This document shows positions 1 through 39,707 of a stretch of 39,707 nt of DNA, piece by piece. The stretch spans positions 1 to 39,707 of the forward strand of contig JAEUSJ010000001.1 of NCBI GenBank assembly GCA_016788215.1, written 5' to 3'. This DNA comes from a bacterium. Lineage in GTDB: Bacteria; CLD3; SB21. Position numbers and translations under genes: made by a program. A model generated the notes under the pieces. The model made no database searches and was not told the DNA's origin. It saw nothing but the letters and a program-made list of their open reading frames with translations. Each line of letters starts with the position of its first letter. Position 1 is the stretch's first letter.

Positions 1-93
1 GCGCCTATCGCTATGGAAGACGGGCTTCGTTTTGCTATCCGTGAAGGCGGCAGAACGGTTGGAGCCGGTGTGGTTACGAAGATTCTAAAATAA
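1..93 (+). CDS. tuf: Elongation factor Tu, C-terminal end (partial)
   Basis: The first 30 codons of the window, ending in TAA, encode the C-terminus of translation elongation factor Tu, the GTPase that delivers aminoacyl-tRNA to the ribosome. The residues [19 protein letters not shown] followed by VVTKILK are the last strands of the EF-Tu domain 3 barrel. The start and the GTPase domain lie outside the window. The position directly before tRNA-Trp and secE is the common bacterial tuf–trpT–secE–nusG order, which supports the call. Only the fragment can be judged here, and it shows no damage. Confidence 0.96.
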
Positions 94-118
94 TAAAATG
101 ACTGACCAATAAATTAAA

Positions 119-150
119 TTCCCGCTGTTTCCGCGCATGCGGGACGGGAA
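119..150 (+). other. Hairpin between tuf and tRNA-Trp
   Basis: TTCCCG (119–124) pairs with CGGGAA (145–150), and inside it CCGC (131–134) pairs with GCGG (139–142). It ends two bases before the mature tRNA. There is no T-run after it, so it looks more like a processing or spacer stem in a tuf–tRNA co-transcript than a terminator. The role is inferred. Confidence 0.35.
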
Positions 151-152
151 AT

Positions 153-225
153 AGGGGAGTGGCTCAATTGGCAGAGCGGCGGTCTCCAAAACCGTAGGTT
201 GCAGGTTCAAGTCCTGTCTCCCCTG
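153..225 (+). tRNA. trpT: tRNA-Trp (anticodon CCA)
   Basis: A 73-nt cloverleaf. The acceptor stem AGGGGAG (153–159) pairs with CTCCCCT (218–224), with discriminator G225. The anticodon loop is CTCCAAA with CCA at 186–188, which reads UGG. The T arm GCAGG-TTCAAGT-CCTGT is intact with one G·U pair. The 3' CCA is not encoded. It lies between tuf and secE, the usual place for this tRNA in many bacteria, and is probably cut from the same transcript. Confidence 0.97.
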
Positions 226-254
226 CGCATGACTAACAATGATAGGAAAGACTT

Positions 255-437
255 ATGGGAAAGTTAACAGAATTTTTTGAAAATATTAAGACAGAAATGA
301 AGAAAGTATCGTGGCCAACCAAAGACGAACTCATGGGTTCGACCGGCGTGGTTATGGTAGTGTGGATATTATTGTCGATTTATATTTTTACGACCGATAA
401 TATATTGCAGTATATCGTTAAACAGTTTCTTTTGTAA
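255..437 (+). CDS. secE: Preprotein translocase subunit SecE
   Basis: A 60-residue protein, the short single-spanning form of SecE that clamps SecY in the SecYEG channel in the cytoplasmic membrane. The N-terminal amphipathic helix contains the conserved stretch EMKKVSWPTKDEL (about residues 14–26). It is followed by one hydrophobic transmembrane segment (about residues 32–50, GVVMVVWILLSIYIF). The gene follows tRNA-Trp by 29 bases and precedes nusG by 42, the classic secE–nusG pairing. The size and motif fit SecE well; nothing unusual is seen. Confidence 0.96.
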   Translation: MGKLTEFFENIKTEMKKVSWPTKDELMGSTGVVMVVWILLSIYIFTTDNILQYIVKQFLL

Positions 438-479
438 TCTTAAATTGCACTAATCGGGCTATCGCAGAAAAGGATAAGA

Positions 480-1076
480 ATGGAAAATTCTGAAAATGAT
501 TCAGAAAAAAAAGAAGAAGTTGTCGAAGAGGTCGTTCGACCTGAAAATACGAGGTGGTTTACGCTGCGCGTATATTCGGGGCAGGAGCAAAAGGTAAAAG
601 ACCACATCCAAAGCGAATTGGAAATAGCCGGATTGAAAGATAAAGTGTTTCGGATCATGATTCCTTCCGAGACCGTGATTGAGATGAAGAACGGCAAGAA
701 AAAGGAAAAAACAAGATCTTTTTTACCGGGTTATATGATTATTGAAATGGTGGATGATAAGTTGGTGCAGCACGTCGTGGCGAACACGCCGGGGGTGGTG
801 AATTTTGTAGGTCCGAAGAACACGCCTCAACCGCTCCGTCCGGATGAGGTCGATCGTATGCTTGGTAGAATGCACGAGAAAAAGACATCGGAGACGTACG
901 ACGTTCCATTCAAAGTAGGCGATCCGATTCGTGTGACAGACGGACCGTTCACGGAGTTCACAGGATTTATCGATGAGATAAATTATGAAAAGAGTAAACT
1001 GAAAGTTATGGTCAGTATTTTTGGCCGATCAACACCTGTTGAATTGGACTTCTTACAGGTTAAATTAGAACAGTAA
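480..1076 (+). CDS. nusG: Transcription termination/antitermination factor NusG
   Basis: A 198-residue NusG, which binds the RNA polymerase clamp helices, suppresses pausing and can link RNA polymerase to Rho or the ribosome. After an acidic N-terminal tail of about 25 residues, the NGN domain begins at TRWFTLRVYSGQEQKVK and includes the conserved LPGYMIIEM and GVVNFVG stretches. The C-terminal KOW domain starts at FKVGDPIRVTDGPFTEFTG and ends at the C-terminus. The extra charged N-terminal tail (MENSENDSEKKEEVVEEV) is the only departure from the minimal family form. It sits between secE and rplK in the standard order. Confidence 0.97.
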   Translation: MENSENDSEKKEEVVEEVVRPENTRWFTLRVYSGQEQKVKDHIQSELEIAGLKDKVFRIMIPSETVIEMKNGKKKEKTRSFLPGYMIIEMVDDKLVQHVVANTPGVVNFVGPKNTPQPLRPDEVDRMLGRMHEKKTSETYDVPFKVGDPIRVTDGPFTEFTGFIDEINYEKSKLKVMVSIFGRSTPVELDFLQVKLEQ

Positions 1077-1109
1077 TTAACAGTATTTATTTATGAAAAA
1101 GGGAATCTA

Positions 1110-1532
1110 ATGAAAAAAGTAGTTGCCCAAATTAAACTGCAAATCGCGGCAGGAGCTGCGAATCCGCAGCCCCCCGTCGGACCGGCCTTAGGTCAGCACG
1201 GCGTTAACATTATGGAGTTCTGTAAGGCGTTTAATGCTAAAACCCAGGATCAAAAGGGGTTGATTATTCCGGTCGTCATCACAGTTTTTTCAGACCGATC
1301 ATTTACTTTTATCCTGAAAACCCCGCCGGCTGCAATTCTGATTAAGAAAGCGATAGGATTGGAAAAAGGTTCCGCTCAGCCGAATCGTACAAAAGTCGGA
1401 AAAATCAGCCGGGCAAAGATTCAGGAAATCGCTAAATTAAAGATGCCCGACCTTAATGCCAAAGACATTGCCGGCGCCATGCGCATGATTGAAGGCACAG
1501 CAAAAAGTTTGGGCGTGGAAGTTATAGACTAA
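1110..1532 (+). CDS. rplK: 50S ribosomal protein L11
   Basis: A 140-residue L11, the usual length. It binds 23S rRNA at the GTPase-associated centre and forms the base of the ribosomal stalk. The N-terminal domain carries the proline-rich segment [20 protein letters not shown] (about residues 19–38), the switch region contacted by thiopeptides. The C-terminal rRNA-binding domain runs from about residue 75 to the end ([17 protein letters not shown]). The gene is 33 bases after nusG and 90 bases before rplA. Nothing unusual is seen in the protein. Confidence 0.98.
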
Positions 1533-1557
1533 ATTAATTAACTCGTTTAATCCATTA

Positions 1558-1598
1558 CCACCCCTTGGTGGGAGAATAATTCATCCGTTTTTGACGGA
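1558..1598 (+). promoter_or_regulatory. Tandem small hairpins in the rplK–rplA gap
   Basis: CCACC (1558–1562) pairs with GGTGG (1567–1571) over a CCTT loop. Then TCCGT (1584–1588) pairs with ACGGA (1594–1598) over TTTTG. Both stand upstream of the rplA Shine–Dalgarno AAAGGAGAT. L1 represses its own operon in other bacteria by binding mRNA, so this is a place to look for an L1 operator. I cannot match it to an L1 consensus by eye, so the regulatory role is inferred. Confidence 0.35.
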
Positions 1599-1622
1599 GA
1601 GAAGATTCGTAAAAGGAGATAT

Positions 1623-2327
1623 ATGAAAAAAAGAAGCAAGCGGTTTCAGGCCGCTCAGAAAAAAGTTGAACATGGAAAGGAGTATTCCATAACTGAGGCT
1701 TTTAGATTGATCAAAGAAACTGCAAGCACCAAATTTGTTGAGACAATTGATGTAGCTGTGAATTTGGGGGTTGATCCTAAACACGCGGATCAAGCGATTC
1801 GTGGAACTGTTTTGATGCCTCACGGAGTCGGCAAATCCGTACGCGTTTTGGTAATCACGAAAATGAAAGATAAAGAAGCAAAAGAAGCGGGCGCCGATTT
1901 CGTTGGTTTTGATGATTACCTTCAGAAGATAAAAGAAGGTTGGACGGATGTAGACGTAATTGTTGCAACGCCCGAAGCAATGGTTGAACTTGGAAAATTA
2001 GGCAAGATATTGGGCCCGAAAGGTTTGATGCCCAATCCAAAAAGCGGCACAGTGACCAATGACGTTGCGAAGGCGGTGAATGAAGTAAAAGCGGGCCGTG
2101 TCGAATTTCGCGTTGACAAACAGGGAACGGTTCATGTCGGAATAGGCAAGTCGTCTTTCGACCAAAAAAATTTGGAAGATAATTTTAAAAGCTTTATGGC
2201 CGCCATTCTCCGTATGAGGCCATCAACTGCAAAAGGGCAATATCTGAAGAGCGTGCATGTGTCCACATCTATGGGACCGGGCATCAAGGTCAGTAATCAG
2301 GAAGTTGGTTCGATAACCGTTCACTAA
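1623..2327 (+). CDS. rplA: 50S ribosomal protein L1
   Basis: A 234-residue L1, the typical bacterial length. It forms the mobile L1 stalk that interacts with the E-site tRNA and in many bacteria also represses translation of its own operon. The start follows a strong Shine–Dalgarno AAAGGAGATAT. Conserved family stretches are VAVNLGVDPKHADQAIRGTV (about residues 45–64), the domain II segment with KLGKILGPKGLMPNPKSGTV (about 124–143) and the C-terminal TSMGPGIKV. It lies between rplK and rplJ in the conserved stalk cluster. Confidence 0.98.
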   Translation: MKKRSKRFQAAQKKVEHGKEYSITEAFRLIKETASTKFVETIDVAVNLGVDPKHADQAIRGTVLMPHGVGKSVRVLVITKMKDKEAKEAGADFVGFDDYLQKIKEGWTDVDVIVATPEAMVELGKLGKILGPKGLMPNPKSGTVTNDVAKAVNEVKAGRVEFRVDKQGTVHVGIGKSSFDQKNLEDNFKSFMAAILRMRPSTAKGQYLKSVHVSTSMGPGIKVSNQEVGSITVH

Positions 2328-2364
2328 ATCAACATTCGATCATAAACATTTTTAAAAGGCCTAT

Positions 2365-2892
2365 ATGAAAAAAGAAAATAAAACTGAATTGATTGCTGAA
2401 CTGGCAGAAAAATTTGAGAATGCTTCCAGTTTGTACCTGACTGATTTTTCCGGAATCAATGTTCAAAAAATGGAACAATTGCGAATTAAGTTTCGTGAAT
2501 CTAATTCCGATTTTAAAGTGGTAAAAAATACTCTAGCCAAGCTCGCCCTGAACAAAGCGGGGTATACTGTTAATCTTGATAAGTATTTGCAGGGGCCTAC
2601 CGGGATTGCATTTGGTTATTCGGATGCGGTAGCACCGGCTAAAGTAATATCTGATTTTCTGAAGGACAAAGATAATGACAAACTTCAAGTCAAAATTTGC
2701 GTGATTGACAAACAGTTATTTGAAGCGTCAAAGATCGGCGACATCGCGAAGATGCCAAGCAAAAAAGACCTGTTGGGCCAATTAATGGGCCTGTTCAATT
2801 CGCCGATGCAAAACGTCGTCATGCTGCTCAATACGCCGATGCAAAATTTGGTGTGTATTTTGGAGACATTGAAAGATAAAAAAGCAGCGTAA
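2365..2892 (+). CDS. rplJ: 50S ribosomal protein L10
   Basis: A 175-residue L10, which binds 23S rRNA next to L11 and anchors L7/L12 dimers through its C-terminal helix. The N-terminal rRNA-binding domain includes LYLTDFSGINVQKMEQLR and the segment FKVVKNTLAKLAL (about residues 50–62). The C-terminal helix carries repeated short segments (NSPMQNVVMLLNTPMQNLV, about residues 150–168), consistent with several L12-dimer docking sites. Only 37 bases separate it from rplA, so a long L10 leader like that of E. coli could only lie inside rplA. Confidence 0.97.
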   Translation: MKKENKTELIAELAEKFENASSLYLTDFSGINVQKMEQLRIKFRESNSDFKVVKNTLAKLALNKAGYTVNLDKYLQGPTGIAFGYSDAVAPAKVISDFLKDKDNDKLQVKICVIDKQLFEASKIGDIAKMPSKKDLLGQLMGLFNSPMQNVVMLLNTPMQNLVCILETLKDKKAA

Positions 2893-2920
2893 GTAAATTA
2901 TTTTTAATTATTATTAACCA

Positions 2921-2973
2921 TTTGCTGTCTTAATTTATCATCCGTTTAAATGTTGCGGTTGACTGACAGCAAA
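2921..2973 (+). promoter_or_regulatory. Long-range stem in the rplJ–rplL gap
   Basis: TTTGCTGTC (2921–2929) and GACAGCAAA (2965–2973) form a perfect 9-bp inverted repeat around a 35-base loop. It ends eight bases before the rplL Shine–Dalgarno AGGAG (2981–2985). No T-run follows. It could affect L7/L12 translation or mRNA processing, since L7/L12 is needed in several copies per L10. The role is inferred. Confidence 0.5.
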
Positions 2974-2993
2974 GATATCTAGGAGACATGAAA

Positions 2994-3377
2994 ATGGCTA
3001 CTTCAAGAGCAGATGTGTTGGACTATTTAGCAAATGCCAACATGATGGAGATCGGGGAACTCGTCAAAGAAATCAAAAGCAAATTCGGAGTTGAGATTGC
3101 GGCGCCTGTTGCAGTTGCAGCGGTTGCAGGTCCTGCGGGCGGCGGTGCCGCGGCTGCGGAAGAACAAACCGAATTCACGGTAAAATTGACGGGCGCCGGC
3201 GACAAGAAAATTCAAGTGATCAAAGTCCTTCGTGAACTGACCAGCCTTGGATTAAAAGAAGCGAAAGACCTTGTTGACAGCGCACCCGCTGTTGTAAAAG
3301 AAGGTGTTTCGAAAGATGAAGCAGAGAAGATCAAAGCTAAATTTGCTGAAGTTGGAGCTACAGTCGAAGTAGCTTAA
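2994..3377 (+). CDS. rplL: 50S ribosomal protein L7/L12
   Basis: L7/L12 is the multicopy stalk protein that recruits translational GTPases. I choose the ATG at 2994 (127 residues, starting MATSRADVL). The Shine–Dalgarno AGGAG at 2981–2985 is eight bases from it but only two bases from the upstream in-frame ATG at 2988. The N-terminal dimerisation domain is followed by an Ala/Gly-rich hinge ([19 protein letters not shown], about residues 37–55). The globular C-terminal domain carries [20 protein letters not shown] and KDLVDSAP, the factor-binding face. It follows rplJ as usual. Confidence 0.97.
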
Positions 3378-3399
3378 TTCACTCAGAGCAGTCTATCAT

Positions 3400-3438
3400 A
3401 GCGGTCCTGCAACTAAGGGCCGCTTTAATTTCTTTTTT
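3400..3438 (+). terminator. Attenuator-like hairpin between rplL and rpoB
   Basis: AGCGGTCC (3400–3407) pairs with GGGCCGCT (3417–3424) in an 8-bp stem with one T·G pair and a nine-base loop. It is followed by the T-rich tract TTTAATTTCTTTTTT. It stands 139 bases before the rpoB start, within an operon, so partial termination is likelier than a full stop. A comparable attenuator between rplL and rpoB is known in E. coli. Confidence 0.65.
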
Positions 3439-3476
3439 GAATATCCAGGCGATAATATGGGTGTTCTTATCCCGCG

Positions 3477-3495
3477 AGCGCACATGCCTTGCGCT
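3477..3495 (+). other. Small hairpin in the rpoB leader
   Basis: AGCGCA (3477–3482) and TGCGCT (3490–3495) are a 6-bp inverted repeat with a seven-base loop between the rplL attenuator and rpoB. It could be a processing site or an antiterminator arm. The sequence shows only the repeat. Confidence 0.3.
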
Positions 3496-3562
3496 TCCAA
3501 GTTCCGAATAAAAGCAATTAAGTTGTTCCTCACAACCTAATTTAACAAAAGGCAGGTTACCC

Positions 3563-6500
3563 TTGAAAAACAAGATCATCGAACGAGTTTCATTTGCCAA
3601 GAATCCCAGCGTAACAGAAATGCCGGATTTACTTGAGATTCAGATTGATTCGTATAAAGAGTTTCTTCAACAGGATGTGCAGTCTGAAAAGAGAACCAAC
3701 ACGGGTTTGCAAGCTGTGTTTTTGAGTTCATTTCCTGTCGAAGACGCTAAAGAGCTTTTCAAATTAGAATTTATCAAGTATTTTATTGAGCGTCCCAAAT
3801 ACGATGTCCGAGAATGCCAGGAACGTGGCGTCTCCCACTCCGTACCGCTGAAAGCGACGTTGCGGCTTTCAAGCAAGAAGTCATCGGATGATAAGCATCC
3901 TGAGATTATGGAACAGGATGTGTACCTCGGCAATTTGCCTTATATCACTGAAAAAGGCACATTTATCATTAACGGCGCAGAACGCGTTGTAGTCAGTCAG
4001 TTGCACCGGTCACCCGGAGTCTTTTTTGACGAATCTATTCATCCAAATGGCACTAAAATGTTTTCGGCGCGCGTGATACCATTTAGAGGGTCGTGGATTG
4101 AGTTTACGACGGATGTCAACGACGTCATGTACGTATTCATTGATCGTAAGAAAAAATTTCCTGTTACAACTTTCTTACGCGCGCTGGGTTATTCTTCCGA
4201 TCGTGATATGCTAAAGCTTTTCGGCGTGATCGATGAGGTTGAACTGACCAGAATCGGCGACACATTGAATGGCCGTAAGATAGCAGTGGATATAATTCAG
4301 GAAGAAACCGGCGAGATTATTGCTGAAAAAGATGCGATAGTGGATGAGGAGCTGATTGCAAAACTCAAGAAATTTAAGATCAAGAAAATAGATCTTATTA
4401 AAGCAGAAGACGAAATTCCGGAGGTTATTGCTAATACGATTCGAAAAGACGTCACTAAAACTGAAGCAGAGGCACTGGAACAAATCTATCGGCAATTGCG
4501 TTCCGGCGATGCCCCGGATCTTGAAACTGCCCGCAGTCTTTTGGAAAGACAGTTTTTTAATTCCAAACGTTACGATCTCGGCGATGTAGGACGTAACCGG
4601 ATCAACAAGAAATTGAGTCTAAATATCCCCGAAGCCGTCACCGTCTTAACAAAAGATGATATTATCGCGATTATTAAAGCGCTGATTGAATTGCGTAATG
4701 GAACCCGTTCAACGGATGACATTGACCATTTAGGAAATCGCCGAGTCAAAACTGTAGGCGAACAACTCGCTTCGCAATTTAGTGTTGCTTTCTCGCGAAT
4801 GACGCGCACAATACGCGAGAGGATGAATTTACGGGATAATGAAAACCTTACACCTCAGGATTTAGTCAATGCCCGCACTATATCCAGCGTTATTAATACA
4901 TTCTTTGGTACGAGCCAGTTGTCTCAATTCATGGATCAGACCAATCCTCTGTCTGAGCTTACTCATAAACGACGGCTTTCGGCATTAGGGCCAGGCGGTC
5001 TAACGAGAGAGCGTGCCGGCTTTGAAGTGCGTGACGTTCACTACACCCACTATGGCAGATTATGCCCGGTGGAAACTCCGGAAGGACCAAATATTGGTTT
5101 GATTTCTTCATTATGTTTGTTCGCGCGAATTAATCGATACGGGTTCATCGAAACTCCATACCGAAAAGTCACGAACGGAAGGGTTCAGCAAAATATTGAG
5201 TATTTGACAGCGAGCGACGAAGAAAATAGAACTATCGCTCAAGCCAGCGAGATAATCGATAAGAAAGGTATATTCCAAAATGAATTTGTGAAAGCGCGAA
5301 ACAAGGGTGATTTCCCATTGGCTCCGCCGAATGAAATTGCATACATGGACGTTTCTCCCGCACAGATAGTAAGTCCGGCCGCTGCCTTGATCCCATTCTT
5401 GGAACATGATGATGCGAACCGCGCCTTGATGGGATCGAATATGCAGCGCCAGGCTGTGCCTCTTTTGATTCCAGAAGCCCCCATCGTCGGAACCGGTCTC
5501 GAACGCGTCGTCGCTGTTGATTCGCGCTCAGTTTTAATATCCGAGATTGATGGAATAGTCGAATCTGTTTCCGCTAATGAAATTACCATCCGAAAAAAGG
5601 GAAATATAAAGAAACAAAAACAAGAAGTCTCCGATACAGTGTCTTATCAGCTTTTGAAATTTTTCCGCACCAATCAGGATACGTGCATAAATCAGCGACC
5701 GCTTGTTGCAACCGGTGACGAGGTTAAAGCAGGACAGATAATCGCAGATGGATGTGCAACGAATCGGGGCGATTTGGCATTAGGACGAAACGTCCTTGCG
5801 GCATTCATGCCATGGCGAGGTTATAATTTCGAGGACGCTATTATTTTGAGTGAAAAACTCTTGAAAGATGACCTCTTTACATCGATTCACATTGAGGAAT
5901 ATGAGATTCAGGTCCGAGATACCAAACGCGGCGAGGAAGAACTCACTCGCGAAATTCCCAATGTCAGCGAAGAAGCTACAAAAGATCTCGACGAAAATGG
6001 AATTATCCGCGTAGGAGCAGAAGTCTTACCGGGCGATATCTTAGTTGGCAAAGTGACGCCTAAGGGCGAAACTGACCCTACGCCAGAAGAGAAACTGCTA
6101 AAGGCTATTTTTGGAGACAAAGCCGGCGATGTGAAAGACGCTTCATTGAAAGCGCCTCCGGGAATGAAAGGGATTGTGGTCTCGACGAAGTTGTTCAGCA
6201 GGAAGAAAAAGGATACTGAATCGAAAAAAGAGGACAAAAAGAAAATTGAAGAGCTGGATTCAGACTACAAAAAACAAGTTCGCCGCTTAAAGGCAAATCT
6301 CCGGGAAGAATTGGAGAAACTTTTGGTCGGGAAAGTCTCAGCAGGAGTACAATACACTGACGGCAGTGAATTTCTCAAGAAAGGGCGTAAATTTACCGAC
6401 GATTCATTCAAAAATTTAGACCCTTCGGAGCTTAATTTGGCAGAAAGCCATTGGACAGACGATGAAGAAACGAATGAAATGGCAAATTTTCTGATTGATA

Positions 6501-7312
6501 ATTTTGAACGAAATGTCGAAGAAGTTGAAAGCGAATACAATTCGGAGAAATTCAAAGTTCAAGTTGGAGATGAACTTCCGCCGGGAATTGTACAATTGGC
6601 AAAGGTTCAAATTGCTAAGAAACGCAAAATTTCAGTTGGCGATAAGATGGCCGGACGCCATGGAAACAAAGGCGTTGTGGCTAAAATTGTCCCGGAAGAA
6701 GACATGCCATTCTTAGGCGATGGAACTCCGGTTGATGTTATTCTTAATCCATTAGGCGTCCCTTCACGTATGAATTTGGGTCAGATATTTGAAACTTCTC
6801 TAGCTTGGGCTGGAAAAGTTCTGGGTAAACACTATGAGACAAATGTATTTGACGGCGCTAAAATCCGTGACGTTCAGGATGAATTGCGTGCCGCAGGCTT
6901 ACCGGAACACGGAAAAGTCAAACTCACAGATGGACGATCCGGTGAATCTTTTGACCAGGAAACGATGGTCGGCTATATCTATATCATGAAACTGAACCAC
7001 TTAGTCGACGATAAGATTCACGCCCGATCAATTGGACCTTATTCGCTAATTACGCAACAGCCACTAGGCGGGAAAGCGCAATTCGGCGGACAGCGATTCG
7101 GAGAAATGGAAGTCTGGGCACTTGAAGCATACGGGGCGGCATATACGTTACAGGAAATACTTACGTATAAATCAGATGACGTAAGCGGTCGCGCTAAAGT
7201 GTATGAGTCCATCGTAAAAGGCGATAATTTGCCGGAAGCTGGGATTCCAGAGTCGTTTAACGTGCTCGTGAGGGAATTACAGGGCTTGGGTTTAGAAGTT
7301 AAAATAGTATAA
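3563..7312 (+). CDS. rpoB: DNA-directed RNA polymerase subunit beta
   Basis: A 1249-residue RpoB, one of the two catalytic subunits of RNA polymerase. The start is TTG at 3563; the protein begins MKNKIIERVSF and reaches the conserved MPDLLEIQIDSYKEFL by about residue 19, so no upstream ATG is needed. The rifampicin-pocket segment is complete and of wild-type form (SQLSQFMDQTNPLSEL and HKRRLSALGPGGL, about residues 450–480). The active-site region includes KISVGDKMAGRHGNKGVV around residue 1020–1037. A Lys/Glu-rich stretch (about residues 880–930) is a lineage-specific insert. The 83-base gap to rpoC carries the rpoC Shine–Dalgarno. Confidence 0.98.
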   Translation: MKNKIIERVSFAKNPSVTEMPDLLEIQIDSYKEFLQQDVQSEKRTNTGLQAVFLSSFPVEDAKELFKLEFIKYFIERPKYDVRECQERGVSHSVPLKATLRLSSKKSSDDKHPEIMEQDVYLGNLPYITEKGTFIINGAERVVVSQLHRSPGVFFDESIHPNGTKMFSARVIPFRGSWIEFTTDVNDVMYVFIDRKKKFPVTTFLRALGYSSDRDMLKLFGVIDEVELTRIGDTLNGRKIAVDIIQEETGEIIAEKDAIVDEELIAKLKKFKIKKIDLIKAEDEIPEVIANTIRKDVTKTEAEALEQIYRQLRSGDAPDLETARSLLERQFFNSKRYDLGDVGRNRINKKLSLNIPEAVTVLTKDDIIAIIKALIELRNGTRSTDDIDHLGNRRVKTVGEQLASQFSVAFSRMTRTIRERMNLRDNENLTPQDLVNARTISSVINTFFGTSQLSQFMDQTNPLSELTHKRRLSALGPGGLTRERAGFEVRDVHYTHYGRLCPVETPEGPNIGLISSLCLFARINRYGFIETPYRKVTNGRVQQNIEYLTASDEENRTIAQASEIIDKKGIFQNEFVKARNKGDFPLAPPNEIAYMDVSPAQIVSPAAALIPFLEHDDANRALMGSNMQRQAVPLLIPEAPIVGTGLERVVAVDSRSVLISEIDGIVESVSANEITIRKKGNIKKQKQEVSDTVSYQLLKFFRTNQDTCINQRPLVATGDEVKAGQIIADGCATNRGDLALGRNVLAAFMPWRGYNFEDAIILSEKLLKDDLFTSIHIEEYEIQVRDTKRGEEELTREIPNVSEEATKDLDENGIIRVGAEVLPGDILVGKVTPKGETDPTPEEKLLKAIFGDKAGDVKDASLKAPPGMKGIVVSTKLFSRKKKDTESKKEDKKKIEELDSDYKKQVRRLKANLREELEKLLVGKVSAGVQYTDGSEFLKKGRKFTDDSFKNLDPSELNLAESHWTDDEETNEMANFLIDNFERNVEEVESEYNSEKFKVQVGDELPPGIVQLAKVQIAKKRKISVGDKMAGRHGNKGVVAKIVPEEDMPFLGDGTPVDVILNPLGVPSRMNLGQIFETSLAWAGKVLGKHYETNVFDGAKIRDVQDELRAAGLPEHGKVKLTDGRSGESFDQETMVGYIYIMKLNHLVDDKIHARSIGPYSLITQQPLGGKAQFGGQRFGEMEVWALEAYGAAYTLQEILTYKSDDVSGRAKVYESIVKGDNLPEAGIPESFNVLVRELQGLGLEVKIV

Positions 7313-7395
7313 CAACAACATAAATAATTGTATTTTAAAGTTTATATCTTATTACATGAGATATGGCTTTAACTTCCGAATAAGGAGGTTCAAAA

Positions 7396-10300
7396 GTGTC
7401 TTACTTATCAAACACGAGCTTAGCAAAAAACTTTTCAAGTATTACGATTGGAATTTCATCACCGGATGCAATTCTCAGCCGTTCTTACGGCGAAGTTACA
7501 AAAGCTGAGACAATTAACTATCGCAGTTTCAAACCTGAAAAAGACGGATTATTTTGTGAGAAGATATTTGGCCCAGTAAAGGACTGGGAATGCCATTGCG
7601 GTAAATACAAGCGTATCCGATACAAAGGCATTATCTGCGATCGTTGCGGAGTTGAAGTTACGCTGAAAGCGGTTCGACGGGAACGAATGGGGCATATATC
7701 ACTCGCAGTTCCTGTCGTGCATATTTGGTTTTTTCGATCTCTCCCGTCTAAAATCGGTTCAATTCTTGGGCTAAGCATTAAGCAATTGGACAAGATTATC
7801 TACTACGAAAACTATGTGGTCATTCAGCCGGGAAACAGCGGACTCAAATATAAAGATATCATTCCTGAAGAGGAATTATACCGAGTAAAAGAAGAGCTTG
7901 GCAAGGAGAATGATGACCTGCCTAATACCGATCCCAATAAATTCATTGCTCTTATTGGCGGTGACGCGGTCAAGGAACTCTTAAAGAGAGTGGAAGTTGA
8001 TTCATTGTCTATTGACCTACGCAAAGTTGTTCGCGATACCGGTACGTCGCAGCAAAAACGTTCTGACGCGTTGCGGCAGCTCAGGGTTGCTGATGCATTT
8101 GTTCAAAAAGAGTCCGAAATTGAGAATCGTCCGGAATGGATGGTTTTGGACGTTGTGCCGGTTATTCCGCCAGAGTTGCGTCCGTTAGTTCCACTCGAAG
8201 GCGGTCGTTTTGCGACAAGTGATCTGAATGATCTTTATCGCCGGGTTATAATCAGAAACAACCGGTTGCGCAAACTTATCGAAATTAAGGCACCCGAAGT
8301 TATCTTACGAAATGAAAAACGTATGCTGCAGGAGTCTGTCGATTCCCTGTTCGATAATTCTAGAAAGACTGCGGCAGTGAGAAGTGATAGTAACCGACCT
8401 TTGAAATCTTTGTCTGATATGCTAAAGGGGAAACAAGGACGTTTTCGTCAGAACTTGCTTGGAAAACGTGTTGATTATTCCGGCCGATCTGTTATTGTCG
8501 TTGGACCTGAACTGAGACTTCATGAATGCGGTTTGCCCAAAGAGATGGCTGTCGAGCTATTTAAACCCTTTATTATCAGAAAATTAGTTGAACGTGGTTT
8601 TGTAAAAACGGTTAAGAGCGCCAAAAGGATGGTCGATAAACATGGTCCGGAAGTATGGGAGATTCTTGAAAAGATCGTGGCTGATCACCCCGTGCTCCTT
8701 AATCGTGCTCCCACATTACACAGATTAGGTATTCAGGCCTTTCAGCCCGTTTTAGTAGAAGGACGTGCAATTCAAGTTCACCCTCTGGTTTGCGCCGCTT
8801 TTAACGCCGACTTTGACGGTGACCAAATGGCTGTCCATATACCGTTATCCTATGAAGCTCAAATTGAAACGCGGCTTCTTATGCTGTCGAGTCACAACAT
8901 TATTCAACCGTCAAGCGGCAGGCCGATTGCGATTCCTTCGCAGGACATCGTTTTGGGGTGCTATTATCTCACAAAGCTGCATAAAGGCGCAAAAGGTGAG
9001 GGAACGAAATATACAAACATGGAAGATATTCGTTCAGCATATGACAATGGTGTTGTTGAACTTCATGCAAAGGTGCAACTGCGTATTCCTAATCCGGATT
9101 CAACAGATAAGAAGAAGCCGTGGAAGTATATCGATACCACAGTTGGACGCGCTATCTTCAATGAAATCGTTCCACGTGAGGCAGGTTATATGAATGAACT
9201 GCTGACAAAAAAGAAAATTGAAGAAATCGTATCACGGTTACATACGGAAGTTGGGAATATCAAGACGGTCGAGTTTTTAGATAATCTTAAGCTTTTAGGA
9301 TTTACTTACGCCACACGTTCCGGTTGTTCAATCGGCATTGAGGATGTGTTGTCGCCGCCAAATAAAGAGGCCGTTTTGAGACAAGCAAATATTCAAGTTG
9401 ATAAAGTTCAAAAAACTTATCGTATGGGTCTGATGACGGATGGTGAGCGTTACAATAAGATTATTGACATTTGGACACATGCCTCCAACGATGTTGCAGC
9501 CGCAATGTATGAGAGTATCACGATGTCGAACGACGGATTTAATCCGATCTTTATGATGATGGACTCGGGAGCCCGCGGTTCACGTGACCAGATCAAGCAG
9601 CTTGGCGGTATGCGCGGGCTTATGTCCAAACCTCAGAAAAGCATGACAGGCTCTGTTGGAGAAATTATTGAGCACCCGATCACAGCGAGTTTTAAGGAAG
9701 GACTTTCAGTCTGGGAATATTTTATTTCGACCCATGGCGCCAGAAAAGGTTTGGCTGACACGGCATTGAAAACTGCCGATGCCGGTTATTTGACTCGCCG
9801 TCTGGTTGACGTTGCACAGGATGTGATTATTACAGAAGAAGATTGCGGAACTATCCTAGGCGTCAAAACATCGGCAATTAAAGAAGGTGAAGAAATTAAG
9901 GAATCGCTTGGCGAACGATGCATAGGACGCGTTGCAGCTGATGATGTGGTCGATCCTTCTTCAGGAGATGTGGTAATTGATGCCGGCGAATTGATTGATG
10001 AGGACAAGGCGGAGATGTTGAATAACTCCGCGATTGAAACTGTAGAAATCCGTTCCGTTTTGACCTGCGAATCCAAACGCGGCGTATGTTCAAAATGTTA
10101 TGGACGAAATCTTGCAAGCGGCAATATTGTCAATATGGGTGAGGCAGTTGGTGTTATGGCCGCGCAATCTATCGGCGAACCCGGAACTCAATTAACCTTA
10201 CGAACATTCCATATAGGCGGTGTTGCATCACGTATTGGCGAGCAACCGCAAGCATTGGCTAGATCCGCCGGAAAGATCGTATACGGTCCTGGAATGAAGA

Positions 10301-11661
10301 TTATTGAGCGGAAAAGCGACAACGCGTCTATCTCAATGACACGTAATGCTCGTATTGAGTTAATTGACAATGATACTGAACGTCTAATCTATGCTTACAA
10401 GGTGCCTTATGGCGCTGCCATCGCGGTGAAAGATGGACAGTCTGTAAAGAAAGACGATTTCATCATGACATGGGATCCATACAATACGAGTATTATTACG
10501 TCGCATGACGGCGTGATCGTATTTGAGGGATTGAAAGAGGGAATCTCATGCCGCGAAGAAGCGGATGAAGCAACGGGCATGAAACATCTGGTTGTCATTG
10601 AGTCACGAGATAAAAAAATTACACCGACATTGCTGGTTAAGAAAGGCAAGGAAATACTTGAAACACACATATTGCCGACCCGCGCCTATCTTGTGATGAA
10701 AGACGGCGATAGCGTGATTGCCGGTGAAGCAATTGCTAAGATTCCACGTGAAGCGGCAAAGACAAAAGATATTACCGGAGGTCTACCGAGAGTTCAAGAA
10801 CTATTTGAAGCTCGAAAGCCAAGAGATGCGAGTTCTGTCAGCGAAATTGACGGTTACGTGAAGATTGGCAAAATATCACGAGGTTATCGCGAGGTGACTA
10901 TTGAAGGAAAGAACGGCGAAAGCAAGTCGTATAAAATTCCATTTGGTAAACATCTCATAGTTCACGAAAATGATTTTGTATACGCCGGTGAACAGCTGTC
11001 CGACGGCGCGGTTGCACCGCATGACATCTTACGTATCAAAGGTCCAGCTGAAGTCCAGCGGTATCTTGTGAATGAAATTCAGGAAGTGTACCGCACGCAA
11101 GGTGTTAAAATAAACGATAAGCATATCGAAATCATTGTACGGCAAATGCTGCAACGAGTTCGTATTGCTGATTCGGGAGATACATATTTCTTGCAGGATG
11201 ACCAGGTTGACCGTCTGCGATTCCTCGACGAGAATCAGAAAATACGCGAGAAAGTGGTGATCACGGATCGAGGAGAATCTAATACCAAGGAAGGCCAAAT
11301 TCTGACCAGAGCCGAACTTGACAAGGTGTTAAAAAAATATGACAAGAAGAAAGCGCCTGAATACCGTGAAGCCCAGCCCGCGACGGCCGAGCCTTTGTTG
11401 CTTGGAATTACTCAGGCTTCGTTGAGTACGGAAAGTTTCATTTCAGCCGCGTCATTCCAAGAAACAACAAAAGTTCTGGCGGATGCGGCCATAAGCGCGA
11501 AAACCGATTATCTTTTGGGTCTCAAAGAAAACGTAATCATGGGGCGGCTTATACCTGCAGGAACCGGGCTAAAACGTTACCAAGGGATTGCGGTTTCGCT
11601 CAAAGAAAGCGGGGAGGAAGAAAAAGGGAACGGCAAAAAAACGAAAAAAGAGAAAAAATAA
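7396..11661 (+). CDS. rpoC: DNA-directed RNA polymerase subunit beta'
   Basis: A 1421-residue RpoC, the subunit holding the catalytic magnesium. It starts at GTG after a strong Shine–Dalgarno AAGGAGGT at 7382–7389. The N-terminal zinc ribbon has Cys66, Cys68, Cys81 and Cys84. The catalytic loop [12 protein letters not shown] supplies Asp472, Asp474 and Asp476. The second zinc site has Cys817, Cys891, Cys898 and Cys901 ([11 protein letters not shown]). The bridge-helix/trigger-loop region includes [16 protein letters not shown]. The C-terminus ends in a Lys-rich tail ([12 protein letters not shown]). It is the last gene of the cluster and is followed by a strong terminator. Confidence 0.98.
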
Positions 11662-11687
11662 AAACAATTTCATTCCTCAACTGTTTT

Positions 11688-11720
11688 GAGGTGATGTCGT
11701 TATCGACATCACCTTTTTTT
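11688..11720 (+). terminator. Rho-independent terminator of the rpoBC operon
   Basis: GGTGATGTCG (11690–11699) pairs perfectly with CGACATCACC (11704–11713) over a TTAT loop, followed by seven Ts. An A–T pair and a G·T pair extend the base. A weaker alternative hairpin, CCTCAA (11675–11680) with TTGAGG (11686–11691), would compete with its 5' arm. Confidence 0.92.
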
Positions 11721-11727
11721 ATTTCCA

Positions 11728-11756
11728 TTGACGTCCGGTGTTACGATATGCATCTT
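11728..11756 (+). promoter_or_regulatory. Promoter for the SDR gene
   Basis: TTGACG (11728–11733) and CATCTT (11751–11756) are separated by 17 bases, right after the rpoC terminator and 32 bases before the SDR ATG. The layout matches other promoters in this window. Confidence 0.5.
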
Positions 11757-11788
11757 GAAATTAATATAAACATTAAATACCTTGTCGC

Positions 11789-12520
11789 ATGGAAAATCAA
11801 ATCGCTCTAGTCACGGGTTCCGGTCGACGTCTCGGTCGTAGGATAGCAATTGCGCTCGCGGAGTATGGCTTCGACATTGTGATCAATTACAACGAATCAA
11901 AAACGGCAGCTTCAAGAACCGTACGCGAGATCAGGAAACTGGGTCGACGCTGTATTGCCGTCAAGGCCGATGTAACAAAAGTCTCTCAGGTGCGCAAGCT
12001 GATGCGGGAGACCGTAAAAACATTCGGTAAGTTGGATGTGCTCGTCAACAATGCGGCCATCTTTCCACCACCAATTGAATTAAGAAGAATTACCGAGACT
12101 TTATGGGACACCGTAATTGATACTAACCTAAAGTCATCATTTCTCTGTGCCCAAGAGGCGTCTTCCTATATGATAAAACGAAAGGCAGGTAAGATAATCA
12201 ACATCGCATCCCTTGGTGCATATCAGACTTGGCCGAAGCATATTCCCTATTGTGTGTCGAAGGCCGGCATTGTAATGCTGACAAAAGTTTTAGCTAAAGC
12301 CCTTGCCCCGCATATCACTGTTAATGCGGTTGCCCCGGGTACTATTATTATACCCAATGAAGAAAGCAACAGCATTAGTCACCCGCCAATTGAAAGAATT
12401 CCACTTAAGAAATACGGAATGCCTTCCGATATTACTGATATGGTCGTATTTCTTGCCTTGTCATCAAAGTATATAACAGGTCAGGTAATCAAAGTAGATG
12501 GGGGAGCCACGGTTTCATGA
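11789..12520 (+). CDS. Short-chain dehydrogenase/reductase (pteridine-reductase-like)
   Basis: A 243-residue classical SDR, a cytosolic NAD(P)H-dependent oxidoreductase with a Rossmann fold. The cofactor loop TGSGRRLG lies at residues 9–16, and the Arg-rich form of this loop favours NADPH. NNAA is at 87–90 and the structural Asn at 113. The catalytic triad is Ser141, Tyr154 and Lys158 (YCVSK). The RRLGRRIA start and NNAAIF resemble the pteridine reductase branch, but FabG-like 3-oxoacyl-ACP reductases cannot be excluded and the substrate is unknown. It is a single-gene unit with its own promoter, convergent with tRNA-Thr. Confidence 0.88.
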   Translation: MENQIALVTGSGRRLGRRIAIALAEYGFDIVINYNESKTAASRTVREIRKLGRRCIAVKADVTKVSQVRKLMRETVKTFGKLDVLVNNAAIFPPPIELRRITETLWDTVIDTNLKSSFLCAQEASSYMIKRKAGKIINIASLGAYQTWPKHIPYCVSKAGIVMLTKVLAKALAPHITVNAVAPGTIIIPNEESNSISHPPIERIPLKKYGMPSDITDMVVFLALSSKYITGQVIKVDGGATVS

Positions 12521-12566
12521 CGAAGAATCAGGTGATCTCAAAACTATAAGATTAATAGCTGCGGAT

Positions 12567-12601
12567 AAAAAAAATTGCAAAGCTGGACTTTGAAATTTTT
12601 T
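12567..12601. terminator. Bidirectional terminator between SDR gene and tRNA-Thr
   Basis: CAAAG (12578–12582) and CTTTG (12588–12592) pair over CTGGA. An A-run (12567–12574) lies on one side and a T-run (12596–12601) on the other, so each strand reads stem then Ts. After one G·A mismatch the flanking A and T runs also pair. It fits termination of both convergent transcripts. Confidence 0.7.
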
Positions 12602-12606
12602 GATTG

Positions 12607-12678
12607 AGCCACAAGCGGGATTTGAACCTGCGACCTGCTGTTTACGAAACAGCTGCTCTACCGCTGAGCTATTGTGGC
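12607..12678 (-). tRNA. tRNA-Thr (anticodon CGT)
   Basis: A 72-nt cloverleaf on the minus strand. The acceptor GCCACAA pairs with TTGTGGC, with discriminator T. The anticodon stem GCTGT/ACAGC encloses loop TTCGTAA with anticodon CGU (complement of 12644–12646), which reads ACG. The T stem GCAGG/CCCGC carries an A·C mismatch at its middle pair (51–63); the rest is canonical. CCA is not encoded. A promoter lies just upstream at 12699–12727. Confidence 0.94.
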
Positions 12679-12698
12679 ATTAATTATTTTGCGGTGCA

Positions 12699-12727
12699 AA
12701 GATAGATATTTCATTTTTCAAAATCAA
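12699..12727 (-). promoter_or_regulatory. Promoter for tRNA-Thr
   Basis: On the minus strand TTGATT (12727–12722) and TATCTT (12704–12699) are spaced by exactly 17 bases. This puts a start site about 14 bases before the mature tRNA 5' end. Confidence 0.7.
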
Positions 12728-12785
12728 ATTATTTTATTTGAATTAATATTCCTCAAGATCGGCTTTCGATGCGCTCTGTTTGGGC

Positions 12786-12814
12786 TTGCAAATCTATATT
12801 TACTTATTTATATT
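12786..12814 (+). promoter_or_regulatory. Promoter for the HEPN/ligase operon
   Basis: TTGCAA (12786–12791) and TATATT (12809–12814) are spaced by 17 bases. The predicted start is near 12821, about 54 bases before the HEPN ATG. This supports a start at 12875, because a longer reading frame would begin upstream of the promoter. Confidence 0.6.
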
Positions 12815-12874
12815 TTTTTAGTTCATACCTTGCACTACCGTTTCTTCGTTTTCTTCCGTTTAACAATTAACCAC

Positions 12875-13258
12875 ATGCTAGTTGACGAAAAATTTCGAAT
12901 TGGAACTCTTGTCGACAAAGCCAATGAAAGCCTCGGGGCAGCTGAATTGCTTATGGACGCGCAGCTGTACGAAGAATCTATATTAAGATGTTATCATGCT
13001 GTTTTTTTTACGCTGCGGGCATTCTTAAAAAAAAATAAAATCGAAATAGAAAGAACCTCTGACTCGATACCGGTATTCAAAGCACGCTTTATTGACACAA
13101 AAGTGCATTCTGCAGCGTTGTATGACGATTTGGTAGCCGTGATAAATGCCGGAGGATTTGAAAATCAATTCGGCCAGCTCCCAGCAGATGAATCATTAGC
13201 TCGTGATGTCTATGAAAAAGCAGAACGATTTTATTCCGTACTCACAGATTTAATATAA
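12875..13258 (+). CDS. HEPN domain protein
   Basis: A 127-residue protein beginning MLVDEKFRI, all helical in character. The segment ESILRCYHAVFFTLRAFLK (about residues 35–53) is the core signature of the HEPN (PF05168-type) family, in which SxxRxYYA/HAxF precedes a helix. The RNase motif Rx4–6H of toxic HEPN proteins is not evident, so it is more likely a binding or accessory HEPN. No MNT nucleotidyltransferase, the usual partner, is nearby. It is the first gene of the ligase operon, 14 bases before the ATP-grasp gene. A longer frame opens at 12674 but would run through tRNA-Thr and the promoter, so I use 12875. There is no clear Shine–Dalgarno. Confidence 0.75.
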   Translation: MLVDEKFRIGTLVDKANESLGAAELLMDAQLYEESILRCYHAVFFTLRAFLKKNKIEIERTSDSIPVFKARFIDTKVHSAALYDDLVAVINAGGFENQFGQLPADESLARDVYEKAERFYSVLTDLI

Positions 13259-13272
13259 ATAGAGGAGTCGCC

Positions 13273-14280
13273 ATGTCTGAGATTGCCCGAATAGGCGTTT
13301 TACGGGGAATGGAAACAACTTTTCCTGATGCTTTGATTGCCAATATCAATAAAGTAGCAACAAAAAAAAAGTTAAAAGTAGCCGCTGAATTCATAATGCT
13401 TGGCGGCACGAAAATGAGCGAGCCATCGGGTTACAAAGTGATTATTGACCGAATTTCACATGAAGTTGCCTATTATAGGGCCTATCTGAAAAACGCGGTT
13501 CTTGGCGGAACTGACGTCATCAATAACCCTTTTTGGTGGTCGGCCGATGACAAGTTTTTTAATTATTCTCTTGCAGATCTGATGGGGATACCTGTTCCTA
13601 AAACGGTGATTCTCCCGCACCATCAGCATCCGCCAAACACAACCTCGGAGTCTTTTCGTAATTTGACGTTTCCACTTCCGTGGGACCGGCTTTTTGAATA
13701 CGTTGGTTTTCCGGCATTTCTCAAACCATTTGACGGAGGAGGTTGGCGACACGTATATAAAGTTGAATCAGCCGATGATTTTTTCGAGAGATATAATCAG
13801 ACAGGTGATTTGTGCATGGTATTGCAGGAAAACATAAACTTTGAAGAATATTATCGCTGTTACTGCATAAATAAGAAACACGTACGTATCATGCAGTTTG
13901 ATCCCGGTGCAGAGCCTGTAAACAGATACGTAAAGAATCCAACGCCCCTGGACGAAAAAAAAGCAAAGCAAATTGAAAAATATTGTGTAGACATATGCAC
14001 GGCATTGGGTTATGATCTTAACACGCTTGAATTTGCCGTTAGGGAAGGCATTCCTTATGCAATTGATTACATGAATCCTGCACCCGATTGCGATTACTAT
14101 TCCGTGACTCCTCCCAATTTTGAATGGGTTGTTGATAAGGTTACAGAAATGGCCATTGATCGCGCTTTACACCATCAGCCGTACGCCGGGGAATTACGAT
14201 GGAATCATTTTCTCAATGGCAAGGAATCGGATATGCCAAAGCCTCGAACTGCCAAAAAGAGCAAATCCAATACAGAGTGA
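13273..14280 (+). CDS. ATP-grasp ligase (RimK-like)
   Basis: A 335-residue protein with an ATP-grasp fold, an enzyme class that joins a carboxylate to an amine or thiol through an acyl-phosphate. The start follows AGAGGAG with good spacing. The N-terminal part (about residues 1–110) is the pre-ATP-grasp domain. The nucleotide-binding Lys and glycine loop lie in FLKPFDGGGWRHV (about residue 150–162). The segment MVLQENINFEEYYRCY follows (about 183–198), and the magnesium site is AIDYMNPAPD with Asp265 and Asn268. The Lys-rich C-terminal tail (about residues 318–335) is probably disordered. Substrates cannot be read from the sequence. The permuted ATP-grasp gene begins 11 bases later. Confidence 0.85.
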   Translation: MSEIARIGVLRGMETTFPDALIANINKVATKKKLKVAAEFIMLGGTKMSEPSGYKVIIDRISHEVAYYRAYLKNAVLGGTDVINNPFWWSADDKFFNYSLADLMGIPVPKTVILPHHQHPPNTTSESFRNLTFPLPWDRLFEYVGFPAFLKPFDGGGWRHVYKVESADDFFERYNQTGDLCMVLQENINFEEYYRCYCINKKHVRIMQFDPGAEPVNRYVKNPTPLDEKKAKQIEKYCVDICTALGYDLNTLEFAVREGIPYAIDYMNPAPDCDYYSVTPPNFEWVVDKVTEMAIDRALHHQPYAGELRWNHFLNGKESDMPKPRTAKKSKSNTE

Positions 14281-14291
14281 GAGAATAACCG

Positions 14292-15653
14292 ATGGTTAGT
14301 ATTCCGGAGAGTATCCAATACTATAACGACCTTCTTGAAAAAAACGAATCGAAGATTGCAGATATTTTTTCTGTTTTCGTGAACGAATGTCAGTTGCAGA
14401 AGCTGACCTTTGGCGGACGTTCAATGTACAATTTTGTTCGTCCGAATTTTATTTCCATAGAACAATATGAATACATTCGATACGTCTGCGGCATTTTGCG
14501 GAATACCGTAACTAAATTTAAGAATGCAGCTCTTTCGAACCCTCATATCATGGCTCAGGCAGGCGTTAATGCACGTGAGAAGGAATTGGTTGATATTCAT
14601 CCCGGTTATGATCGTTTGTCCATAACAGCTCGGTGGGATTCCTTCTTGCAAGGGGATTCCCTTAAGTTTGTTGAATTGAATGCAGAGTGTCCCGCAGGTA
14701 TAGCATATTCAGATATTGCGGCTGAAGTTTATGACCGATTTCCATTTGTCATTGAATTTAAGAAAAAATATTCGGTAGAAAAATGTCAGATACGCCAGAC
14801 ACTACTAGACGGTCTTTTAGAAACTTATGAATCCTATACCGGTAACAAGAGAAATAATAAACCCGTAATTGCTATTGTTGACTGGAGAGACGTTCCGACC
14901 TTCACTGAGTTTCAGCTCTTTAAGGAATTTTTTGAGTCAAAAGGTTACGAATGTGTAATAGCAGATCCGCGGGATCTGGTGTATAAAAATAATATCTTAC
15001 GGTTTGAAGATACAAAGATCGATCTTGTTTATAAACGTATTCTGACCAACGATTGTGTTGAACGCCCTGAAGAAACCCAGACCTTGGTTGACGCATACAG
15101 AGATCACAACGTATGCATGATTAATCCGTTTCGAGCTAAGATGGTTCACAAGAAATCGATTTTTGCTGTATTAACACATGAGAAAAACCGGGATATGTTC
15201 AACGGTGAAGAACTGTCCGTTATCTCGAAACATATTCCATGGACCCGTGTAATACAAGAGGAGAAAACGGTCTACAATGGGGCAATAATTGATCTCATTT
15301 CATACATATCATCAAATAAGAACGAATTTGTCATAAAGCCAAATGATGAATACGGAGGCAAGGGGGTTTGTCTTGGGAAAGAAACGTCGGCAGAGAATTG
15401 GAGCACAGTCATTCAAGAAGCCATGTCCGGTGACTTTTATGTAGTCCAGGAACTGGTGCCAATCCCGCGTGTTCCATTTCCAATTGTCGAAGATAACAAG
15501 ATAAAGTATGTAGACATGGTCGTGGATATGGATCCATATGTTTTTGGTGCAAAAGTTGAGGGTATTCTCACAAGATTATCCGCGTCATCACTCGCTAATG
15601 TGACAGCTGGCGGGGGCACAACACCCACATTTATCCTTGATGAAATTCACTAA
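14292..15653 (+). CDS. Circularly permuted ATP-grasp protein
   Basis: A 453-residue protein. ATP-grasp features occur in permuted order. Acidic substrate/metal motifs come in the first half (FVELNAECPAGIAYSD, about residues 132–147; DLVYKRILTNDCV, about 240–252). The Lys/Gly nucleotide-binding segment comes late (FVIKPNDEYGGKGVCLG, about 346–362), then FYVVQELVPIPRVPFP and the C-terminal RLSASSLANVTAGGG. This is the arrangement of the circularly permuted ATP-grasp families related to the ligase half of glutathionylspermidine synthetase. It would form an amide or peptide bond using ATP. It sits between the other two ligase genes in one operon. The exact subfamily and substrate are not recognised. 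Confidence 0.75.
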   Translation: MVSIPESIQYYNDLLEKNESKIADIFSVFVNECQLQKLTFGGRSMYNFVRPNFISIEQYEYIRYVCGILRNTVTKFKNAALSNPHIMAQAGVNAREKELVDIHPGYDRLSITARWDSFLQGDSLKFVELNAECPAGIAYSDIAAEVYDRFPFVIEFKKKYSVEKCQIRQTLLDGLLETYESYTGNKRNNKPVIAIVDWRDVPTFTEFQLFKEFFESKGYECVIADPRDLVYKNNILRFEDTKIDLVYKRILTNDCVERPEETQTLVDAYRDHNVCMINPFRAKMVHKKSIFAVLTHEKNRDMFNGEELSVISKHIPWTRVIQEEKTVYNGAIIDLISYISSNKNEFVIKPNDEYGGKGVCLGKETSAENWSTVIQEAMSGDFYVVQELVPIPRVPFPIVEDNKIKYVDMVVDMDPYVFGAKVEGILTRLSASSLANVTAGGGTTPTFILDEIH

Positions 15654-15698
15654 ATTGTTTTTAAAGATACTTACTTCTTTATGATGATATTTTAAACT

Positions 15699-16823
15699 AT
15701 GACTGAAAAAGTCCCTTTTACTATTGGAATTGAAGAAGAATTTCAGATCGTAGATCCTGAGACGAGGGAATTGCGCTCCCATGTTACAAGCCAAATGCTT
15801 GAAGAAGGTAAATTACTCCTTTCAGAACAGATAAAGATGGAGATGCATCAATCGGTTGTTGAAGTCGGAACGAATATTTGCAGGAATATTCATGATGCGC
15901 GAAAGGAAGTTGTAAAACTCAGAACAGCTATTGCGCAGTTGGCAATGAAAAGGGGATTGAGAATCGTTGCGGCAAGTACTCACCCAATAAGCGATTGGAA
16001 AAGCCAGGAAATCAGCGATCATGACCGCTACAAGGAAATTATCGAAAATATGCAAGATATCGCCAGAGCCAACCTCATTTTTGGTCTGCATATTCATATT
16101 GGGATGCCGGATAACGAAACTTGTATTGCGATTTTGAACCAGATTCGTTATTTTTTGCCGCATGTTCTGGCCATATCGACGAGTTCGCCATTTTGGATAG
16201 GGCGAAACACCGGTTTGAGTTCAATTAGAACAAAAATATTTCAGCGGTTTCCCCGAACTGATTTGCCGCCAGTTTTTGAATCGTGGGCGACTTTTGAAGA
16301 TTATGTAAACCTATTGGTCAGAACGAACTGCATTGATAATGGCAAAAAGATTTGGTGGGATGCTAGGCCGCACCCGAATTTTGGCACTCTTGAGGTTCGT
16401 GTTTGTGATTTACCAACGCGAGTTGATGAAACTATCGCAGTTGCAGCCTTGATTCAAGCTCTAATGTTGACATTATATAGACTGTATATGAAAAATATTT
16501 CATGGCGGATTTATCCGCATCAGCTTATTTCAGAAAATAAATGGCGTGCGAGCAGGTATGGAATAAATGGTAAAATGATCGATTTTGGTAAAAGAGAAGA
16601 AGTGCACACAAAAAACTTAATATATGAATTGATTCAATTCGTCGATGATGCGGTAGAAGAACTAGGCAGCCGTAATGAAATTAACTATATTTACAAGATA
16701 TTGGACGAAGGCACGAGTTCCGATCGGCAAGTCAAAGTATTTAATGAAAGCGGACGAGATCTAAAAGCAGTTGTCGACTACTTATTAACCGATACACTTA
16801 CCGGATTATCATTAAAACCATAA
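15699..16823 (+). CDS. YbdK-type carboxylate–amine ligase (GCS2 family)
   Basis: A 374-residue member of the glutamate–cysteine ligase type 2 family (YbdK/COG2170), of typical length. GCS2 proteins have a glutamine-synthetase-like fold and activate a carboxylate with ATP. Visible landmarks are GIEEEFQIVDPET (residues 10–22, with metal-binding glutamates), EMHQSVVEVGTNIC (about 48–61), the metal/substrate segment FGLHIHIGMPDN (about 127–138), SSPFWIGRNTGLSS and the Arg-containing FGTLEVRVCDLPTRVDE (about 228–244). E. coli YbdK has weak glutamate–cysteine ligase activity, so glutathione-like or other amide products are possible. It lies 45 bases after the permuted ATP-grasp gene, with no obvious Shine–Dalgarno. 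Confidence 0.9.
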   Translation: MTEKVPFTIGIEEEFQIVDPETRELRSHVTSQMLEEGKLLLSEQIKMEMHQSVVEVGTNICRNIHDARKEVVKLRTAIAQLAMKRGLRIVAASTHPISDWKSQEISDHDRYKEIIENMQDIARANLIFGLHIHIGMPDNETCIAILNQIRYFLPHVLAISTSSPFWIGRNTGLSSIRTKIFQRFPRTDLPPVFESWATFEDYVNLLVRTNCIDNGKKIWWDARPHPNFGTLEVRVCDLPTRVDETIAVAALIQALMLTLYRLYMKNISWRIYPHQLISENKWRASRYGINGKMIDFGKREEVHTKNLIYELIQFVDDAVEELGSRNEINYIYKILDEGTSSDRQVKVFNESGRDLKAVVDYLLTDTLTGLSLKP

Positions 16824-16858
16824 TAAACCATATATTAAACTAAACAACAGGAGACGAT

Positions 16859-17521
16859 ATGGGTATTTTTGCAAGAATGACAGATGTTTTGAAGGCAAAC
16901 GTTAATGATTTGCTGGATAAGGCCGAGGATCCTGAAAAAATGATTAAGCAAATGGTTATCGAAATGGAAGAGGCTGTCAATAAGGCAACTACGGCAGTTG
17001 GGACAGCTATTGCAAATCAGAAGCGCCTTGAGAAACAATTTAATGAGAACAAAAAGCTTTCCGATGACTGGCAAAATAAAGCCATTCAGGCAGTGAATGC
17101 CGGACGCGATGATCTGGCGTCTCAGGCACTTGCAAAGAAAACTACGTATATGAATTCCGCAACTTCGCTCGAGCCGGTTCTGCAGCAAGCGACTCAAACA
17201 GCTGAGCAAATGAAGTCTCAGTTAATGCAGTTGAAAGCAAAACTTGATGAAGCGCGTGTTCGGCAAAATACGTTAATTGCACGACATCAGGCAGCAAAGG
17301 CCAAAAAAATGATTGCCCAGCAAATGAGCGGTATTGGCGGCGGTGCATTTGGTAATTTTGACCGTTTTGAGAAGAAAATTGAGGATGTGGAGTCACAAGC
17401 TGACGCTCATGCAGAACTGGCTGATCAATCATCATCGTTAGATGATGAATTCAAGAAGCTCACCACTGATTCCACAGTTGACTCGGAATTAGCTGCCTTG
17501 AAAGCCCAGTTGGGCAAGTGA
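16859..17521 (+). CDS. PspA/IM30 family membrane-associated protein
   Basis: A 220-residue PspA/IM30 (Vipp1) homologue, a peripheral inner-membrane protein of the ESCRT-III-like superfamily that assembles on stressed membranes. The N-terminal amphipathic start MGIFARMTDVLKANVNDLL is followed by DKAEDPEKMIKQMVIEMEE, the strongest family signature. Long coiled-coil helices run to about residue 190. The Shine–Dalgarno AGGAG is seven bases before the ATG. It follows the YbdK gene by 35 bases on the same strand and may be the last gene of that operon. No pspF-like regulator or pspBC genes are nearby. Confidence 0.92.
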   Translation: MGIFARMTDVLKANVNDLLDKAEDPEKMIKQMVIEMEEAVNKATTAVGTAIANQKRLEKQFNENKKLSDDWQNKAIQAVNAGRDDLASQALAKKTTYMNSATSLEPVLQQATQTAEQMKSQLMQLKAKLDEARVRQNTLIARHQAAKAKKMIAQQMSGIGGGAFGNFDRFEKKIEDVESQADAHAELADQSSSLDDEFKKLTTDSTVDSELAALKAQLGK

Positions 17522-17781
17522 GAAGCTGATAGCACATAGTTATAGTCCGTCAGTGATTATTTTGATGCATAATATATATTATGTAAACTATATTAACATT
17601 CTATACTTCTCTGTTTCTCTGCGAAACAAACTGTTTGAAAAAGAATGATTTTTCCGCTTTTAGTATACAGTAGTATGAGATTGATTGGACGCGCTAACTT
17701 ATAGATAATTTTTCGTAGCTACAGCAGAATGGTCATGATAGTTAAAGCGTAAACGCAAATTAACCAATAATATATCCGCAG
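17522..17781. other. Gap between convergent pspA and merR-like genes
   Basis: This AT-rich, 260-base gap separates two convergent genes. I see no convincing open frame, RNA gene or hairpin followed by a T-run on either strand. How the two transcripts end is not visible. Confidence 0.4.
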
Positions 17782-18117
17782 CTATTTGAGTTCTTTGATA
17801 ATAGTCATGATATCAGATTTTATTTCCTGGAAAAGTTGAATAGTGTCTGTTTCTGTTTGATTAGTAGTGTGAGATCCTTCTTCTGATAACACTTTTTTGG
17901 CCCCCTCAATCGTGTATTTTTCGTCGTAAAGCAGCCTTTTTATGACAAGAATATTTTCAATATCCTCTTTTGTGTAAATTCGATTGCCTGATCTATTTTT
18001 AGACGGCTGAAGAATATCAAACTCATTTTCCCAGTACCTTAAGACATATTGCTTCAGTTGAGTCATTTCACAGACTTCACTAATGGAATAATAGAGCTTC
18101 TTTACTATAACTGACAT
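17782..18117 (-). CDS. MerR-family transcriptional regulator (short)
   Basis: A 111-residue protein with an N-terminal MerR winged helix-turn-helix. The signature is YYSISEVCEMTQLKQYVLRYW (about residues 9–29), then NRSGNRIYTKEDIENILVIKRLL (about 41–63). In MerR proteins this domain binds DNA as a dimer between -35 and -10. The C-terminal part (residues 80–111) is short, helical and has no cysteine cluster or effector-binding domain, so the signal cannot be named. It is the last gene on this strand after ald, 214 bases downstream, and may be transcribed separately. Confidence 0.85.
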   Translation of the reverse strand: MSVIVKKLYYSISEVCEMTQLKQYVLRYWENEFDILQPSKNRSGNRIYTKEDIENILVIKRLLYDEKYTIEGAKKVLSEEGSHTTNQTETDTIQLFQEIKSDIMTIIKELK

Positions 18118-18199
18118 AAATTTATATATTTAAGTTAATAAAGTGTTTTTTTTAGCTTTGAATCCATACAATAAGGTCAAGTAAATAGTGACATTGAAA

Positions 18200-18280
18200 T
18201 CGGAGCACGTAATTGAATTTTGGGAGCACACATCAAAATCTGGAATTGCGTGCTTTTAAAGAAGCCAAAAGGTGCTCCGA
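18200..18280. repeat. 81-base element with perfect 9-bp terminal inverted repeats
   Basis: TCGGAGCAC (18200–18208) and GTGCTCCGA (18272–18280) are exact inverted repeats. Inside, GCACGTAATT (18205–18214) pairs with AATTGCGTGC (18244–18253) with one mismatch, and TTTTGG (from 18219) can pair with CCAAAA (18265–18270). GGAGCAC also recurs directly at 18223–18229. It lies between the ald stop and the merR-like start. It could be a REP-like or small palindromic element or a structured leader. Confidence 0.5.
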
Positions 18281-18331
18281 GACAAATACTACATAAATAA
18301 CACAAACTACACGTAAATTCAAGTATATCAA

Positions 18332-19447
18332 TTAGGTGATAATTGATTCTACAGGATGATACATAAGATCAAAAGCGTCCGCAACACCTTTATAAACAAT
18401 TTTTCCATTGACTATATTGCAGCCAAGTAATAGTTCCCTATTTTTCTTGACAGCATTTTTCCATCCTAAATTGGCTAGTTGGATCGTGTATGGCATGGTT
18501 GCATTAGTCAATGCAACCGTTGAAGTTACTGGAACAGCTCCTGGCATATTAGCAACACAGTAATGAATTATTCCATCGACCGTAAAAATGGGGTCTTCAT
18601 GTGTTGTAGGCCTTGTTGTTTCCACGCAACCTCCCTGATCGACAGCAACATCCACAATAACAGCACCTTGACGCATCGTTTTGAGCATGGATTTCGTTAT
18701 TAGCTTTGGTGCTTTTGCCCCCGGAATTAATACAGCGCCGATAACTACGTCAGCATTTCTAATAGCTTCAGCAATATTGTAGCTATTAGACATGAGAGTA
18801 GTCACATTCTTTGGCATAATGTCATCCAGGTATCGTAACCGGTACAAGTCAATATCCATTATTATAACCTTAGCTCCTAAACCGGCTGCAATTTTTGCTG
18901 CATTTGTACCGACGACACCGCCTCCAATGATTACGACTGTAGCAGGCTCCGTTCCCGGAACTCCACTCATAAGAACTCCCCTGCCGCCAAATGTTTTTTC
19001 CAGGTATTTCGCTCCCTGTTGGGCGGCCATTCTACCAGCCACTTCACTCATAGGGTCCAGCAATGGCAATTTCTTATCTGAGCGTTGGACTGTTTCGTAA
19101 GCAATTGCGATACAGTCAGATTTAATCATTGCTTCCGTTAAGTTCCTATCAGCCGCAAAATGAAAATATGTAAAAACAATCTGGTTTGAGTGAATCAGCT
19201 CATATTCCTGTTTAATAGGCTCTTTCACTTTTACAATCAAATCTGATTTACTATACACATCCTTTGCAGTAGAAACAATCTGCCCTCCAGCCGCAATATA
19301 TGCTTCGTTACTGAAACCACTTCCTTCTCCAGCATTGTTTTCAATAATAACCTTATGGCCGTTCTTAATAAGTTCAGCAACACCAACTGGCAAAAGGCCG
19401 ACGCGGTTCTCCTTTATTTTTATCTCCTTTGGAACGCCTATATTCAT
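18332..19447 (-). CDS. ald: Alanine dehydrogenase
   Basis: A 371-residue alanine dehydrogenase, which interconverts L-alanine + NAD+ and pyruvate + NH4+ + NADH. All four catalytic residues known in the family are at their standard numbers: Arg15 (KENRVG), Lys75 (VKVKEP), His96 (YFHFAAD) and Asp270 (DVAVDQGG). The NAD-binding glycine loop IIGGGVVG lies at residues 173–180, followed by the acidic end of strand 2 (IIMDID, 195–200). The length is normal. It lies 15 bases downstream of the M16 peptidase gene and is probably co-transcribed with it. Confidence 0.97.
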   Translation of the reverse strand: MNIGVPKEIKIKENRVGLLPVGVAELIKNGHKVIIENNAGEGSGFSNEAYIAAGGQIVSTAKDVYSKSDLIVKVKEPIKQEYELIHSNQIVFTYFHFAADRNLTEAMIKSDCIAIAYETVQRSDKKLPLLDPMSEVAGRMAAQQGAKYLEKTFGGRGVLMSGVPGTEPATVVIIGGGVVGTNAAKIAAGLGAKVIIMDIDLYRLRYLDDIMPKNVTTLMSNSYNIAEAIRNADVVIGAVLIPGAKAPKLITKSMLKTMRQGAVIVDVAVDQGGCVETTRPTTHEDPIFTVDGIIHYCVANMPGAVPVTSTVALTNATMPYTIQLANLGWKNAVKKNRELLLGCNIVNGKIVYKGVADAFDLMYHPVESIIT

Positions 19448-19462
19448 AAAGTGTGCCCCTGA

Positions 19463-20794
19463 TCAATAAAGAACCGATACTTGCATTTTTTTTGCAGAAT
19501 GAGCTAGATGACTAGCCGCTTTCTGTATACTTTCGAGTGACAGTTGATCAATATAGTCAGTAATATCAGAAATATTAAGTTTTTTCTTTAGATAGATCTC
19601 GTTCTTTGCCAGCCTTATCATTCTCGTCGATGTACTTTCAAGTCCAAACAGTAAATTAGCTTTGATTTGTGCCTTCGCCATTTTGAGTTCATGTATTTTT
19701 ATAGGATTGGTTAGCAACTTGTTACATTCTGATTTTACAATTGCGATTGATTTTTCGAGATTCTTTTTGTCCGTCGCCAAATAAATTCCAAAAACTCCAG
19801 TATCATACATAAAATCTGCAAAACTATAAATCGAATAGGCCAACCCATATTTTTCGCGAACTCGCTGAAAAAGTCTGGAACTCATTCCTCCACCAAGAAT
19901 CATATTCAATGCCAAAAAATCAAATTTCTTGTTATTTAAATAACTAATATTAATAGGATTACCTATACATACATGGGCTTGTGATATGTTCTTATTAATA
20001 ATTTCCATTTTACCCACCCCGGTTCCGTTTGTAAATATCTTGAATTTGGATGGCCAATATGACCGGTTTATTCGTCTTTGCTCGAACGAGAATTTTGTTC
20101 TAACAAGTTTGGTCAATTCTCTTTCATTAAAGTTTCCGGCAATAGAGATTACCACATTAGATGGGACATAGTACTTGTTATAAAAGGCTACCAACTGATC
20201 TTGCGTAAAACTTGAGACCGTTGTTCGTGATCCCAGTATGCTATATCCTAAGGAATGGTTCTTGAACAACTGGCCATAAAAATGATCCTGTATGCATTCC
20301 TCGGGAGTATCTTCAGTATCTTTGATCTCCTCCAGAATTACCTGTTTTTCACGCCTGATTTCTTTTTCATCGAAAACGGCATTCTGGACTAAATCCGATA
20401 AGACGTCGACTGCAAGCGGAAGATCTTCGCTGAGAATTGTTGCGTAAAAACAAGTTTGTTCTTTACTTGTGAAGGCATTCATATTCCCGCCTACATTTTC
20501 AAGTGCTTTCGCTATTTGAAGTGCGTTTCTCTTTGTAGTTCCCTTAAATACTGAATGCTCAATGAAATGGCAAATACCCATATTAAATGCAGTCTCATGT
20601 CTGCCGCCAACCAAAACCCAAACTCCGATCGTTATGGAACGGAGATTGGGCATATTCTGAGACAACAGCGTGAGCCCATTTTCAAATACCGTCTTCGAAA
20701 AATTATCTTCGCTATAGAGCGTTTTGCTATTCGCCGAGTTAAACGAGTGGATAAAAGAAGGTGATAACCGATTTTTATCGGATCGTTTATTCAT
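19463..20794 (-). CDS. M16-family zinc metallopeptidase
   Basis: A 443-residue, single-copy M16 peptidase (processing-peptidase/YmxG-like). The inverted zinc motif HxxEH is His76-Phe-Ile-Glu79-His80, and the distal zinc ligand region is the REKQVILEEI segment about 75 residues later. GNMNAFTSKEQTCFYA (about residues 105–120) is the typical substrate-strand region. The C-terminal domain has GGGMSSRLFQRVREKYGLAYS (about 301–321), a family hallmark. The ATG directly abuts the pnp stop codon. M16 genes next to pnp are common in many bacteria. The first ~30 residues are poorly conserved, so a later start is possible. Confidence 0.92.
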   Translation of the reverse strand: MNKRSDKNRLSPSFIHSFNSANSKTLYSEDNFSKTVFENGLTLLSQNMPNLRSITIGVWVLVGGRHETAFNMGICHFIEHSVFKGTTKRNALQIAKALENVGGNMNAFTSKEQTCFYATILSEDLPLAVDVLSDLVQNAVFDEKEIRREKQVILEEIKDTEDTPEECIQDHFYGQLFKNHSLGYSILGSRTTVSSFTQDQLVAFYNKYYVPSNVVISIAGNFNERELTKLVRTKFSFEQRRINRSYWPSKFKIFTNGTGVGKMEIINKNISQAHVCIGNPINISYLNNKKFDFLALNMILGGGMSSRLFQRVREKYGLAYSIYSFADFMYDTGVFGIYLATDKKNLEKSIAIVKSECNKLLTNPIKIHELKMAKAQIKANLLFGLESTSTRMIRLAKNEIYLKKKLNISDITDYIDQLSLESIQKAASHLAHSAKKMQVSVLY

Positions 20795-22912
20795 TTAGCT
20801 TTTTTTCTCTGGTTCGTGGTGTGGTTCTCTTTTGATTAAAGCTTTTCTGCTCAATTCATACTTGGTCTTGCCATCGCGAGTCATTATCTCCTGCAAAAGA
20901 ACTTCAACTTCGTCCCCTAGTTTCAGGTATTCTTCGACTCTCTGGACGCGTTTATGATCTATCTCAGAGATGTGGAGGAGACCTTCTTTCCCTGGTAATA
21001 TTTCAACAAAGGCACCAAAATCAGTGATTTTCTTAACGGTTCCTTTATAGGTTTTACCTTTTTCCGGATCCTCTGTCAGACCCCGGATATAATTAATCGC
21101 AATTTCACTACCCTCCGCATTAACAGATGCGATGAAGACCGTTCCATCCTCGCCAATATCGATCTTTGCGCCTGATTTCTCTACTATTTCACGAATAGTC
21201 TTACCGCCCGGACCAATTACTAATCCAATTTGGTCAACTTTGATCTTTATGGTAGTTATTTTGGGAGCAAAAGGTGAAATATCCGGTTTACCTTGAGCAA
21301 TGGTCTGGTTCATAATGCCCATAATATGTATCCGACCTTCTTTGGCCTGAGCCAATGCTTCACGCATAATTTCAAAAGAAATACCCTTGATCTTAATATC
21401 CATCTGGCAAGCAGTAATACCCTTGGCGGTTCCTGCAACTTTGAAATCCATATCGCCCAAATGATCTTCATCACCTAAAATATCGCTTAAGATTGCATAT
21501 TTCTTATCTTCCTTGATCAAGCCCATTGCAATACCGGCAACCGGTGACTTAATTGGAACACCAGCGTCCATAAGCGCCAGTGAACCGCCGCAGACCGATG
21601 CCATAGAACTTGAGCCATTTGATTCCAAAATTTCGCTTACGATACGAATAGTATAAGGGAATTCGTCCTCCTGCGGTAGAACAATCTTCAATGCTCGTTC
21701 GGCGAGATTGCCGTGTCCGATTTCCCTTCTTCCTGGCCCGCGGGACATACGCGCTTCGCCAACTGAGAAATGCGGAAAATTGTAATGCAGCATAAATCTC
21801 TTATCAGATACAGGATCGATACCGTCGATGAATTGTTCGTCAATTTTAGTACCAAGCGTCGATACAACGAGAGCTTGCGTTTGTCCTCTGGTGAACAGAG
21901 CCGAACCGTGCACCCTAGGAAGAAAATTTATTTCGCATGTAATGGGTCGAATTGCAGTCATTGAGCGTCCGTCTAAGCGGCGTTTTTCATCCAATATCAT
22001 GCTTCGCATGTCCTGGTATTGCAAGTCTTCAATAATTTTAGCAATAGCCTTGGAAGAGTCCGGATATTTTTCAGAAAATTGTTCCACCAGAACTTTCTTT
22101 AGCTCTTTCAACTTACTGTTACGTTCTGCTTTGTCGGCAATCCTATCCGCCTCATAGACCTTGGATTTTGCGATCTCGGTAACCTCTTTCAGAAAGGTTT
22201 CATCCAATTTTGTAGGTTCGAATGCTCGCGTTATTCTTTTTACTTCTGCAGCAAGTTGTTCTTGAATAGCAACAATCTGTTTTATCGTCTCATGTGCAAA
22301 CATGATCGCATTTAGCATATCTTCTTCTGATATTTCGTGCGACTCCCCTTCTACCATTGCTATAGAATCCTTTGTACCGGAAACGATAATATCCATGTCA
22401 CTTGACTGCAGTTGTTCGAAGCTGGGGTTGATGATCATTTGGCCTTCAACTCTGCCGACACGCACTGAAGCGATAGGGCCGTGAAAAGGAATGTCGCTAA
22501 CCATCAGCGCAGCCGAAGCCCCAATACCGCCTAAAACGTCGGCATTGTATTCTTTATCGCTTGAAATGACATTCACATTTACGATCGTATCGAACTGATA
22601 ACCTTCCGGAAAAAGTGGGCGAATGGGTCGGTCAATAAGGCGGCTGCTTAGAATTTCTTTTTCGGTGGGTCTTCCTTCCCGCTTGAAAAATCCTCCTGGA
22701 ATCTTACCTGCGGCATAAGCGCTTTCACGATAGTCTACGGATAAGGGGAAGAAATCGACGCCTTCTTTTGGTTCTTTGCTGGAGACAACGGTCGCCAAAA
22801 CGACAGTATCGCCATAACGTACGATCACTGCGCCGTCGGCTTGCCGGGCGACCCTCCCGGTTTCGATCTGAAGGCTTTTTCCGCCAATTTCCATTTCTTT
22901 TGAAAAAATCAT
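20795..22912 (-). CDS. pnp: Polyribonucleotide nucleotidyltransferase (PNPase)
   Basis: A 705-residue PNPase, the phosphorolytic 3'–5' exoribonuclease that works in mRNA decay as a trimer. Two RNase PH-like domains are present. The first includes VIVRYGDTVVLATVV and the second RTRGQTQ-type core (LFTRGQTQALVVSTLG). The active-site acidic loop GDEDHLGDMDFKVAGT is near residues 482–497. A KH domain (IGLVIGPGGKTIREI) and an S1 domain (GTVKKITDFGAFVEILPGKEGL) close the C-terminus. It follows rpsO, as in many bacteria, across a 207-base gap with strong RNA structure that may regulate it. Confidence 0.98.
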   Translation of the reverse strand: MIFSKEMEIGGKSLQIETGRVARQADGAVIVRYGDTVVLATVVSSKEPKEGVDFFPLSVDYRESAYAAGKIPGGFFKREGRPTEKEILSSRLIDRPIRPLFPEGYQFDTIVNVNVISSDKEYNADVLGGIGASAALMVSDIPFHGPIASVRVGRVEGQMIINPSFEQLQSSDMDIIVSGTKDSIAMVEGESHEISEEDMLNAIMFAHETIKQIVAIQEQLAAEVKRITRAFEPTKLDETFLKEVTEIAKSKVYEADRIADKAERNSKLKELKKVLVEQFSEKYPDSSKAIAKIIEDLQYQDMRSMILDEKRRLDGRSMTAIRPITCEINFLPRVHGSALFTRGQTQALVVSTLGTKIDEQFIDGIDPVSDKRFMLHYNFPHFSVGEARMSRGPGRREIGHGNLAERALKIVLPQEDEFPYTIRIVSEILESNGSSSMASVCGGSLALMDAGVPIKSPVAGIAMGLIKEDKKYAILSDILGDEDHLGDMDFKVAGTAKGITACQMDIKIKGISFEIMREALAQAKEGRIHIMGIMNQTIAQGKPDISPFAPKITTIKIKVDQIGLVIGPGGKTIREIVEKSGAKIDIGEDGTVFIASVNAEGSEIAINYIRGLTEDPEKGKTYKGTVKKITDFGAFVEILPGKEGLLHISEIDHKRVQRVEEYLKLGDEVEVLLQEIMTRDGKTKYELSRKALIKREPHHEPEKKS

Positions 22913-22950
22913 GAGTACTTACTCCTAGTTAAATTAAGTGATGAATTCAC

Positions 22951-23064
22951 TTGAATAGCGGTAAGCACATCGAGATTTTTTTTAGAACGTCAGCCTAAAT
23001 GAATTCTTAAAAATAAAACCCATTTAGAATGACGAAATAAAAAACCTCACTTATCGCTATTCAA
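22951..23064 (-). promoter_or_regulatory. Long imperfect hairpin in the pnp leader
   Basis: The outer arms (23064–23050 and 22965–22951 on the minus strand) pair over 15 bases with one A·C mismatch. Inside, GAG/CTC and T-run/A-run segments pair. CGTCA/TGACG (23034–23030 with 22992–22988) and CTAAATG/CATTTAG (23027–23021 with 23001–22995) follow. The result is one long, nearly continuous stem of about 114 nt ending 38 bases before the pnp ATG. In E. coli a long pnp leader stem is cut by RNase III and used for PNPase autoregulation; a similar role is inferred here. Confidence 0.6.
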
Positions 23065-23078
23065 ATTAATGTATAAAT

Positions 23079-23113
23079 GACAAAAGTTAAACCGTATAAG
23101 TTTAACTTTTGTC
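23079..23113. other. Stable 14-bp hairpin after rpsO
   Basis: GACAAAAGTTAAAC (23079–23092) pairs perfectly with GTTTAACTTTTGTC (23100–23113) over seven bases, just after the rpsO stop. In the rpsO direction the T-run after it is poor (ATTTATAC), so it may be a weak terminator, a decay barrier or a processing stem between rpsO and pnp. In the plus direction a better T-rich stretch follows, but no plus-strand gene needs it. Confidence 0.55.
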
Positions 23114-23119
23114 GTTTTG

Positions 23120-23392
23120 TTATTTTCTTATGCCTAATTCGGCTATCAATGACCGATATTTTTCAATATCTTTCTTGGTCAAATAAGTCAGCAAACGCTT
23201 CCGCTGCCCGACCATTTTCAATAGGGATCGGCGGGAACTGTGATCTTTAGCATGCGTTTGCAGATGTTTGGTCAAATCATTAATGTGTTGAGTTAATAAA
23301 GCAATTTGAACCTCAGAAGCGCCGGTATTTTTTTCCGAGCCGCCGCTGTATTTCTTGATAGTTTCAAGCCTCATTTCTTTCGTAACTGCCAT
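23120..23392 (-). CDS. rpsO: 30S ribosomal protein S15
   Basis: A 90-residue S15, the standard length, a primary 16S rRNA-binding protein of the central domain. Family landmarks are [20 protein letters not shown] (about residues 24–43), [20 protein letters not shown] (about 47–66, rRNA-binding face) and LLTYL. An AAGGAG lies about 12 bases before the ATG. It has its own promoter in the 102-base gap after ribF, so it can be expressed apart from the upstream operon. pnp follows. Confidence 0.98.
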
Positions 23393-23449
23393 GGTACTTA
23401 TTTTCTCCTTCTATTTTTTTGTTTATACCATTTTATATAAGTTGCACGG

Positions 23450-23478
23450 AATATATAGAAATTATTCTTATGAATCAA
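23450..23478 (-). promoter_or_regulatory. Promoter for rpsO–pnp
   Basis: On the minus strand TTGATT (23478–23473) and TATATT (23455–23450) are spaced by 17 bases in the ribF–rpsO gap. The predicted start lies about 50 bases before the rpsO ATG. Confidence 0.6.
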
Positions 23479-23494
23479 ATAGTTTATTAAAAAC

Positions 23495-24433
23495 TTAATT
23501 TATTGGAAATCCTTTATTTAATGCTGTTTTTATATCTTCGGAAATCTGCCTTTGGAGTTCTTCAATGGAATTGAATTTTGTTTCATCACGCATTCGGTAC
23601 AAAAACTCTATTTGTATTTCATTATCGTAGACGTTATTGGAAAAATCAAGTATATGGGTCTCAATAATCGCCTCATCGGCGTTCGTAAAAGTTGGTCTAG
23701 ATCCAACATTAGTTACCGCTCTGTATTTAATGTTTCTTAGATGAACGAAACAGGCATATACCCCATTTTTTGGTATTAATTTAAGAGGATGCCCTGCAAT
23801 ATTTGCTGTTGGATAACCAATCCTCCTTCCTCTGCCGTCGCCTCTGACTATTTTTCCAGAATAAAGATATGGGCGGTTAAGAAATTGGTTTGCCTTTTCT
23901 ATATGTCCTTCACGGATAAGTCTACGTATCAATGTGCTATTTATTACCGTATCCTCGTGTGCGATAGCGTTGATCTGATTTACCTCAAAACCGTAACTGC
24001 GAGACAGGCGCATCATGAGGTCGAAATTTCCACTTCTGTTTTTTCCGAATACGTGATCATGCCCAATGACGCATTTTGCCATTCCAATTTTATTTAGCAG
24101 GATATCCTTAATAAATTCCTCACCGGTCTTGGACGCTAATTCTTTATCAAACTTGGCCACAACAAGGACATCCACTCCTAATTTATCCAGTATGTCTGCC
24201 TTTTCCTCGATAGTTGTCAATATACGTATTTGTGGTGTTCGTTCAGGTCGAATGATGGTTTGTGGATGGGGTTCAAATGTTAGTAAGACACTACGCCAAT
24301 CTCTAAGGCTCGATTCTTTAACAAGCGATTTCAGAATTTCCTGATGGCCTCTATGGATTCCGTCAAACGTTCCAATCGTTATAATCGAATTTTTTGAATA
24401 CGTGATATTTTCAAGGTCAGTTTGAATGAGCAT
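23495..24433 (-). CDS. ribF: Bifunctional riboflavin kinase/FAD synthetase
   Basis: A 312-residue RibF, which phosphorylates riboflavin to FMN and then adenylylates FMN to FAD. The N-terminal adenylyltransferase domain has GTFDGIHRGHQ (residues 21–31, the nucleotidyltransferase motif). The segment GEEFIKDILLNKIG and the motif VIGHDHVFGKNRSGN lie near residues 108–150. The C-terminal riboflavin kinase domain begins about residue 185 and carries GDGRGRRIGYPTANI near 200 and the catalytic Glu in EAIIETHILDF. It overlaps the truB stop by 17 bases, so the two are translationally linked. truB–ribF–rpsO–pnp is a common order. Confidence 0.97.
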   Translation of the reverse strand: MLIQTDLENITYSKNSIITIGTFDGIHRGHQEILKSLVKESSLRDWRSVLLTFEPHPQTIIRPERTPQIRILTTIEEKADILDKLGVDVLVVAKFDKELASKTGEEFIKDILLNKIGMAKCVIGHDHVFGKNRSGNFDLMMRLSRSYGFEVNQINAIAHEDTVINSTLIRRLIREGHIEKANQFLNRPYLYSGKIVRGDGRGRRIGYPTANIAGHPLKLIPKNGVYACFVHLRNIKYRAVTNVGSRPTFTNADEAIIETHILDFSNNVYDNEIQIEFLYRMRDETKFNSIEELQRQISEDIKTALNKGFPIN

Positions 24434-25259
24434 TCGCGCTTTTTAATGAGTTAATTACTAATGCGATTTGCTCGATAGATAACGCATCATCGCATGAATA
24501 GGTTCCGATTGATTCTCTCTTCAGGCTTTTTACATATGCACCGCATCCGATTTTGTTACCAAAGTCGCGAGCTATAGCTCTGACGTAAGTGCCTTTGGAA
24601 CAGCGAATACGTGTTTGCATTATAGGTTTTTTGTAATCAAGTATATCAAACAACTCGATTAGAATTTTACGCGGCTTGAGGTCAGGAGAATGTCCCTTAC
24701 GAGCGAGCTTATAAGATGGCGTGCCGTTAACCTTTATGGCGGAATACGCAGGAGGCATTTGTTCAACCTCTCTTGCAAGCTCCATCGCAATTGCAGCAAG
24801 TTTTTCAATTGTATAATCTCCAACCGCTCCAATGTCGATTACTGCGCCGTCGCAATCCAGGGTATCGGTTGTTTTTCCTAATTCAAATTCATTCAGATAA
24901 GTTTTTGATAACCCGGCAAATGTATCCACAGTCTTTGTCGCTTTGCCCGTACATACGATTAATAAACCTGTTGCAAAAGGGTCTAAAGTTCCGCAATGCC
25001 CAACTTTTTTTGCCCTCGTTATATTTCGAATTTTATTTACGACATCAAAGGAAGTCCATCCGGCAGGTTTATTAACAAGAATTACAGTCCCATGATCGAA
25101 AAAATTAGATATGGCAGTACGATCGACGGCTAACAGAACAGAACCAAAAATTGAATTGAGAGTTTGGGTTGTAATCAGCGGGAATTCATGAGTTGAGTTT
25201 TTCACTGTGGATTTCTCTAAATATCTGTTCGATTTTGTCGGCGTTTTGTTGGCTTTCAT
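24417..25259 (-). CDS. truB: tRNA pseudouridine(55) synthase TruB
   Basis: TruB makes Ψ55 in the T loop of tRNA. The catalytic Asp is in GHCGTLDPFATG (Asp93 when counted from 25259), preceded by VNKPAGWTSFDVVNKIR (about residues 62–78). The conserved RCSKGTYVRAIARDFG lies near 210–225. The start is uncertain: the family normally begins a few residues before GTVILVNKP (about residue 57). No ATG, GTG or TTG occurs in frame between that point and GTG at 25205 (residue 19) or ATG at 25259. Both starts overlap the 3' end of rbfA, so this TruB has a 38- or 56-residue extra N-terminus. Confidence 0.92.
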   Translation of the reverse strand: MKANKTPTKSNRYLEKSTVKNSTHEFPLITTQTLNSIFGSVLLAVDRTAISNFFDHGTVILVNKPAGWTSFDVVNKIRNITRAKKVGHCGTLDPFATGLLIVCTGKATKTVDTFAGLSKTYLNEFELGKTTDTLDCDGAVIDIGAVGDYTIEKLAAIAMELAREVEQMPPAYSAIKVNGTPSYKLARKGHSPDLKPRKILIELFDILDYKKPIMQTRIRCSKGTYVRAIARDFGNKIGCGAYVKSLKRESIGTYSCDDALSIEQIALVINSLKSANAHSN

Positions 25260-25536
25260 CGAAATAAAACTTAATCTGCGGAATGTATTTCACATCGATT
25301 CGTTCACCTATCTTGCTGCGAAAAAATCCCTGAGCATGATTCAGAGCCTTTGCCGTCTCCTTAATTTTCGTATGATCCGGTATGGTGAAATAAACCTTTG
25401 CGTAGCTAAGATCATCATTCAGCTTAACACCCGTAATAGTCAGGTCCTTGAATCGTGGGTCGCGCATCTCTGTTAGAATGATGGAGCCAATCTCCCTGTA
25501 AATAAGTTCAGACAAGCGATGGTTACGCTGATTCAT
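25186..25536 (-). CDS. rbfA: Ribosome-binding factor A
   Basis: A 116-residue RbfA, a KH-fold factor that helps mature the 16S rRNA 5' end and the 30S subunit in the cold. Landmarks are RLSELIYREIGSIILTEMRD (about residues 6–25), DPRFKDLTITGVKLNDDLSYAKVYF (about 25–49) and the KH-like second half ending in KIGERIDVKYIPQIKFYFDES. Eight bases separate it from the ylxP-like gene upstream, and it overlaps truB downstream. This is the normal infB–rbfA–truB order. Confidence 0.96.
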   Translation of the reverse strand: MNQRNHRLSELIYREIGSIILTEMRDPRFKDLTITGVKLNDDLSYAKVYFTIPDHTKIKETAKALNHAQGFFRSKIGERIDVKYIPQIKFYFDESQQNADKIEQIFREIHSEKLNS

Positions 25537-25544
25537 GATATTTG

Positions 25545-25826
25545 TTAGTAAATTTGCACTGATTGGGAAACAATTTCTGTTTCGCCTTTGAATTCGATCA
25601 ATTTAATAATCTCATCAAAAGTTTGCTGGACCACTCGTTTTTCATTGCTTACTGTGGCAATGCCAAGTCCGGCTAATTGCCATTTATCTAAATGCTTCAC
25701 TTCAGCAATAGAAACATTAAATTTTCTCATCACTTGATCTTTGATGCTTTTGAGCACAAAACGTTTTTCTTTGAGCGAATTACTTGAGTGAATAAATAAT
25801 TCTAATTCACAAACTCCGACGAGCAT
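25545..25826 (-). CDS. ylxP: DUF503 (YlxP-like) protein
   Basis: A 93-residue DUF503 protein of full length, of the same kind as Bacillus YlxP. The N-terminus MLVGVCELELFIHSSNSLKEKR and the central LKSIKDQVMRKFNVSIAEVKHLDKWQLAGLGIA are the family signature. It usually lies between infB and rbfA, as here (3 bases after infB, 8 before rbfA). YlxP has been linked to 30S assembly; the molecular role is not settled. The symbol is given by family likeness and place. Confidence 0.92.
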   Translation of the reverse strand: MLVGVCELELFIHSSNSLKEKRFVLKSIKDQVMRKFNVSIAEVKHLDKWQLAGLGIATVSNEKRVVQQTFDEIIKLIEFKGETEIVSQSVQIY

Positions 25827-25829
25827 ACG

Positions 25830-28433
25830 CTACACCGATAACGTTCGTTTCGTTTCCACTTTTTCGTAACACTCGATTACATCGCCGACTTTGACGTCAT
25901 TATAATTATCAATAGTTATTCCGCACTCGAAGCCCGATGCAACTTCACGGGCATCGTCTTTGAATCTCTTGAGCGAAGATAACTTACCTTCATGAACAAC
26001 TTCTCCGTTCCTCAATAGTCTTATCGGCTGGGTTCGATTTACTTTGCCGTCGACCACATAACATCCAGCAATTGTACCAACCTTAGAAATCTTAAATACT
26101 TCTCGAATTTCCACTGTTCCGGTGGTTCTATCTGAATGCTCAGGTTCCAATAATCCTTCAAGCGCCTTACGGATATCCTCGATACAATCATAGATGATAT
26201 TGTAATACCGGATATCAATATTTTCTTTTTCAGCTAATTTGCGCGCATTAAGATTGGGGCGAACATGAAATCCAATGATGATGGCGCCGGAGGCGGCAGC
26301 CAAAAGGACATCCGACTCCGTTATCACACCCACGCCGCGGTGAATGATATTCACTTTTACTTCAATGGTACTGAGGCGCTGTATCGAATCGCTGAGCGCT
26401 TCTACTGAACCGTCAACATCTCCCTTAAGAATAATACCCAAATTAGATACTTTTCCTTCGCGAACCTGTCTTGAAATCTCATCCAGCGTCAAGAATCTTA
26501 CTCGGCGATGATCTTGTTCTCTTTTCAGCTGCTGACGCTTTAATGCAAGGCTTTTTGCAATGCGTTCGCTTTTCGTTACAAAGAATTTATCCCCGGCCTG
26601 CGGTAAGCCGTCAAAGCCAATCAGAGCTACCGGAGTGGAAGGACCGGCCGATTTGACAATATTTCCTCGTTCATCATACATAGCTTTGACACGGCCGGAA
26701 TATATGCCGCATATAAAAGGATCTCCGACATGCATAGTGCCGGACTCAACAAGAACGGTCGCTGTTGCACCGCGGCCCTTGTCAAGACGCGCCTCAATAA
26801 CAGTACCTTTTGAAAGGGTGTCTAATTTTGCCTTGAGTTCCATAACGTCTGCTTCGAGTAATATTTTTTCCAAAAGTTGTTCGACGTTGAGTCCTTTCTT
26901 GGCGGAAATTTCAACGCATTGATATTTACCGCCCCAGTCTTCAACCAATATATTTTTTTCTGATAATTGCGTTTTGATTCGCATGGAATTCGCTTCCGCT
27001 TTATCAATTTTATTGATCGCAATAATAATCGGAACTCCGGCGGCCTGTGCGTGATTGATTGCCTCTACGGTCTGAGGCATGACGCTGTCATCTGCTGCCA
27101 CTACAATAACGACAATGTCGGTCACTTGAGCTCCACGGGCACGCATAGCAGTAAATGCTTCGTGGCCGGGAGTATCAAGAAATGTAATCTTTCGTGTGTC
27201 CGGCAAAACGACTTCATACGCACCGATATGCTGAGTAATTCCTCCCGCTTCTCCTGCTACTACATTCGCTCTTCGAATATAATCAAGTAATGAAGTTTTT
27301 CCGTGATCAACATGTCCCATAATAGTTACTATTGGCGAACGGGGCACTAATGGAACATCATCTTCTTCTTGTTCTTCCTCGATCTCTAAGTTGTCAAACT
27401 CTTCCATGCGTTCAGTTTGAAAACCAAACTCGCTCGCAACAAGCGTGATCGTATCCATGTCCAAACGTTGATTGATTGACACCATAAGTCCAAGGGATAA
27501 ACAAGTTTTTATAACATTCGCCACTTCCTCTTCCATGAGGTCGGCAAGTTCATGAACAGAAAGATACTCTTGGACTTTTAGTATATTCTGCTCTTCAGCT
27601 GCTGCAAGTTCCTGCGTCTCCGCTTCTCGCTCTGCGCGTTTCATTTTTTTTCGCTTTTGTCTCTCTTCGCCCAGAGTCTTACTTTCATCCATTTTAGCAA
27701 GCGTTTCACGGATCGCCGCTTCTACATCTTTTTCATCAACTTTAACTTTCTTACGTTTTTTCTTCTTGCCTTTTCCGTGCTTATCATCAGCAACAGGTTC
27801 CGGCTCCGGGACGTCATCCTTACCTTTTTTCTTTTTTCCGCGCCGCCCAAATGAATCAGCTCCAGCTTCGTCTTTTAAGGCCTGCTTCTCGAGTTGTTGG
27901 CGTGCTTTTTCAAATGCGAGTTTAAACTCTTCAATGGATTTATGAGACGATTTTAGAGTTTCAAGAAGGTCTACTTTCTTTTTTTCTATTTTACCTGCTT
28001 CGACAGGCTTCTCTGTTTTAAGTGTTTCATCAATTCGCATATCGGTTCCTCGTGTTGGAACCCTGCGTAGCGGTTTTTCCTCGATGCTGTGAGGTGTTTC
28101 GACTTCATGTTCGGTTGTCGTTTTTTCAATAGCATCTTGTATAACCGGCTGTTTTTCCACCTCGACCGGAGTGGGTTCAGCTGGTTGTTCAAATAGAGTC
28201 GTTTGATCGTCATCCTTCTTATCTTTTTTACCTTTTTGTTTGATGTAGGTATCAGCATGTTTCTTCTCTTTGCTGAAACGGGCCAACACTTTTTCCATCA
28301 TTTCATCGTCAACGGAACTCATGTGGGTCTTTATAGTCTTATAACCGCTTTTTTGCAAAAAGGCTATGATCTCGGCATGTCCGACAAGCAACTCTTTTGC
28401 GACCTGAAAAATTTTTTTACCTGTTTTTGCCAT
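25830..28433 (-). CDS. infB: Translation initiation factor IF-2
   Basis: An 867-residue IF-2, the GTPase that brings initiator tRNA to the 30S subunit and promotes subunit joining. The N-terminal IF2_N helix starts at [20 protein letters not shown]. It is followed by a long, low-complexity, Lys/Glu-rich linker (about residues 75–285) and a second IF2_N-type segment ([16 protein letters not shown], about 294–309). The G domain has GHVDHGKT (about 373–380), DTPGHEAF and NKID. Beta-barrel domains II–IV follow ([22 protein letters not shown]-terminal EVREVF-type [18 protein letters not shown]). It sits 33 bases after nusA. Confidence 0.98.
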
Positions 28434-28466
28434 AAAAATTCTAGTGACCTATTAGATTAAATAAAG

Positions 28467-29843
28467 TTATTCTTTAGTTTGTAATTTGCTGTGCGTACTA
28501 ATCAGCTTGTTTAGGGATTTTTCCGATACGCCCTCGGCTTTTCTGAGTTCTTCAATATCGTTAATGTCACCCAATTTAACAAATCCCTTTTCGGCAAATA
28601 TCTCGGCGGCTGCTTTTGACACACCTTTAATATCGTTGATCAAAGTTTCTTCAGTAACAGCGGCTTCTTCCTCTGTATCTGTGATTTTTGCTGTTTTAGT
28701 TTCTTCGGTTGCGACTTCTTCAGTTAGCACTTCTTCTACCGACACCGCTTCTGTCGCCTCTTGCTCATCATCCTTCTCCTCTTCGCTCTCAGGGGTTCCG
28801 CTCAGTTCAGAGTATTTTATTGTTTCAATTTGGTAACCGGTTAACCGTGACGCCAAATTGATATTCTGCCCAAAACGCCCAACAGCAATGGACATTTCGT
28901 CGTCATTGATCACGGCTAACGCTTTTTTCTCAGTCTGATCAACTTCGATGCGCAGGGGTTTGGCAGGACTGAGGGCGCGTGAGATAAGAATTTCCGGATC
29001 TGAACTCCAACTAATAATATCGATTTTTTCGTTGTTCAACTCTTTAACTATGGCTTGAATACGTACACCCTTCATTCCAACGCAGGCGCCGACGGCATCG
29101 ATTCGTTTGTCGTTGGAGTAAACTGCGATTTTAGTTCTTTCACCGGGATCACGCGCGATCGCCTTGATCTCAATAATTCCGTCATAAATTTCAGGTACTT
29201 CATTTTCGAATAAACGCATCAGGAACATCGGTTCAGAACGTGACACGACGATTCGCGGGCCGCGCGGATCGTCTACCACTTCTTTGATCAGCGCGCGAAC
29301 TGTTTCGCCGCGCTTATATCGTTCGTTGGCAATCTGTTGAGCTTTCGGCATGATCAATTCTGCGCGTTCAAAACTTACGAAAATCTCATTACGGTTGATC
29401 TGCCTTATTTCACCAACGATAATTTCACCGACACGATTGGAAAATTCATCAAATAGAAGTTTACGCTCTATGTCACGTATTCTTTGATTCAATGTCTGCC
29501 GCGCGCTGATAATTAGTCGACGGCCGAAAGTTGCCGGATCGATTACCTCGATAAAATCATCGCCAATTTCCATGTCAGGCTCGACTTTTTTTGCCGAATC
29601 AACTGAAATCTGTGTAATCGGATCTTCAACTTCCTCGACCACCGTCTTGGTCTGATAGATTTCAATGGCCGCTTTGTCTAAGTTAACAATGACGTCGAAA
29701 TTTTCTTTTTCACCGTACTTTTTCTTTATCATCATTTTGAAGATCTCTTCAATGATAAGATTTAGTTCATCTTTTTCAATATTCTTTTCCTTTGCGATTT
29801 GCGTAAATGCTTCTACCATCTCGCTTGAGTGATCCGCAGCCAT
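28467..29843 (-). CDS. nusA: Transcription termination/antitermination factor NusA
   Basis: A 458-residue NusA, which binds RNA polymerase and RNA and promotes pausing and intrinsic termination. The N-terminal polymerase-binding domain covers about residues 1–130. The S1 domain (VGEIIVGEIRQINRNEIFVS) follows, then KH1 and KH2 (including DAVGACVGMKGVRIQAIVKEL, about 250–270, and AVGRFGQNINLASRLTGY). A very acidic linker (about 350–400) leads to a short helix-hairpin-helix domain (GVSKAAAEIFAEKGF). It follows rimP by 39 bases. Because NusA strengthens hairpin termination, the terminator in this operon's leader could give feedback. Confidence 0.98.
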   Translation of the reverse strand: MAADHSSEMVEAFTQIAKEKNIEKDELNLIIEEIFKMMIKKKYGEKENFDVIVNLDKAAIEIYQTKTVVEEVEDPITQISVDSAKKVEPDMEIGDDFIEVIDPATFGRRLIISARQTLNQRIRDIERKLLFDEFSNRVGEIIVGEIRQINRNEIFVSFERAELIMPKAQQIANERYKRGETVRALIKEVVDDPRGPRIVVSRSEPMFLMRLFENEVPEIYDGIIEIKAIARDPGERTKIAVYSNDKRIDAVGACVGMKGVRIQAIVKELNNEKIDIISWSSDPEILISRALSPAKPLRIEVDQTEKKALAVINDDEMSIAVGRFGQNINLASRLTGYQIETIKYSELSGTPESEEEKDDEQEATEAVSVEEVLTEEVATEETKTAKITDTEEEAAVTEETLINDIKGVSKAAAEIFAEKGFVKLGDINDIEELRKAEGVSEKSLNKLISTHSKLQTKE

Positions 29844-29882
29844 ATATCCTCCGTTAAACGATTAATATATAAAATAAATTTT

Positions 29883-30353
29883 TTACCATTTGAGTTGTAT
29901 CAAGGCGGAATTGATTTTTGCAAGCGGGATTTCAATCAGTTCCGGCAGATTTTTTTTCTTACCTTTGAGCTTCAAATGGAGCTTATCTTCGATGACATTT
30001 TCTATCGTGCCTTTGCATTCTTTGCTCGATTTGTCCCTGTCTGTGTAATTTACAAGAATCTCACGTCCAATATTTTTTCGAAACTGCCAGTCTTCTTTAA
30101 TTGGCCTTTCGACTCCCGGTGAAGATACTTCAAGAACGTATTCGGAGTCTATGGTATTATCCTGCTCCATTTTGTCAGCAATTTTTCTACTAAAAGCCTT
30201 ACATTGATCGATTGTAATTCCGCTTTCACTGTCAAGAAAGATTCTGATCATCTTGCGCGACTGGACACTTTTTAAGTCAATTTCCACAACTTTAAAATCA
30301 GTATTTTCAATAGCCCAATGCACTGTTTCTTGTATTTTTGCCACAAAGTCCAT
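29883..30353 (-). CDS. rimP: Ribosome maturation factor RimP
   Basis: A 156-residue RimP (YhbC), needed for 30S subunit maturation. I choose the ATG at 30353, giving the family-like start MDFVAKIQETVHWAIENT. The N-terminal domain contains VVEIDLKSVQSRKMIRIFLD and the conserved ITIDQCKAFSRKIADKME, then YVLEVSSPGVERPI (about residues 75–88). The C-terminal SH3-like domain ends the protein. The frame stays open to 30446, but that part is not RimP-like and contains the promoter and leader hairpin, so I exclude it. It is the first gene of the nus operon. Confidence 0.96.
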   Translation of the reverse strand: MDFVAKIQETVHWAIENTDFKVVEIDLKSVQSRKMIRIFLDSESGITIDQCKAFSRKIADKMEQDNTIDSEYVLEVSSPGVERPIKEDWQFRKNIGREILVNYTDRDKSSKECKGTIENVIEDKLHLKLKGKKKNLPELIEIPLAKINSALIQLKW

Positions 30354-30361
30354 TTCATATC

Positions 30362-30395
30362 TACAAAATAAAAAAGTGGGTCTTGAGAACCCACT
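30362..30395 (-). terminator. Attenuator hairpin in the rimP–nusA leader
   Basis: On the minus strand AGTGGGT (30395–30389) pairs with ACCCACT (30381–30375) over seven bases and is followed by TTTTTTATTTT. It lies between the predicted promoter (30453–30425) and the rimP start codon at 30353, so it would stop transcripts before the first gene. This makes it an attenuator or a leader terminator overcome by an unknown signal. Confidence 0.75.
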
Positions 30396-30424
30396 CCGTA
30401 ATAGGTAAAAGCAAACTGAGGCTA

Positions 30425-30453
30425 AAGATAAAGAAATAAAGTTCATTTTGCAA
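30425..30453 (-). promoter_or_regulatory. Promoter for the rimP–nusA–infB operon
   Basis: On the minus strand TTGCAA (30453–30448) and TATCTT (30430–30425) are spaced by 17 bases. The predicted start near 30418 gives a leader of about 65 nt that contains the attenuator hairpin. Confidence 0.7.
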
Positions 30454-30530
30454 GTAAAATTTATCGTATAATAACAATTTTCTTGCTTTTTCTGGCTTGA
30501 ATATTTACATTGGCGACACCAAGGTAAATT

Positions 30531-30558
30531 GGGGACATAGCTTCCCGCCTCAGTCGGC
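30531..30558 (+). repeat. Partial copy of the tRNA-Ala 5' end with hairpin
   Basis: GGGGACATAGCT (30531–30542) repeats exactly the first 12 bases of the tRNA-Ala at 30627, preceded by AATT versus AAAT. Right after it CCGCC and GGCGG (within 30545–30560) form a short hairpin. No further tRNA sequence follows. It may be the remnant of a deleted tRNA or of a recombination event. Confidence 0.5.
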
Positions 30559-30626
30559 GGACAAGTATTCTTCGAATGGAGAAAGTTAGTAATTAAAAGT
30601 TATCTTCATAGCTCAATGTATTAAAT

Positions 30627-30699
30627 GGGGACATAGCTCAGCTGGGAGAGCGCAAGGCTGGCAGTCTTGAGGTCAGGGGTTCGATCCCCCTTGTCTCCA
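30627..30699 (+). tRNA. tRNA-Ala (anticodon GGC)
   Basis: A 73-nt cloverleaf. The acceptor GGGGACA (30627–30633) pairs with TGTCTCC (30692–30698), with A as discriminator. The third pair is G3·U70, the main alanine identity element. The anticodon loop CTGGCAG carries GGC, reading GCC/GCU. The T arm AGGGG-TTCGATC-CCCCT is perfect. CCA is not encoded. It is a single plus-strand gene between two minus-strand operons, with its own terminator. Confidence 0.97.
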
Positions 30700-30706
30700 C
30701 ACCCAT

Positions 30707-30742
30707 AATGACTAAGCATTTATTTGCTTGGTCATTTTTTTT
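30707..30742 (+). terminator. Terminator of tRNA-Ala
   Basis: AATGACTAAGCA (30707–30718) pairs with TGCTTGGTCATT (30725–30736) with a single T·G pair over a six-base loop, followed by Ts through 30742. It lies seven bases after the tRNA. Confidence 0.88.
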
Positions 30743-30813
30743 GTACGGCTGACTTTTTTGGAAGGTTCCATGCTCCGATCAAATCAAGTAGCTTCGACTG
30801 TCCATTTTTAATA

Positions 30814-31446
30814 TCAATGCGCTTTAAGGTCAAATTTCTTCTCACCTGCATAAACTGAAATCGGCAGATGATTTTCTTTCGGAGGGTAAGGGCAGTTATA
30901 GTTATCACTGTAAGCGCACCACGGATTATAGGCGGAATTGAAGTCCAAAATGTAATCGTCGGTCGTTTCATGTAATGTCAATTCTATATATCGACCCGCT
31001 GAATAAGTTTCATTCCCGTTCGTTGAATCTTTAAATGGAACAAAAAGATAGTCAGCGTGCCCTTCAATTGCAGGTTTTGGTCGGTACGCGTTCAATTTCT
31101 GCCGGCCATGTAAATCGAATTCAAAATAGCCATATTCAATATAATGTTTGATCTTGCCTTTGGAAGTAACCATGTCTAATTCCCGCGGCTTATCATATTT
31201 ATTCAATTTTGCATAGAATACATATGTTGAATCAAAAACATAATAATCCAAACCACGGAACTTTATCTTCAAAGTGTCACTTAATGGCGACTCTGAAGAT
31301 GCAAAGTATTTATCTTTTTCAATCCTTTCCCGGTTTATCGAGAATACGATCTTCTGCAATTCACCAGAGGAAAGCCTCTGATTGGGCAACTTTTCGCAGG
31401 CCGATAATAAGGCGGCCATGTAACAAAAAATTAAAACGTGATTCAT
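30814..31446 (-). CDS. DUF1684 lipoprotein
   Basis: A 210-residue protein of the DUF1684 family with a lipoprotein signal: hydrophobic residues 4–14 and lipobox Leu-Ser-Ala-Cys with Cys17. The family core is in the second half: GRYIELTLHETTDDYILDFN, then AYNPWCAYSDNYNCPYPP with conserved Cys residues, and ENHLPISVYAGEKKF at the C-terminus. The function of the family is not known; it would sit on a membrane facing the periplasm. Its start is 3 bases after the selD stop, so the two are surely co-transcribed. Whether that has meaning for selenium use is open. Confidence 0.85.
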   Translation of the reverse strand: MNHVLIFCYMAALLSACEKLPNQRLSSGELQKIVFSINRERIEKDKYFASSESPLSDTLKIKFRGLDYYVFDSTYVFYAKLNKYDKPRELDMVTSKGKIKHYIEYGYFEFDLHGRQKLNAYRPKPAIEGHADYLFVPFKDSTNGNETYSAGRYIELTLHETTDDYILDFNSAYNPWCAYSDNYNCPYPPKENHLPISVYAGEKKFDLKAH

Positions 31447-31449
31447 AAA

Positions 31450-32493
31450 TTAATCCAGTATAATTTTCCCGGTGCCTTCAGTTACAAACCCTATAATGGC
31501 TGCCGAACTATAACCATAGTTACGCAAGGCAGTAACTAAATTATCGGCAAGATTTTTTTGGATCGCTATCAGTAACCCGCCCGAAGTCTGGGGATCATAA
31601 AGTAGATTATCGGCAGCCTCATCATTTATTTTTGGTTGAATTAGACTATCTCCAATTAATAGACGGTTTAACCTATTTCCTTTGGTTAAGTACTTCTTAT
31701 GAGAAGCAAATTTCCTTGCTTTCTTAAAAAACGGGACCTGGCTCGAAACTATTGTTAGATTAACTCCGCTTGCTGTCGCCATTTCAAAAGCGTGTCCGAG
31801 TAAACCAAAACCTGAAATATCGGTTGCGGCACTTGTCTTAAATTGTCGCATCACTTCTGCACCTCTGTCATTCAACTGAATCATCGACTGTACGATCTCT
31901 TTCACGTCCGAGGGCGATGCATCCCCTTTCTTGATTGCAGTAGCTGTGACGCCCGTACCGATCGGTTTTGTTAAAACTAAAACGTCGCCCGGTTTTGCAT
32001 TTGCATTTGTAATGATGTCATGTGGAGAGATGATTCCAGTAACCGAAAGTCCATATTTGATTTCTTTGTCCTCGATGGAATGGCCGCCCACTAATACCGC
32101 GCCGGCTGCTTTGATACGCTCGGCTCCTCCTTCCATAATTTTTTGCAATACTTCGATGGGCAACTCTTTAGTTGGGAAACACACTATATTCAAAGCCGTT
32201 AGCGGCTTACCTCCCATCGCATAAATATCCGACAGCGCATTGGAAGCCGAGATTTGACCGAAGGTATACGGATCATCCACGATCGGAGTGAAAAAATCTA
32301 CGGTTTGAATGAGCGCGGTATCGTCATTGAGACAATATACCCCGGCATCGTCGGAAGTTTCCATTCCAACCAACAAATTATCATCGGTGAATTTCGGCAG
32401 ACCTGCCAAAACGGTCCTCAAATCAAGAGGACTCATCTTGCTGGCTCAACCTGCGCATTCAACAGTTTGTGTTAGTCGAATTTTCTTTTTCAT
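31450..32493 (-). CDS. selD: Selenide, water dikinase (SelD), itself a selenoprotein
   Basis: A 347-residue selenophosphate synthetase, which makes selenophosphate from selenide and ATP for Sec-tRNA and selenouridine synthesis. Read from ATG at 32493, the N-terminus is KKKIRLTQTVECAG, then an in-frame TGA (minus strand 32448–32446, residue 16), then ASKMSP. This aligns with E. coli IRLTQ…AGCGCKISP: the TGA falls on catalytic Cys17 and Lys19 on Lys20. Downstream are the conserved ETSDDAGVY, TVDFFTPIVDDPY, GQISASNALSDIYAMGGKP, GGHSIED, TKPIGTGV and DPQTSGGLL. The start after TGA (ATG 32436) has no Shine–Dalgarno and would lack the active site. It lies between recN and a DUF1684 lipoprotein gene. 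Confidence 0.93.
32392..32432 (-). promoter_or_regulatory. Candidate SECIS hairpins downstream of the selD UGA
   Basis: Two stem-loops follow the UGA on the minus strand. The first, GTCCTC (32432–32427)/GAGGAC (32419–32414) with loop TTGATTT, puts its loop 20–26 nt after the UGA, within the usual bacterial range. The second, TTTTGGC (32411–32405)/GCCGAAA (32398–32392), has the loop AGGTCT, the same loop as the E. coli fdhF SECIS, but starts 42 nt after the UGA. Which one SelB uses cannot be decided by eye. Confidence 0.6.
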
Positions 32494-32515
32494 GTAATTT
32501 GGAATCTGAATTATT

Positions 32516-34219
32516 TTATGAGTCGAGACTTGAAACAAGCTCTCTGGCATTCTTTAAGGTAACGTCCGTGACTTGCTCTCCGCCCAGTAATTTAGCCACT
32601 TCACGTATTTTATCATCCTGCGAGAGTTTATTAATTGAGGTGACCGTTTTGTTTTTAATAAAGTTCTTTTCAACGGAATAATGTGATTGAGAAAAGCTTG
32701 CAATTTGCGGTAAATGGGTGATACAAATCGTCTGATGAGATTGCGCAAGATGGTATAATGACTTGCCGACGGATTGCGCAATGCGTCCGGAAATGCCAAC
32801 ATCAATTTCATCGAAAACTAAAGTAGGAATCTGATCGGACCCCGCCAGCGCGGATTTTAGACTTAGCATAATGCGCGACACTTCACCCCCGGATGCAACC
32901 TTGACCAGTGGTTTCGGCGATTCTCCTAAATTAGTGGAGATCATAAATTCTACGAAGTCCAGGCCAGTTGATGACGCGTCAACATGAACGCCGTTCACTG
33001 TGATGAAACCTACAGGGTTTTCAATGTATCTGATTTCTGTTTTAAAGAGGGCGTGTTCCATACCTAAGTTCCGCATTTCGATCACAACTTTTTTGTCGAG
33101 TTCAAGAGCAAATTTACGTCGTTGTGCTGTTAACGCAGCACAGAGTTTAACGTAATTTCCAATCTCCTCATCAAGTTGCTTACGGAGTTTATTCAATTCA
33201 AAATCAAAATTATCCGATATATTAATGGCTTCCTCGATTTGAACTTTCTTTGCAAGTATTTCATCGATGGATCCATATTTTTTTTTAAGTCGCTGGATGG
33301 CCGCAATCCTCATTCTAATTTCCTCAAGCCGCTCCGGTTCAAAGGTTATTTTTTGATGGTAATCACCGACCCATCGTGATACCTCTTCCAACGTAATTTT
33401 TGCTGTGATGAATTGGGAAATAATATCATTTAGTCGTTCGTCGACTTTACTAATTTCTTCAAAAGCATGATACGTTTCACCCAAAATATCCACGATCGAT
33501 CCTTCCGTGTCATACAGGGCATCGTATATTTTTTTTGTCAGTTCAAAAAGTTTTTCAGAATTCGAAAATATCTTTTCTTCCTGTATTAATCTTGTGTCCT
33601 CATTGATTTCCGGCGAAATATCCTTAATCTCTTTTAGTTGATGTTGAAAAACTTCGCGTTTTTCAAGATAAGTTTGTCTTTGGCTTTCAAGCTCGCCAAT
33701 TCTATTCTTGCTCTCGCCTATCCGCTTAAAACTTTGTTTGACTTCGCTTGTCACAGACTCAAGACGTCCGTATGCATCCAGGATATCCACGTGAATTTCC
33801 TGATGCAGCAGCGACTGATGGTCATGTTGTCCGTGAAGATCAACAAGTAAATCACCTATAGACTTAAGAAGCGAAGTCGTAATGAGCGTATCGTTTACAA
33901 AACATCGATTCTGGCCTTTAAGTGAGATTTCGCGACGAATCAAAATCTCATTTTCAGGAACCTCGATATCGTTGTCTTGAAGCAAACTGTGTAACCCATG
34001 GTTGTTTTTAATCGTAAACGTTCCTTCGATTACTGATCGCTCGGCGCCGCTACGGATATTGTCAGTCGTGGCCCGTTCTCCAAGGATCATGGATAATGCG
34101 CCAAGCAGTATCGACTTTCCTGCGCCCGTTTCGCCGGTAATGATATTTAATCCAAGTTCGAACTGAATTTCGGCCTGCTCGATCAGTGCAAAGTTCTTTA
34201 TACTGAGCGTTTTAAGCAT
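32516..34219 (-). CDS. recN: DNA repair protein RecN
   Basis: A 567-residue RecN, an SMC-like ATPase acting in double-strand break repair. The N-terminal SMC-type head begins MLKTLSIKNFALIEQAEI and has Walker A GETGAGKS at residues 29–36. A long coiled-coil middle (about residues 155–370) follows. The C-terminal head has the signature KVASGGEVSRIMLSLKSAL (about 442–460) and Walker B TLVFDEIDVGISG (about 467–479). The length is typical. It lies 47 bases after ribH, and its stop is 22 bases before the Sec-containing selD start. Confidence 0.97.
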   Translation of the reverse strand: MLKTLSIKNFALIEQAEIQFELGLNIITGETGAGKSILLGALSMILGERATTDNIRSGAERSVIEGTFTIKNNHGLHSLLQDNDIEVPENEILIRREISLKGQNRCFVNDTLITTSLLKSIGDLLVDLHGQHDHQSLLHQEIHVDILDAYGRLESVTSEVKQSFKRIGESKNRIGELESQRQTYLEKREVFQHQLKEIKDISPEINEDTRLIQEEKIFSNSEKLFELTKKIYDALYDTEGSIVDILGETYHAFEEISKVDERLNDIISQFITAKITLEEVSRWVGDYHQKITFEPERLEEIRMRIAAIQRLKKKYGSIDEILAKKVQIEEAINISDNFDFELNKLRKQLDEEIGNYVKLCAALTAQRRKFALELDKKVVIEMRNLGMEHALFKTEIRYIENPVGFITVNGVHVDASSTGLDFVEFMISTNLGESPKPLVKVASGGEVSRIMLSLKSALAGSDQIPTLVFDEIDVGISGRIAQSVGKSLYHLAQSHQTICITHLPQIASFSQSHYSVEKNFIKNKTVTSINKLSQDDKIREVAKLLGGEQVTDVTLKNARELVSSLDS

Positions 34220-34266
34220 CGCAATGGAACGTTTTATTTATGGATAGAATGATAAAGGCAAGTATG

Positions 34267-34728
34267 TTATTTTATTTGTTTCAATAGATTCACCATTTCA
34301 ACAGCCGTTAAAGCCGCATCCCAACCTTTATTACCGCTCTTAGATCCGGCGCGTTCAATAGCCTCTTCCAGCGTATCGCATGTAAGAACGCCAAAAACTG
34401 TTGGGACGCCCGTTTGCAGCCCGACTTGGCCAATTCCTTTTGCGGCTTCACCTGCAACATAGTCGAAATGGGCGGTTTTTCCGCGAATAACAGCACCTAA
34501 ACAAATAACGGCATCGTATTTTTTCGTTTGCGCGATTCTAAGCGCCGTTAGCGGAATTTCAAATGATCCCGGCACTTTAACGACGTCGATATTTTCCGAA
34601 TTTCCGTCGTGACGAATGATGCAATCCGTTGCTCCTTCTAATAGTTTGTCCGTTATGAAACTATTAAAACGGCTGACAATAACTGCATACTTGTGATTTT
34701 GCGCTGAAAGCTTTCCCTCGAATTTCAT
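34267..34728 (-). CDS. ribH: 6,7-dimethyl-8-ribityllumazine synthase
   Basis: A 153-residue lumazine synthase, the penultimate step of riboflavin synthesis; it forms pentamers or 60-mer shells. I choose the ATG at 34728, which has a GAGG Shine–Dalgarno six bases upstream, over a TTG four codons earlier. Landmarks are [19 protein letters not shown] (about residues 16–34), [11 protein letters not shown] (about 52–62), [20 protein letters not shown] (about 77–96, with the catalytic His in AHFDY) and [15 protein letters not shown]. Other rib genes are not adjacent; ribF is about 10 kb away in another operon. Confidence 0.96.
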
Positions 34729-34746
34729 AAATATCCTCAATGTTTT

Positions 34747-35697
34747 TTAATAGGTAAATCGTATAGTAGGCATTGTGATTAATTCATTTTGAGACAGTTT
34801 CTGTTCAAGTCGAAAAGACAAACTGAGTTTAGTTGCATCTTCTTTGTTCTTTCGTTTTACAATCCACGCTGCATCCGTTAAACTTAAAAGGTGGTTAATC
34901 ATCAGCATACCGGTCATTCCGCGCGCCGTGCTCAGGTAATCATTGCTTTTAATACGCATACCACGATAGTCTATCATCAAAGGCGTCAGGTTGTGCCTCG
35001 TGTACCCTGTCGAAAAATCCGGACTCGGGTTATACATAGCATCGGCCCACCCAAGCGCAAATTGTTCCGGATATTTGTAAATCATTTCATAATATTGCTG
35101 ACGTGAATTTTTATAAAGATGATGAACGGAAACCCCGGTCTTGGTGCCCCATACATTTTCCGCAGACTCCAGCAAAGTATAATTAATTCCGGTGTCCTTT
35201 CGGCCTAAATCTCCGGGGCCTATCTCAAAATTCGGATCGTTTTGTAGTGATGTTTCCAAAAACATGAGATACTTATCCACGTCCCAATTCTTGTCGGCAA
35301 ATTTCTCATATTTTCTCTCGAACTTCTTTCCTTTATTTTGATTATGAAAATAAAGAACCCACCCTGTTATTTCTAGGGCTAAAAACGTCGCACCTTTTAT
35401 CAAACTTTCACGCTCTTTTTGGGCGTACAGCTGGCCACTGCCGGGAACGACTGCCGACATGCTCATAGCCAAAAAAATAGATTTCTTTTGATGGCCTGAA
35501 CCGGAAATACTCAAGTAAGATTCCTGAAAATCCGTATGCTTTTTTAATGCATAAAAAGGGCGACGCAAGGAGTCAATGTGAAACCGGCTCAAATGATGAA
35601 ACGCAAGAAGCGTTTTTGTTGGGGCAGTTTTTTCATCTACAGCCAAAGCATCCTTACACAACAGTAAGGTTATAAGACTATAAAGTATTAGTTTCAA
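34747..35697 (-). CDS. DUF5683-like exported/membrane protein
   Basis: A 316-residue protein starting with a signal peptide (MKLILYSLITLLLCKDALA). The segment SMSAVVPGSGQLYAQKERES (about residues 79–98) is the PGxGQxY signature of DUF5683-type proteins of the FCB group. It is followed by a hydrophobic stretch (about 100–118, GATFLALEITGWVLYFH). A second hydrophobic area lies near 265–282. The C-terminus (LSLSFRLEQKLS…MPTIRFTY) ends in an aromatic, beta-strand-like tail, suggesting an outer-membrane or periplasmic role. No enzyme motif is seen. It is 18 bases upstream of ribH and 29 bases after the GWxTD gene. Confidence 0.7.
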   Translation of the reverse strand: MKLILYSLITLLLCKDALAVDEKTAPTKTLLAFHHLSRFHIDSLRRPFYALKKHTDFQESYLSISGSGHQKKSIFLAMSMSAVVPGSGQLYAQKERESLIKGATFLALEITGWVLYFHNQNKGKKFERKYEKFADKNWDVDKYLMFLETSLQNDPNFEIGPGDLGRKDTGINYTLLESAENVWGTKTGVSVHHLYKNSRQQYYEMIYKYPEQFALGWADAMYNPSPDFSTGYTRHNLTPLMIDYRGMRIKSNDYLSTARGMTGMLMINHLLSLTDAAWIVKRKNKEDATKLSLSFRLEQKLSQNELITMPTIRFTY

Positions 35698-35726
35698 TTC
35701 ACCATGCTTGATGTTAACGTCAACTT

Positions 35727-37877
35727 CTACTTCTGAATCGTTTCTTCTTTTTTCTTTTCTTCGTCAAGAATAGTTAGATTGATAACGCTGCTTGATTCCT
35801 TTGAAGAATTAAGATCCTTGACTTTAACTTCGAGCGTCGCCACACCGGTTGGTAATTCGCTTATATCGAAGCCAATATATTCTTTTTCAGTCGTTGATTT
35901 GCCTTCTTTTGTAGTGATCGATGAGGTGGAAGCCTCCTGTTTATTTCCAAATACTCCGGTAATCGCTTTAAGAAAACCCTGACCGCCTTCAGCCATTTTG
36001 ATAGAATATGAAATTTGATATGAGCTTTTTCCTTCATTATTCAATGTCAGGTTATAAACCTCATAATAAACAGTCAATGGCTTATTTTTTAGAAGACCGG
36101 CAGCAGGATTAGGTACTACTTTAAGAGTTGATTTGGGTTTGACAAACTTTTCTCTTGTTATCGTATTGTCGACGTATTGCGCTATTTCAATATCACTTAC
36201 TGTAAGTGTATCTGAGGAATAATCACGAACAGACACTACAAATTGATATATCCCGACACGGTCCTTTTCGTTATTTCTTATTTCAAGTGCCGCGACATAT
36301 TTACCTGGTGGAATTTCATTGTCGAGTTGGTCGATATAAAAGTGAGAGGTTATCTCGTTTCCCCCTGCTGTAATATTATAATCCCGATCCAGTTTCATTA
36401 TTTCATCATATTTCAAATCAAACAATGCAAAATTAAGCTTCAGACCGGTTGAGAACTTATTCGTTTCCGAAATGCTGGGGACAAAATTTAGTTGATTAAA
36501 TGGAACGACGTAATAAAACTCCAGCCTCGAATCTTTTTTGTTACCTTTAAATGAGGCGAAGTTGCAATTGATCGGCAGATGCGGTGCGCCTACGTCAAAA
36601 ATGAAATGTTGTTTGTTTGCATATGTCAAATTGAAAAGATTATCCTGCAGATTCGTATTTGTATTGAGAATTCCAGCGGCAAATTGGGTTCGGTTTATTG
36701 CATCAGCAGAAGTAGATCGACTTCTTTCGAATGCATCAGTGGCCCGTTCTCGGCGAACATCGGCCTCAGTTTTGATTCTTAACGCAATACGTTGATAGTA
36801 AAAATTATAAGATGATCTTTCATTATATAATTCTACCACGTCCTCAATTTTTGCATCTCTTTCAACAGCGTCGAATAAAGTGCGGATTTCGAAATGCCCC
36901 CCCATTTCAACCAAATCAAAGAAAAGATCGGTCTTTATATTGTCATAAAACCACGACTCATTATCTTTTATCGTTGGCATGGGTTTCCCGTAATAAACAC
37001 GGTCTGGCTTACCCAATCGAACGTACAGCACACCTCTGTCGTCATACCATGGCTTGAACGGCTTGCTATAATTCTGTCTTGCGTAGTTCAGCCGCTTATA
37101 GTGCTCAACCAAACGTTGATTGACTGGATCTATCGGGTTTGGATCACGGCGTTTCCAAAAAGTTTTTAAAAATTCCAGTTTTTCAGTATTGGACCTTAAC
37201 GCATCCCATTGTTTCGTTTCGTCTTTGGTAGCAATATCTTTAACGTCAATAAAGACTTTTTCAATTTTTGTCGAATCCCTTATGTCATTCAGCCCGCCAT
37301 AAAATGCTTCGCAGGCCTCTTCATCCTTACCGATATCCATAAATACCAATGAAAGTTGAATAAGTGGGAACGTGTCTTCAAGATTTATAAGTGCACCTTG
37401 TTTGTATGCGTCAATTGCCAGATCATACTCCCCCATCTCACGGTAGGTTGAACCTAATTGAAGCCAAACATTTGGTAAATCAAATGCCAGAAACCGGTCG
37501 TCTTTAGAAATCACGTGTTTGAATGAGGCTTCTGATTCTCTAAGTTTGCCTTCAAATCTTTGAAGCAAGCCTTTCAGAAAAATTCCTTCAGTATCTTCCG
37601 CATTGTAATTAAGAACTTTGGCGATGTATTGAGATGAGCGTTTGAGGTTGTCACCAAAAAGTTTTGAAAAAATTCGAAGTGCACCGGACATGTTTTCATA
37701 GTTTTTCAGCTCTGTCAGTGCCAGTTTCTTATAATATTGAGATGAATCTTGTGAGTTCACATGCGCCTTACTTACTCTTTTCATCACGATCTCACATGAT
37801 TGAACGTCGCTTTGTGCGAAACCGAAGTGTAAAACTGAAATTACGACAAGACACAAAGAAAACAAACGCATAATCAC
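35727..37877 (-). CDS. GWxTD-domain protein with TPR repeats
   Basis: A 716-residue exported protein with a signal peptide (about residues 1–21, LCLVVISVLHFGFAQS). TPR-like repeats cover roughly residues 40–215. The GWxTD domain follows: LEFLKTFWKRRDPNPIDPVN (about 234–253), then an HYKRLNYARQNY helix, and the strand DDRGVLYVRLGKPD (about 282–295). The namesake Gly-Trp-x-Thr-Asp reads Pro-Trp-Tyr-Asp-Asp here. The rest is beta-rich with no recognised enzyme motif and a Lys/Glu-rich end. The family is largely confined to FCB and relatives, with unknown function. Its Shine–Dalgarno AAGGAGTG is strong, and it heads the operon behind its own promoter. Confidence 0.85.
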   Translation of the reverse strand: MIMRLFSLCLVVISVLHFGFAQSDVQSCEIVMKRVSKAHVNSQDSSQYYKKLALTELKNYENMSGALRIFSKLFGDNLKRSSQYIAKVLNYNAEDTEGIFLKGLLQRFEGKLRESEASFKHVISKDDRFLAFDLPNVWLQLGSTYREMGEYDLAIDAYKQGALINLEDTFPLIQLSLVFMDIGKDEEACEAFYGGLNDIRDSTKIEKVFIDVKDIATKDETKQWDALRSNTEKLEFLKTFWKRRDPNPIDPVNQRLVEHYKRLNYARQNYSKPFKPWYDDRGVLYVRLGKPDRVYYGKPMPTIKDNESWFYDNIKTDLFFDLVEMGGHFEIRTLFDAVERDAKIEDVVELYNERSSYNFYYQRIALRIKTEADVRRERATDAFERSRSTSADAINRTQFAAGILNTNTNLQDNLFNLTYANKQHFIFDVGAPHLPINCNFASFKGNKKDSRLEFYYVVPFNQLNFVPSISETNKFSTGLKLNFALFDLKYDEIMKLDRDYNITAGGNEITSHFYIDQLDNEIPPGKYVAALEIRNNEKDRVGIYQFVVSVRDYSSDTLTVSDIEIAQYVDNTITREKFVKPKSTLKVVPNPAAGLLKNKPLTVYYEVYNLTLNNEGKSSYQISYSIKMAEGGQGFLKAITGVFGNKQEASTSSITTKEGKSTTEKEYIGFDISELPTGVATLEVKVKDLNSSKESSSVINLTILDEEKKKEETIQK

Positions 37878-37894
37878 TCCTTTTTTATTAATAG

Positions 37895-37923
37895 AATATA
37901 ATCTTAGAATTGTAATAAAGCAA
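37895..37923 (-). promoter_or_regulatory. Promoter for the GWxTD–ribH–recN–selD operon
   Basis: On the minus strand TTGCTT (37923–37918) and TATATT (37900–37895) are spaced by 17 bases, with a predicted start about 12 bases before the GWxTD gene's ATG. Confidence 0.6.
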
Positions 37924-38013
37924 ATAATTTTGTGATTGAAGTTAAGTTCAACGATTATAATATCTTTACGCTTATTTTTTGATTTGTTTCATTAAAAAAA
38001 ATATGCCTAATCC

Positions 38014-38029
38014 TCAAGTTTAAACTTGA
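38014..38029. promoter_or_regulatory. Perfect 16-bp palindrome overlapping the mtnA -35 box
   Basis: TCAAGTTTAAACTTGA is an exact palindrome whose last four bases are the first four of the mtnA -35 hexamer (TTGATT, 38026–38031). The position fits an operator for a dimeric repressor. The regulator is unknown. Confidence 0.5.
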
Positions 38030-38054
38030 TTTTTGAAATAGCATTAAATATATT
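38026..38054 (+). promoter_or_regulatory. Promoter for mtnA
   Basis: TTGATT (38026–38031) and TATATT (38049–38054) are spaced by 17 bases, with the predicted start about 40 bases before the mtnA ATG. Confidence 0.6.
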
Positions 38055-38102
38055 TTCAAGATTCTTTTGATTTTGTTTTTTTTGAATTTAAAAAGACTTG
38101 TT

Positions 38103-39125
38103 ATGATTGAAACAATTCGATGGGTTAATAATTCCATTCGAATAATCGATCAAGCCGAACTTCCGAATAAAGAGGTTTACCTAAACGTATCAAGTGTAGA
38201 TGAACTAATAGACTCGATAATAAAGCTAAAAGTTCGAGGCGCTCCCGCTTTGGGAATTGCCGGTGCATACGGTATGGTTTTGGGTTTGCGGGAATTAATA
38301 ACATCTAATGAATTTATTTCCGTCGAAAAAGTAAATAAAATTGCAGAAAGTTTGATTGGCAGCCGTCCAACAGCTGTAAATTTGAAATGGGGCGTTTCGA
38401 GAATTAAGAGAATAATTGAATTGAAACAAGACGCAAAAACAAACGAACTCATGGATAGCGCAATGTCTGAGGCACATGCGGTTTTGGCAGAAGATATACA
38501 ATGCTGCTTGTCACTTGGCCGGCAAGGTTCCGTGCTGATCAATGATAATTTTTCAATATTAACTCATTGCAATACGGGCGGGCTGGCTACAGGTGGTTTC
38601 GGAACAGCTTTGGGTGTAATTGTGACGGCCCACCAGCAGCATAAACGTATTCATGTATATGTGGATGAAACCAGGCCGCTTCTGCAGGGCACCCGCCTAA
38701 CCTCATGGGAATTAATGAAAGCAGGAATTGATCATACGATAATTGCCGATAACATGGCGGGTTATTTAATGGCTCAAAAAAAGGTGGATTGTGTCATTGT
38801 TGGGGCAGACAGAGTTGCGAAAAACGGAGACGCCGCAAACAAAATCGGTACATATTCCCTGGCCGTTTTATGTGAAAAACACAATGTTCCGTTTTATGTC
38901 GCAGCTCCGACGTCAACCATTGATTCGATTGCTAAAAACGGCAATGACATACCGATCGAAGAACGTAATCAAGAAGAAATCACTCATTTACTTTGGAATC
39001 GCATTGCACCTGTTGGCGCTAAAGCGTATAACCCTGCGTTTGATGTAACGCCAGCAACAATGATAACGGCAATAATAACAGAAAAAACAATATATAAAGG
39101 ACCGCATTATAATTTCGCGGACTGA
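38103..39125 (+). CDS. mtnA: S-methyl-5-thioribose-1-phosphate isomerase
   Basis: A 340-residue MtnA of the methionine salvage pathway, which isomerises 5-methylthioribose-1-phosphate to methylthioribulose-1-phosphate. I start at ATG 38103 (MIETIRWVN), the family-like N-terminus; 12 upstream codons in frame add nothing recognisable. Landmarks are RGAPALGIAGAYG, THCNTGGLATGGFGTALG with the catalytic Cys156, VDETRPLLQGTRLTSWEL and VIVGADRVAKNGDAANKIG with the catalytic Asp236, equivalent to B. subtilis Cys160 and Asp240. FYVAAPTSTID follows. The eIF2B-like paralogues lack this Cys context. Other mtn genes are not in the window. Confidence 0.96.
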   Translation: MIETIRWVNNSIRIIDQAELPNKEVYLNVSSVDELIDSIIKLKVRGAPALGIAGAYGMVLGLRELITSNEFISVEKVNKIAESLIGSRPTAVNLKWGVSRIKRIIELKQDAKTNELMDSAMSEAHAVLAEDIQCCLSLGRQGSVLINDNFSILTHCNTGGLATGGFGTALGVIVTAHQQHKRIHVYVDETRPLLQGTRLTSWELMKAGIDHTIIADNMAGYLMAQKKVDCVIVGADRVAKNGDAANKIGTYSLAVLCEKHNVPFYVAAPTSTIDSIAKNGNDIPIEERNQEEITHLLWNRIAPVGAKAYNPAFDVTPATMITAIITEKTIYKGPHYNFAD

Positions 39126-39152
39126 TTAGTTAAAATGAATAATTCGGAGGAA

Positions 39153-39707
39153 ATGATGTATTCTTCAAGATGCAAAGTATCACTGACATTGATCTCATTT
39201 ATTACCATAACATTTTTGCTTTTGATGACCGACTTGACGGTATCCCAAAACAAAAGTCACTCAGCTGTAATTGGTGGTGTGAAAGTTAGATTCAAAAATG
39301 CAGTTAATCAACCGGGCGACGCCCAAAAATACTATGAGGAATCAATTGATCTCTTGCTGAAAAATAACGTAGTTAAAGATGATCGCGAAAAAGACAAAGA
39401 AGAGACGTATTTCTTTTTAGGTTCGGTTTATTACTACATGCGAGAATATCAACTGGCTTACGATGCTTTTCAAAAATCATTGAATAGCGGAAAAAAATTC
39501 TATGAAAAAGGCGAGCATATTACCGGTGGGATTGAATTGTTTTCAATCAAAGCATGTATCAACGATATGAAATTGAAAACATTTAATCAGGGCAACAAAG
39601 CATTTAACGCGGCCTTAACGATGGATGCCGGGGATAGTTCCCGTACCCTTTTTTATCAAGCAATTGATAAATACAACCTCATTCTGGCATGGGATCCTCA
39701 ATCGGTC
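39153..39707 (+). CDS. Exported TPR protein, N-terminal part (cut by window end)
   Basis: An open frame of 185 codons runs off the window. The start follows GGAGGAA (39147–39153); ATG at 39153 or 39156 is possible. The N-terminus has a basic patch (SSRCK) and a long hydrophobic stretch (LTLISFITITFLLLM) ending near a cleavage-like TVSQ, so it is exported or anchored. The rest shows TPR-like helices: DAQKYYEESIDLLLK, TYFFLGSVYYYMREYQLAYDAFQKSL (split by the usual small residues) and NQGNKAFNAALTMD. It lies 27 bases after mtnA. The function is unknown; a peptidyl-carrier or lipoprotein complex role cannot be judged. Confidence 0.8.
   Translation, partial: MMYSSRCKVSLTLISFITITFLLLMTDLTVSQNKSHSAVIGGVKVRFKNAVNQPGDAQKYYEESIDLLLKNNVVKDDREKDKEETYFFLGSVYYYMREYQLAYDAFQKSLNSGKKFYEKGEHITGGIELFSIKACINDMKLKTFNQGNKAFNAALTMDAGDSSRTLFYQAIDKYNLILAWDPQSV

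Follow-up and report, generated by a model that had tools for sequence, protein, structure and literature searches.

A selD gene with a conserved in-frame UGA predicted to encode active-site selenocysteine in an uncultured CLD3 bacterium

The selD locus and its in-frame TGA

The window, the whole 39,707-nucleotide stretch of contig JAEUSJ010000001.1 that was analyzed, belongs to a bacterial genome of the GTDB lineage CLD3; SB21 (GCA_016788215.1, here G000; 3,732,068 bases in 621 contigs, 94.14% complete, 8.75% contamination). On its reverse strand, selD lies between genes for a RecN-like protein and a DUF1684 protein (Table 1), and the order ribH-recN-selD-DUF1684-rimP-nusA-infB (window 29883-34740) is common to the congeneric genome G002 and to G003, another member of the class. 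Translation of 32550 to 31450 with TGA read through gave one continuous frame in which TGA occurs once, at 32448-32446, exactly where the preliminary description had placed it. From the ATG at 32493 this frame encodes MKKKIRLTQTVECAG-U-ASKMSPLDLR..., a protein of 347 residues in which U is residue 16. The standard-code ORF in the mechanical ORF list opens four codons past the TGA; standard ORF calling, as this gene shows, drops the SelD active site.

Table 1. Features of the selD locus in window coordinates
Feature	Position	Strand	Remarks
selD	31450..32493	-	347 codons with TGA as Sec; start ATG 32493-32491; stop 31452-31450
In-frame TGA, residue 16, predicted Sec	32446..32448	-	Based on translation, relatives and chain alignment
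Internal ATG, start of standard-code ORF	32434..32436	-	Met replaced by Leu in G003, G007, G008
Apical stem-loop of SECIS-like hairpin	32414..32432	-	6 bp, 7-base loop, 13 bases past TGA
43-base stretch tested for SECIS-like hairpin	32403..32445	-	-19.0 kcal/mol; z -4.54 versus synonymous shuffles
Upstream neighbor, RecN-like (RecF/RecN/SMC domain)	32516..34219	-	Same strand as selD
Downstream neighbor, DUF1684 domain	30814..31446	-	Begins 3 bases past selD end

The read-through protein matched the curated NCBIfam selD model TIGR00476 over its full length (positions 1-309 of 311; 384 bits, cut-off 125), and solved SelD chains matched as well. In phmmer alignments the residue encoded by the TGA paired with Cys17 of chain 3u0o (E. 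coli SelD), which lies in the motif GAGCGCK, as the preliminary description had proposed, and also with a Cys of chain 2yye. U16-A-S-K19 was thereby aligned with C17-G-C-K20 of 3u0o; a catalytic Cys or Sec and a Lys three residues on are essential in SelD. An in-frame UGA that lines up with Cys or UGA in homologues is the pattern of a bacterial selenoprotein.

Elsewhere UGA is an ordinary stop: it terminates 168 of 683 frames of at least 300 codons in 80 stretches of G002 and, within the window, 7 of 28 selected ORFs. The tRNA-Trp of the window has the anticodon CCA. Ordinary stop use elsewhere agrees with Sec decoding of the one codon in selD. The same use of UGA as a terminator, together with the standard-code start at ATG 32436, is what can be cited for an alternative reading in which the codon in selD is a true stop, the gene being either broken or restarted at that ATG to give a protein that lacks the active-site loop at its N-terminus.

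Conservation of the codon and the decoding machinery

SelD was found in five of the eight class relatives searched, with one TGA in each of the five. These orthologues shared 86% (G002), 81% (G001), 56% (G008), 55% (G007) and 49% (G003) identity with the window protein, and all carried the TGA at the same codon, within the motif CAG-U-ASK; its retention across such distances shows that it did not arise by chance. A nonsense mutation, raised earlier as a possibility, predicts a sense codon in close relatives, and there the TGA was kept at that codon. Two further features stand against a true stop: the N-terminus ahead of the TGA was kept in sequence and frame in all five relatives, and the Met that follows the TGA in the window was Leu in G003, G007 and G008, so that a restart there is not the conserved feature.

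In G004, G005 and G006, members of the same family that are 91-100% complete, SelD was absent; the searches returned either nothing or cross-matches (5.7e-8 and 1.2e-7). None of SelB, SelA and tRNA-Sec scored over its cut-off there (best tRNA-Sec scores of 42.1, 46.4 and 40.3 bits). The trait is thus confirmed in an uncultured bacterial family but is patchy, present in G000 to G003 and absent as a set from G004 to G006; within the former group, SelB of G001 was in pieces on separate contigs and SelA of G003 was a fragment only, each below cut-off. A relative of the DUF1684 gene persisted near rimP in the SelD-less G006, so the link between DUF1684 and selD is not selenium-specific. No recN was found in the stretches of G005 and G006 beside rimP-nusA-infB, and no clean empty selD site was seen there or in the G004 stretch, which ends just past rimP.

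The preliminary description had predicted a working SelA/SelB/SelC system from the presence of a Sec-containing SelD and had named the absence of selB and selC as evidence against its proposal. Both were found in the same genome: a complete SelB (363 bits, cut-off 242) and a tRNA-Sec (65.1 bits, cut-off 47) with the anticodon UCA as read by ARAGORN. Contig C244 ends within SelA, leaving the N-terminal part (model positions 4-188), which for that reason fell below its cut-off; the gene was complete in the congeneric G001 and G002. The genome therefore holds the SelA, SelB and tRNA-Sec genes expected of a selenoprotein-encoding organism, SelA in part. Since the tRNA-Sec model also scored above threshold in 5 of 14 control genomes and in G010 and G020, two genomes lacking any SelA match, a tRNA-Sec hit was counted only together with the other parts.

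With an estimated contamination of 8.75% in a bin that is 94.14% complete, the contigs bearing the Sec machinery might be contaminants in the bin of an organism unable to decode UGA. The stretches holding SelB, SelA and tRNA-Sec, however, aligned to congeneric G002 at 93.1, 92.7 and 93.2% over 16.0, 9.3 and 9.6 kb, much as the window itself did (90.1% over 16.3 kb), so contamination does not explain them, and G002 itself holds all four parts (SelD, SelB, tRNA-Sec and SelA). We regard such a binning artefact as scarcely credible. Genes near SelB and SelA included those for PBP4, a histidine kinase, a PorV-family protein and fumarase, and no neighbor had an obvious tie to selenium. Near selB lies a gene for a molybdenum-hydroxylase-type flavoprotein with FAD_binding_5 and CO_deh_flav_C domains (L159:9838-11565; G000:C177). 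Certain molybdenum hydroxylases carry a labile selenium cofactor.

A SECIS-like hairpin after the UGA

The 43 bases after the UGA folded at -19.0 kcal/mol (z -3.76; none of 200 dinucleotide shuffles as stable). The significance of this simple test varied with window length, z being -2.81 for 56 bases, -1.84 for 66 bases (12 of 200 shuffles as stable; not significant) and -3.22 for 86 bases. Because coding sequence biases simple fold tests, we shuffled synonymous codons within each gene 200 times, keeping both the protein and its codon usage. None of the 200 shuffles of the window gene was as stable as the native sequence (Table 1), and similar bias was seen in G002 (z -3.68; 0 shuffles as stable), G001 (z -3.22; 1) and G003 (z -2.56; 3), with weak bias in G007 (z -1.46; 19) and G008 (z -0.74; 47). 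Synonymous divergence just after the UGA was suggestively low in the three congeneric genes (random p 0.03, 0.03 and 0.12), and the shuffling was used instead.

The same test was applied to a collection of 110 SelD loci, made up of the best 30 of one search and the best 80 of another, of which 109 had a recognized start; the remaining locus (L043) was off pattern and was left out. The mean z was -1.97 for 57 Sec-SelDs versus +0.14 for 52 Cys-SelDs (Mann-Whitney p 9e-16, a value that overstates independence because the sequences are related and many of the Cys genes come from Paenibacillus and its kin), and z was below -1 in 77% of the former versus 10% of the latter. At a control site 80 codons downstream, the means were -0.07 (Sec-SelDs) and -0.40 (Cys-SelDs). 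Synonymous shuffling thus separated the collected Sec-SelDs from the Cys-SelDs and could help to vet other UGA candidates. In the window gene, hairpin stability hinges on synonymous codon choice, which supports reading the UGA as Sec.

The bSECIS model, as set out in PMC13188914, has an apical loop of 3-9 bases, an upper stem of 4-16 bp, 16-37 bases from the UGA to the loop, an energy of at most -7.5 kcal/mol and a G as the first or second base of that loop, though some bSECIS elements deviate from it. The window hairpin lies within the loop, stem, spacing and energy limits (7-base loop, 6 bp, 19 bases, -19.0 kcal/mol) and misses the G rule, its loop being UUGAUUU with G third.

Decoding genes in the genome and hairpin bias after the codon both add to the case against a true stop, which we judge very improbable. 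We instead propose, with a probability of about 97%, that SelB carrying Sec-tRNA(Sec) decodes the UGA of selD, aided by the hairpin just downstream, and so would place Sec at residue 16, the N-terminal active-site position (UASK). Such an enzyme would convert selenide and ATP to selenophosphate for use by SelA, and would thereby help to make the amino acid that it contains. The gene, its codon, the alignment to the catalytic Cys, the conservation, the machinery genes and the hairpin bias were observed directly; Sec incorporation and SelD enzyme activity are what these features predict. Both steps have precedents in the account of PMC13188914, in which the SECIS hairpin helps SelB to deliver Sec-tRNA to the UGA, and SelD supplies SelA with selenophosphate, using the Sec in its own N-terminal loop.

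Relation to known SelDs and other uses of Sec decoding

Sec-containing SelDs are long known: 19% of the SelD genes in the reference set described in PMC4561486 carry Sec, always at this position, and FdhA and SelD are given as the most widespread selenoproteins in PMC1794560. Measured against what these two sources describe, the window selD is an ordinary example, alike in its Sec site, in the accompanying SelA, SelB and tRNA-Sec, and in the hairpin after the UGA, with no notable difference, and it leaves the general understanding unchanged. The preliminary description had set UASK against CGCK; the Lys three residues on stood, but the contrast proved nothing unusual, as UASK was the commonest Sec motif collected (25 of 57), followed by UAAK (22 of 57), and CGCK was the motif in 48 of the 52 Cys-SelDs. 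Ser in place of Cys19 is accordingly ordinary among Sec-SelDs. Compared with the Cys-SelD of 3u0o, the window protein belongs to the same fold family and aligns over most of its length, but has Sec for Cys17 and Ser for Cys19; hairpin bias was absent from the 52 collected Cys-SelDs and present in the window gene. A SelD domain is also common to the SelD-NADH dehydrogenase-like fusions described in PMC4561486, from which the window gene differs in being unfused and in having the TGA. Some distant relatives encoded longer, stop-free SelD frames (about 740-865 residues), which we take to be putative fusions of this kind.

In the account of PMC1794560, every selenoproteome had FdhA or SelD, and several species that have the selenouridine enzyme YbbB contained no selenoprotein other than SelD. 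YbbB/SelU (tRNA selenouridine synthase) had no match in any of the nine genomes searched here, a set that did not include G006. Searches of the source genome for four families with known selenoprotein members, which counted only stops within the matched stretch, found none inside the matches to FdhA-like proteins (6, none over cut-off), AhpC-TSA (7), CMD (2) or ArsS-like radical SAM proteins (2, one over cut-off). Three formate-dehydrogenase-like matches were named as NapA, an FdhF/YdeP-family protein and a PhsA-like protein, and two others were weaker. A full TIGR04167 match with no stop inside (L191; G000:C602:7168-8079), found likewise in G001 and G002, is apparently the Cys form of this radical SAM family with Sec members.

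A codon-usage scan covered 1,674,004 bases of G002 (44%) and 77 kb of the source genome. It recovered 814 of 1195 mock sites (about 68%) and was blind to Sec followed by fewer than 30 codons; it at first missed SelD, which became the positive control once thresholds were loosened. Candidates numbered 82 of 52,976 TGAs in one run and 35 of 15,676 in the other, and those that had a redox-type motif or lacked a nearby start codon, 33 (two of them SelD) plus 11, were judged by eye. Within the scanned part SelD was the sole convincing case, the others having mostly been judged by eye; eight candidates compared with Pfam had no domain across the TGA, three of them having no match. One of the eight (L261:6625-7307; G002:C29) was a nitroreductase with its N-terminal part in another frame, beside a T run, and represents a frame break, either genuine or introduced by assembly. 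Comparison of TGA-containing frames between the source genome and G002 was dropped, the genomes being so alike that non-coding frames align too.

As no SelU and, in this partial search, no second selenoprotein was found, the Sec machinery may serve few proteins besides SelD, and the selenoproteome is likely small. It is conceivable, though we think it unlikely, that SelD is the only selenoprotein of the genus and, with no SelU, that Sec decoding forms a self-serving loop feeding its own enzyme; a selenium-cofactor trait, or a handful of selenoproteins beyond the part that was scanned, is likelier.

Two other gene groups in the window were noted. At 34747-37877, a gene for a GWxTD-domain protein with TPR repeats adjoins a 316-residue ORF without a Pfam match. 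At 12674-16823, a small cluster, perhaps a peptide or thiol ligase set, encodes a HEPN-domain protein and a circularly permuted ATP-grasp protein, along with a GCS2 glutamate-cysteine ligase and one ORF that has no Pfam match at 1e-5.
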